39,802 nucleotides of DNA from Lachnospiraceae bacterium (GTDB lineage: Bacteria; Bacillota; Clostridia; Lachnospirales; Lachnospiraceae): NCBI GenBank assembly GCA_017557525.1, contig JAFYYN010000083.1, positions 1 through 39,802 of the forward strand. Reading direction: 5' to 3'. Positions 1-39,802 of this stretch are shown here, one piece after another. The notes beneath the pieces were generated by a model, which was not told where the DNA came from, did no database searches, and saw only the letters and a program-made list of their open reading frames with translations. The position numbers and the translations under genes are program-made. Positions within the stretch are counted from its first letter, which is position 1. Every line of letters starts with the position of its first letter.

Positions 1-189
1 CAGGCCGAACGCGATTTTAGAATGGTCAAAACTAAAACCAAGGTATCCGGATGTTTCAGGACGGACGAAGGAGCAAGTGCCTACCTTACGATCATGTCAT
101 ATATCGGTACTGCTAAAAAACATGGAATCAACGCATTTAAGGCAATTTTGAATGCGCTTACTGGCAACCCTATGGCAATTTTAGCTTAG
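1..189 (+). CDS. IS66-family transposase, C-terminal end (partial)
   Basis: An open frame runs in from the left edge and stops at TAG 187-189, giving the last 62 residues of a protein. The segment reads RMVKTKTKVSGCFRTDEGA followed by a short helical tail ending in NPMAILA, which matches the C-terminal end of IS66-type DDE transposases (the RMVK-x-KxKxSGCFR region). The catalytic core lies outside the window, so it cannot be judged whether the element is intact. The right-hand terminal inverted repeat was not recognised in the 110 AT-rich bases that follow. Family assignment is from motif memory; moderately sure. Confidence 0.7.
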   Translation, partial: QAERDFRMVKTKTKVSGCFRTDEGASAYLTIMSYIGTAKKHGINAFKAILNALTGNPMAILA

Positions 190-298
190 GGGTGCTGAAT
201 AGTTACAAATATTTGTAATATTTTAAATTATTATATGTCATATTATGATTTTTTATGTTTTATAAAGTCATATTATGTCACATTTGGGACAAGAATTT

Positions 299-322
299 AA
301 AGGGCGAGTCACCTCGCCCTTT
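299..322 (-). terminator. intrinsic terminator after the Rpn-type fragment
   Basis: Arms AAAGGGCGAG and CTCGCCCTTT form a perfect 10-bp stem with a 4-base loop. Read on the minus strand it lies 8 bases past the stop of the transposase fragment and is followed by a T-containing tract. It could also serve the plus strand. Confidence 0.7.
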
Positions 323-330
323 CATACGTC

Positions 331-888
331 TTACATTGCATATTCCGGATATTTGTCCGGGAAATACTCGAAGAGGAGTTTCTTCTGGAACTCCGGATCC
401 GTAAATGATCTTTTCAGATCTTCGGTACGGTTTTCCTCTACCAACTTGGCGTTGAGGCTGTTTAGGCAGTCTCTTTCCTCGGCTTTTCCTCTTTCTTCAC
501 CAATCTCAATTCCATTTTCCAACGCTATATCTAATTCTGTCTTTAAAACAAATCCACCCATAGACTTTTCTACCTCCTTTTTGGCGTTACTATAATTTTT
601 CAACAGTTTGAAAAGGATTTTCCTTATGTATGTTACTATATTGCCTTTTTGAACCCGATTTATTTCTCCCGTTTGTACCATGCCATCTAGTATTTCACTT
701 ACTCTTTTCAGCCTCTGCTTAAGCCCCGCCATCTTCTCGATGTTCCCGTTCATCTCGGCATATTCCTTGTTACTATACCTAAACACAAAGAATGGTACCA
801 GAAGGAGTAATTTCTTCTCGAAGAGTTCTTCAATATCATAGTTTTTAATCTTAAGTACCGGGACTTTGTATGACACCTGACCGCTATG
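331..888 (-). pseudogene. 5'-truncated Rpn/PD-(D/E)XK nuclease-family transposase remnant
   Basis: The frame encodes about 185 residues resembling only the C-terminal half of the Rpn (recombination-promoting nuclease)/PD-(D/E)XK transposase family common in Lachnospiraceae: YKVPVLKI, then IEELFEKKLLLLVPFFVFRY, then a long helical tail with GIEIGEERGKAEERD. The N-terminal nuclease domain is missing. Similarity appears to extend upstream of the first possible start (GTG at 876) to about 888, where an in-frame TAA lies directly against the csrA terminator. That abrupt junction indicates truncation rather than a short functional gene. Its own downstream terminator survives. Confidence 0.65.
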
Positions 889-892
889 TTAA

Positions 893-924
893 AAAGCACA
901 ACCCCATCCACGGAATTGTGCTTT
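893..924 (-). terminator. intrinsic terminator of fliW-csrA
   Basis: On the minus strand AAAGCACAA, a 14-base loop, and TTGTGCTTT form a 9-bp stem followed by a T run. It begins 5 bases past the csrA stop and marks the end of the flagellar block. Confidence 0.8.
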
Positions 925-928
925 AAGC

Positions 929-1165
929 TCATTTCTTCAACAATGTATCGAGTGTCTTCTCGATGGTTTCTCTGTCCGCTTTCTGCTCGGCGGCTTTCTT
1001 GTTTTCTTCCTCTATCTGGACATAGATTTCTTTTCTAAAGATTGACACGGTTTTCGGAGCTTTGATACCGATTTTTACCTGGTCTCCTTTAATTTCCAAT
1101 ACTGTCACTTCTATGTCATTACCGAGCATTATGGACTCATTTACTTTCCTTGATAATGCCAGCAT
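929..1165 (-). CDS. csrA: carbon storage regulator CsrA
   Basis: 78-residue CsrA: N-terminal [20 protein letters not shown], then the [18 protein letters not shown] beta-strand region, with a slightly long charged helical tail. CsrA dimers bind GGA-containing hairpins in mRNA leaders and, in flagellated Firmicutes, repress flagellin translation. Its ATG overlaps the fliW stop (TGATG), and the ribosome site AAAGGAGA lies inside the end of fliW, so the two are translationally coupled. FliW is the known protein antagonist of CsrA, so the pair forms the flagellin homeostasis switch. The flagellin gene itself is not in the window. Confidence 0.97.
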
Positions 1166-1629
1166 CAGTTTTCTCCTTTCTCCCTGGCTGCTTCAAGTAA
1201 TTCATAGATCTGATGCTTAACCTCATACTCAGGATTCTCTGCTACTACCTGGCAGCCCTTCATGGTTGCTGTGTTGATAACGATAGGAGCTTTGAGGTTG
1301 ATGGACATCCTCTTGATATCCTCAGGTACGGTAACCGTAACGAGCATTGAAAGATCGTCTTCCTTCCACTCACCTAATGCACCAAGTGTCTCATCCTCAA
1401 CTGTAGGATTGTAATTAGGTACTATAGTGGTAGGGATCATTACCGGCAGAGCCAGGAGCTCTTCGTCTAAGCTCTGAAGCCACTGGATATTAGGAATCTC
1501 ATCTGAGCTTGAATCATACAGAAGTACGTACTTCTTGTAATTCTCAAAACCGAACAGACCGTTGTCCATGGTTATAACCTTACTGTCATCGATCTCAACA
1601 TCCCCAAAGTGTCTTGTTTTTACATTCAT
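1165..1629 (-). CDS. fliW: flagellar assembly factor FliW
   Basis: 154 residues, the usual FliW length, with [29 protein letters not shown] at the start (first 20: [20 protein letters not shown]) and the conserved NLKAPIVIN segment near residue 113. FliW binds either flagellin or CsrA: when flagellin is exported, free FliW sequesters CsrA and relieves repression of flagellin mRNA. The start is preceded by AGGAGG. The gene overlaps csrA by one base and appears to have its own sigma-A promoter at 1704-1732, so it can be expressed apart from the flgM-flgL operon upstream. Confidence 0.96.
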
Positions 1630-1703
1630 AGTTTTACATCCTCCTATTGTATTTTGTTACCCCTGTTGTTTTTCATGCCATAATATCTTGACACTATATG
1701 TTT

Positions 1704-1732
1704 ATTATATGGCATTTCCCCCAAAAAATCAA
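1704..1732 (-). promoter_or_regulatory. predicted sigma-A promoter for fliW-csrA
   Basis: Minus strand: TTGATT (1727-1732), 17-base spacer, TATAAT (1704-1709). It sits about 75 bases upstream of the fliW ATG in the fliW-flgL gap. Confidence 0.6.
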
Positions 1733-1760
1733 CTATTTTCTGAAAATTCCGTCATTTATT

Positions 1761-3326
1761 CTACAGGAAATCCAGCAGCGTCGTCTTCACTACCTTCCCT
1801 GCTGCCTGCAGCGATGCATTGTACACAGTATTAGCTGAGTTGTAGTTTACTATGGTATCAACCAGATCGGCATCCTCATTCTGTGAAAGGAGGTCTGTAA
1901 ACTCTACCTGCTGCATAGCCAGTCTGTCTTCGGTGAGCTCCAAGCGGTTGTACCTGGTACCGATATCACTGGTTGCCGCATTGACTGCATCTTCTTCCGA
2001 ATCCATAGCTGTAAGGCCTCTGCCATACGCCTGTCTCATCATGCTGTCCTTGAGCTCCAGCTCGGACTTAAGTATCTTGTTGATATCCTGCAATTTGGCC
2101 TTCTGAGCTTCCGTAAGCGAGGTATCGTTAAGCATCTTGTCAACTTTGGCAATCTTTTCCTTTACCGCATTTACATCAGAAATTGATTTAACAATATCGT
2201 CTATCGATCTGCCGAGCGAATGTCTGAAAGCATCCCTTCCCTGAACATTGATGGCTATCGTCTGGTTAAAGTTAACCTCGTATTTTATCTCCTGATCCTC
2301 AACAGTATAGGTAACTGCCTTTGCTGCTCTTTCAGCCGGGTCGGTAATTGTCAGATCCTGTGCAGTACAGTTAAAGTAATGCTCGGGTCTCAGCTCATTT
2401 TTCTCAAAACTGTTTTTATCATAGGTTACTTCAAATTTGTAATTACGCCAGGCATCATAATTATCCTTGCCAAGTATTATCTCACCGGTATCCTGAAGGA
2501 AAATAATTTCATTATCATTGGGCTTATACGCATCCGGATCATTTGAATTTTTGATGGTCATACCTGATTTCGGGATTGTTGTTACATCATCATAAAGCTT
2601 TTTACCGTCAGAATCCGTCAACTGGATTCCCGATATGGGGTCAAGTCTCGGCTTTTTAACTGACAGGCTGCCGATATCGCTGATATTGTCATAGGAAAGC
2701 CTTATCCTGAATATCGTATTTGAGCTCGGTCTGCTAAGCGTATTTGTATCTGTAAGTGCATCGAGCTCAGCGGCAGTATCATAATCCTCAATCTTTAACG
2801 AATCAACTATCCTGTCGGATATGTCTATCTCAGAGGCCTCAATCTCCTCTGTTATTGTATATTGCAGATTTCTCTCCTGTTTATCAAATATCAGACCTGT
2901 ATTTGTCTTAAATCCGGTAAAGAGATATCTGCCGGCATAATTGGCATTTCCTTCCTGATATATCTGGTTTTTCAGCTCCAGGAGGTTCTGTACGATGCTG
3001 TCTCGCTCGGATACGGTTAATGTATCGTTTGCTCCCTGGTCACAGTAGGTATGTATCTGTGTGATAATCTCTGAAGTGTTTTTTAGTGAATTTTCCGTAA
3101 CCTCCATCCAGGACATAGCGTCGGGGATATTTTTCTGGTAATACTGGTTAAGCTCTGAAAGATTTGAACGGAGCTTTAATGCTCGCACTGCAACAATAGG
3201 GTCATCCGAGGGCTTCTGTATCTCCATACCTGAAGCATACTTGTTCTCGAGATTGCTCATGTTGTTTTTGTTGGTGTTTATGTTGTGGAGCATGTTGTTG
3301 GTCATCATTTTATTAGTGATTCGCAT
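1761..3326 (-). CDS. flgL: flagellar hook-associated protein FlgL (HAP3)
   Basis: 521 residues. Conserved N-terminus MRITNKMMTNNMLHNINTNK and C-terminal heptad region ending VNYNSANTVYNASLQAAGKV are the two halves of the flagellin-like D0/D1 coiled coil. FlgL forms the second hook-filament junction zone outside the cell. The central surface domain (roughly residues 150-390) is much larger than in the ~300-residue B. subtilis protein and is variable. GGAGGTCACATATG gives a clear start. It is the last gene of the flgM-flgN-flgK-flgK-flgL series and is separated from the upstream flgK by a GC-rich structured element (3363-3548). Confidence 0.95.
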   Translation of the reverse strand: MRITNKMMTNNMLHNINTNKNNMSNLENKYASGMEIQKPSDDPIVAVRALKLRSNLSELNQYYQKNIPDAMSWMEVTENSLKNTSEIITQIHTYCDQGANDTLTVSERDSIVQNLLELKNQIYQEGNANYAGRYLFTGFKTNTGLIFDKQERNLQYTITEEIEASEIDISDRIVDSLKIEDYDTAAELDALTDTNTLSRPSSNTIFRIRLSYDNISDIGSLSVKKPRLDPISGIQLTDSDGKKLYDDVTTIPKSGMTIKNSNDPDAYKPNDNEIIFLQDTGEIILGKDNYDAWRNYKFEVTYDKNSFEKNELRPEHYFNCTAQDLTITDPAERAAKAVTYTVEDQEIKYEVNFNQTIAINVQGRDAFRHSLGRSIDDIVKSISDVNAVKEKIAKVDKMLNDTSLTEAQKAKLQDINKILKSELELKDSMMRQAYGRGLTAMDSEEDAVNAATSDIGTRYNRLELTEDRLAMQQVEFTDLLSQNEDADLVDTIVNYNSANTVYNASLQAAGKVVKTTLLDFL

Positions 3327-3362
3327 ATGTGACCTCCTTTTTGTTAGTTTCTATTTTTATCC

Positions 3363-3548
3363 TTGCTTGGACATCCCGACCGCCCAAGCCGCAGACCGTC
3401 CGCTTCGCGTCCGTCGTGCCTAAAGGCACTTTTGTCTGTGGCTGTCCGTTCGGTCGCTGCTTCGCAGCTAAAGCCGGTTACCTAACCGCTCCTTACAAAC
3501 AAGCTTGACGGAGCCGGTTTGTTACCCGTCTTTTTGCTGTCCAAGCAG
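3363..3548. repeat. GC-rich multi-hairpin intergenic element inside the flagellar operon
   Basis: Closed by outer arms GCTTGGACA (3365-3373) and TGTCCAAGC (3538-3546). Inside are GCCGCAGAC/GTCTGTGGC (3388-3396/3434-3442) enclosing the perfect hairpin GTGCC-TAAA-GGCAC (3416-3429), then GCTGC-TTC-GCAGC (3456-3468), CGGTTA-CC-TAACCG near 3475-3488, and ACAAAC/GTTTGT near 3495-3522. The composition is far more GC-rich than the flanks. It may be a MITE-like insertion or an RNA element in the flgK-flgL transcript. Confidence 0.6.
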
Positions 3549-3555
3549 TCTCCCT

Positions 3556-5412
3556 TTAAGCGCCCATATAATTGATTAGCCTATCATACATCTCGTTCAT
3601 GGTGCTGATTACTTTGGCTGCAAGGTTGTATGAGTTCTGGTATCTGATGAGGTTCATGGCTTCTTCGTCCATGTCGACACCCGATACGGATAGTCTCTGG
3701 TTTTCGATAGCCTGCACGATGTTCTGCTGGCTCTTGTTGAAGTTCTGGGACTTATGGGTATCTACTCCAAGTTCTGCAACAAGGGTCTGCAGGAATCCGG
3801 AAGGAGTGCCCTGCATGAACATGTTTTTGTCATCCGAAAGGTTCAGGTATTCAAGTACCAGATCATTCTTTGCTGTACCGTCTGTTACTTCGGAAGCTGT
3901 AACCACCTTTTTAGGATCATCATATACTTCCTTTGTTACGGAGAAATTCTTTGCCGTCATCTGATAGTAGCTGGCATAATTTTTTTCTCCGGCTGCAGGT
4001 GCATATTTACCGGTTTTACTGGATACTGCTATGCCCGATGCCTGCTCGCTTGCCGAATACTGGAATATATAATTTTCTCCGGTAACCTTTGTTTTTCCGT
4101 TGAAATAATCAAGCCCCGCATCCCTGTTCATATCCTGACCGGTGGTTGTAAGGTCATTGAATTTCTTGGCATAGGTTCTGGAAAACTCATCCATCTGTGC
4201 CATGTAGTAAGGTATACCCTTATAGGAAATGCTTTCCCCTATCCTTACCTCGCAGTTTGTATAATTTCTTACCAATGGCTCATTAAGATCAAATTCGTAA
4301 TCGGTGATCTCCATTTTGCCTGTAGTGGGATTCACGCTTCCATTTGCCTTAAAGCCTTTATAGGTATATTCCTTGTCGCCTATGACGATAGTACCGCTTT
4401 CAGGGATATGGAGCTTGTCTATCTCTGTTATATTGGCACCGGTAACGGTAAGTGTCGTTGAATCCTTGGCACCGTTCCCGCCCTTCTCGGTCTTGAAATT
4501 TTCCTCGCTGTTTCCGTCACGCATTTCGTAGAGTGCCTGCATCCTACCGCCACAGTGAAGTCCTTCAAAACGCTGTCCGTCATTCCACTCAATCTCATAA
4601 AGGCCGTCGATGTCGGACTGGTTTATCTTTTCACTCCTTGGTACTACCTTGATGGAATTCCAGTCATATGTATCTACCAGTACCTTATCCCCGATCCTTA
4701 CGGTGTACTCGGTTGCTCCTACATCATCCACTCCTACGATTTTTTCGTTTACTGTGATCTTGCAGATGTTTGAAAGTCCGTCTATCAGGAGATTTCTCTG
4801 GTCCCTTAAGTCATTAGCGGTACCGCCGTTAACTTCGAGCGTATTTATCTGCTTTGTAAGTCCTGCGATCTGGATTGCATATGAATTGATCTGATCGCAC
4901 ATGGTCTTAATCTCAAAATTTGTATTATCCTGCAACTGCTCAAGGCTTGTATTTGTAGAATTGATGTAATCACAGAAATTCTGGGCGTAGCTGTTTGCCT
5001 GTGTCCTTACAGCCAGGCTTGAGGGATCCTTTGCAAGCTCCTGAAGTGCGTCATTGAATTTTCCGAAATTGCTTGTGAAACCCTCGAGCTGTATTTCGTT
5101 AAAATAGCTCTCCAGGGAATCCATGTAGTACTGCTGAGCCTCATAATAACCTGCTATGGAATTATTGCTGCGGAATTTCTCATCGTAATACTGGTCTCTC
5201 ACCTGGGTAACACTGTAAACGGACACACCGGTACCGATCATTCCGTGAGTACCGTTTGCCTTTAATGCAGAATCGGCCTTCTGGTTTAATACCTGGCGGC
5301 TGTAACCGTCCGTCTCGGCGTTTGATATATTATGTGCTGTTGTGTTTATACCGAGGTTTGCACCGTAAAGTCCGGTGGTACCTATAGTAAGTCCAAAAAA
5401 TGTATTAGGCAT
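3556..5412 (-). CDS. flgK: flagellar hook-associated protein FlgK, second copy
   Basis: 618 residues. Begins MPNTFFGLTIGTTGLYGANL, with the FlgK-type AHNISNAETDGYSRQ motif near residue 28, and ends with the conserved DEEAMNLIRYQNSYNLAAKV helix and YDRLINYMGA. HAP1 proteins form the first hook-filament junction. Both coiled-coil ends are intact, so it is not degenerate. It lies directly downstream of another flgK (18-base gap) from which it differs strongly in sequence. The start follows GAAGGGGG. Whether both copies enter the same junction or one is specialised cannot be told from sequence. Confidence 0.9.
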   Translation of the reverse strand: MPNTFFGLTIGTTGLYGANLGINTTAHNISNAETDGYSRQVLNQKADSALKANGTHGMIGTGVSVYSVTQVRDQYYDEKFRSNNSIAGYYEAQQYYMDSLESYFNEIQLEGFTSNFGKFNDALQELAKDPSSLAVRTQANSYAQNFCDYINSTNTSLEQLQDNTNFEIKTMCDQINSYAIQIAGLTKQINTLEVNGGTANDLRDQRNLLIDGLSNICKITVNEKIVGVDDVGATEYTVRIGDKVLVDTYDWNSIKVVPRSEKINQSDIDGLYEIEWNDGQRFEGLHCGGRMQALYEMRDGNSEENFKTEKGGNGAKDSTTLTVTGANITEIDKLHIPESGTIVIGDKEYTYKGFKANGSVNPTTGKMEITDYEFDLNEPLVRNYTNCEVRIGESISYKGIPYYMAQMDEFSRTYAKKFNDLTTTGQDMNRDAGLDYFNGKTKVTGENYIFQYSASEQASGIAVSSKTGKYAPAAGEKNYASYYQMTAKNFSVTKEVYDDPKKVVTASEVTDGTAKNDLVLEYLNLSDDKNMFMQGTPSGFLQTLVAELGVDTHKSQNFNKSQQNIVQAIENQRLSVSGVDMDEEAMNLIRYQNSYNLAAKVISTMNEMYDRLINYMGA

Positions 5413-5430
5413 CTAAACGCCCCCTTCCTA

Positions 5431-7290
5431 CTATCCCAATCTTTCTATCACATGCTCCAGCATCTGATCAATTACATTTATATATCTAGCTGAAGCATTG
5501 TATGCGTGCTGGAATTTTATGAGGTTTGTAAGCTCTTCATCAGAGGATACGCCGTGAAGTCCTGTCCTCTTATCTGATATTGATTCAACCATGGCTCTCT
5601 GGTTATCCGCCAGGGTCTTGTATTCGTCACCCTTTGTTGCGATAGCTCCGGTGAACTGGGTGTAATAGTTCATGTAGCTGTTCTGTGTCAAAGTATTCGG
5701 TGAAAGTGTTGCAAACGGCTCCTGCCATTTTTTCATAAGCTCCTGAACCATCTTTATATCGAAATCTCCGGTGTTGTCCGGTGTCATTATCGGGAGCTTT
5801 GATTTATTTGAAAGCAGTGCTGGATTTACCTCAGTTTCACCTATTGTATATAATGAATAATTATCGTTCTCATCTTCCCAGTTATATAACTGCACATCAT
5901 TTAATGTTATAGATGTGCCATCCTCAAAGGTAACTGTTATATCCTGCTTAGCCTCATATCTGTCGACTGTTTTTCTCTTGAAAACCTCTGTCCCGGCTGT
6001 TGCGTCCTTGTCCTGACCTATGGGAGCATTTTCAGCATCAAAAATCTGAACCTTAACTCCCTTGGGGACATTTCTGACTGTACCGTCGGCCATCGTAACT
6101 GTTGCCGCCTGCTTGCCTGATGTATCCACATCCTTATTGGGGCAAAGCGTATCGTTGATCATAGTAACTATGCCATGTACTAACTGGTCAAACTGGGACT
6201 GTGTACGTCTTACTATCGAAGCCTCAGTGGTCAGGTTGTACTCCTCAGCATCTTTATTATATTCTGCAACTGCGTCATTATACTCTTGATCTGTTGCGAA
6301 ATTCTCTCTTATGGGCTCGATCGGGATATCGGTATATTTTCCTATCCTGTCGCCTCTCGCCTGGATAGCGCCCTTTAGGCCGCCTATATCCGAATTGGCT
6401 GTCGCCGAAGGTACTGAAGACCAGTCAAATACATCAGCTCCGCCTAAATGCGGCCAAACTGCCATAAGCAAATCTGCGCCTTCATCCAGAGGATCCGAGA
6501 TGCCGTGAACATCCCTGTACTCAGCTACCGTCATGTAATCCATCTTAAAGCACTGGTTTTCATTTACAAATACGGTATCCTCAACACTTACGGTTACCAT
6601 GCCATTTTCAAGTTCCATGTAATCAGTCTTTACTATTGAAGAAAGCTCATCTAAGAGATTATTTCTTTCGTCCCTTAAGTCGTTTGCATTTTCACGACCG
6701 TCTGCTTCATAATTGGAAATCTTTATATTTAAGTCATGTATCTGGTCGCCGATCTCATTTACACGGTTTATCTGATCCTTTATCTTATGGTTAAGATCAT
6801 GCTGGTAGCTGTTTAATTCCTTATATATATCGGTTGCTCTCTCGAGAAAGCTGACGCCGCTCTCGATAAAAGTGGCCTGAGTTACACGGTTGTCAGGATC
6901 CTTTGCCAGCTCCTGCATGGAAACCCAGAGATCGGACATTGTGCTCTGGAATGCTACGCCCTGAAGCTCACCGAAAAGCTGCTCTATTTCGTCAACCGCT
7001 GCTGACTGGGAATCATAATAGCTTTCCCTTCCAATCTCATTTCTGTATGCTTTATCAAGAAAAAAGTCGCGCACCTGTCTGACCGTCTGTGGATCAACTC
7101 CCAGTCCCACCTGGAAGCTCGAAATGGCATTCCCCCCAATTTTCTGCACGCCCGCAGTGTCAAGTACAGTCTGCTGACGTACATAGCCTTCCGTTTCCAC
7201 ATTTGCCAGATTGTGCGCAACTACATTTAATCCGTATTGACTTACTCTTAATCCTGATGTTCCAACTGATAAACTACCAAACAAAGACAT
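5431..7290 (-). CDS. flgK: flagellar hook-associated protein FlgK, first copy
   Basis: 619 residues. MSLFGSLSVGTSGLRVSQYG and VVAHNLANVETEGYVRQQ are the canonical FlgK N-terminus; the C-terminus SDEELTNLIKFQHAYNASAR plus an INVIDQMLEHVIERLG tail is the matching half. The MQELAKDPDN and NANDLRDERNNLLDELSS motifs near residues 130-230 are also typical. GGAGG precedes the ATG. It follows flgN, the presumed FlgK/FlgL export chaperone, at a gap of 26 bases, which is the usual order. I take this as the orthodox FlgK; the neighbour at 3556-5412 is the extra paralogue. Confidence 0.93.
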   Translation of the reverse strand: MSLFGSLSVGTSGLRVSQYGLNVVAHNLANVETEGYVRQQTVLDTAGVQKIGGNAISSFQVGLGVDPQTVRQVRDFFLDKAYRNEIGRESYYDSQSAAVDEIEQLFGELQGVAFQSTMSDLWVSMQELAKDPDNRVTQATFIESGVSFLERATDIYKELNSYQHDLNHKIKDQINRVNEIGDQIHDLNIKISNYEADGRENANDLRDERNNLLDELSSIVKTDYMELENGMVTVSVEDTVFVNENQCFKMDYMTVAEYRDVHGISDPLDEGADLLMAVWPHLGGADVFDWSSVPSATANSDIGGLKGAIQARGDRIGKYTDIPIEPIRENFATDQEYNDAVAEYNKDAEEYNLTTEASIVRRTQSQFDQLVHGIVTMINDTLCPNKDVDTSGKQAATVTMADGTVRNVPKGVKVQIFDAENAPIGQDKDATAGTEVFKRKTVDRYEAKQDITVTFEDGTSITLNDVQLYNWEDENDNYSLYTIGETEVNPALLSNKSKLPIMTPDNTGDFDIKMVQELMKKWQEPFATLSPNTLTQNSYMNYYTQFTGAIATKGDEYKTLADNQRAMVESISDKRTGLHGVSSDEELTNLIKFQHAYNASARYINVIDQMLEHVIERLG

Positions 7291-7316
7291 GCGGCTACCT
7301 CCTGTAAAACTCTCCG

Positions 7317-7832
7317 CTATTGCTTGGCATCGAACATCCCTGTTCCTGCCTGCCGTATACTGCTCTCGCCGGCCAAGCGGGTATAGTTATTAACCCCGGG
7401 CGCCATCCTTGTGCTTTGAATCAGGTTCATGTTAAACTCTATCATTTCCAGGGATTGATTGATCAGTTCTTTATTCCTGTCATTTATTGTCACCAGTCTC
7501 CTAAGCGTCTCTCCCAGCTCGTCATGTATGCGGCTTAACGCTTTCTGTTCCTCGGGCTGCTTCCCCATTATCTTTATGAGGGCTTTCATATTCAGCTCCT
7601 TAGGATCCCGTGACAGAACTGTCCCGATATTGATAACGACCTCTTCGCGCTTTTTCTCAAGAGCATTGATCTTTTCGATGGTCAGTTGCTCCTGTTCGGT
7701 AATCTTCTGCAGCGCATCGAGGTCATTTTTGATGATCACGCGGGTCTTTTCCTCGGCGATCGGTATCAGTTCTTTGTATATGTCGTTTTCCTGTGACATG
7801 GTGTTAACCAGTTCGTCTATCAGTCCGGCCAT
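7317..7832 (-). CDS. flgN: FlgN-type flagellar export chaperone
   Basis: 171 residues from the ATG at 7832, chosen because TGGAGGATAT precedes it; an upstream in-frame start at 7853 lacks a ribosome site. The protein is almost entirely helical and charged (MAGLIDELVNTMSQENDIYK, then EEKTRVIIKNDLDALQKITE, then QLTIEKINALEKKREE), as expected for FlgN, the cytoplasmic chaperone that holds FlgK and FlgL for type III export. Primary sequence is weakly conserved in the family, so position between flgM and flgK carries much of the assignment. Confidence 0.88.
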   Translation of the reverse strand: MAGLIDELVNTMSQENDIYKELIPIAEEKTRVIIKNDLDALQKITEQEQLTIEKINALEKKREEVVINIGTVLSRDPKELNMKALIKIMGKQPEEQKALSRIHDELGETLRRLVTINDRNKELINQSLEMIEFNMNLIQSTRMAPGVNNYTRLAGESSIRQAGTGMFDAKQ

Positions 7833-7906
7833 ATATCCTCCAGTCAATGTCACCTCGAAAACGCCTTCAGCATTTCTTCAGTAACAAAATGATGCTTCGC
7901 ATTTTA

Positions 7907-8173
7907 TTATATTGCGAAACTCTCTACAAGCTTGTCTGCGAGGTCATTGTCACTCACGGAATAGCCGTTTGCAAAAGCTGCCTTCATAGCTGCTACCTTG
8001 TCTTCTCTGATGTCAGGTGTTGCTCCTATGGCCTTTTTTGCTATCTGGATGTCCTTCCCAAGCTGGGAAATCTCTACGCTGTCATTAAATGATGCCTGGT
8101 ATGCGGTATTGATCTTTTTCGGTCTGTTCATCCTGTATACCTGGCTTACCTGGTTCATCGAATCTATACGCAT
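7907..8173 (-). CDS. flgM: anti-sigma-28 factor FlgM
   Basis: 88 residues from ATG 8173 (GGGAGGTG eight bases upstream; a GTG three codons earlier overlaps the ribosome site). It contains the FlgM signature DSVEISQLGKDIQIAKKAI and IREDKVAAMKAAFANGYSV, the helices that wrap sigma-28, ending in a DLADKLVESF helix. FlgM holds FliA/SigD inactive until hook completion, then is exported. It heads the operon behind a sigma-28-like promoter, giving the usual negative feedback. Confidence 0.95.
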   Translation of the reverse strand: MRIDSMNQVSQVYRMNRPKKINTAYQASFNDSVEISQLGKDIQIAKKAIGATPDIREDKVAAMKAAFANGYSVSDNDLADKLVESFAI

Positions 8174-8334
8174 AATATTCACCTCCCTGCGTACATAAAT
8201 GTCTATATTTATGTATATTATTATCTCATTTAATTGACTGCCCGGATTTCTAAGCAGTCAGCATATATGATAATTGCCGTATTTTCAAGGTCTCAAGTTT
8301 AGCATTTTTACAACTATCATATCCTTCAATTAGA

Positions 8335-8361
8335 TTATCGGAAAGTAAATCGATAAACTTA
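8335..8361 (-). promoter_or_regulatory. predicted sigma-28 promoter for the flgM-flgL operon
   Basis: Minus strand: TAAG (8358-8361), exactly 15 bases, TCCGATAA (8335-8342). The consensus is TAAA-N15-GCCGATAA, so there are two mismatches at ideal spacing. The leader to flgM is about 155 bases and holds an inverted repeat GACTGC/GCAGTC at 8236-8259. Confidence 0.75.
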
Positions 8362-8381
8362 ACACCCTTTTATAAACTTTT

Positions 8382-9392
8382 TTAATTATTTTTATTTTTC
8401 AGCAATTTAGACAATTCTTCAGGGGTGAATTTGTAGCTTGTATTACAAAAGTGACAATTAACCTCAATGTCCTTGCCATCATTTATCATTTCTTCGATGT
8501 CCTTGGCCTCTATGCTCATGATTGCCTTTGAAACCTTTTCCTTACTGCAGTCGCATTTAAACTCCGCATCAAGCCTGTCGTTTATCTCCAGGCCCATGTC
8601 ATCAAAAAGGAGATGCAGGATATCCTCAGGGGAGTTTCCTTTCTTTAAAAGGTCGGTAATTGGTTCCATGGTTCTTATCTTGTTTTCAAGCGCAGAGATT
8701 ACATCTTCGGTGGCGAATGGAAGCAGCTGGACTATAAAACCGCCGGCGCAAAGTACTGTCCCGCCCTCCGGTGCCATGAGTACTCCGAGTGCAACTGCTG
8801 ACGGGGTCTGCTCTGAAGTCGCGAAATAATAGGTGAGGTCCTCCGCTATCTCGCCGGATATTAGTTCCGTCTGTCCGGAAAATGGCTCCTTTAAGCCCAT
8901 ATCCTTTATGATCGTGAGCATACCTGCTCCTATTGCTCCGCCTACGTCAAGCTTACCGTTTTCTTTTAACGGGATCTCAACGGATGGATTCTTGCAGTAA
9001 CCTTTTACATGTACTAAGCCTGCGACCGGGATTGATGGATTTTCTGTATTGCCTCTATTATTCCCTTCTTTATTTATTATGTTTAGATTGTTATTTTCTT
9101 CATTGCTGGTTTCTGTGGACAGGTTATTTTCTTTGATACCCTCGACTCCCACGGTAACAGTAATTCCCTTTATAGGTCCGGCTCCGTCTATCTGAAGAGT
9201 CATGACATCTGTTTCATTCTTCAGCATGCTGCCCATTATTGCTCCACCGGTGAGTAGTCTGCCAAGGGCCGCTGTTGCCACATTTGATGTATTGTGGGCA
9301 TCATGTGCCTTCTGTACTAAATCTCTTGTGGTTGCTGCAAATATACGGATGCAGTCTTCTGCTGCCGTGGCTCTTATGATATAATCACTCAT
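8382..9392 (-). CDS. hslO: redox-regulated chaperone Hsp33 (HslO)
   Basis: 336 residues. Begins MSDYIIRATAAEDCIRIFAA; the C-terminal zinc/redox switch is present as CDC (near residues 280-282) and CHFC (near 314-317). Hsp33 is inactive with zinc bound and becomes a holdase when its four cysteines are oxidised. Residues about 84-122 (9027-9143) are an Asn/Glu-rich insert (NEENNNLNIINKEGNNRGN) absent from ordinary Hsp33, placed after the first beta-strand module; family length is near 290-300. The rest of the fold looks intact. Likely a single gene; the flagellar promoter lies just downstream. Confidence 0.95.
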   Translation of the reverse strand: MSDYIIRATAAEDCIRIFAATTRDLVQKAHDAHNTSNVATAALGRLLTGGAIMGSMLKNETDVMTLQIDGAGPIKGITVTVGVEGIKENNLSTETSNEENNNLNIINKEGNNRGNTENPSIPVAGLVHVKGYCKNPSVEIPLKENGKLDVGGAIGAGMLTIIKDMGLKEPFSGQTELISGEIAEDLTYYFATSEQTPSAVALGVLMAPEGGTVLCAGGFIVQLLPFATEDVISALENKIRTMEPITDLLKKGNSPEDILHLLFDDMGLEINDRLDAEFKCDCSKEKVSKAIMSIEAKDIEEMINDGKDIEVNCHFCNTSYKFTPEELSKLLKNKNN

Positions 9393-9556
9393 TTTGTGTT
9401 TCTTTGTCCTTTCCTTGTTTTTAGCCTCTATGATTATGTGACTTATTACATATTTCTATTTCGACACGATGTATATTTCTCATCACATCATGATGGAAAT
9501 AAATTGCTATGTACTTCTATGGCAAACTAAAAAAACAGAAATATTTATAGAAAGAA

Positions 9557-10441
9557 TTAATTTACTTTATGCGAAACAAAATACACTCTCTCCGATTTCG
9601 AATTGGGTGTTTCCCTCGTCATAACCTCATATGTCTTTATATCGGTTAGCCCTGCTTTTTTCAACAGTGCCTTTATTTCAGAAACGGTGTAGGCCCGCTG
9701 ATAATGGGTTTCTTCAAGCCTTAAATAGCTCTCATTGCCACTTGTCGAAGTCTTGTCAGTAGCCTGATTTTTCTTTTTAGGCTTTGAGTTTTGATTTCCG
9801 TTTCTACTTATATATATAGTAATATCAAATTCATTGATCTTTGTTTCATTGTCATAATAATTTTCCCAGATCAGACTGCCGTTTTCCCTATTGTCGCAGA
9901 TGGTCTGTTCACCGAGTATTTTCCTATAATAATATGGCGTATTCATATCAAAGATAAAAACTCCGCCCGGATCAAGATAATTGTTTACGAGTTTAAACAC
10001 CCGCAGCAGATCTTCCTTTTCGGTGATATAGTTCATGCTGTCACAGACGCTAACGATAGCTGCCACGCTGCCATACAGTTCAAATTCACGCATATCCTGA
10101 TTTAAGTATAAAATTTCGCCTTTTTCTTTACTTCTCTTTTTGGTGCTTTGGGTATCTTTTGCGCATTTACCATAACGTTTCGAATTAATGCTTTCTAATT
10201 CATTTTCCTGCTCCGTAGCTATCTGCAGCATTTCCTGGGACAGATCTATGCCGATCATATCATAACCAAAATCTCGCAGCTTCCTGGTCATTTTGCCGGT
10301 ACCGCAGCCAAGCTCGCAGACTATTCCGTCCTTAACACCATTCTCTATCAAGAGTCCATGCAGATAATCCGCCCACTCTTCATAAGGGACGTTATCCATG
10401 AACATATCATATACAGTTGCAAATCCTGAGTATTCTTTCAT
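9557..10441 (-). CDS. class I SAM-dependent methyltransferase
   Basis: About 294 residues from ATG 10441. Motif I is VCELGCGTGKMT (near 41-52), the acidic strand end is IGIDLSQEML, the post-I region reads NQDMREF, and NYLDPGGVFIFDMNTPYY is typical of small methyltransferases encoded next to RNA-methylation genes. The substrate is unknown. Two low-complexity inserts interrupt the fold, at residues about 82-108 (10118-10198) and 213-238 (9728-9805; GNQNSKPKKKNQATDKTSTS). The start is uncertain: in-frame ATGs at 10474 and 10501 would add Cys-rich residues, but none has a good ribosome site. It follows the TrmH-type gene closely and is probably cotranscribed. Confidence 0.8.
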   Translation of the reverse strand: MKEYSGFATVYDMFMDNVPYEEWADYLHGLLIENGVKDGIVCELGCGTGKMTRKLRDFGYDMIGIDLSQEMLQIATEQENELESINSKRYGKCAKDTQSTKKRSKEKGEILYLNQDMREFELYGSVAAIVSVCDSMNYITEKEDLLRVFKLVNNYLDPGGVFIFDMNTPYYYRKILGEQTICDNRENGSLIWENYYDNETKINEFDITIYISRNGNQNSKPKKKNQATDKTSTSGNESYLRLEETHYQRAYTVSEIKALLKKAGLTDIKTYEVMTRETPNSKSERVYFVSHKVN

Positions 10442-10512
10442 TCCTTGTATCCAGCCGCAGGCATGCTTACACATCGGTGACAGCCTGCTTCCCCTTTTCA
10501 TTCACAAAATAT

Positions 10513-11388
10513 TTACCTATACATCAGGATGGCTGCTGCTACCGCAGCATTTAACGACTCTATCTCTCCTGCCATCGGTATGAAAATACGTTTATCCGCT
10601 AATGCTACTGATTCATCAGTTAATCCGTTTCCTTCATTGCCTATAAGTATAGCGTACTTATCATCATATTCTGTTTCCTTATATGAAATGCCTCCATGCA
10701 GATATGCGGCATAAACAGTAACTCCGCAACGCCTTATCTGATTTAAAGCTTTGCCAAAATTCTCACAGTATACAAATGGCATCCTGAATATTGAGCCCAT
10801 AGATGAACGTACTACCTTGGGACTATATATATCGGTACAGTCAGGGCTCATGATTATACCATCCATACCGGCTGCTTCTGCAGTCCTTAGCATCGTACCG
10901 AGGTTCCCGGGGTCCTGTATATTTTCAAGCACAAGAAATTTCTTTCCAAAAGAAAGCACTTCTTCAAGACTGTGATCCGGTTTCCTTACAATAGCCATAA
11001 CGCCTTGTGAGGTTACAGTACCGCTAACAGAATCCAGGACGCTATCCTTTACTACAAAAACCTTGCTCTCATATAAGCTGCTTTTCCCAGCTTCAAATTG
11101 CAATCTTTTATTATCCAACGCAACTTTTTTAGATAAATTGCTCATTTTCTGATCAGCATTTTGGGGGTTGTTTATAGTTTCAAGCAAGGATTTAGGATTC
11201 TTTGCAAAATCGCATGACTCACTCACAAATACGCTCTCTATGTACTGGGGTGCAGTCTTCAAAGTGTCTCTAAAAAGACGCATTCCCTCAATCACAAAAA
11301 AGCCTTGAGCATCACGTTCTTTTTTGGATTTCAGGAGTGCTGCAATATTCTTTATTTTTTCGTTCTTTGTGCTGGTGATAATCTCCAT
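10513..11388 (-). CDS. TrmH/SpoU-family RNA 2'-O-methyltransferase
   Basis: 291 residues from ATG 11388 (AAGGAAGG upstream). An N-terminal L30e-like RNA-binding part (KIKNIAALLKSKKERDAQGF FVIEG) precedes the SPOUT domain with its three motifs: NIQDPGNLGTMLRTAEAAG, ILIGNEGNGLTDE and IPMAGEIESLNAAVAAAILM. It methylates a ribose in rRNA or tRNA; the exact target cannot be read. Residues about 70-106 (11071-11181) form a Lys/Asn/Ser-rich insert in the linker. An in-frame extension upstream to 11490 is only translation of the palindromic repeat at 11413-11475 and should not be used as the start. Confidence 0.9.
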   Translation of the reverse strand: MEIITSTKNEKIKNIAALLKSKKERDAQGFFVIEGMRLFRDTLKTAPQYIESVFVSESCDFAKNPKSLLETINNPQNADQKMSNLSKKVALDNKRLQFEAGKSSLYESKVFVVKDSVLDSVSGTVTSQGVMAIVRKPDHSLEEVLSFGKKFLVLENIQDPGNLGTMLRTAEAAGMDGIIMSPDCTDIYSPKVVRSSMGSIFRMPFVYCENFGKALNQIRRCGVTVYAAYLHGGISYKETEYDDKYAILIGNEGNGLTDESVALADKRIFIPMAGEIESLNAAVAAAILMYR

Positions 11389-11412
11389 CTTACAAGCCTT
11401 CCTTGTGACAGT

Positions 11413-11475
11413 GTGACAGGGGGACGGTTCTTCTGTCACGTAAAAAAAGTGACAGGAGAACCGTCCCCCTGTCAC
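11413..11475. repeat. full-length palindromic repeat, GGGACGGTTC/GTGACAGG family
   Basis: Two 27-base arms (11413-11439 and 11449-11475) are inverted copies with one G·T pair and a 9-base A-rich loop. The core is GGGGGACGGTTC with GTCAC ends. Related copies are at 13238-13264, 15676-15702, 27569-27594 and 37922-37968. It fills the pgi to methyltransferase gap and would form a very strong hairpin in either transcript. Confidence 0.85.
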
Positions 11476-11490
11476 GCCTTTGACAAACAA

Positions 11491-12837
11491 TTACAGTCTC
11501 TTCTTTAATTCTGCTGAAAGCTCCTCGTATCCGGGCTTTCCTAAAAGAGCGAACATGTTCTTCTTGTAGCTCTCAACACCGGGCTGGTTGAAAGGATTAA
11601 CTCCCAAAATGTAACCGCTTACGCCGCATGCGAACTCGAAGAAGTAGAACAGCTGGCCAAGTGAATACTCAGTTCTGTCAGGAATGTAAACCTTAAGCTG
11701 GGGTACACCGCCATCGGTATGAGCGAGCTGGGTTCCCTTCATAGCGCTCTTGTTTACAAAATCAACTGTCTTTCCTGCAAGATAGTTAAGGCCGTCAAGA
11801 TCAACATCTTCCTTTTCAATAATGATATCGGTATCAGCTCCGTCGAGCTCCATAACAGTCTCGTAAAGAGTTCTCTGACCGTCCTGGATGAACTGACCCA
11901 TTGAATGGAGGTCTGTTGTAAGGTCAACTGATGCAGGGAAAATACCCTTCTGATCCTTACCCTCGCTCTCGCCGTAAAGCTGCTTCCACCACTCTGCCAC
12001 ATAGTGAAGTGCCGGCTCATAATTTGCGAGTACCTCGATTGACTTACCCTTGCGAAGAAGGATATTACGTGTTGCTGCATACTGGAGCGCAGGATTCTTT
12101 GAGTATTCTGCCTCGAGACAGATCTTTCTCATTTCCTTAGCACCCTTCATAAGTGCGTCAAGGTCTGCACCGCTGACAGCTATGGGAAGAAGTCCTACTG
12201 CAGTGAGTACTGAAAATCTTCCGCCGATGTCATCCGGTACTACAAACTCCTCGTAGCCCTCTTCGTCAGCAACCTTCTTTAAAGCTCCCTTTGCCTTATC
12301 TGTGGTAGCGTAAATTCTCTTATTTGCTTCCTCTTTGCCATACTTATCGATAAGCATCTTCTTAAAGATTCTGAATGCGATAGCAGGCTCTGTGGTGGTA
12401 CCGGACTTGCTGATCATGTTGATGGAGAAGTCCCTGTTTCCGATCACATCCTTAAGATGTGCCATATACTGAGTGCTGATGCTGTTTCCAACATAGTAGA
12501 TTTCAGGTGTCTTGCGCTGTTTCTTTGAAATATTATTGTAAAAGCTGTGACGAAGGAAATCAATTGCCGCACGCGCTCCGAGATATGATCCGCCGATACC
12601 GATAACAAGCAGTACGTCTGAATCTGACTGGATCTTTGCTGCTGCTTCCTTGATGCGAGCAAATTCTTTCTTGTTGTACTTAACGGGAAGATCGATCCAT
12701 CCTAAGAAATCATTTCCTGCTCCTGTTTTTGAAACAAGCTCTTCCTTAGCTGAAAGCGCGATCCTTTCCATGTTCGCAAGCTCTGCATCGCTCACAAATA
12801 CTTTTGCTGCTGAATTGTCAAATGCTACCTTTTTCAT
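11491..12837 (-). CDS. pgi: glucose-6-phosphate isomerase
   Basis: 448 residues from ATG 12837 (GGAGG eleven bases upstream), the short clostridial Pgi class. Interconverts glucose-6-P and fructose-6-P in glycolysis. Visible motifs are [20 protein letters not shown] (sugar-phosphate binding), [36 protein letters not shown] and the [20 protein letters not shown] region; the catalytic-type sequences all look intact. There is no low-complexity insert, in contrast to its neighbours. It lies 35 bases downstream of trxA and is probably cotranscribed with it. Confidence 0.97.
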
Positions 12838-12872
12838 TTGTTTCACTGCCTCCGGGTAAATTTATATAATAC

Positions 12873-13178
12873 TTATGCAAGCATCTCCAGGATCTTAGCC
12901 TTGGGGATTACGCCCACGTTCTTATTAACCTGCTCTCCCTTTTTAAGTACCACAAGGGTGGGAATACTCATTACACCAAACTGTGCAGCAAGGTCTTCTT
13001 CATCATCCACGTTAATCTTGCCAACAACATACTCAGGATGTTCCTCTGCTATCTGGTCAACAATCGGGGATACCATCTTGCATGGCCCGCACCAGTCTGC
13101 ATAAAAGTCCAGAAGAACGGGCTTATCACTATTCTTGATCTCTTCAAAATTATCTGCAGTTACATTAATTACGCTCAT
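12873..13178 (-). CDS. trxA: thioredoxin
   Basis: 101 residues, standard thioredoxin: FYADWCGPCKMVSPIVDQIA contains the CGPC redox site, KINVDDEEDLAAQFGV and MSIPTLVVLKKG give the cis-Pro loop. A soluble cytoplasmic disulfide reductant. AAGGAGTGAAAA precedes the start. It heads a trxA-pgi pair behind the promoter at 13287-13316. Confidence 0.97.
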   Translation of the reverse strand: MSVINVTADNFEEIKNSDKPVLLDFYADWCGPCKMVSPIVDQIAEEHPEYVVGKINVDDEEDLAAQFGVMSIPTLVVLKKGEQVNKNVGVIPKAKILEMLA

Positions 13179-13237
13179 TTTTCACTCCTTGTTACAGGCA
13201 TGGTGCTCTTCGATAATGTGCCTGTGTCATCATCGTG

Positions 13238-13264
13238 GTGACAGGAGAACCGTCCCCTTATCAC
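13238..13264. repeat. half copy of the palindromic GGGACGGTTC family
   Basis: Reads GTGACAGGAGAACCGTCCCC then TTATCAC, essentially one arm of the 11413-11475 element. It lies in the trxA leader between promoter and gene. A short inverted CCTGTGTCA just upstream may be a remnant of the other arm. Confidence 0.75.
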
Positions 13265-13286
13265 AAACCTATGGTTTACGCAAACT

Positions 13287-13316
13287 ATAATATCATTTTA
13301 CTTTAATATATGTCAA
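13287..13316 (-). promoter_or_regulatory. predicted sigma-A promoter for trxA-pgi
   Basis: Minus strand: TTGACA (13311-13316), 18-base spacer, TATTAT (13287-13292). It lies about 110 bases upstream of trxA, with a repeat half copy in the leader. Confidence 0.55.
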
Positions 13317-13398
13317 TATTATTTATTTGCAACACATCCTTTACTTCTTATAAGGAAATTGTCAAGAAACGAAATCTCATTTTGGGAATAGTCCCTTA

Positions 13399-14472
13399 TC
13401 AAGTTTCACTCATTTTTAGAAGTTTAGCGGCCTGATCAGCAGCTATAAGGCTGTCGATCAGCTGGTCCAGGTTGCCGTTCATTACATCCTCTAAGGTGTA
13501 TAATGTAAGCTTTATCCTGTGATCGGTACAGCGGCTCTGAGGGAAGTTATAGGTCCTTATCTTCTCCGAACGGTCACCGGTTCCGACCTGGCTTCTCTTT
13601 AATTCTGCCTCTGCATCGTGAGCCTTTTCAAGCTCTAACTCGTAAAGTTTAGCTCTAAGGACCCTCAATGCCTTGTCCCTGTTTTTAAGCTGGGATTTTT
13701 CATCCTGACAGGAAATAACAATGCCTGTCGGAATATGTGTAAGTCTTACTGCCGAGTCTGTTGTATTTACACATTGTCCGCCGTTTCCGGAGGCTCTGAA
13801 AACATCAAATTTGCAGTCATTTAAGTCAAGATTTACTTCGACTTCCTCTGCCTCGGGCATTATGGCTACGGTTGCGGTTGATGTATGGATCCTTCCGCCG
13901 GACTCAGTCACCGGGATTCGCTGTACGCGGTGAACTCCGCTTTCGTACTTAAGTCTGGAATAAGCACCTTTGCCGTTCACCATAAAGATTACTTCTTTGA
14001 ATCCGCCTATACCGCTTTCGTTAACACTTACCAGCTCTATTTTCCAGCGCTGCGAATCAGCATATTTGCTGTACATTCTGTAAAGATCTGCCGCAAATAA
14101 CGCAGCCTCGTCTCCACCCGCACCACCGCGGATCTCGACTACTACGTTTTTCTCGTCATTCGGATCCTTGGGAAGAAGCAGGATTTTCAGCCTGTTCTCT
14201 ATTTCGGGTACCTGCTGACGAGCCTCTGAAAGCTCCTCCTTTATCATTTCCCTCATGTCAGGATCGTTTTCTGAATCGAGAAGTTCTATGCTTTCATCTA
14301 TCGTCTGTTTTGTTTTCTTATAATTTCTGTATTCATCAACTATCGCGCCCATGTCGGTCTGTTCCTTCATGAGCTTTTTGAATCTTGCCTGATCGTTCAC
14401 TACTTCAGGTTCGGATAACTCCGCCTGGATTTCTTCGTAGCGACGCTCAAGGTCTTCTAATTTATTGAACAT
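13399..14472 (-). CDS. prfA: peptide chain release factor 1
   Basis: 357 residues from ATG 14472 (GAAGGG upstream), the normal RF1 length. The peptidyl-tRNA hydrolysis motif GGQ is in [20 protein letters not shown] and the codon-recognition region is [20 protein letters not shown], so it reads UAA and UAG. The ATG lies inside the last codons of prmC (11-base overlap), giving translational coupling to the enzyme that methylates the GGQ glutamine. No insert. The last gene of the rho-rpmE-DUF1385-prmC-prfA block. Confidence 0.97.
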
Positions 14473-15661
14473 GTTTTTTCCCTTCAATAACTCTGCGTAA
14501 ACCTGCAAGGTCCTTGTGGATACGGATATCTGTAAAGCCAGCTATTTCCATCATTTCTGCCACGGATTCCGCCTCTGCGTCATCAAATTCCATCATAAGT
14601 CTTCCACCCGGCAGGAGAAAATTAGGGGCTTCACTGACTATTTTTCTGTAAAAGTCCATCCCGTCTTCGCCGCCGTCAAGTGCAAGATGCGGTTCATGCT
14701 CCGTAATCTCCGGCATTAGTGTCTCTATTTCATCACGAACTATATAGGGCGGGTTTGCGGTTATGAGATGGAATCTGCCCTCTATATTCCTAAACAAATC
14801 ACTTTCCAAAAATGTAGCTTCTATCTGCTGTTTACCTATACCTGTCTTTTCTTCCAAAGAATTACTCTGTGGAGTATTAACTGCAGAAGCAAAAACGGTA
14901 TGATCAATCGCTGTCGTAACATTTTCATGTTGAGCTACTATATTAGTTAAGTTAAGCTCCCAGTTTTTCTTTGCCAGCTCAACTGCAGCTCTTGAGATAT
15001 CTGCCCCGGTTACACATATCTGTATTTCCGTATTATTGATTTTATTTTCATTCGCAACTAATTCTTTGCCATCCCCATTTGAAATTGTATGGGATGCAAA
15101 TCTATTATTGAGGATTGACGAATTTACAAGTTTCTCTAATAGACTTAGACCAACTGATGTGGCGACACAACCGCTTCCGGTACATAGATCGAGTATTCTG
15201 TATTTCCCATCCGATATGGTATTGACACAAGAACTAACCATTTTATCGGATATAGCATTTTGAGGAATACTTTGTATCCATTGATCGTTAGTCAGAGAGT
15301 TTACAGCAATATTACGTACTGCTGAAATATCTTCCCATGCACGCCTTATTGCCAGCTCTGCTAAGATTTCAGTATCAAATCTGGGAATAAGAACATCAGG
15401 AGTCACCATAAAGGTATATCCCATAAAATCCTGATTACCAATGATGTACTGCAGGGGTTCGTGGGATTTTCTCCTGTCTATGAGATGCCTGTATTTTTCT
15501 TCAATATCATGAGGCACCTTTTCATTCCACCGGATAAACAGTTCGTTTCTTTCCAGTCCTGAGGCATATTGAAGAAGATACTCCGCATCCACCTCGTATT
15601 CTTCTATACCTGCTGACTGCAACTCTGCTGCCGCCAGCTTTTTGATCTCAGCATATGACAC
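14462..15661 (-). CDS. prmC: release-factor glutamine N5-methyltransferase PrmC, with three inserts
   Basis: 399 residues from GTG 15661, preferred because GAGG lies six bases upstream; an ATG at 15673 is the alternative. The catalytic NPPY is at about residues 303-306, motif I is [16 protein letters not shown] (156-171), and [20 protein letters not shown] is the PrmC-specific tail. It methylates the GGQ glutamine of release factors. Usual length is about 280; the excess is three low-complexity inserts at about 109-153, 178-212 and 242-286, all between conserved Rossmann segments. Start overlaps nothing; stop overlaps prfA. The enzyme should be active since all motifs remain, but this is inferred. 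Confidence 0.93.
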
Positions 15662-15675
15662 AATACACCTCATCC

Positions 15676-15702
15676 GCCCTTCGGGCACTGTCCCCTTGTC
15701 AC
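15676..15702. repeat. short repeat, GGGACAGTGCCC variant
   Basis: A GCCC-TTC-GGGC hairpin (15676-15686) is followed by ACTGTCCCC and TTGTCAC, resembling one arm of the GGGACGGTTC family with CAGTGCC in place of CGGTTC. It lies across the DUF1385 stop and immediately upstream of prmC. Confidence 0.5.
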
Positions 15703-17402
15703 TTGCGCTTTTTGTGGTTGTTTACAGCCTTAAGGATCTCGTCGTCCTCTTCGTCATCATCAGGGACACTGTTCTTTAAGCGGCTTTCATATTCCTCGGT
15801 TCTTTTTCTTGAAAGCTCGTCCTGTCTCTTTTCCTCAGCTGCAAGCTCTTTTTCGAAGGCTTTTGCTTTTCTGGCAGCTTCGTTCTTAAGTTTTACCTGT
15901 TTCTTTTCGTCTTCTATTTCTTTTTCAGCAAGCCTGTCAGCTGCTGCATCGATTTCTTTTATCTTGTCATCGGATATATCCTCTTCGACGATGCCCTTTG
16001 CTTCCATCCTCTTGCGGATCTCGGCCTCACGCTCCTTGCGCCTGTTCTCGCGGCTCTTATTCTTTGCCTCAAGCTCAGCCTCTTCCATGCGTCTTACATC
16101 CGCCTGATAAGCTCTCCAGTCAAATACTGCTTCTACAGATGCGATGGCACATTCTATCATTGAGTCGTCAGGCTCTCTTGTAGTAAGCTTCTGAAGTGCA
16201 AGTCCGGGCTTGCTAAGGATAGCGATCACCTTGTTGTCACTGTTCCCGGCAACCCTTAAAAACTCGTATGAAAGGCCGGCAATAACAGGGATAAGCAGGA
16301 GTCTAGCCACTATCATAAGTATGGTTGAGTCAAACCTTATAAATAAGAAGAAAATAATACTCATTACCATAACGATAAGCAGGAAGCTTGTACCACATCT
16401 CTTGTGCTCTTTAGAGCAGGTCCTTACATTCTCTACTGTCAATTCCTTGCCACTTTCAACACAGTTGATCGACTTGTGCTCTGCTCCGTGATACATGAAT
16501 ACTCGTTTGATGTCCTTCATGCAGGAAATAAGCGCCACATAACCGATAAACAGGCTCACTCTGATGAGTCCCTCTATAAGTGCAAGAAGGAATGTTGATG
16601 TGATAACCTTCTTAAGGAATGTTGATATAAAATAAGGAAGGATCATAAACAGGCCAACTGCGAAAACTACCGCAAGTACTATAAGCAGACCCATAAGAAG
16701 ACTTTCCTTTGTCTTTTCGGATGCTGATTTTTCCTTTGCTACAGACTTTGTTACTTTTACAGATCTGAGACTTTCATCGGTGCCATCAAATGCAGGTCTC
16801 TTACCGGTCGAACCTGTATTATCTATTTCTATGCTCGATTCGTCTAAGCCATTTAAATCTGATGACTCCAAATTTGTACCATCTATGTTTGAATTATCTT
16901 TCTTACTCTCTACATAGTCGCCGGCAAAATTAGCTTCAATTCCATTTTCATCTGAGTTTTCAAGTTTTGAACTTTCTGCAAATCCCTCTGTATAATTCAA
17001 ATCTTCATTGCTTTCAGCAAATGAGTTATTTGAATCTACCTCATCTATACCATCAAAATTTTCACCCAGATTAGATCTGTTTTCTGCTGCATTTCCTACA
17101 GCAGAAACATTCTCTGTCTTCTTTGCTCCCTTATCGTCCCCAGCCTCTTCATCCTCGAAAAAGCTTGCTGACCAGGTAAGAGTTTTGATACCTATCTTAA
17201 GAGACTCCACGAAAATAACAACTCCTCTTATGATGGGCAGTTTAAAAAATTTATATTTATCTCCAAGCGAAGTGGTTCGCTGATCGTCAACTTCAATTGT
17301 TCCGTCAGGTTTTCTGACTGCGCAGGCATAATGAGCGCCGTTTTTCATCATGACGCCTTCCATCAAAGCCTGTCCGCCTATTCCCGAGGGTTTCTTCTTC
17401 AT
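15699..17402 (-). CDS. DUF1385 (YqhQ-like) membrane protein with insert and coiled-coil tail
   Basis: 567 residues from ATG 17402 (GAGGTGCATT upstream). The DUF1385 hallmark GIGGQALMEGVMMKNGAHYA (residues 7-26) and the later YHGAEHKSINCVESG and RCGTSFLLIVMVMS motifs are all present, with several membrane spans from about 235 onward. The family, YqhQ in Bacillus, is about 310 residues and of unknown biochemical role. Here residues about 84-230 are an acidic Asn/Ser-rich insert (16713-17153) and residues about 430-567 are a highly charged coiled-coil tail (EAKNKSRENRRKEREAEI) ending KKRK. Its location between rpmE and prmC is conserved across Firmicutes. Confidence 0.9.
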   Translation of the reverse strand: MKKKPSGIGGQALMEGVMMKNGAHYACAVRKPDGTIEVDDQRTTSLGDKYKFFKLPIIRGVVIFVESLKIGIKTLTWSASFFEDEEAGDDKGAKKTENVSAVGNAAENRSNLGENFDGIDEVDSNNSFAESNEDLNYTEGFAESSKLENSDENGIEANFAGDYVESKKDNSNIDGTNLESSDLNGLDESSIEIDNTGSTGKRPAFDGTDESLRSVKVTKSVAKEKSASEKTKESLLMGLLIVLAVVFAVGLFMILPYFISTFLKKVITSTFLLALIEGLIRVSLFIGYVALISCMKDIKRVFMYHGAEHKSINCVESGKELTVENVRTCSKEHKRCGTSFLLIVMVMSIIFFLFIRFDSTILMIVARLLLIPVIAGLSYEFLRVAGNSDNKVIAILSKPGLALQKLTTREPDDSMIECAIASVEAVFDWRAYQADVRRMEEAELEAKNKSRENRRKEREAEIRKRMEAKGIVEEDISDDKIKEIDAAADRLAEKEIEDEKKQVKLKNEAARKAKAFEKELAAEEKRQDELSRKRTEEYESRLKNSVPDDDEEDDEILKAVNNHKKRK

Positions 17403-17436
17403 AATGCACCTCTTCAATCACCATTGCAGGCAGTAA

Positions 17437-17490
17437 CACTCCATTTTGCTTCGCAGAACGGGCCCCTTGTAGTGTCGTACTGCGACGTAT
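17437..17490. repeat. dispersed hairpin repeat, copy A
   Basis: Contains CATTTTGCTTCGCAGAACGG, GGCCCCTT and GTGTCGTACTGCGACGTA. The same words recur at 34266-34335 (copy B) and 35672-35757 (copy C). The first hairpin here is TTTTGC-TTC-GCAGAA. It lies between rpmE and the DUF1385 gene. Confidence 0.65.
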
Positions 17491-17499
17491 AATAACAAG

Positions 17500-17532
17500 A
17501 AAGGTTGAGGCTATTATATAACCTCAACCTTT
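17500..17532 (-). terminator. intrinsic terminator after rpmE
   Basis: Perfect 11-bp stem AAAGGTTGAGG/CCTCAACCTTT with an 11-base loop, followed on the minus strand by CTTGTTATT. It begins 18 bases past the rpmE stop. Confidence 0.75.
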
Positions 17533-17549
17533 GTCATCAATGATAAATT

Positions 17550-17756
17550 CTAGTTATTTGCAAGACCATACTTACGGTTGAACTTATCAATAGCACCACG
17601 AGCCTGAACTGACTTCTGCTGTCCTGTATAGAACGGATGGCACTTTGAACAAATTTCAACGTGGATCTCCTTCTTTGTCGAACCGGTCACGAACTCATTG
17701 CCGCAGTTACATGTAACCTTTGCCTGATAATATGTAGGCTGTACATTCTCTCTCAT
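17550..17756 (-). CDS. rpmE: 50S ribosomal protein L31
   Basis: 68 residues from ATG 17756 (GAGGTG upstream); an in-frame extension to 17813 runs back over the promoter. The zinc-binding type is shown by CNCGNEF and CSKCHPFYTG, i.e. two Cys pairs, so this is the C+ form of L31. FYTGQQKSVQARGAIDKFNR is the conserved end. Located between rho and DUF1385, as in many Firmicutes, with its own promoter and terminator. Confidence 0.97.
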   Translation of the reverse strand: MRENVQPTYYQAKVTCNCGNEFVTGSTKKEIHVEICSKCHPFYTGQQKSVQARGAIDKFNRKYGLANN

Positions 17757-17811
17757 TTTTTTCACCTCATCCTTTACTGATTTTCTTATGTTCAGATACA
17801 CAGTAAAAAGC

Positions 17812-17840
17812 ATTATAGCACGGATTCAAGGAAAAATCAA
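17812..17840 (-). promoter_or_regulatory. predicted sigma-A promoter for rpmE
   Basis: Minus strand: TTGATT (17835-17840), 17-base spacer, TATAAT (17812-17817), about 50 bases upstream of the rpmE start. Confidence 0.65.
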
Positions 17841-17891
17841 TATATTTTTTCAAATTCATCGAATGATAATTTGCACAAATTCTTTGAATTT

Positions 17892-19376
17892 TCAGACAAG
17901 TTTTGTCTTCTTTACAATCTCACAGAATTCCTTATTATTCTTTGTCCTTGAGAACAGGCTTATTATCTTCTCTACGGCATTTTCAGCCCTGCTGGAATTA
18001 AATGCATGCCTTATGATCTCATTTACTTCCATCTCCTCCGGATAAAGGAGCAGGTCATCACGACGGGTTGATGACTTCGGAAGGTCGATAGCAGGGAATA
18101 TTCTCTTTTCTGAAAGATTTCTGTCAAGAACAAGCTCCATGTTACCGGTGCCCTTAAATTCCTCGAATACAACGTCATCCATACGGCTGCCCGTCTCAAC
18201 GAGCGCTGTTGCAAGGATGGTAAGACTGCCGCCCTCTCTCATGCATCTTGCTGCACCAAAGAACTTCTTAGGCATATGAAGCGCTGCAGGATCAAGACCG
18301 CCTGAAAGGGTCCTGCCGCTTGCGGTACAGGTAAGGTTGTAGGCACGTGCAAGCCTTGTGATGCTGTCAAGCAGGATCACTACGTCCCTCTTCTGCTCGA
18401 CAAGCCTCTTTGCTCGCTCGATAACCATCTCGGAAACCCTCTTATGATTCTCCGGAAGCTCGTCGAATGTTGAGTAGATGACCTCAACATTCTCACCCTG
18501 GATGGACTCCTTCATATCGGTAACTTCCTCAGGTCTTTCATCGATCAGGAGGATGATCATGTGCATCTCAGGGTTATTTATCAGTATTGAATTTGCAATC
18601 TGTTTAAGTAACGTGGTCTTTCCTGCCTTAGGCTGGGAAACGATCATACCACGCTGGCCTTTTCCTATAGGGGAAAGTATATCCATTATCCTCATCGAAG
18701 GCTTGCAGCCTGGTGTTTCAAGACGTAGCCTCTCATGAGGGAATATAGGTGTCAGTTTTTCAAACCAGGGCCTGTTCCATGCGTTATTTACATGCTGTCC
18801 GTTGATTTCCTTTGCATAGAGCATGCCGTTAAATTTATCGCCAGGCATACGGTCTTTGGTTACCGCTGCAACGATATCACCGGTACGAAGTGCCAGACGT
18901 CTTATCTGCTGGGGCGATACATATACGTCCCTGTCGCCGGGAAGGAAGTTTTCACTTCTGATGAAACCATAGCCGTCAGGCATTATTTCGAGAACACCTT
19001 CCTTAATGTCACCCTTTACGAATGCGGCATCATTTAACTTTCTGAAGGGAGGAACTGATTTATTATCTTCGCCTTCTTCACCCTCGGCGCCTTCCACATT
19101 TTCAGAGCCTTCTGCCGTCTCATCGGATGCTTCACCTTCGCCCTCGTCAAATGAAGCTTCACCTACTACTGCAACCTCTGAGCCCTCTGCTTCATCCAGG
19201 GACTCTTCTGCTTTATTTTCTTCGGACACAGCCTCAAGAACAGCTGCAGCCGCTTCCTTCTCCAAAGCCTCCAGTGCCTCCAAAAGCTCCTGTTTCTTCA
19301 TTGAAGAAGTTTTCTTAACGCCTTTTTCCTTGGCAATATTTCGTAATTCAGCTGCTGTCATGTGACTGTAATCCAT
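17892..19376 (-). CDS. rho: transcription termination factor Rho
   Basis: 494 residues; GGAGATATATTT precedes the ATG. The N-terminal Rho_N SAP-like segment ([20 protein letters not shown]) is followed by an acidic Glu/Ala-rich linker (about residues 40-105), the RNA-binding cold-shock domain ([20 protein letters not shown]), then the RecA-type motor: Walker [12 protein letters not shown], Walker [19 protein letters not shown]-loop [20 protein letters not shown] and R-loop [21 protein letters not shown] homohexameric ATP-driven RNA translocase. The acidic linker occupies the place where other bacteria have basic inserts; its role is unknown. Confidence 0.97.
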
Positions 19377-19416
19377 AAATATATCTCCATTCGTACAAAA
19401 TCTGCTATTCTACAAT

Positions 19417-19445
19417 ACTTTAGCACATTTCCATTCTTTATGCAA
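19417..19445 (-). promoter_or_regulatory. possible sigma-A promoter for rho
   Basis: Minus strand: TTGCAT (19440-19445), 17-base spacer, TAAAGT (19417-19422). The -10 is weak. It sits just after the comFB terminator. Confidence 0.35.
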
Positions 19446-19451
19446 GGGAAA

Positions 19452-19480
19452 AATAAAAGCGCCCTTGTTAAAAAGAGCGC
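19452..19480 (-). terminator. intrinsic terminator after the ComFB-family gene
   Basis: Minus strand GCGCTCTT and AAGGGCGC form an 8-bp stem with one G·T pair, followed by TTTTATTTTT. It begins 7 bases past the stop. Confidence 0.8.
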
Positions 19481-19486
19481 CAAAAC

Positions 19487-19762
19487 TCATTTGTTTCGAT
19501 GGTGAGGATTTTTCTTTACGATTTCGACTGCCGAGGCTATTTCCGTCATAATGGCTGCCTCATAGGTAATGCTTATGGAGTCAACTCGCGAAAGCAGCTC
19601 GCCCTGCTCGCTCGATACGTACTTGGGCTTAAGACGGTTTAATGCATAACAGAGGATATCCGTCCTACAGACATCACAAGTACAGCAACCAAGGCTCGGA
19701 AGCATCTGATCAAGCTTATCTTCAACCATTCTCTCCATTATGTTTTTAACTAATTTTGACAT
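19487..19762 (-). CDS. ComFB-family (late competence development) protein
   Basis: 91 residues from ATG 19762 (GAGAGGGAAA upstream). It reads KLVKNIMERMVEDKLDQMLP then a cysteine cluster CCTCDVCRTDILCYALNRLKP, the pattern of ComFB, a small helical zinc-binding protein of the B. subtilis comF operon. Members of this family have been reported to bind cyclic dinucleotides in cyanobacteria; whether this one does is not visible here. It is a single-gene unit with its own promoter (19876-19904) and terminator between hydF and rho, away from any competence gene. Confidence 0.85.
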   Translation of the reverse strand: MSKLVKNIMERMVEDKLDQMLPSLGCCTCDVCRTDILCYALNRLKPKYVSSEQGELLSRVDSISITYEAAIMTEIASAVEIVKKNPHHRNK

Positions 19763-19875
19763 TTTCCCTCTCCTCGTGTAATCCGGACGGAATCTTAAAA
19801 AACAGCGCATTTTTAAGGCCATCGGATGCATATCATAGTGTAAAATCAAACCGCTAAGATAAATAATACAATAAA

Positions 19876-19904
19876 ATATTAGCACTTATCGGGATCAGTT
19901 TCAA
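19876..19904 (-). promoter_or_regulatory. predicted sigma-A promoter for the ComFB-family gene
   Basis: Minus strand: TTGAAA (19899-19904), 17-base spacer, TAATAT (19876-19881). The leader is about 110 bases. Confidence 0.5.
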
Positions 19905-19989
19905 CTATTTTTGAGAAAATGTGCAAACTTTTTATAATTTCTGTGACAAAGCATACTGAATCCATATAGCTATTATAAATATTTCTGTA

Positions 19990-21255
19990 CTAACAAAGCA
20001 TTGCTACAGCCCTGTCGAGTATCCCCTGAAGGTAAGCTATGAGTATCCCGTAATTTACCACCGGTACGCCCTGATCCTCCGCACACTTGATGCGGTAGGT
20101 TATCTCGCGTTCATTGAGCATACAGCCGCCGCAATGGATCACCGCCTTGTATGCACTTAAGTCCTCAGGGAATTCCGTACCGGAACTCGTATCATATTCC
20201 ACCTCAAAGCCAAGCTTTTCCTTAAGCCACTTCGGGATCTTCACAGTTCCGATGTCATTGCACTGCCTGTGATGGGTACAGCCCTCGGATATAAGAACCT
20301 TGTCACCCTTTTTAAGCTCTTTTATGGCCTTTACGCCTTTAAGGGCACTGTCAAGATAACCCTTATATCGTGCTAAAAGTATTGAAAATGATGTAAGCGG
20401 TATATCTTCCGGTACTGCTTCCGCCACTTTTTTAAATACCTGACTGTCAGTAATGACAAGCTTTGGCTTTTCCTTAAGACTTGCTATAGCCCTTGCTGTT
20501 TCCTCTGTCTGAACGCATAGGCTCATGCCATGTTCGTCAAGGATATCACGTATCATCTGTACCTGCGGAAGTATTAGCCTTCCCTTAGGCGCGGCCTCGT
20601 CCTGAGGCATGACAAGGATGATCATGTCGGATGGCTCTATAAGGTCTCCTATAAGCCTTCTTTCAGAGTTTTCGGGTTTTACCGATGCTATCAGCTCACG
20701 AAGCTCATGGATATTGGTTTTATTAAGGGCTGATACATATATACATGGCACATCCTTACCGGTGATATTCTTATAAATAACCTCTTTATCAGTGAAAGCT
20801 TTCTGTGCCTCATCCTCTGTAGTGCTTTTTACATTGTCAGCGGATAAAGTTGTATTTGACACCATATCACTCTTATTAAATACAATAACGAAAGGGATAT
20901 TCTTTTTGGTCAGTCTTTCAGCCAGCTGTATGTCCTCATCAGATAATCCCGTTGTTGCGTCAGCCACAAGCACACCGATATCGGTCTTGTTCATGACCTG
21001 GCCTGCTTTCCTTACACGCAGCTTTCCAAGCTCTCCTTCGTCATCGTAGCCGGGTGTGTCTATCATGACCACAGGCCCCAAAGGGAGCAGCTCCATTGCC
21101 TTATATACCGGATCTGTGGTAGTCCCCTTTACATCGGACACTATTGCAAGCTCCTGGTTTGTTACTGCATTTACGAGGCTCGATTTGCCTGCATTTCTTT
21201 TGCCAAAAAATGCGATATGTATTCTGTCGGCACGTACTGTATCATTTAAGCTCAT
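19990..21255 (-). CDS. hydF: [FeFe]-hydrogenase maturation GTPase HydF
   Basis: 421 residues. GTPase domain: FFGKRNAGKSSLVNAV (P-loop), GTTTDPV (switch I), DTPGYDDEGELG (G3) and NKSD (G4). The C-terminal cluster-binding domain has the HydF ligand set CTHHRQCND near residue 330 and VIHCGGCMLNEREITYR near 378-394. HydF is the scaffold on which the 2Fe subcluster of the hydrogenase H-cluster is built by HydE and HydG. Neither HydE, HydG nor a hydrogenase is in the window. A 30-residue insert follows G4 (about 132-165). It starts 51 bases after the substrate-binding gene of the nitrogenase-like operon, on the same strand and with no terminator seen between them. Confidence 0.95.
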   Translation of the reverse strand: MSLNDTVRADRIHIAFFGKRNAGKSSLVNAVTNQELAIVSDVKGTTTDPVYKAMELLPLGPVVMIDTPGYDDEGELGKLRVRKAGQVMNKTDIGVLVADATTGLSDEDIQLAERLTKKNIPFVIVFNKSDMVSNTTLSADNVKSTTEDEAQKAFTDKEVIYKNITGKDVPCIYVSALNKTNIHELRELIASVKPENSERRLIGDLIEPSDMIILVMPQDEAAPKGRLILPQVQMIRDILDEHGMSLCVQTEETARAIASLKEKPKLVITDSQVFKKVAEAVPEDIPLTSFSILLARYKGYLDSALKGVKAIKELKKGDKVLISEGCTHHRQCNDIGTVKIPKWLKEKLGFEVEYDTSSGTEFPEDLSAYKAVIHCGGCMLNEREITYRIKCAEDQGVPVVNYGILIAYLQGILDRAVAMLC

Positions 21256-21306
21256 ATTTTTCCTTTCTTATCTTTGGAACATCGGCTATCAAAATGTTTC
21301 TGAAGC

Positions 21307-22476
21307 TTATTTCCCATTACCTACAAATCCTGTACCTGCTGCGGTTACGGGTGAGAATATCTTATTTGCCTGCTCGTCCGTAAGGGTGATGCCGAATACT
21401 TCGCTGTAATATTTCTTGGTTTCTGCTGTTATGTCTATATCCTCAAAAAGTGAAGGATATGCGGTCTTTGCAAGCCAGAGAAGTGTTACGGGGGTATCTA
21501 CACCACAGGTATAGCTCCTGTACATTCCGAGGGGCATCTTGTAAACTTCTTTGTTCTTGATGGCGTCTATCTCGCTCCAGTCGTAGTTGCCGATGGTATT
21601 ATTATAGAGGTCATCGGGTGTTGCGGTATTAAAGTTTGTGATGAAGATCAGTTCCGGGTTCCATGCGTATATCTGCTCCATGTTTACTGCTACGGAATTG
21701 TCGTTTTCAAGCTCTTCGCCTGCGTTTACGGCTCCGATAGCATCACACCACCACTGGCCGAAGAATTTCTTGCCGCTGGTCATGATATTTGAGTCTGAAT
21801 ACTGGAACAGGAAGAATGCTTTTACCTTGTCTTCTGCCTTTATACCGGATACTCTTTCCTGCACCAGTTTGTAGGTTTTTTCCGAGTATTCCCTAACTAT
21901 CTGGGATTTATTGTTTTCGGGGAATATCTGTACTAATGTGTCTATCCACTGATTGAGGGTTTCTATTGCGTTATAGCCCCATTTCCCGGGTGAGATTGCG
22001 ATGGCAGGAATGCCAGCGTTTCTTAAGAGTTCGCCTTCTTCTTTACTGCCGGCACTATAGAATACTACGTCGGGGTTAAGCTTTAAGAGTTCTTCCAGGT
22101 TGATGTTTGTGCCGTCGATGAAATCGGTTTTGGCGTTAAGTATTTCTGGATAAAGCTCGCCGAGCAGTCCGTTTTTTGCGGCACTCATGCAGGGCGGTGC
22201 CATTCCGACGATTTTTTCTGCGGAGTCAAAGAATACTGTGAGTACGGATGCCATAGGGTAAATGTCGGCTATTACTATTCTGTTTACGGTGTTGGGTACT
22301 GCTACTTCGTTTCCGGCATGATCGGTTACGATGTGGGTACCGTTAGGGTCAAGGGTTTCCGGTGCTGTGGATGTTTCAGTCTGGGTAGGAGGCTGGACAT
22401 CGTTTTTGTCGTGGCTGCTGTTGCAGGCGGTAAGTGCCAAGGTGAATACCAGCAGGAGTGCTAATAGTTTCTTCAT
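21307..22476 (-). CDS. ABC transporter substrate-binding lipoprotein (FecB/BtuF type)
   Basis: 389 residues. Signal peptide MKKLLALLLVFTLALTAC with lipobox LTAC, lipidated at Cys18, then a Thr/Pro-rich linker and the periplasmic-binding-protein-2 fold: VTDHAGNEVAVPNTVNRIVI opening and LLKLNPDVVFYSAGSKEEGE. This family carries iron-siderophores, haem, cobalamin or oxyanions into FecCD-type permeases. The specific ligand cannot be told; aromatic residues (FFGQWWCDAIGAVN) near 240 may line the pocket. Permease and ATPase genes lie upstream on the same strand, with the reductase genes between, so the three transport parts are split by the enzyme. Confidence 0.9.
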   Translation of the reverse strand: MKKLLALLLVFTLALTACNSSHDKNDVQPPTQTETSTAPETLDPNGTHIVTDHAGNEVAVPNTVNRIVIADIYPMASVLTVFFDSAEKIVGMAPPCMSAAKNGLLGELYPEILNAKTDFIDGTNINLEELLKLNPDVVFYSAGSKEEGELLRNAGIPAIAISPGKWGYNAIETLNQWIDTLVQIFPENNKSQIVREYSEKTYKLVQERVSGIKAEDKVKAFFLFQYSDSNIMTSGKKFFGQWWCDAIGAVNAGEELENDNSVAVNMEQIYAWNPELIFITNFNTATPDDLYNNTIGNYDWSEIDAIKNKEVYKMPLGMYRSYTCGVDTPVTLLWLAKTAYPSLFEDIDITAETKKYYSEVFGITLTDEQANKIFSPVTAAGTGFVGNGK

Positions 22477-22507
22477 TTTTGTATACCTCGTTTTCTTGTA
22501 TTCTTAT

Positions 22508-22756
22508 ATGGACGGTCAAAGTACCGATACAGTCTAAAACCGATAATCGCACTTGCAGGGATATGCTAATGGCTGCAAACCTATCTCCGCTTCAGACGCT
22601 TGCAATCGTGCCCCCGCTTGATAGCGGGTGCACTTGGGCTACGCTCAAAAATCGGTTTGGTTAACCGATTTTTGCCTCGCTCCGATAAGTCTGCAACCAA
22701 AGCATATCCTCTGCGTGCTTATGGTTTTATCCTGTATCGGCACTCCGACCGTCCTT
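22508..22756. repeat. large imperfect inverted-repeat element within the operon
   Basis: Arms pair over nearly the whole length: GGACGGTC/GACCGTCC (22510-22517/22747-22754), CCGATACAG/CTGTATCGG (22524-22532/22732-22740), AAAACC/GGTTTT (22536-22541/22723-22728), and a GGATATGCT/AGCATATCC segment (22559-22567/22701-22709). The centre carries two extra hairpins: CCCGCT-TGAT-AGCGGG inside GTGC/GCAC (22608-22633) and AAAAATCGGTT/AACCGATTTTT (22647-22673). It fills most of the 363 bases between the second NifDK-like gene and the binding protein. MITE or structured RNA are both possible. Confidence 0.8.
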
Positions 22757-22839
22757 AAAATCTCTAATATAATTGTAGATTCCAATACATCCATACAAAT
22801 TTATATTGTAGCTACTGTTCAGCTGGATAATATGTGTTT

Positions 22840-24147
22840 TCAAACGAATCTTTTAAAAGGAACATCTTCTACTATATTGGGAATATCCTTCCTATATATT
22901 CTTCCTGAAAATGCTTCGTGCGGATAATCTACAAATTTGATCTTTTCTGTATTTACTTTGCCATTTTGTTTAGCTGCAAGCTTTATTACTGGTTTAAATA
23001 ACGGATCTGCTATTATCATTTGAAGCTCATCCAAAGATGAAATTACTTTTATTATTTCATCCTCATCCGAATCGGTCGTTGCGTATCCAAGACATGTTTT
23101 TCCTGTTTTTTCATGAAGATATTTGGCTAATGAAAGAACATTTACCCGTTCTCCCAATATAAGAATTTTCGTAGTTTGTTCTGTGTTGTTTCTCTGCTCT
23201 TCTAACAAATTATTAGGAGAGAATTTCTCATCATTATTGTTATTTTTATTGTTATTTTTTTCACCTTTTGTTTCATATTCTTCGGTTACATCAATATCTA
23301 TGCCGCCTACAGGGATTCCGATCTTGTAAGGTATCCCATATTTTTCTTTTAGCTTCTTTGCTGCTTTAATTCCTGTTTCCGACACTACGATATTCAGGTC
23401 TGCTTCGGCAGCCTTTTTGATATCTTCCAACGTTGAACCCATTGCCCAAGAGGATAATATTTCGTACCCTTTAGATTCGTAATATTCCTTTATCGATCTG
23501 TCACTTCCGTTTACTGAAAAATCAAGTGGCGTAAGTCCAAGTATGTTAATTTTTTGTTTCGTTACTGAAACTGTACTTCTATCAATATTTCTATTGGTAT
23601 TTTCATCTGAATTTGCGCCTGTATTTGTACATGTTTTTTTGTTTTGATTTTCAGCATAGACGTCAAAATTGACTTTTTCCTGTAATGACTTATTATCAGG
23701 TTCTTTTACAAATCTGTCTGCAAGCATCTCAAATGCAAGGGATGCGCCATGCACATATGATTTCATTCCAGTGGTTGAAAACCCAAATGCAGGTATTCCC
23801 GTTCTTTCTTCTATTACTTTTGCTGCTGCATCTGCATCGAAGCCTGTCATGGCAGGGATTGTTGTACCGACTATAGCTATGAATTTGGGGTTCAGTTCTT
23901 CTGCTGCCGTTACCACGTCATTTATCAGTTTTGAGTCGTCCCCCATTATTGCTTCAACTTCTGTGAGACCTGATATGTACACCATGCTGTCCATGTCATA
24001 CCAGCGTGGTTCGTCATGTGTTGTATATGTTGAATTGCATCCTGATGCATCGTGCATTACTATCATGCCGCCCAGCTCATAAAGTGCTGAGCATACTCCA
24101 AATGCGTCTGCTGAATATGTTGATATAAATCCTGATGTCTGTTTCAT
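22840..24147 (-). CDS. nitrogenase-like component 1 subunit (NifK-like)
   Basis: 435 residues; AGGAACGAGAA precedes the ATG. The N-terminus FGVCSALYELGGMIVMHDAS GCNSTY mirrors the NifK/BchB region that supplies the first two P-cluster cysteines (here Cys19 and Cys37). The third position, usually Cys in a TTC motif, is IVGTTIPAMTGFD, with no Cys. NILGLTPLDF (about 201-210), SSWAMGSTLEDIKKAAEADL and KYGIPYKIGIPVGG are component-1 Rossmann motifs. Residues about 151-198 and 292-326 are Asn/Thr-rich inserts. It begins 13 bases after the partner subunit. A nitrogenase-superfamily reductase subunit; substrate unknown. Not a true NifK. Confidence 0.85.
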   Translation of the reverse strand: MKQTSGFISTYSADAFGVCSALYELGGMIVMHDASGCNSTYTTHDEPRWYDMDSMVYISGLTEVEAIMGDDSKLINDVVTAAEELNPKFIAIVGTTIPAMTGFDADAAAKVIEERTGIPAFGFSTTGMKSYVHGASLAFEMLADRFVKEPDNKSLQEKVNFDVYAENQNKKTCTNTGANSDENTNRNIDRSTVSVTKQKINILGLTPLDFSVNGSDRSIKEYYESKGYEILSSWAMGSTLEDIKKAAEADLNIVVSETGIKAAKKLKEKYGIPYKIGIPVGGIDIDVTEEYETKGEKNNNKNNNNDEKFSPNNLLEEQRNNTEQTTKILILGERVNVLSLAKYLHEKTGKTCLGYATTDSDEDEIIKVISSLDELQMIIADPLFKPVIKLAAKQNGKVNTEKIKFVDYPHEAFSGRIYRKDIPNIVEDVPFKRFV

Positions 24148-24160
24148 TTCTCGTTCCTTT

Positions 24161-25729
24161 TTACCCGTTACAACAGTTTCCGCAACCGAGTCCTTTTATC
24201 TGTACAAGGCTTCTCATGTCTTTGATATTTACGAAGGCATCCCGCATCAATTCAAGCGTGTCGATTATGGCTTCAAATCCGAACATTCCTCCACCTTCAA
24301 CGATATTTACAAAATAATTGGTGTTAAGGAAATATGCCGCTTTCTGCCCTATGGCAAGCCATTTTGACCTAAAATCTTTGTTTTCTCCCAATTCTCCAGT
24401 ATTATTCTGTATCTGATCGTCTGAATCTCTGCTCATCGATGAGTTGCAGGATGCCATGAATCTTGATTTTACATTTACGGTTGCATACAGTTCCAAATCC
24501 GGATAATAATCTTTTAGGAATTCGTAGTCTGCTTTTTCTTCTCCGGTGAAACTGTCCAGATAAATCCGCTTAACGTTAAAGCCATGTGTTAACAGCATTT
24601 TCGCTACAGATATTGGTCTTGGGCAGAATGTATAATCTATGGCAATCGGTGTATCACCTATCATTGCAAGTGCTTTCTCGAACGCTTTTTCACATAGTGC
24701 TATTTCGTTTTTATATAATTCTGCTGTTGTTGTTTCTTTTGTTTTCTCAGTATTTTCTTTTATTTTGTCAGCTGAGTTGTTATCTTCTTTGTTATTTATT
24801 TTTTCCCCGTTTTCATTATCTGTTATTGTATTTTCAGAAATATTATTGGAGTTTAATCTGTTGCATAGTACATCATTTGTTCTGTTTTTTATAATTTCAT
24901 TTTTAACATGTTCCAAACTATGTATTATCTCATCATAATCCCAGCTGTAGGGAAGATAAATATGTTTTCCCCCAAGTCTTTTCGCTAGTGTATCCCCTCC
25001 TGCTTTTGCTGCGGGGTAATAAGTGAAATACAGAGCACTTTCTGCCATCTCCTGATATTCAGCGTAAGTTTTACAGGATGTTATTTCGTGTATTTTTAAT
25101 CCGGATGATTTTAATATTTTATAGAGATCTGAGTTTTCCTTTGTAGGCAGGTCGTTTCCGATGATGGCTACTGCATTGCTGTTGATTTTTCTTGGTTTCA
25201 GCAATGCGTACAGCTGTCTTCTCATTATCTGGTCAGGAGTTAGTCCGCTTTTTCTAAGTGTCGGATTCATATAGCAGTCAACTATATCAATATCCGGGAA
25301 TCGTTCTCTTAATGTCCCAAACATTACTCCCCAGTCACAGCCTGTAAAATGATGGACACAGCTTGTATATACGAGCACTGCGGGTGGTCTTTTCTCAAGT
25401 TTGTTTATTATATCGCTCACGCCGTCTATCAGCAGTTCTTCCAGATTTCCATCCAGAAGGTTGTTTTCTTTTACTTCTACTGTTGAAAATCTGTCGAGCG
25501 CGTTCATTTCCGCAGCTGTAAGTACGACGCCTCTTAGACAGCTTGCGGCACATACAAATATTTCATGTACTTCGGGAATAAGCATCCCGGTATGTACTAT
25601 GTTCCATGTCCCTCTCGCGGGTGATGAATATTCAAGCCCGCCAGAAAAAGGTACCGGAAATGAAGCGTCACCCATCCGGACTACTGCACCGTTTTCTGTT
25701 ATTTCATGTTCTCCAATTTTTCTTAACAT
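24161..25729 (-). CDS. nitrogenase-like component 1 subunit (NifD-like)
   Basis: 522 residues. Candidate cluster ligands are Cys60 and Cys64 in IFVCAASCLRGVV and Cys124/Cys131 in VYTSCVHHFTGCDWG; the C-terminus adds a Cys116-type triad, GLGCGNCCNG (Cys516, 519, 520), which I do not know from NifD. The segment corresponding to the FeMo-cofactor cysteine of NifD reads LYFTYYPAAKAGG, so that ligand is absent. Inserts at about 281-335 and 428-452 are Asn/Glu/Lys-rich. Its start overlaps the NifH-like stop by 7 bases, so the two are coupled. It should pair with the 22840-24147 product and receive electrons from the NifH-like protein. Substrate unknown. Confidence 0.85.
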   Translation of the reverse strand: MLRKIGEHEITENGAVVRMGDASFPVPFSGGLEYSSPARGTWNIVHTGMLIPEVHEIFVCAASCLRGVVLTAAEMNALDRFSTVEVKENNLLDGNLEELLIDGVSDIINKLEKRPPAVLVYTSCVHHFTGCDWGVMFGTLRERFPDIDIVDCYMNPTLRKSGLTPDQIMRRQLYALLKPRKINSNAVAIIGNDLPTKENSDLYKILKSSGLKIHEITSCKTYAEYQEMAESALYFTYYPAAKAGGDTLAKRLGGKHIYLPYSWDYDEIIHSLEHVKNEIIKNRTNDVLCNRLNSNNISENTITDNENGEKINNKEDNNSADKIKENTEKTKETTTAELYKNEIALCEKAFEKALAMIGDTPIAIDYTFCPRPISVAKMLLTHGFNVKRIYLDSFTGEEKADYEFLKDYYPDLELYATVNVKSRFMASCNSSMSRDSDDQIQNNTGELGENKDFRSKWLAIGQKAAYFLNTNYFVNIVEGGGMFGFEAIIDTLELMRDAFVNIKDMRSLVQIKGLGCGNCCNG

Positions 25730-26511
25730 ATCAATCTCTCCGCGAGTTTTCTGTACTCTTCAGCCATGGAGCTTTCAGGGAATGCCTCTACCACGGTTTT
25801 ACCAAGTTCCTCGGCCTCCCAGACGGTTTCGCTCCTCGATAATTCACCGACTATCTCGGTTTCAAAGTCTTTGGCAAGCTCCATTACTTTTTCATTTTCC
25901 AGTTTTACATCCCTATGGTTAAGTATAAGGCCTCCGAGTGTTGCGTAGCCTTTTTCCTTAAAGCCCTGAACAGCCATGGCTATGTTCGCTGCGGCATGTA
26001 TTGCCATGTTTTCTCCGGACGTAATGATATACACTTTATCAGCATACCCGGTGCGCATGGGCATCGAAAAGCCTCCGCAGACTACATCGCCCAATACGTC
26101 ATAAAGCACGATATCCGGCTTGTATATTTCATAGGCGCCCTTTTCTTTAAGTTTGTCAAGCGCAGCAATTATTCCTCGGCCTGCACATCCTACTCCCGGA
26201 GCCGGTCCGCCTGCTTCAACGCATATTACTCCAAAGGCGCCTTCTATTGCCATATCTTCCAAGGTAAAATCGTTGCCTCGTTCCCTGATAAGCTCAAGAA
26301 CCGTTTTTATTTTGGGTCTATATTTGTCCCTGGGGTCTTCAGAGTTTACTTCTAAATTCTGTTTTCCTCTCAGACTGAGAGTCGAATCTGCTTTCGGATC
26401 GCAACCTATCTGCATTACCTTATATCCGTCCAAAGCAAGTGCTGCTGCTACATTTGATACTGTTGTGGATTTTCCTATTCCACCTTTTCCGTAAATCGCT
26501 ATCTTTTTCAT
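25723..26511 (-). CDS. NifH-like ATP-dependent iron protein
   Basis: 262 residues from ATG 26511 (AGGAACGAT upstream; an earlier in-frame start at 26544 lacks a ribosome site). P-loop YGKGGIGKSTTVSNVAAALA; the two cluster cysteines of the dimer are in GPAPGVGCAGRG and DVLGDVVCGGFSMPMR, both intact. It is the full NifH/BchL/CfbC type: a homodimer holding one 4Fe-4S cluster and delivering low-potential electrons to component 1 on ATP hydrolysis. Length is slightly shorter than NifH (about 290) at the C-terminus. The order H-D-K matches other two-component systems of this superfamily. No insert is seen, unlike its partners. Confidence 0.93.
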   Translation of the reverse strand: MKKIAIYGKGGIGKSTTVSNVAAALALDGYKVMQIGCDPKADSTLSLRGKQNLEVNSEDPRDKYRPKIKTVLELIRERGNDFTLEDMAIEGAFGVICVEAGGPAPGVGCAGRGIIAALDKLKEKGAYEIYKPDIVLYDVLGDVVCGGFSMPMRTGYADKVYIITSGENMAIHAAANIAMAVQGFKEKGYATLGGLILNHRDVKLENEKVMELAKDFETEIVGELSRSETVWEAEELGKTVVEAFPESSMAEEYRKLAERLIC

Positions 26512-26675
26512 ATCGTTCCTATTCCCATAACCAACTAATGCCACTATCTCACCAACGATGCCACCTTCCTATCGCCAGTGAGGGTATCATAAATTGAAAT
26601 TTTTAACTTTTGACCACAATGCTACATATATCAATATATCTTCTCAACAAGAGGTCTTTGTAAAATACAACATAG

Positions 26676-27476
26676 TTAAGATGATATATACAACGGTACT
26701 ATGTTTTTGATCACTTCACCGTTTACTTTCATCTCATTTATTACCGCTTTTACACCAAATACATCTTCAATTGTTTTCTCGTTTACTATTTCCGAGGTTT
26801 TTCCGAAATACGCCTGTTTTCCGCCGAGTATCAATGAACAGTCCGCTTTCTGGAGCGCATGTTTCGGATAATGTGTATTGAAAATACAGCTAATCCCTTT
26901 GTTTTTGAGTGAATCCATGGTATTCAGGACTACCAGCTGATTTCGGAAATCAAGACCCGATTCCGGTTCATCGAGAATAAGCAGTTCCGGGTCTGATACT
27001 AAAGCTTTTGCAATCAGCACCATTTGGAATTCACCACCGCTCAAGGTGTTACAGTCCCTGTTTTTATAAGCTATGATCCCCAGTTCTTCCATGATCTTTT
27101 CTGCTGCTTCGATATCACTTTTCTTTGGCGTACTTAAGAATCCAATCTGGCCTGATCTGCCAAGCAGTACGCTTTCAAACGCGGTAAATGAGGATGTTGC
27201 CATCCGTTGTTGTGGCACATAGCTTACCTTGTTCCAGAATTCCTTTGAGCTTAATGTGTTTGTATCCTTGTCGTCGAAATAACTTTTTCCTGATGTCCAT
27301 TTGCGCATACCCATCAGGCATCGTAAGAACGTGGTTTTTCCGCTTCCGTTAGGTCCGAGAATTGCCATTATGCCTCCGCCTTCAAGGTCTATATTTACAT
27401 CACGGAAGAGATATCTTTTTTCTTCGTCGGTTTTCCCAGGGTATGCAAATGATGCGTTTTCTGTTCGTAATCTCAT
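26676..27476 (-). CDS. FecE-type ABC transporter ATPase
   Basis: 266 residues from ATG 27476; a TTG five codons earlier is possible, and neither has a strong ribosome site. Walker A is LGPNGSGKTTFLRC, Q-loop VSYVPQQ, signature NTLSGGEFQMVLIAKAL (LSGGE), Walker B LLILDEPESGLD, H-loop FNTHYP. This is the ATPase of a cobalamin/iron-chelate type importer; it pairs with the FecCD-like permease immediately upstream. A gap of 165 bases separates it from the NifH-like gene. Confidence 0.92.
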   Translation of the reverse strand: MRLRTENASFAYPGKTDEEKRYLFRDVNIDLEGGGIMAILGPNGSGKTTFLRCLMGMRKWTSGKSYFDDKDTNTLSSKEFWNKVSYVPQQRMATSSFTAFESVLLGRSGQIGFLSTPKKSDIEAAEKIMEELGIIAYKNRDCNTLSGGEFQMVLIAKALVSDPELLILDEPESGLDFRNQLVVLNTMDSLKNKGISCIFNTHYPKHALQKADCSLILGGKQAYFGKTSEIVNEKTIEDVFGVKAVINEMKVNGEVIKNIVPLYISS

Positions 27477-27568
27477 AAATATATTGTCCAAATTTTCTTT
27501 GCAGATTAAAAAATATTAACTCATAAGCAAGCGTGGGGGCGGCAGATTGTTTCGCCACATCAGTTATT

Positions 27569-27594
27569 CAATCAGAGAACCGTCCCTGTGATTG
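27569..27594. repeat. half copy of palindromic repeat forming the end of the permease gene
   Basis: CAATCA and TGATTG flank GAGAACCGTCCC, the core of the GGGACGGTTC family. The permease frame runs into it, so its last seven codons and stop (SITGTVL) come from the repeat. Confidence 0.65.
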
Positions 27595-28567
27595 ATTTTC
27601 TACGATATGTCAAAATGAAGATAAAGAACGGTGCTCCGATTATCGCAGTCAGTATTGAAACCGGTATTTCTGCGGCACTTATCGAACGTGCTACTGTATC
27701 AACTATCACCATAAATGCTGCGCCAATACTTATGGAGGCCGGAATGAGCTTTTTATTGTCCTGACCCCAGATCATCCTGCACATATGAGGTACTATAAGC
27801 CCTACCCAGCCAACCTGTCCGCACATTGAAATTACGGATGAAGTCATGGCTGCAGCACATATAACTACAAGTGTCCTTAGGAGTTTTACATTTGTACCCG
27901 ATGCGATCAGCTCGTCCTCAGAAAGACTTAAGAGGTTCATTCTCCAACGCAATAGAAATATTATTATGATGCTTATGATAATTATGGGGGCACCCATCGC
28001 CAGGTTTTTATAGCCTGCACTGCCCAGACTTCCCATAAGCCAGTAGGTAATGGCCGGGAGCTGTGTTTCTGCATCTGCTACAAATTTCACCAGAGAAACC
28101 AATGCCGAAAACAGTGAACCCACCATTATTCCTGAAATTATAAGGACTGCTGGTCCATGATTTCTGCCTGAGGCTGCAAGTTTTGTAACCAGCACTGCTC
28201 CTGCTCCGAATAAGAACGAAAGCACCTGAACTCCTATCATATCAAAGCCGAGAAGAAGACCCAATGCGGCTCCAAAGCTTGCACCACCTGCCACTCCCAT
28301 TGTATCGGGCGTTGCCAGCGGATTGGAGAAAAAACTCTGGAAGCTGCATCCTGCTACGGCTAACCCGGCACCGCAAAGGAGCCCTAAAAGGATTCGCGGC
28401 AGTCTCACATTTATTATAGTTATCCTGACTGTGCCTTTTATTTCTTCAGAGCCTGTAAGAGCTTTTATTACCTCTCCGGGGCTTATCCCGATCCTGCCGA
28501 TACAGAGGCATACCAGCGCTATTACAATCGGCAGCATTATTAAAATTATTATTGTTGTTTTTTTCAT
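27572..28567 (-). CDS. FecCD-family ABC transporter permease
   Basis: 331 residues from ATG 28567 (AGGA close upstream). About ten membrane spans; family motifs are RITIINVRLPRILLGLLCGA (start of the conserved core), GCSFQSFFSNPLATPDTMGV, GGASFGAALGLLLG and GWVGLIVPHMCRMIWG. FecCD/BtuC-type permeases import iron-siderophores, haem or cobalamin as homodimers. It is the first structural gene after the TM1266-like regulator. The extreme C-terminus is encoded by a dispersed repeat, so the native end has probably been replaced by a few residues. Confidence 0.93.
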   Translation of the reverse strand: MKKTTIIILIMLPIVIALVCLCIGRIGISPGEVIKALTGSEEIKGTVRITIINVRLPRILLGLLCGAGLAVAGCSFQSFFSNPLATPDTMGVAGGASFGAALGLLLGFDMIGVQVLSFLFGAGAVLVTKLAASGRNHGPAVLIISGIMVGSLFSALVSLVKFVADAETQLPAITYWLMGSLGSAGYKNLAMGAPIIIISIIIIFLLRWRMNLLSLSEDELIASGTNVKLLRTLVVICAAAMTSSVISMCGQVGWVGLIVPHMCRMIWGQDNKKLIPASISIGAAFMVIVDTVARSISAAEIPVSILTAIIGAPFFIFILTYRRKSITGTVL

Positions 28568-28642
28568 GCTTCCTATCAACCCTGTCTTATGCTCATCATC
28601 AAAAAATGCAACAAGGAAAAAATTATACCGGATTCTAAATAA

Positions 28643-28891
28643 TTACTTTACATTAGAGTAGTTGGTCTTCGCCGAAATACCATGAAGTCTTCCAATTTTT
28701 CCGGTCATGGCATTTATATCATTTTCCGGGGCATCAATTGCTACACAGATAATGTTTACGTTTTTCTCTTTGTACGGTAAACCCATCCTGCCTATTATAC
28801 CTTCACGGTACTGGGTAAGAATTGCGTTTAACGCCTCAACCGAGGCTATGTCTTCCACTATTATAGATACTACTGCTACTCGTTTTTCCAT
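28643..28891 (-). CDS. TM1266-family iron-only hydrogenase system putative regulator
   Basis: 82 residues: RVAVVSIIVEDIASVEALNA, then LTQYREGIIGRMGLPYKEKN, ending MTGKIGRLHGISAKTNYS. This is the small ACT/NikR-C-like family named after Thermotoga TM1266, which accompanies the hydE/hydG/hydF maturation genes in many anaerobes; no ligand or target is established. AAGGATCAGAGAAAA precedes the start. Here it is followed not by hydE/hydG but by the transporter and nitrogenase-like genes, with hydF at the far end. Confidence 0.88.
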   Translation of the reverse strand: MEKRVAVVSIIVEDIASVEALNAILTQYREGIIGRMGLPYKEKNVNIICVAIDAPENDINAMTGKIGRLHGISAKTNYSNVK

Positions 28892-29082
28892 TTTTCTCTG
28901 ATCCTTCGCTATATTTATTATTTCAATTTCCTGTCACCAATTAAAAATGTTCTCGCTGTGACAATAATGTGCGTAATAACAATATTATACTTTATATTTT
29001 ACTTTTATATTTTCTTTTATATTATATTCCCACTTTTAACACAGATAATACAACTTAATGCTTATTCTATAATCTGCAAAAT

Positions 29083-29113
29083 AAAAAACCGTACCTTAAA
29101 AAGATACGGCTTT
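29083..29113 (-). terminator. intrinsic terminator of a short leader-like transcript
   Basis: Minus strand CCGTATCTT, loop TTT, AAGGTACGG form a 9-bp stem with one mismatch, followed by TTTTTT. It lies between the promoter at 29257-29285 and the TM1266-type gene at 28891. Confidence 0.8.
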
Positions 29114-29183
29114 CAACATAATCATCATTGTTATAATTATTTTGTAAAGTTTGGAAGCGTTTATCAACTGTTAAGGAAATATC

Positions 29184-29213
29184 CTACACATTTGGGTTTT
29201 CTTCCCTTGCCAT
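29184..29213 (-). CDS. possible 9-residue leader peptide
   Basis: ATG with GAGGTG seven bases upstream opens a frame MAREENPNV then TAG. It sits about 40 bases downstream of a near-consensus promoter and 70 bases before a terminator. After the TAG the same frame stays open for another 40 codons, so a decayed small gene is also possible. No homologue is recognised. Confidence 0.3.
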   Translation of the reverse strand: MAREENPNV

Positions 29214-29256
29214 ATCTTTCACCTCAAAACTTGTTTTCGGTGTCAGGTTTTAAGCA

Positions 29257-29285
29257 ATTATATTATGCTAATCCACTTTTGTCAA
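29257..29285 (-). promoter_or_regulatory. consensus sigma-A promoter, leader of the 28891-19990 region
   Basis: Minus strand TTGACA (29280-29285), exactly 17 bases, TATAAT (29257-29262): a perfect match to consensus. It points toward the TM1266/nitrogenase-like operon and away from hicAB, whose stop is 50 bases upstream. Confidence 0.8.
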
Positions 29286-29335
29286 GCAGATTTTGCTATG
29301 TTATCCAACTATGATTTTATGTCGAAATTACGCGA

Positions 29336-29680
29336 TCATGCCATATTCAGAACCAGTTTTTCAACAGCTTCCTCTATAACACTGTTAAGACTTTTCTGAT
29401 GAGTAATTGCGTAAATGGCAGCCTTACGATGTGTCTCCGGGTTTTTAAATCTGACATTCAAGCTCCCCTTATATGCTGTTTCAGGGACAGTACCTTCTTC
29501 TTTACAAAGAGCCAGATAATCATCTACCGCCCCATGGAAATCAGAGACAAGTTCTTTTGCATTAGTGCCCTCATATGAAATGAGAGAGCGTATTCCTTGT
29601 ACTTTACCAAAAAACAACCCATCATTTTCTGAAAACTCGACACTGCCAACATAACCTTTGTATTCCATGATGTTATTCAT
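29336..29680 (-). CDS. hicB: HicB-family antitoxin
   Basis: 114 residues. The N-terminal partial RNase-H-like HicB fold (MEYKGYVGSVEFSENDGLFF, GKVQGIRSLISYEGTNAKEL) is followed by a C-terminal ribbon-helix-helix type segment (SLNVRFKNPETHRKAAIYAI). HicB neutralises HicA and represses the operon. Its ATG overlaps the hicA stop (ATGA), and GGAGGGTCTGAT lies within hicA, so they are coupled. The order toxin-antitoxin is normal for this family. Confidence 0.9.
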   Translation of the reverse strand: MNNIMEYKGYVGSVEFSENDGLFFGKVQGIRSLISYEGTNAKELVSDFHGAVDDYLALCKEEGTVPETAYKGSLNVRFKNPETHRKAAIYAITHQKSLNSVIEEAVEKLVLNMA

Positions 29681-29934
29681 ATCAGACCCTCCTGTTCTAG
29701 CATCTCAATTAGCTGGTCTATTTGATAATCACGTAATTCTTTTCTGGGATGAGGCTTATGGAGAGTTATTTTCGCACTGTAAGCATCACTTGTGAACATA
29801 ACGCGTGAACCACTGGTTTTTCCTTTATTGCTTCTACGAAACGTAAGATACCCAAGCAAAGTTTCCGCTTCATCAAATGTGAAATCCTTAGGATTGGATT
29901 TGAGTTTGGAGATCAATTTCTCTTTTTGACTCAT
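29677..29934 (-). CDS. hicA: HicA-family mRNA interferase toxin
   Basis: 85 residues: KEKLISKLKSNPKDFTFDEA, GSRVMFTSDAYSAKITLHKP then HPRKELRDYQIDQLIEMLEQ. HicA is a small dsRBD-fold ribonuclease; the catalytic His is probably in ITLHKPHP. AAGGAGGTAAATA gives a strong start. It belongs to the longer HicA subgroup in which the usual GSHH box is replaced (GSRVMF), so activity is likely but not certain. Confidence 0.88.
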   Translation of the reverse strand: MSQKEKLISKLKSNPKDFTFDEAETLLGYLTFRRSNKGKTSGSRVMFTSDAYSAKITLHKPHPRKELRDYQIDQLIEMLEQEGLI

Positions 29935-29951
29935 TATTTACCTCCTTATTC

Positions 29952-29997
29952 ATCATAACACAAAAATGAGATATTTGCAACTAAAATTAGTTGCAAA
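29952..29997 (-). promoter_or_regulatory. hicAB promoter with overlapping palindromic operator
   Basis: Minus strand: TTGCAA (29975-29980), 17 bases, TATGAT (29952-29957). A perfect inverted repeat with 11-base arms TTTGCAACTAA/TTAGTTGCAAA and a 2-base centre (29974-29997) covers the -35, as expected for HicB autorepression. Confidence 0.7.
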
Positions 29998-30032
29998 CTA
30001 AAAATATGTTCTTATCTTATACATATTATAGC

Positions 30033-30095
30033 AAACATATGTTCCTTTTGTCAAGAACATTTGTTCTTGACATGGGTATTAAACCATGATATCAT
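30033..30095 (+). promoter_or_regulatory. rmuC promoter with LexA-like (SOS) boxes
   Basis: -35 TTGACA (30067-30072), 17 bases, -10 TATCAT (30090-30095). Immediately upstream and touching the -35 is GAAC-ATTT-GTTC (30055-30066) within the palindrome GTCAAGAACA/TGTTCTTGAC (30050-30071). A second site AAAC-ATAT-GTTC lies at 30033-30044. Both fit the Gram-positive LexA pattern GAAC-N4-GTTC, the second with one mismatch. Confidence 0.7.
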
Positions 30096-30152
30096 ATACT
30101 GTGATGAATGGAAGCATCAAACATATTTAAATTTTTAATCCGGAGGATAAGT

Positions 30153-31451
30153 ATGAGCGTTACAGATATTTTAACTATCATTAATCTACTGCTGCTGGTA
30201 GTGGTTTTGATAAAACTGTTTGTTGGGGAAAGTGCTGCAGAAATACAGAAAACCATGGGGGCGGCTCAGTCTGAGCAGTTATCCCAGTTTGAAAATCGCT
30301 TGCATAATTTTGACCTGTCGGTCAATAACACCATGAAAAATATGTCTGACACCATGGCTGCAAATTTCTCGACTATGGGGCAGTCCATCTCTGACAACCA
30401 GATACAGATGGGCAAGAAGGTAAATGATCAGCTGATAACTCTTGAAAACCGCCTAAAGACTCTTGAATCATCCAACAATGAACGTCTTGAGGCTATTAAC
30501 CGTGCTGTCAGCGAGCACCTTGAACATATCTCGGAAACTAACCAGAAAAAACTTGATTCCATACAGTCCATGGTCAGCAGCAAACTTGAGAATAACCTCC
30601 GTGAGTCCTTTAATATTGTAAGCGAAAGGCTTGAGCAGGTATACAAGGGCTTGGGTGAAATGCAGACCGTTGCTTCGAGTGTCGGGGATCTGAAAAAGAT
30701 TTTGTCGAATGTAAAGACACGTGGTATTGTAGGCGAGATCCAATTAGGGATGATCCTGGATGAGATCCTGGCTCCCGAGCAGTACGATCATGAGATCCCG
30801 ACCATACCCGGCAGCGCAAACCATGTTGAATATGCCATAAAACTTCCGGGCTCGGATGGAGACAGTATTGTTTACCTTCCTATAGATTCTAAATTTCCGG
30901 GTGATACCTTTAATGCTCTTCAGGACGCCTATGATACAGGTGACCCGATGCGCATAGCAGAAGCTAAGAAGCTGCTGGAAACCGTTATAAGAAAATGTGC
31001 AAATGATATTAAACAGAAATACGTTGAACCGCCGTACACAACAAATTTCGGCATTATGTTCCTGCCATTCGAGGGCCTATATGCTGAAGTGGTAAACAGC
31101 GGTCTCACAGGTGAACTACAGCAGGAATATAACGTGACCGTAGCGGGTCCTTCGACCATGGCGGCTATGCTCAATTCCCTGCAGATGGGATTTAGGACTC
31201 TTGCTATTCAAAAACGCAGCAATGAGGTTTGGAAGATTTTGAGTGAAACCAAGGGGGAATTTATCAAATTTGAGAAATCTCTTAAGGCTGCTCAGGAAAA
31301 AATAACAAAGGCCGGCGAAGAATTGGATAATCTTGTCGGCCGCAGGACCAGAGCTATTAATCGAAAGCTCCGTAGTGTGGAAATTCTTGAAAGTGATGAG
31401 TTATCAAATTATAATAGTTTACAGGATGAGGATGATGATGAAATCTCGTAA
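30153..31451 (+). CDS. rmuC: DNA recombination protein RmuC
   Basis: 432 residues from ATG 30153 (CGGAGGATAAGT upstream; an earlier ATG at 30108 lacks a ribosome site). One N-terminal membrane helix (ILTIINLLLLVVVLIKLFVG), a long coiled coil (about 30-190) and the RmuC nuclease-like domain from about residue 190: GDLKKILSNVKTRGIVGEIQ, LPIDSKFPGD, MFLPFEGLYAEV and MGFRTLAIQKRS. RmuC limits DNA inversions and affects recombination; a role as a membrane-anchored nuclease is proposed for the family. The upstream LexA-like boxes suggest DNA-damage induction. Confidence 0.95.
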   Translation: MSVTDILTIINLLLLVVVLIKLFVGESAAEIQKTMGAAQSEQLSQFENRLHNFDLSVNNTMKNMSDTMAANFSTMGQSISDNQIQMGKKVNDQLITLENRLKTLESSNNERLEAINRAVSEHLEHISETNQKKLDSIQSMVSSKLENNLRESFNIVSERLEQVYKGLGEMQTVASSVGDLKKILSNVKTRGIVGEIQLGMILDEILAPEQYDHEIPTIPGSANHVEYAIKLPGSDGDSIVYLPIDSKFPGDTFNALQDAYDTGDPMRIAEAKKLLETVIRKCANDIKQKYVEPPYTTNFGIMFLPFEGLYAEVVNSGLTGELQQEYNVTVAGPSTMAAMLNSLQMGFRTLAIQKRSNEVWKILSETKGEFIKFEKSLKAAQEKITKAGEELDNLVGRRTRAINRKLRSVEILESDELSNYNSLQDEDDDEIS

Positions 31452-31484
31452 CAAGAGCTCACATCTTCTCTATCCATCGAAACA

Positions 31485-31526
31485 CCTCATCCGGCTGCTT
31501 CGCAGCCACCTTCCCTTCGCCAGGGG
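31485..31526. repeat. degenerate copy of the CCTCATCCGxxxGCTTCGC gut-Firmicutes repeat
   Basis: CCTCATCCGGCTGCTTCGCA with the perfect hairpin GGCTGC-TTC-GCAGCC (31493-31507), then ACCTTCCCTTCGCCAGGGG. This wording matches short repeats seen downstream of genes in many gut Firmicutes. It lies between convergent rmuC and degV and may help termination. Confidence 0.55.
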
Positions 31527-31588
31527 ATATACCTAATGCACAACGCCTATCACTTAACAACAACCACTCAATGCTCGGTACTTGGAAC

Positions 31589-32416
31589 TTAGCACTCGCA
31601 CCCGAGTATTATTCCGCCACGCTCCGCATAATAGCTGCAAAGGCCTCTGGCGGGAACTATCTTTATGTCTGCACAATTAAATATAGAACGGATCTTATCT
31701 GCTACGGCGTTTGCAAATTCAAGGCATTCGACGTGGCAGATCCGTATTTTACCCTTTGTAAAGCCGTTTTCTTTAAGCTGCTCTATGATCTTATCGATCA
31801 TCCTGTTATTTCCACGGCATTTTCCGACCTGCTCAATGGTACCTTCCTTGCTGGCGGTACCAAGTATTTTAATATTCATAAAGCCGATTGCCGATGCGAT
31901 CAATTTGCTTACTCTGCCATTCTGAGCAAGATTATGCAGTGAAGAAAGTGAGAAATAGAGCTTTAATCTTTTCCTGTATTTCTCAATTGCAGCACACACT
32001 TCTTCAAAGCTCTTTCCCTGACTTTTAAGCTCCGCAAGCTTTTCAAGCAGAAGAACCATACCGGGACCCGTTGAAAGTGAATCAACCACATATATCTTAG
32101 TTTCAGGATGCTGCTCAAGATACTGCTCTCTTGCAACATTTGCGCCGGAATATGTGCCGGAAAGGCCACTGGTAATAGTCACGCAGTAAATCTCATCCGC
32201 ACCTTCAAATGCCTTCATCCACGCATCTATGGATGGACATGCAGTATAGGAACGATTGTTGTAGGTTTCGAGGTAGTCCAAAACTTCATGGACATTCAAA
32301 GCTTCATCATCAGTATAATTTCTTTCATCAGTGGAAATTGAAAGCGGAACCGTTTCAAAACAGATACCGGGATATTCCTTAAGATCACAAGCTGAATCAG
32401 CAATAAATTTAACCAT
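31589..32416 (-). CDS. DegV-family fatty-acid-binding protein
   Basis: 275 residues; AGGAGGGCTCAAA precedes the ATG. DegV motifs: MVKFIADSACDLKEYPGICF, the TACPSIDAWMKAFEGAD region, CVTITSGLSGTYSGANVARE, VVDSLSTGPGMVLLLEKLAE and LSSLHNLAQNGRVSKLIASA. The family binds long-chain fatty acids; FakB members present them to the kinase FakA. No fakA is nearby, so the role as a FakB-type phosphodonor carrier is only possible. Length and motifs are normal, with no insert. Confidence 0.93.
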   Translation of the reverse strand: MVKFIADSACDLKEYPGICFETVPLSISTDERNYTDDEALNVHEVLDYLETYNNRSYTACPSIDAWMKAFEGADEIYCVTITSGLSGTYSGANVAREQYLEQHPETKIYVVDSLSTGPGMVLLLEKLAELKSQGKSFEEVCAAIEKYRKRLKLYFSLSSLHNLAQNGRVSKLIASAIGFMNIKILGTASKEGTIEQVGKCRGNNRMIDKIIEQLKENGFTKGKIRICHVECLEFANAVADKIRSIFNCADIKIVPARGLCSYYAERGGIILGCEC

Positions 32417-32613
32417 TTTGAGCCCTCCTTTATCTGATTATGTATTTAAAAACAGCATTTCATAGTTTTCAACTCTTCAGTTTATAAATATTTAATACTT
32501 TATGACGTAGTTTTTATTACTACATACACCATAGCACAAAACCACATAAAAAGCAATACCTAAATCATAAAAAATATATTAATATTTTTAAAACTGTCAA
32601 AAACGATTATTTC

Positions 32614-32642
32614 TTTACTTTTTGAGCACATATAAGTATAAT
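32614..32642 (+). promoter_or_regulatory. predicted promoter for the metallophosphoesterase gene
   Basis: TTTACT (32614-32619), 17 bases, TATAAT (32637-32642). It leaves a leader of about 135 bases. The rest of the 365-base degV to phosphoesterase gap is AT-rich with no other gene seen, except the hairpin at 32725-32756. Confidence 0.5.
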
Positions 32643-32724
32643 GTATGTATTATTGTATTAATCAAAATATGCAATCATGATACATAAAATATATCGTTAC
32701 TGAGTATTTTATTGGTTGCAGCAT

Positions 32725-32756
32725 CGACCCTTCAACCAAGTTGAACTAGTGGGTCG
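32725..32756 (+). promoter_or_regulatory. leader hairpin upstream of the metallophosphoesterase
   Basis: CGACCC/GGGTCG enclose TTCAAC-CAA-GTTGAA, a two-part stem of 12 bp with a 5-base bulge, ending 25 bases before the start codon. No long T run follows, so a regulatory or stabilising leader structure is more likely than a terminator. Confidence 0.5.
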
Positions 32757-32781
32757 TTATTCCAGATAGAATGGGCAGATT

Positions 32782-33414
32782 ATGAGATATTATATAGCTG
32801 ACTTGCATTTCTTCCATGAAAACCTGAACTCCAGGATGGATAAGAGGGGATTCGGCAGTATTGAAGAAATGAATGAATATATGATAAGACAATGGAATTC
32901 CAAGGTCCGGCGAAATGATGATATCGTAGTCCTAGGAGACTTTTCCGTTGGGAAAGGTGAGGAAACCAACGAAGTCCTAAAACGGCTTAACGGTAGAAAA
33001 TTTCTTATAGAGGGTAATCACGATAAATTTTTGAGCGACAGGAAATTTGACACCAAGCTTTTCCATTGGATAAAACCTTATGAGGAATTAAAGGACAATA
33101 AGCGCAAGGTAATACTTTCCCACTACCCTGTTTTCTGTTACAATGGTCAATACAGGCTGGATAAGGATGGGAAGCCCAAAACATATATGCTTTTTGGGCA
33201 TGTACATGAAACCTTTGATGATAAGCTGGTTGGAAAATTCATAGACATTACAAGGAACACGAGCGTTACACTGGCTACGGAGGATAGCGCCAGAGTCATC
33301 CCCTGTCAGATGATAAACTGTTTCTGCATGTTTTCGGATTATGTTCCTCTTACTCTTGATGAGTGGATTGAAGTGGACAGTAAGCGCAGGAAGCATAACA
33401 TTCCATCGTCTTAA
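32782..33414 (+). CDS. calcineurin-like metallophosphoesterase
   Basis: 210 residues. All metal-binding motifs are present in order: IADLHFFHENL (D-x-H), VVLGDFSVGKGE (GD), LIEGNHDKF (GNHD), VILSHYPVFCY (SHYP) and LFGHVHE (GHVH). A soluble binuclear-metal phosphohydrolase of the small YfcE-like class often found as a stand-alone gene; substrate unknown. The C-terminal Cys-containing tail (about 165-210) is not part of the core. Preceded by a weak GGGCAG ribosome site. Confidence 0.9.
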   Translation: MRYYIADLHFFHENLNSRMDKRGFGSIEEMNEYMIRQWNSKVRRNDDIVVLGDFSVGKGEETNEVLKRLNGRKFLIEGNHDKFLSDRKFDTKLFHWIKPYEELKDNKRKVILSHYPVFCYNGQYRLDKDGKPKTYMLFGHVHETFDDKLVGKFIDITRNTSVTLATEDSARVIPCQMINCFCMFSDYVPLTLDEWIEVDSKRRKHNIPSS

Positions 33415-33531
33415 CACTACCGGTCAAGTAAAACGCTTTGGAATAGTTTGGTGTTATTTTCCAAACTTCCGTTGGTGACAGTTATGGGCACGTCACCGAT
33501 GTGTAAGCTTGCCCAAAATATGAGACAAAAC

Positions 33532-34200
33532 ATGGCACAGATATTACTAGTTGAAGATGATAAAGCGATAATAGAGGCCCTGCAGAATTATCTGAAGGGT
33601 GAACATTTTGAGACTCTTACAGCATCCGGGCAGAGCGAAGCCATAGCTGTACTCGATAAATATACTCCGCAGATGCTCCTTGTGGATCTCTCTTTAGCTG
33701 ATGGGGACGGTTTCGGAGTTTGTAATGCTGCAAAACAGCGGAATATCCCCGTTATATTCCTGACCGCTTCGGCTGATGAGATGAGCGTTGTAAAAGGACT
33801 CGATATGGGCGCCGATGATTACATCGCAAAACCATTCAGACCACGTGAGCTCATATCAAGGATCAGGCGAGTTTTACGGCAATACGAAGGTGCTTCAAAG
33901 ATCCTCTCGCTGGGAGACGGCGTACTTGTTGATACCGAAAAAGGTCAGGTCACTAAAAACGGAGACCCCGTAGAATTATCCGCGCTTGAGTACAGGCTCC
34001 TCACGGTTTTCATAAATAATAAGGGTATCCTTTTATCCCGTAACAAGCTTTTGGAAGATATCTGGGATATAGGCGGGGATTTCGTAAATGATAATACGCT
34101 GACGGTTTACATTAAACGTCTCCGCGAAAAGATTGAGACAGATCCACAGAACCCGGTTATCATTAAGACCATGAGGGGCCTCGGGTATCGCATGGACTAA
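33532..34200 (+). CDS. OmpR-family response regulator
   Basis: 222 residues from ATG 33532; an ATG at 33520 (MRQNMAQ) is an alternative, and neither has a clear ribosome site. Receiver domain: acidic pair Asp9/Asp10 (LLVEDDKAI), phosphoacceptor Asp52 (LLVDLSLADG), Thr78 and Lys100 (DYIAKPFRPREL). C-terminal winged helix: LSALEYRLLTVFINNKGILL and NTLTVYIKRLREKIETDPQN, TMRGLGYRMD. Cytoplasmic transcription factor. Its kinase starts 217 bases downstream beyond repeat copy B. Confidence 0.93.
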   Translation: MAQILLVEDDKAIIEALQNYLKGEHFETLTASGQSEAIAVLDKYTPQMLLVDLSLADGDGFGVCNAAKQRNIPVIFLTASADEMSVVKGLDMGADDYIAKPFRPRELISRIRRVLRQYEGASKILSLGDGVLVDTEKGQVTKNGDPVELSALEYRLLTVFINNKGILLSRNKLLEDIWDIGGDFVNDNTLTVYIKRLREKIETDPQNPVIIKTMRGLGYRMD

Positions 34201-34265
34201 GGTAGGTGCTGACACATCATCCGTTCATTCTCTTTCTAAGATTGGTGTTTTACTGCATCTATTTC

Positions 34266-34335
34266 GTGTCGTAGGAGTTCTTCCCATTTTTACTTTCGTA
34301 AAACGGGTCCTTTCTTGTAACGTACTGCGACGTAC
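34266..34335. repeat. dispersed hairpin repeat, copy B
   Basis: GTGTCGTAGGAGTTCTTC, then the hairpin TTTTAC-TTTC-GTAAAA, AACGGGTCC and CTGCGACGTAC. It matches copy C (35672-35757) along its length; in copy C the hairpin is TTTTGT-TTC-GCAAAA, so paired positions have changed together. It separates the response regulator from the kinase. Confidence 0.7.
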
Positions 34336-34417
34336 CGTGGCGTACTTTGATCTACCTCAAGTGGAAGGTTACGTAACGTTGGTATTTTCATAATCATTTA
34401 ATAGGAACCAGGAATTT

Positions 34418-35422
34418 ATGTATATATTTAGGAACAAACAATTTTTCAGATTATTTCTCCTGACAGCAATTTTACTGGCAGGGGCAGCTATCGGGGTGTT
34501 TTTCTTTTCTCCTGTAGCATCTGCGATTGTGCTCGCGGCGGGAGTTTTAGTGCTTCTTGTGCTGATAATCGATGCAAGATCAAGATATCAGGCAATGGAA
34601 CGTTTAAGTACCGAACTTGATGAAATCCTCCATGATAATGACAGATTTCTTATCACAGAATGTGAGGAAGGCGAACTGGCCATACTTTCGAGTTCCATCC
34701 GTAAGATGACTCTAAAGCTTAAGGAGCAGGCTTCTAAACTCACTGATGAAAAGAAGGTATTAACCGATGCCATAGCAGATATCTTTCATCAGATGAGAAC
34801 GCCCCTGACATCCATGAGACTTTCCTGCTCCATGCTTTCGGAGGAAGATATACCCTATGAGGAAAGGATCCGCTTTGTGAGAGGCATTAAGAAACAGCTG
34901 GAGCGTATGCAATGGCTGGTTGAAACATTGCTTAAGATGTCAAAGATTGAAGCGGGAACTGTAACTTTCAAAAAAGAACGTCTTGATGTACATGAACTTG
35001 TGCAGAAAGCCTGCGAACCCCTGCTTATTCCACTGGAGTTAAGGGATATCAAGCTAAAGATAGAAACAAATAATGCCGGACTTACCGGTGACATGGACTG
35101 GCTCGCCGAAGCCATCGGTAACATAGTCAAAAACTGTATGGAGCACACTCCCGAGGGTGGGCAGATAACAATAAATTCTGAGGAAAATGCTATCTTTACA
35201 GTGCTTACTGTTGAAGACACCGGTCAGGGCTTTGACAAGAATGATATTGCTCATATCTTTGAGCGTTTCTATAAAGGAAAGAATTCCGGTTCAGAGAGCG
35301 TGGGTATCGGACTTGCGCTTTCACGTACAATCATTACCGGACTTGACGGAACCATCAAAGCTGAGAATGGTAAAAATGGTGGGGCAAGGTTTGAGATACG
35401 TTTCTATAAAAATATAGTTTAA
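34418..35422 (+). CDS. sensor histidine kinase, intramembrane-sensing type
   Basis: 334 residues. Two membrane helices at about 11-29 and 34-51 with only a few residues between, so there is no external sensor domain. HisKA: DIFHQMRTPLTSMRLSCSML with phospho-His124. ATPase: N-box NIVKNCMEHTPEG, G1 VEDTGQGFD, F-box IFERFYKG, G2 SVGIGLALSRTI. Such kinases (BceS/LiaS-like topology) usually sense through a partner membrane protein, often an ABC transporter of antimicrobial peptides; no such gene is adjacent. Pairs with the upstream response regulator. Confidence 0.93.
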   Translation: MYIFRNKQFFRLFLLTAILLAGAAIGVFFFSPVASAIVLAAGVLVLLVLIIDARSRYQAMERLSTELDEILHDNDRFLITECEEGELAILSSSIRKMTLKLKEQASKLTDEKKVLTDAIADIFHQMRTPLTSMRLSCSMLSEEDIPYEERIRFVRGIKKQLERMQWLVETLLKMSKIEAGTVTFKKERLDVHELVQKACEPLLIPLELRDIKLKIETNNAGLTGDMDWLAEAIGNIVKNCMEHTPEGGQITINSEENAIFTVLTVEDTGQGFDKNDIAHIFERFYKGKNSGSESVGIGLALSRTIITGLDGTIKAENGKNGGARFEIRFYKNIV

Positions 35423-35441
35423 TACTCTATATGATATACTC

Positions 35442-35621
35442 ATGGATATTAATGTAGGCACTGTCATAAATATTGGTAATGATATTGATTTTTGTGTTGT
35501 TATCGGTACCAGTGTTGGTAATGGTATTAATATATGTATAGTAAATAAATTATATCTACAGAAATACAGCAAAAAACATACCGGGTTAATAAACTACATT
35601 GACTTTGTCGGGATATTTTGA
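35442..35621 (+). CDS. possible 59-residue repetitive ORF
   Basis: An ATG 20 bases after the kinase stop opens a frame of repeating short units (NVGTVINIGNDIDF, VVIGTSVGNGINIC) of the V/I-x-x-G type. No ribosome site is visible. It may be a fragment of a beta-helix-like repeat protein, or simply an AT-rich tandem-repeat stretch. The rest of the 447-base kinase to GH31 gap holds repeat copy C and the GH31 leader. Confidence 0.2.
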   Translation: MDINVGTVINIGNDIDFCVVIGTSVGNGINICIVNKLYLQKYSKKHTGLINYIDFVGIF

Positions 35622-35671
35622 TATTTTTCAAATATAACAACATTTTATCCGTCTGCTTCGCAGACATCAAT

Positions 35672-35757
35672 ACTCCATTCCGCTCTGCGGAACGGAGCCG
35701 TGTCGTAGGAATTCTTCAAATTTTGTTTCGCAAAACAGGCCCCTTCCTGCGACGTAC
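35672..35757. repeat. dispersed hairpin repeat, copy C
   Basis: CTCC-TTCCGC-TCT-GCGGAA-GGAG hairpin (35673-35697), then TGTCGTAGGAATTCTTC, TTTTGTTTCGCAAAAC, GGCCCCTT and CTGCGACGTAC. A further GTCTGC-TTC-GCAGAC hairpin lies just upstream (35651-35665). Shares words with copies A and B. Confidence 0.7.
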
Positions 35758-35776
35758 AATATACGAGGGAGGAACC

Positions 35777-35795
35777 ATCATGCCGAAGGCATGAT
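35777..35795 (+). promoter_or_regulatory. GH31 leader hairpin overlapping a 4-codon frame
   Basis: ATCATGCC-GAA-GGCATGAT is a perfect stem-loop, enlarged by GGAAC/GTTCC on either side (35771-35806). GGGAGGAACCATC precedes an ATG inside the stem that opens M-P-K-A-stop. It lies 75 bases upstream of the GH31 start. Confidence 0.4.
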
Positions 35796-35869
35796 ATATC
35801 ATGTTCCGACCGACTGGCCGCCGAACGAATGTGAGGGGGCAATACATATTATACGAGGAGGATAACAAC

Positions 35870-37891
35870 ATGACATTTGAAAACCAAAACGGAGCCCTTG
35901 TCTGTTACAAGAGCGGTGAACAGGTAAAAATCGAGCCCTGGGGTGCTGATTCTTTAAGAGTCAGGGCTACCATGCAGACTGAATTTACAGGAAAAGACTG
36001 GGCTCTTACCGAAAAGATTGAAAAAGGAACTGCAGTGATCACCATCGGTGAAGAGGATTTCTGGGTAGGTGACGGAAGCATTTCCAAACAGCCAACAGCC
36101 ACTATTGTTAACGGACGCGTTAAGGCAGTGGTAAATTTCGCAGGAGTCATCTCATTCTATAAAGACGAAAAACTCATATTACGCGAGTATTTCCGTTCAT
36201 ACGGCGGTACTCTTTCAAAGGAGAGCAGATGTCTCAAGGTTGTTAACCGTGAGTGGAAAGGGATTATCGGAGGAAGCGAATATTCTCTTAATGTAAAATT
36301 TGAGAGCAACAAGGGTGAAAAGATTTTCGGCATGGGCCAGTACCAGCAGGAAAACATGGAGCTAAAGGGCTGCGTACTTGAGCTTGCACAGCGCAATTCC
36401 CAGATTTCAGTTCCTTTTGCAGTATCATCTCTCGGATATGGCTTCTTATGGAATAACCCTGCAGTGGGCCGTGTTACCTTTGGAAACAACTATTATGAGT
36501 GGATTGCAAGAGCAACCAAGGAAATGGACTACTGGATTACCGTTGCTGATACTCCCAAGAAGCTGCTTGAAAACTACACCGAAGCTACAGGACATGCAGA
36601 TATGTTCCCCGAGGATCTGATGGGACTTTGGCAGTGCAAGCTTCGTTACAGGACACAGGACGAGGTTTTGGAAGTTGCACGTAAATATAAGGCAGAGGGA
36701 ATTAAGATCGATCAGATCGTTATCGACTTCTTCCACTGGACAGTACAGGGCGACTGGAAATTTGACAAGACATACTGGCCGGATCCCAAGGCTATGGTGG
36801 ACGAGCTCCATTCCATGGGCATCAAGGTTATCGTATCTGTATGGCCCTCTGTTGACAGGAAGAGCGAGAATTTCTATCCTATGATGGAAAAGGGACTTCT
36901 TATAAAGACAGAGCGCGGCGCTGCCCAGACCTATGATTATCAGGGCGACTGCGTGGAAATTGATCCGTTTAATCCTGAGACCAGGAAATTTGTTTGGGAG
37001 AAATGCAAGCAGAATTATTACGATTTCGGTATCGACGCATTCTGGCTTGATAATTCCGAGCCCGATTACGGCGTATACGATTTTGAGAATTACCGTTACT
37101 GCGATGGTCCTGCTCTGGCACTTTCAAATATGTATCCTCAGATGTACAGCAGGGTATTTTATGATGAGATGTCAAAATCAGGAAAGCCTGTAGTCAACCT
37201 GCTCAGATGCGCATGGGCAGGCTCACAGAAATATGGGAATGTGGTTTGGTCAGGTGATGTGCCTTCAACATTCGAAGCCTTCAGAGATCAGCTGCAGTGC
37301 GGTCTTAACATGGGTCTTGCAGGTATTCCCTGGTGGACAACCGACATCGGCGGTTTCATGACTGACGACGTAAATGATCCTGATTTCAGGCAGCTGCTTA
37401 TCCGCTGGTATCAGTTTGCTGTTTATTCGGCAGTTCTCCGTATGCATGGCGACAGAGGTCCTTATAATATCCCGCCTCTTGATACCCGTGACTGGGGTGG
37501 CGGATATCTTCATACAGGCCAGCCTAATGAGCTCTGGAGCTATGGTGAGGATAATTATGCGATCATGAAGAAGTATTATGATATAAGGATTGCTATGCAT
37601 GACTATATCAAGTCGCTTTACCAGGAAGCTCACACAAACGGCTCACCGCTTATCCGTCCTATGTTCTATGAGTTCCCCGATGATGCCAAGTGCTGGGAGC
37701 TCCAGGATCAGTATATGTTTGGCGCTAAGTACCTGGTAGCACCGGTAATGCACCTCAATGAGTTTAAGCGCGATGTATATCTTCCCACAGGCTCTTGGAA
37801 GCTTACCTCAACCGGCGAGGTTTACGAGGGTGGTAAGACCATTAGTGTAGATGCACCTATTGATTATATGCCGGTGTTCGAGAAACTTTAA
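35870..37891 (+). CDS. glycoside hydrolase family 31 alpha-glycosidase
   Basis: 673 residues from ATG 35870 (ACGAGGAGGATAACAAC upstream); the frame opens earlier at 35801 but without a ribosome site. N-terminal beta-sandwich (about 1-240), then the catalytic barrel: IVIDFFHWTVQGDWKFDKTY, IKVIVSVWPSVD, nucleophile in DAFWLDNSEPDYGVYD (Asp of WLD), acid/base in VVWSGDVPSTFEAF, and GIPWWTTDIGGF. No signal peptide, so it acts on imported oligosaccharides. The NSEPD form and WTTDIGGF point to alpha-xylosidase or alpha-glucosidase; specificity cannot be fixed. Not near other sugar genes. Ends at the palindrome terminator 37922-37968. Confidence 0.92.
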   Translation: MTFENQNGALVCYKSGEQVKIEPWGADSLRVRATMQTEFTGKDWALTEKIEKGTAVITIGEEDFWVGDGSISKQPTATIVNGRVKAVVNFAGVISFYKDEKLILREYFRSYGGTLSKESRCLKVVNREWKGIIGGSEYSLNVKFESNKGEKIFGMGQYQQENMELKGCVLELAQRNSQISVPFAVSSLGYGFLWNNPAVGRVTFGNNYYEWIARATKEMDYWITVADTPKKLLENYTEATGHADMFPEDLMGLWQCKLRYRTQDEVLEVARKYKAEGIKIDQIVIDFFHWTVQGDWKFDKTYWPDPKAMVDELHSMGIKVIVSVWPSVDRKSENFYPMMEKGLLIKTERGAAQTYDYQGDCVEIDPFNPETRKFVWEKCKQNYYDFGIDAFWLDNSEPDYGVYDFENYRYCDGPALALSNMYPQMYSRVFYDEMSKSGKPVVNLLRCAWAGSQKYGNVVWSGDVPSTFEAFRDQLQCGLNMGLAGIPWWTTDIGGFMTDDVNDPDFRQLLIRWYQFAVYSAVLRMHGDRGPYNIPPLDTRDWGGGYLHTGQPNELWSYGEDNYAIMKKYYDIRIAMHDYIKSLYQEAHTNGSPLIRPMFYEFPDDAKCWELQDQYMFGAKYLVAPVMHLNEFKRDVYLPTGSWKLTSTGEVYEGGKTISVDAPIDYMPVFEKL

Positions 37892-37921
37892 AAATTCTTA
37901 GAAAGAAGTAATAAATAAAAT

Positions 37922-37968
37922 AGGGATGGTTCTATGACATAAATTATTGTGTCATATAAACCATCCCT
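37922..37968. terminator. diverged palindromic repeat acting as bidirectional terminator
   Basis: AGGGATGGTT and AACCATCCCT enclose TATGACA/TGTCATA. The layout is that of the 11413-11475 element (GGGACGGTTC...GTGACA) with substitutions on both arms that keep pairing. It lies between convergent GH31 and the radical SAM gene. Confidence 0.7.
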
Positions 37969-38014
37969 GTTAATATGTTTGGCTTTCCTTTATAAGATGC
38001 TAACTAACGTATTA

Positions 38015-39160
38015 TCAAAACACTTCATGTTGTATACGATTCCATACATGCTTCTTGTTTGCACTCCACAAGGGTGCAACAAGAAGCTTTTTGTCACCAT
38101 CCCCTGTAAGCCTGTGGATCACTATATCTTCCGGGATTATGGCAACACAGACTTTAAGTAAATCTATGTATTCATCTTCTGAGAGGATATTGAAATTCTG
38201 TATATTTGCATATAAGTCTTTCTTTTTAAATACATCGGATCCAACTGCCAGATTCTTTCCAACTGTCAGGTTCTTCCCAACTATAAGATTCTCGCTATCA
38301 GAAATTTTTTCAAGATATACTTTCTCCAGATCAGTCCCCTTTAATACATGCAGCAGCTGAAGCTTTATCCCGGTGGCACCGGAATCACATACATATCTGA
38401 CAGTTGCGAGCATGTCTTCTTTTGTCTCTCCCGGAAGACCAAGGATCACATGTGTGATAACCTCAATCCCACGTTTTCGCAACTTTCTAACGGCATCATC
38501 ATATACAGAAAGATTATAACCCCTGCGGATATATTGGGCTGTGGTCTCATGGATAGTCTGCAGTCCAAGTTCTATCCAGACAGGTTTTATCTTGTTTACT
38601 TCAAATAACAGGTCAAGGACTTCCTCCGGCAGACAGTCAGGCCTAGTAGCTATGGACAGAGCCACTACATCAGGGTGGTTTATGGCTTCGAGATATTTTT
38701 GTCTTAAATATGGGATATTACAGGATATGTTTTGATGTATTTTGGGTAACCCATCAACTGCAGTATCTGTCACCCCATTGCTACCTGCTGTAAAAGTACT
38801 TGTATTATGATTATCGCAAGTTTGATTGCATTTTTTGAAAGTAACATTAGATGGAATACACTTAGTAGAAGTATCGACAGGAGTACTACAAGGAGGGTAT
38901 GTCCCTGTATATGCCTGGAAATATGCTATATATTTCCCGTCCTTGATCTTACCGGCAACCTTCTGCTTAGCAAGTTCTATCTGCTCTTTGATACTCAAAT
39001 TCGGATTCTGTGCAAACTCTCCGCTTCCACCAGCAGAACAAAAAATGCACCCACGTGTATCAAGAGTCCCGTCCCTGTTTGGGCAGGTAAAACCGCCGTT
39101 AAGTGCCAGTTTATATACTTTACAGCCAAACTGCCGGCGTAGATAATCGTTTAATAACAT
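38015..39160 (-). CDS. YhcC-like radical SAM protein (TIGR01212 type), with inserts
   Basis: 381 residues. The 4Fe-4S site is in FTCPNRDGTLDTRGCIFCSA (Cys26, then CIFC at 38-41), the spacing of the YhcC/Elp3-like family. Later motifs GLQTIHETTAQYIRRGYN, HVILGLPGETKEDM and KLQLLHVLKGTDLE are also typical. The reaction is unknown. Usual length is about 310; residues about 91-148 are a Thr/Ser/Cys-rich insert and 288-314 a second one made of an 18-bp repeat. It begins 6 bases after the LoaP-type gene, so they form one operon. Confidence 0.9.
   Translation of the reverse strand: MLLNDYLRRQFGCKVYKLALNGGFTCPNRDGTLDTRGCIFCSAGGSGEFAQNPNLSIKEQIELAKQKVAGKIKDGKYIAYFQAYTGTYPPCSTPVDTSTKCIPSNVTFKKCNQTCDNHNTSTFTAGSNGVTDTAVDGLPKIHQNISCNIPYLRQKYLEAINHPDVVALSIATRPDCLPEEVLDLLFEVNKIKPVWIELGLQTIHETTAQYIRRGYNLSVYDDAVRKLRKRGIEVITHVILGLPGETKEDMLATVRYVCDSGATGIKLQLLHVLKGTDLEKVYLEKISDSENLIVGKNLTVGKNLAVGSDVFKKKDLYANIQNFNILSEDEYIDLLKVCVAIIPEDIVIHRLTGDGDKKLLVAPLWSANKKHVWNRIQHEVF
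38241..38294 (-). repeat. three tandem 18-bp units inside the radical SAM gene
   Basis: Plus-strand units CCAACTGCCAGATTCTTT, CCAACTGTCAGGTTCTTC and CCAACTATAAGATTCTCG lie head to tail and encode NLIVGK, NLTVGK and NLAVGS. In-frame minisatellite within a low-complexity insert. Confidence 0.9.
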
Positions 39161-39166
39161 GATGTC

Positions 39167-39682
39167 TCACACCTGCTTTCTGATTATCTCAAGTCCCACA
39201 CTTATCATCCTGGGTACCCCCAGCATATCTACCTCAATAAAAGCCTTTCTCCTATGACGGTCTACCTTTCTTATCATAGTCTCCAGACCTTTCAATGGAC
39301 CATCAGTAATAATAACTTTCGTACCTTCTATTATTCCTTCAGATATTTCTACAACCTGTTCTTCCCCGCCTAAGCGAAGCATCAGACTTTCCTCTTCTTT
39401 GGATAAAGGTATCATTACTTCCCCATCCCCAAGTATTTTTGTCATTCCTTCAACTTTTTTAATTAATTTCAGACATTCATTCAGGTTATCTGTCACAATA
39501 AAAATGTAACCGGGAAACAGTATCTTTTTTACCATATCCCAGCTATTACCATATTTCATTCTATTTTTTGCGTAAGGTATTATAATTCTTTCAAAGGCCT
39601 GGGGATAAAGAGCTTTAAGCTTCTCACACTGTAGTTTTGTGCTTTCTTCCTTGCCCGTAAAAACCTGCATTACATACCACAT
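39167..39682 (-). CDS. loaP: LoaP-type NusG-family antiterminator
   Basis: 171 residues; GGAGGGTTT precedes the ATG. NGN domain: MWYVMQVFTGKEESTKLQCE and MVKKILFPGYIFIVTD; a C-terminal KOW segment: IEGTKVIITDGPLKGLETMI followed by RKVDRHRRKAFIEVDMLG. LoaP proteins are specialised NusG paralogues that suppress termination in long biosynthetic operons after binding a leader hairpin. The housekeeping NusG would sit with rplK/rplA, which are absent, supporting a specialised role. Here the only visible target is the radical SAM gene six bases downstream. Confidence 0.85.
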   Translation of the reverse strand: MWYVMQVFTGKEESTKLQCEKLKALYPQAFERIIIPYAKNRMKYGNSWDMVKKILFPGYIFIVTDNLNECLKLIKKVEGMTKILGDGEVMIPLSKEEESLMLRLGGEEQVVEISEGIIEGTKVIITDGPLKGLETMIRKVDRHRRKAFIEVDMLGVPRMISVGLEIIRKQV

Positions 39683-39695
39683 AAACCCTCCAGAC

Positions 39696-39802
39696 GGGGT
39701 CTGACCCCAATGTGGTCAATTTAAGCCCGCAAGCCCTTGAAATTACTGGGCTTTCGGAATTTCAAATTGCTTCTAATTAGCCTTGAAGCCTTGTGCTTCA
39801 AG
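39696..39802 (-). promoter_or_regulatory. structured leader upstream of the LoaP-type gene
   Basis: Contains the palindrome GGGGTC-T-GACCCC (39696-39708, a widespread clostridial repeat word), AAGCCC/GGGCTT near 39723-39754, and CTTGAAGC-ACAAG-GCTTCAAG at the window edge (39782-39802). Possibly a LoaP-recognised leader or the terminator of a gene outside the window. Confidence 0.45.

Follow-up and report, generated by a model that had tools for sequence, protein, structure and literature searches.

A nitrogenase-like gene cluster linked to HydF as a candidate route to the [FeFe]-hydrogenase H-cluster without HydG

What does a nitrogenase-like reductase do when its genes lie among those of a FecBCD-type importer, beside the gene for HydF, the scaffold GTPase of the H-cluster? 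The window (the whole 39,802-nucleotide stretch of DNA that we analysed) raises this question with a cluster of eight genes, all on the minus strand between 19990 and 28891. Profile matches support every gene assignment of an earlier sequence-only reading, and HydF is genuine:

28643..28891, minus strand: TM1266-family regulator (TIGR03959, 104 bits; cut-off 60.8)
27572..28579, minus strand: FecCD-type permease of the importer (PF01032, 276 bits)
26676..27491, minus strand: importer ATPase (PF00005, ABC ATPase)
25723..26544, minus strand: nH, NifH-like ATP-dependent reductase (PF00142, Fer4_NifH, 275 bits; likely start 26511)
24161..25729, minus strand: nD, component-1 subunit with clade-specific Cys/His (PF00148, Oxidored_nitro, 36.7 bits; cut-off 28.6)
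22840..24147, minus strand: nK, component-1 subunit (PF00148, Oxidored_nitro, 103 bits; cut-off 28.6)
21307..22476, minus strand: FecB-type substrate-binding lipoprotein (PF01497, Peripla_BP_2, 67 bits)
19990..21255, minus strand: HydF, H-cluster scaffold GTPase (TIGR03918, 559 bits; cut-off 325.55)
29257..29285, minus strand: candidate operon promoter (TTGACA-17-TATAAT, 12/12 match; promoter-like matches in the region are as numerous overall as in shuffled sequence)

The H-D-K order, the 7-base overlap between nH and nD and the 13-base gap between nD and nK are all exactly as that reading described. The listed start of nH is a GTG, but translation probably begins 33 bases further in, at an ATG where the aligned family also begins. 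A scan of genome contigs returned at least 551 relatives of nD in at least 596 matching stretches, and 80 loci were kept. The order importer-H-D-K-FecB repeats in MAGs named Lachnospiraceae, Oscillospiraceae and Mogibacterium, as well as in Intestinibacter bartlettii, and this arrangement is therefore not due to chance. No other PF00148 protein was found in the window's genome (92.5% complete), and the gene maps of the window contain no photosynthesis genes.

The three proteins (together, nHDK) have the composition of a nitrogenase-superfamily system, namely a NifH-type P-loop ATPase and two subunits of the component-1 fold. Residues C108, C120 and C156 of nH are invariant in 20 relatives; the two that bind the cluster are presumably those indicated by NifH numbering. 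In nD (AlphaFold model pLDDT 82.8), C60, C64 and C124 are conserved in 29/29 sequences, C152 in 28/29, C516 in 27/29 and C519 in 26/29. The inter-subunit cluster site of nD-nK keeps three or four Cys; NifD Cys88 and Cys154 and NifK Cys95 are matched in nD and nK, which share their fold with NifHDK and NifEN. In contrast to N2-fixing nitrogenase, nD has lost both ligands of the FeMo-cofactor in a MAFFT alignment with Serratia NifD: Cys275 is replaced by Tyr, Asn or Leu, and His442 by Asn in 27/29 sequences.

Nor does nHDK coincide with the other members of the superfamily with which we compared it. The score of nH falls below the cut-offs for NifH (301 versus 394 bits), for CfbC of F430 synthesis (289 versus 402), for BchL of DPOR (180 versus 345) and for BchX; nK scores 41 bits against a BchB cut-off of 490, and nD has no match among the NCBIfam models. 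Furthermore, nD and nK each form a clade of their own (UFBoot 100 and 96, respectively), apart from BchN and BchB, in a component-1 tree whose references were a single Nif set and a single BchNB set. The idea of an uncharacterised nitrogenase-superfamily reductase is thus borne out. Among the matches listed in a structure search, the fold of nK is closest to BchB, and that of nH to chain D of 9fmg, an entry titled as a methylthio-alkane reductase complex.

A key observation concerns the distribution of HydG. In a class sample of 393 Clostridia genomes, the nD clade (called at >480 bits; the next best score is 339.6) occurs in 19 genomes from 9 families, all 19 with HydF and none with HydG, whereas HydG is present in 234 of the 241 HydF genomes that lack nD (Fisher 2e-23). 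The absence persists when permutations are stratified by family (0 observed versus 11.7 expected, p at most 5e-5) or by genus (0 versus 3.6, p 6.5e-4); a single genus, g252, contains six nD+/HydG- genomes and four that are HydG+/nD-. A family-level sample gave 0/13 for nD genomes versus 97/106 for others with HydF (p 6e-12), so that over both samples none of the 32 nD-clade genomes has HydG over its cut-off. We consider it probable that the cluster represents a branch of H-cluster assembly that is independent of HydG, in which nHDK takes HydG's place in gut and rumen bacteria; the lack of HydG in genomes of this kind would then have an explanation.

Could HydG simply have been lost, with free CO and cyanide, intracellular or environmental, providing the diatomic ligands, and with nHDK doing an unrelated job? 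The partial text of PMC9431212 names such free CO and cyanide as one suggested ligand source, and cites work in which HydE and HydF by themselves gave a low level of activation once CO or cyanide was added. Moreover, HydG and nHDK are both absent from 7/260 genomes with HydF in the class sample. That fraction, however, is within the range that draft gaps could produce, and of the 26 HydF genomes without HydG, 19 carry nHDK, a coincidence that is also seen inside genera. We regard this alternative as very unlikely. Counting against our preferred reading, those seven genomes, and nine in the family sample, have HydF with neither HydG nor the nD clade, so the absence of HydG can have other causes, such as draft assemblies, a fragmentary HydG as in G047, or additional routes. 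One genome with HydF, G048, lacks both HydG and HypD and contains only a distant HDK-FecBCE type.

It is more improbable still that another radical SAM enzyme, such as ThiH, took over the role of HydG and left nHDK to serve a different step. ThiH cleaves tyrosine, as does HydG, and ThiH-like proteins are found in many nD genomes: the HydG matches below cut-off proved to be ThiH in both proteins scanned, and eight more align to these two with 60-85% identity. However, ThiH also coexists with HydG elsewhere, and four nD genomes (the window's, G134, G117 and G069) have no HydG/ThiH-like match at E 1e-50; at E 1e-3 each yields one weaker match, which is HydE. We therefore rejected ThiH as a stand-in. 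A HydG-like match in genome G377 (E 6.6e-66, under the cut-off) counts against our preferred reading, in which nHDK replaces HydG.

The remaining parts of H-cluster maturation accompany nHDK. HydF is over its cut-off in 31/32 nD genomes (the exception is G175). HydE candidates from 20 of these 32 genomes were scanned, and all 20 match TIGR03956 (591 bits for the window's genome). A FeFe hydrogenase domain is present in 31/31 genomes searched; the H-cluster loops are complete in six of nine inspected. Fifty-five nD loci are flanked on either side by 6 kb or more of sequence; 50 of them have a TM1266 match no further than 9 kb from nD, and 52 of the 55 have at least one of TM1266, HydE and HydF nearby. 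These genomes therefore resemble those with HydE-HydF-HydG maturation, except that HydG is gone and a nitrogenase-like HDK with an importer or HypCDEF is there in its stead. Since nHDK is accompanied by HydF and TM1266, and by HydE wherever checked, while HydG is absent throughout, we think it more likely that material passes from nHDK towards HydF than in the opposite direction. The earlier suggestion that HydF is a passenger, or mainly donates a cluster to the reductase, does not sit well with this distribution; the cluster is probably not a free-standing system for import and reduction.

The system occurs in two forms. Ten of the 32 nD genomes, including the window's, combine nHDK with FecBCD and lack HypD; in the other 22, HypD is present, the importer is absent at the locus, and nHDK is joined by HypCDEF and a second set, H'D'K' (form B). 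By tblastn over 107 nD loci (a set without four clade-C loci and two duplicates), the FecBCD importer accompanies nD at 62, HypCDEF at 22 and the two together at none, while 23 were assigned to neither class; both importer and Hyp genes are absent nearby from 8 of the 55 well-flanked loci. The expected linkage to a transporter is thus frequent, but not invariable. At one form-B locus (L043), HypF, HypC, HypD and HypE exceed their NCBIfam cut-offs, and in C. carboxidivorans, which has two HypD, the order is H'D'K'-HypFCDE-HDK (L121). We considered selenocysteine in D', but the internal TGA in five D' matches is an ordinary stop near the C-terminus.

Form B thus contains the HypF, C, D and E of the route to the Fe(CN)2CO of [NiFe]-hydrogenase, yet 20 of the 22 HypD-bearing genomes have no NiFe hydrogenase, Hyp is joined to two nitrogenase-like sets, and the route is absent from the window's form. 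None of 10 chosen HydG genomes has HypD. One could argue from the missing NiFe hydrogenase, and from the clade-specific Cys and His of nD, that nHDK and HypCDEF constitute a metalloenzyme in its own right, one that carries a CO/CN-iron cofactor and relies on HydE and HydF for part of its maturation. We give this little credence: nothing would then provide CO and CN to the FeFe hydrogenases of these genomes, and the absence of HydG is not explained.

We hypothesize instead that nHDK acts in H-cluster assembly as follows. ATP-driven nH, with one 4Fe-4S cluster, would reduce the nD-nK complex, which in place of HydG would supply an iron-carbonyl-cyanide synthon; HydE and HydF would then convert this synthon into the 2Fe subcluster. 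In the Hyp form, CN and CO on iron would come from HypCDEF, recruited alongside H'D'K'. In the importer form, HypD is absent and a FecBCD-type importer is in its place, so these cells probably import an Fe-CO/CN compound or the source of its ligands. More speculatively, Nif-like, Hyp and Hyd lineages may have been joined, such that the reductases rework Hyp-made Fe(CN)2CO into an H-cluster synthon without HydG, while bacteria with the importer form might depend on other microbes for an Fe-CO/CN compound or ligand source, cross-feeding on an organometallic precursor of hydrogenase.

In the accepted view, HydG supplies every CO and CN ligand of the H-cluster (PMC9431212, partial text). The same partial text (Di Leonardo 2022) reports that five of eight acetogens, including C. 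carboxidivorans, have hydE and hydF but no hydG, which it leaves unexplained, and that five acetogens have HypCDEF without HypAB, with an extra HypCDE in C. carboxidivorans. In the partial text of Dos Santos 2012 (PMC3464626), NifHEN-like genes adjoin hydrogenase maturation genes in Coprococcus catus and Dorea longicatena; the authors suggest that they help assemble an active-site metallocluster. These genes, in two linked copies with counterparts of NifD Cys 88 and 154 and NifK Cys 95, are probably our form B; the same partial text contains no occurrence of HydG or HypD and states neither the importer form nor a replacement of HydG. We found no proposal of a nitrogenase-like HydG replacement in the literature covered, which excluded most subscription journals and bioRxiv. 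The main text, as seen in part, of a C. autoethanogenum transposon paper (PMC9004356) mentions neither nitrogenase, HypD, HypF nor maturation; PMC10418091 and PMC12176620, also partial, provide background only.

If our reading is correct, a second, nitrogenase-like route to the CO and CN of the H-cluster would change the HydG-only picture and give an orphan nitrogenase-superfamily branch its function. It would also account for two findings in gas-fermenting clostridia, the lack of hydG and the presence of HypCDEF without HypAB (PMC9431212, partial text). Further, it would be relevant to H2 production in gut and rumen, would offer engineers a new maturation set, and would make the origin of the CO/CN ligands testable in organisms without tyrosine cleavage by HydG.

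What, then, does the importer carry? In other genomes HypCDEF and a second HDK set occupy the importer's place, which makes a source of Fe-CO/CN material a more plausible ligand than a tetrapyrrole substrate. The closest NCBIfam models to the ATPase are of the F420-0, haem and Fe-dicitrate types, every one under its cut-off. The FecB lipoprotein (mean column identity 63% across 22 relatives) has 4ovk and HI_1472 as its nearest solved chains among the matches listed, HI_1472 being the closest of those with a name. We take HI_1472, a FecB relative, to be a molybdate/tungstate binder; an oxyanion therefore fits better than an Fe-CO/CN complex, which counts against our preferred reading.

This resemblance favours instead an import-and-reduce function, in which nHDK would reduce or demetallate the FecBCD ligand (haem, corrinoid, siderophore or oxyanion) to provide iron or a cofactor, with HydF and TM1266 as mere neighbours. 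The frequent proximity of importer and nD, and the BchB-like fold of nK, are consistent with such a function. We nonetheless judge it unlikely, for it leaves unaccounted for the absence of HydG from all nD genomes, the replacement of the importer by HypCDEF in 22 of them, and the linkage of nD to TM1266, HydE and HydF. On its side stands a sister clade, HDK with FecBCE, in which neither TM1266 nor HydF is adjacent (for example, on a Treponema saccharophilum plasmid). Since this clade is importer-linked in genomes that have HydG or lack HydF, the partnership with an importer may predate any H-cluster role.

The eight-gene cluster described in the sequence-only reading was confirmed by protein families and coordinates. 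Window 19990-28891, minus strand, encodes, from the first gene transcribed to the last, a TM1266 regulator, a FecCD permease, an ATPase, a NifH-like protein (nH), two component-1 (PF00148) subunits (nD, nK; nHDK denotes all three), a FecB lipoprotein and HydF, with intergenic gaps of 63, 80, 131, -7, 13, 363 and 51 bases. No PF00148 protein besides nD and nK was found in this genome. Three of its proteins carry FeFe-hydrogenase domains, one of them with all three H-cluster loop motifs. Two elements upstream of TM1266 possibly constitute an attenuated leader:

29285-29257, minus strand: candidate promoter TTGACA-17-TATAAT, perfect match
29114-29084, minus strand: terminator-like hairpin between the promoter candidate and the TM1266 start at 28891

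This stretch (29084-29285) has no Rfam match.

The sampled genomes with this nD lack HydG, which with HydE and HydF matures the H-cluster of FeFe hydrogenase. Lachnospiraceae MAGs are the closest named relatives of the family sampled first. In a family-level sample of 201 genomes including the window's own, nD matches occur in 22 genomes (tallied over 200), and the window's nD clade (>200 bits, a cut set in this analysis) spans 14, the window's counted. HydF is present in 119 genomes (one below cut-off), including 13 of these 14; HydG scores above cut-off in 0/13, versus 97/106 of the remaining HydF genomes, with G047, which holds a HydG fragment, counted as HydG-less. A class sample of 393 genomes (≥90% completeness requested) contains HydF in 260 and HydG in 241. 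Its 19 nD-clade genomes, all at ≥486 bits (best score outside the clade, 340), have HydF in 19/19 and HydG in 0/19, versus HydG in 234 of 241 nD-negative HydF genomes (Fisher p 2e-23). From the tally alone, G377 (E 6.6e-66) and G470 are taken as the two below-cut-off HydG matches. Because related genomes are not independent, we permuted within the families of the class sample (11.7 HydG-bearing nD genomes expected, 0 observed, p ≤ 5e-5) and, separately, within its genera (3.6 expected, 0 observed, p 6.5e-4). Genus g252 contains both states, with nD but no HydG in six genomes and HydG but no nD in four. G000 is the sole nD genome common to both samples; the combined 32 comprise 31 with HydF and none with HydG. 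Weaker HydG-model matches were ThiH in both proteins scanned.

Candidate HydE proteins were checked in 20 of these 32 genomes, and every one matches TIGR03956 (20/20); a 21st is truncated by a contig end. FeFe hydrogenase domains occur in 31/31 genomes searched. Six of nine inspected FeFe proteins have all three H-cluster loops, two have two and one has the third only. nHDK is quite likely a functional stand-in for HydG. The earlier proposal that the reductase reduces the imported ligand, or releases its metal, is redirected; the gene cluster stands.

Fetched neighbourhoods of the family sample fall into three kinds. Form A is the window's own arrangement (TM1266, FecCD, ATPase, H, D, K, FecB, HydF), also seen in L041 and with variants lacking HydF (L033) or including HydE (L034). 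Form B combines HDK and TM1266, often with HydF, and has a second nitrogenase-like set (H'D'K') plus HypF, HypC, HypD and HypE (identified in L043 by NCBIfam, above cut-off) adjoining or elsewhere in the genome. Clade C is a more distant HDK with FecBCE, without TM1266 or HydF. D' of L043 (14988-16292) and its relatives have their own invariant cysteines (adjacent CC, CxxC and others, 8/8), differing from those of nD. A scan of named genomes yielded at least 551 relatives of nD; the 80 loci kept include a form A locus in Intestinibacter bartlettii and a form B locus in Clostridium carboxidivorans P7.

HypD occurs in 22/32 nD genomes and in 0/10 HydG genomes chosen as controls, of which six belong to genera that also contain nD genomes. 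The importer is at the locus in 10/10 HypD-less nD genomes and within the fetched stretch in 0/22 HypD-bearing ones; NiFe hydrogenase is missing from 20 of these 22, and the other two hold a second HypD. Among 107 distinct nD loci, 62 have the importer, 22 have Hyp, none has both and 23 were assigned to neither. Restricted to the 55 loci with at least 6 kb on each side, the counts are 38 importer, 9 Hyp and 8 neither, with TM1266, HydE or HydF close by in 52. The 84-tip nD tree requires at least 4 changes of form (shuffled mean 19.5), so the exchange occurred repeatedly and the forms are also inherited.

What the importer carries is the weakest link in this account of HydG replacement. The good conservation of FecB (mean identity 63%) makes a fixed ligand probable. 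Among the solved chains listed, its nearest matches are 4ovk at 212 bits, for which no function is named, and, at 117 bits, HI_1472, a molybdate/tungstate protein. The ligand might be an oxyanion, but this alone gives no reason for HypCDEF in the importer's place. That exchange would be explained if the importer brought in an Fe-CO/CN complex or some other supply of CO and CN ligands.

Dos Santos 2012 (PMC3464626) describes Coprococcus catus and Dorea longicatena as having NifHEN-like genes in two linked copies, which are associated with hydrogenase maturation proteins and possibly serve metallocluster assembly, and also notes NifHDK-like genes linked to transporters. Di Leonardo 2022 (PMC9431212) reports hydE and hydF without hydG in 5/8 acetogens, HypCDEF without HypAB in five, and, for C. 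carboxidivorans, duplicate sets of HypC, D and E; it offers no straightforward explanation. Our C. carboxidivorans locus reads H'D'K'-HypFCDE-HDK, and one of this organism's two HypD adjoins NiFe hydrogenase. The accessible portions of the literature searched yielded no statement that nHDK replaces HydG.

A sister HDK with FecBCE, lacking TM1266 or HydF linkage, occurs in L047-L050, L052 and L175 (5979-12275; Treponema saccharophilum plasmid pTS1). It is found in HydG-positive and HydG-negative genomes alike, and we regard it as a separate importer-reductase system, closer to the idea first proposed. G048 (L049) has HydF, neither HydG nor HypD, and as its sole HDK one of clade-C type with FecBCE; it would represent an intermediate or another route. 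In the class sample, HydF is present with both HydG and the nD clade missing in G338, G436, G439 (which carries HypD and NiFe hydrogenase), G481, G508, G519 and G553. Elsewhere in the window, a GA-cis RNA (RF02987; 35763-35850, plus strand, 74.4 bits) overlaps the 5' start of an alpha-glucosidase-like ORF (35801-37891).
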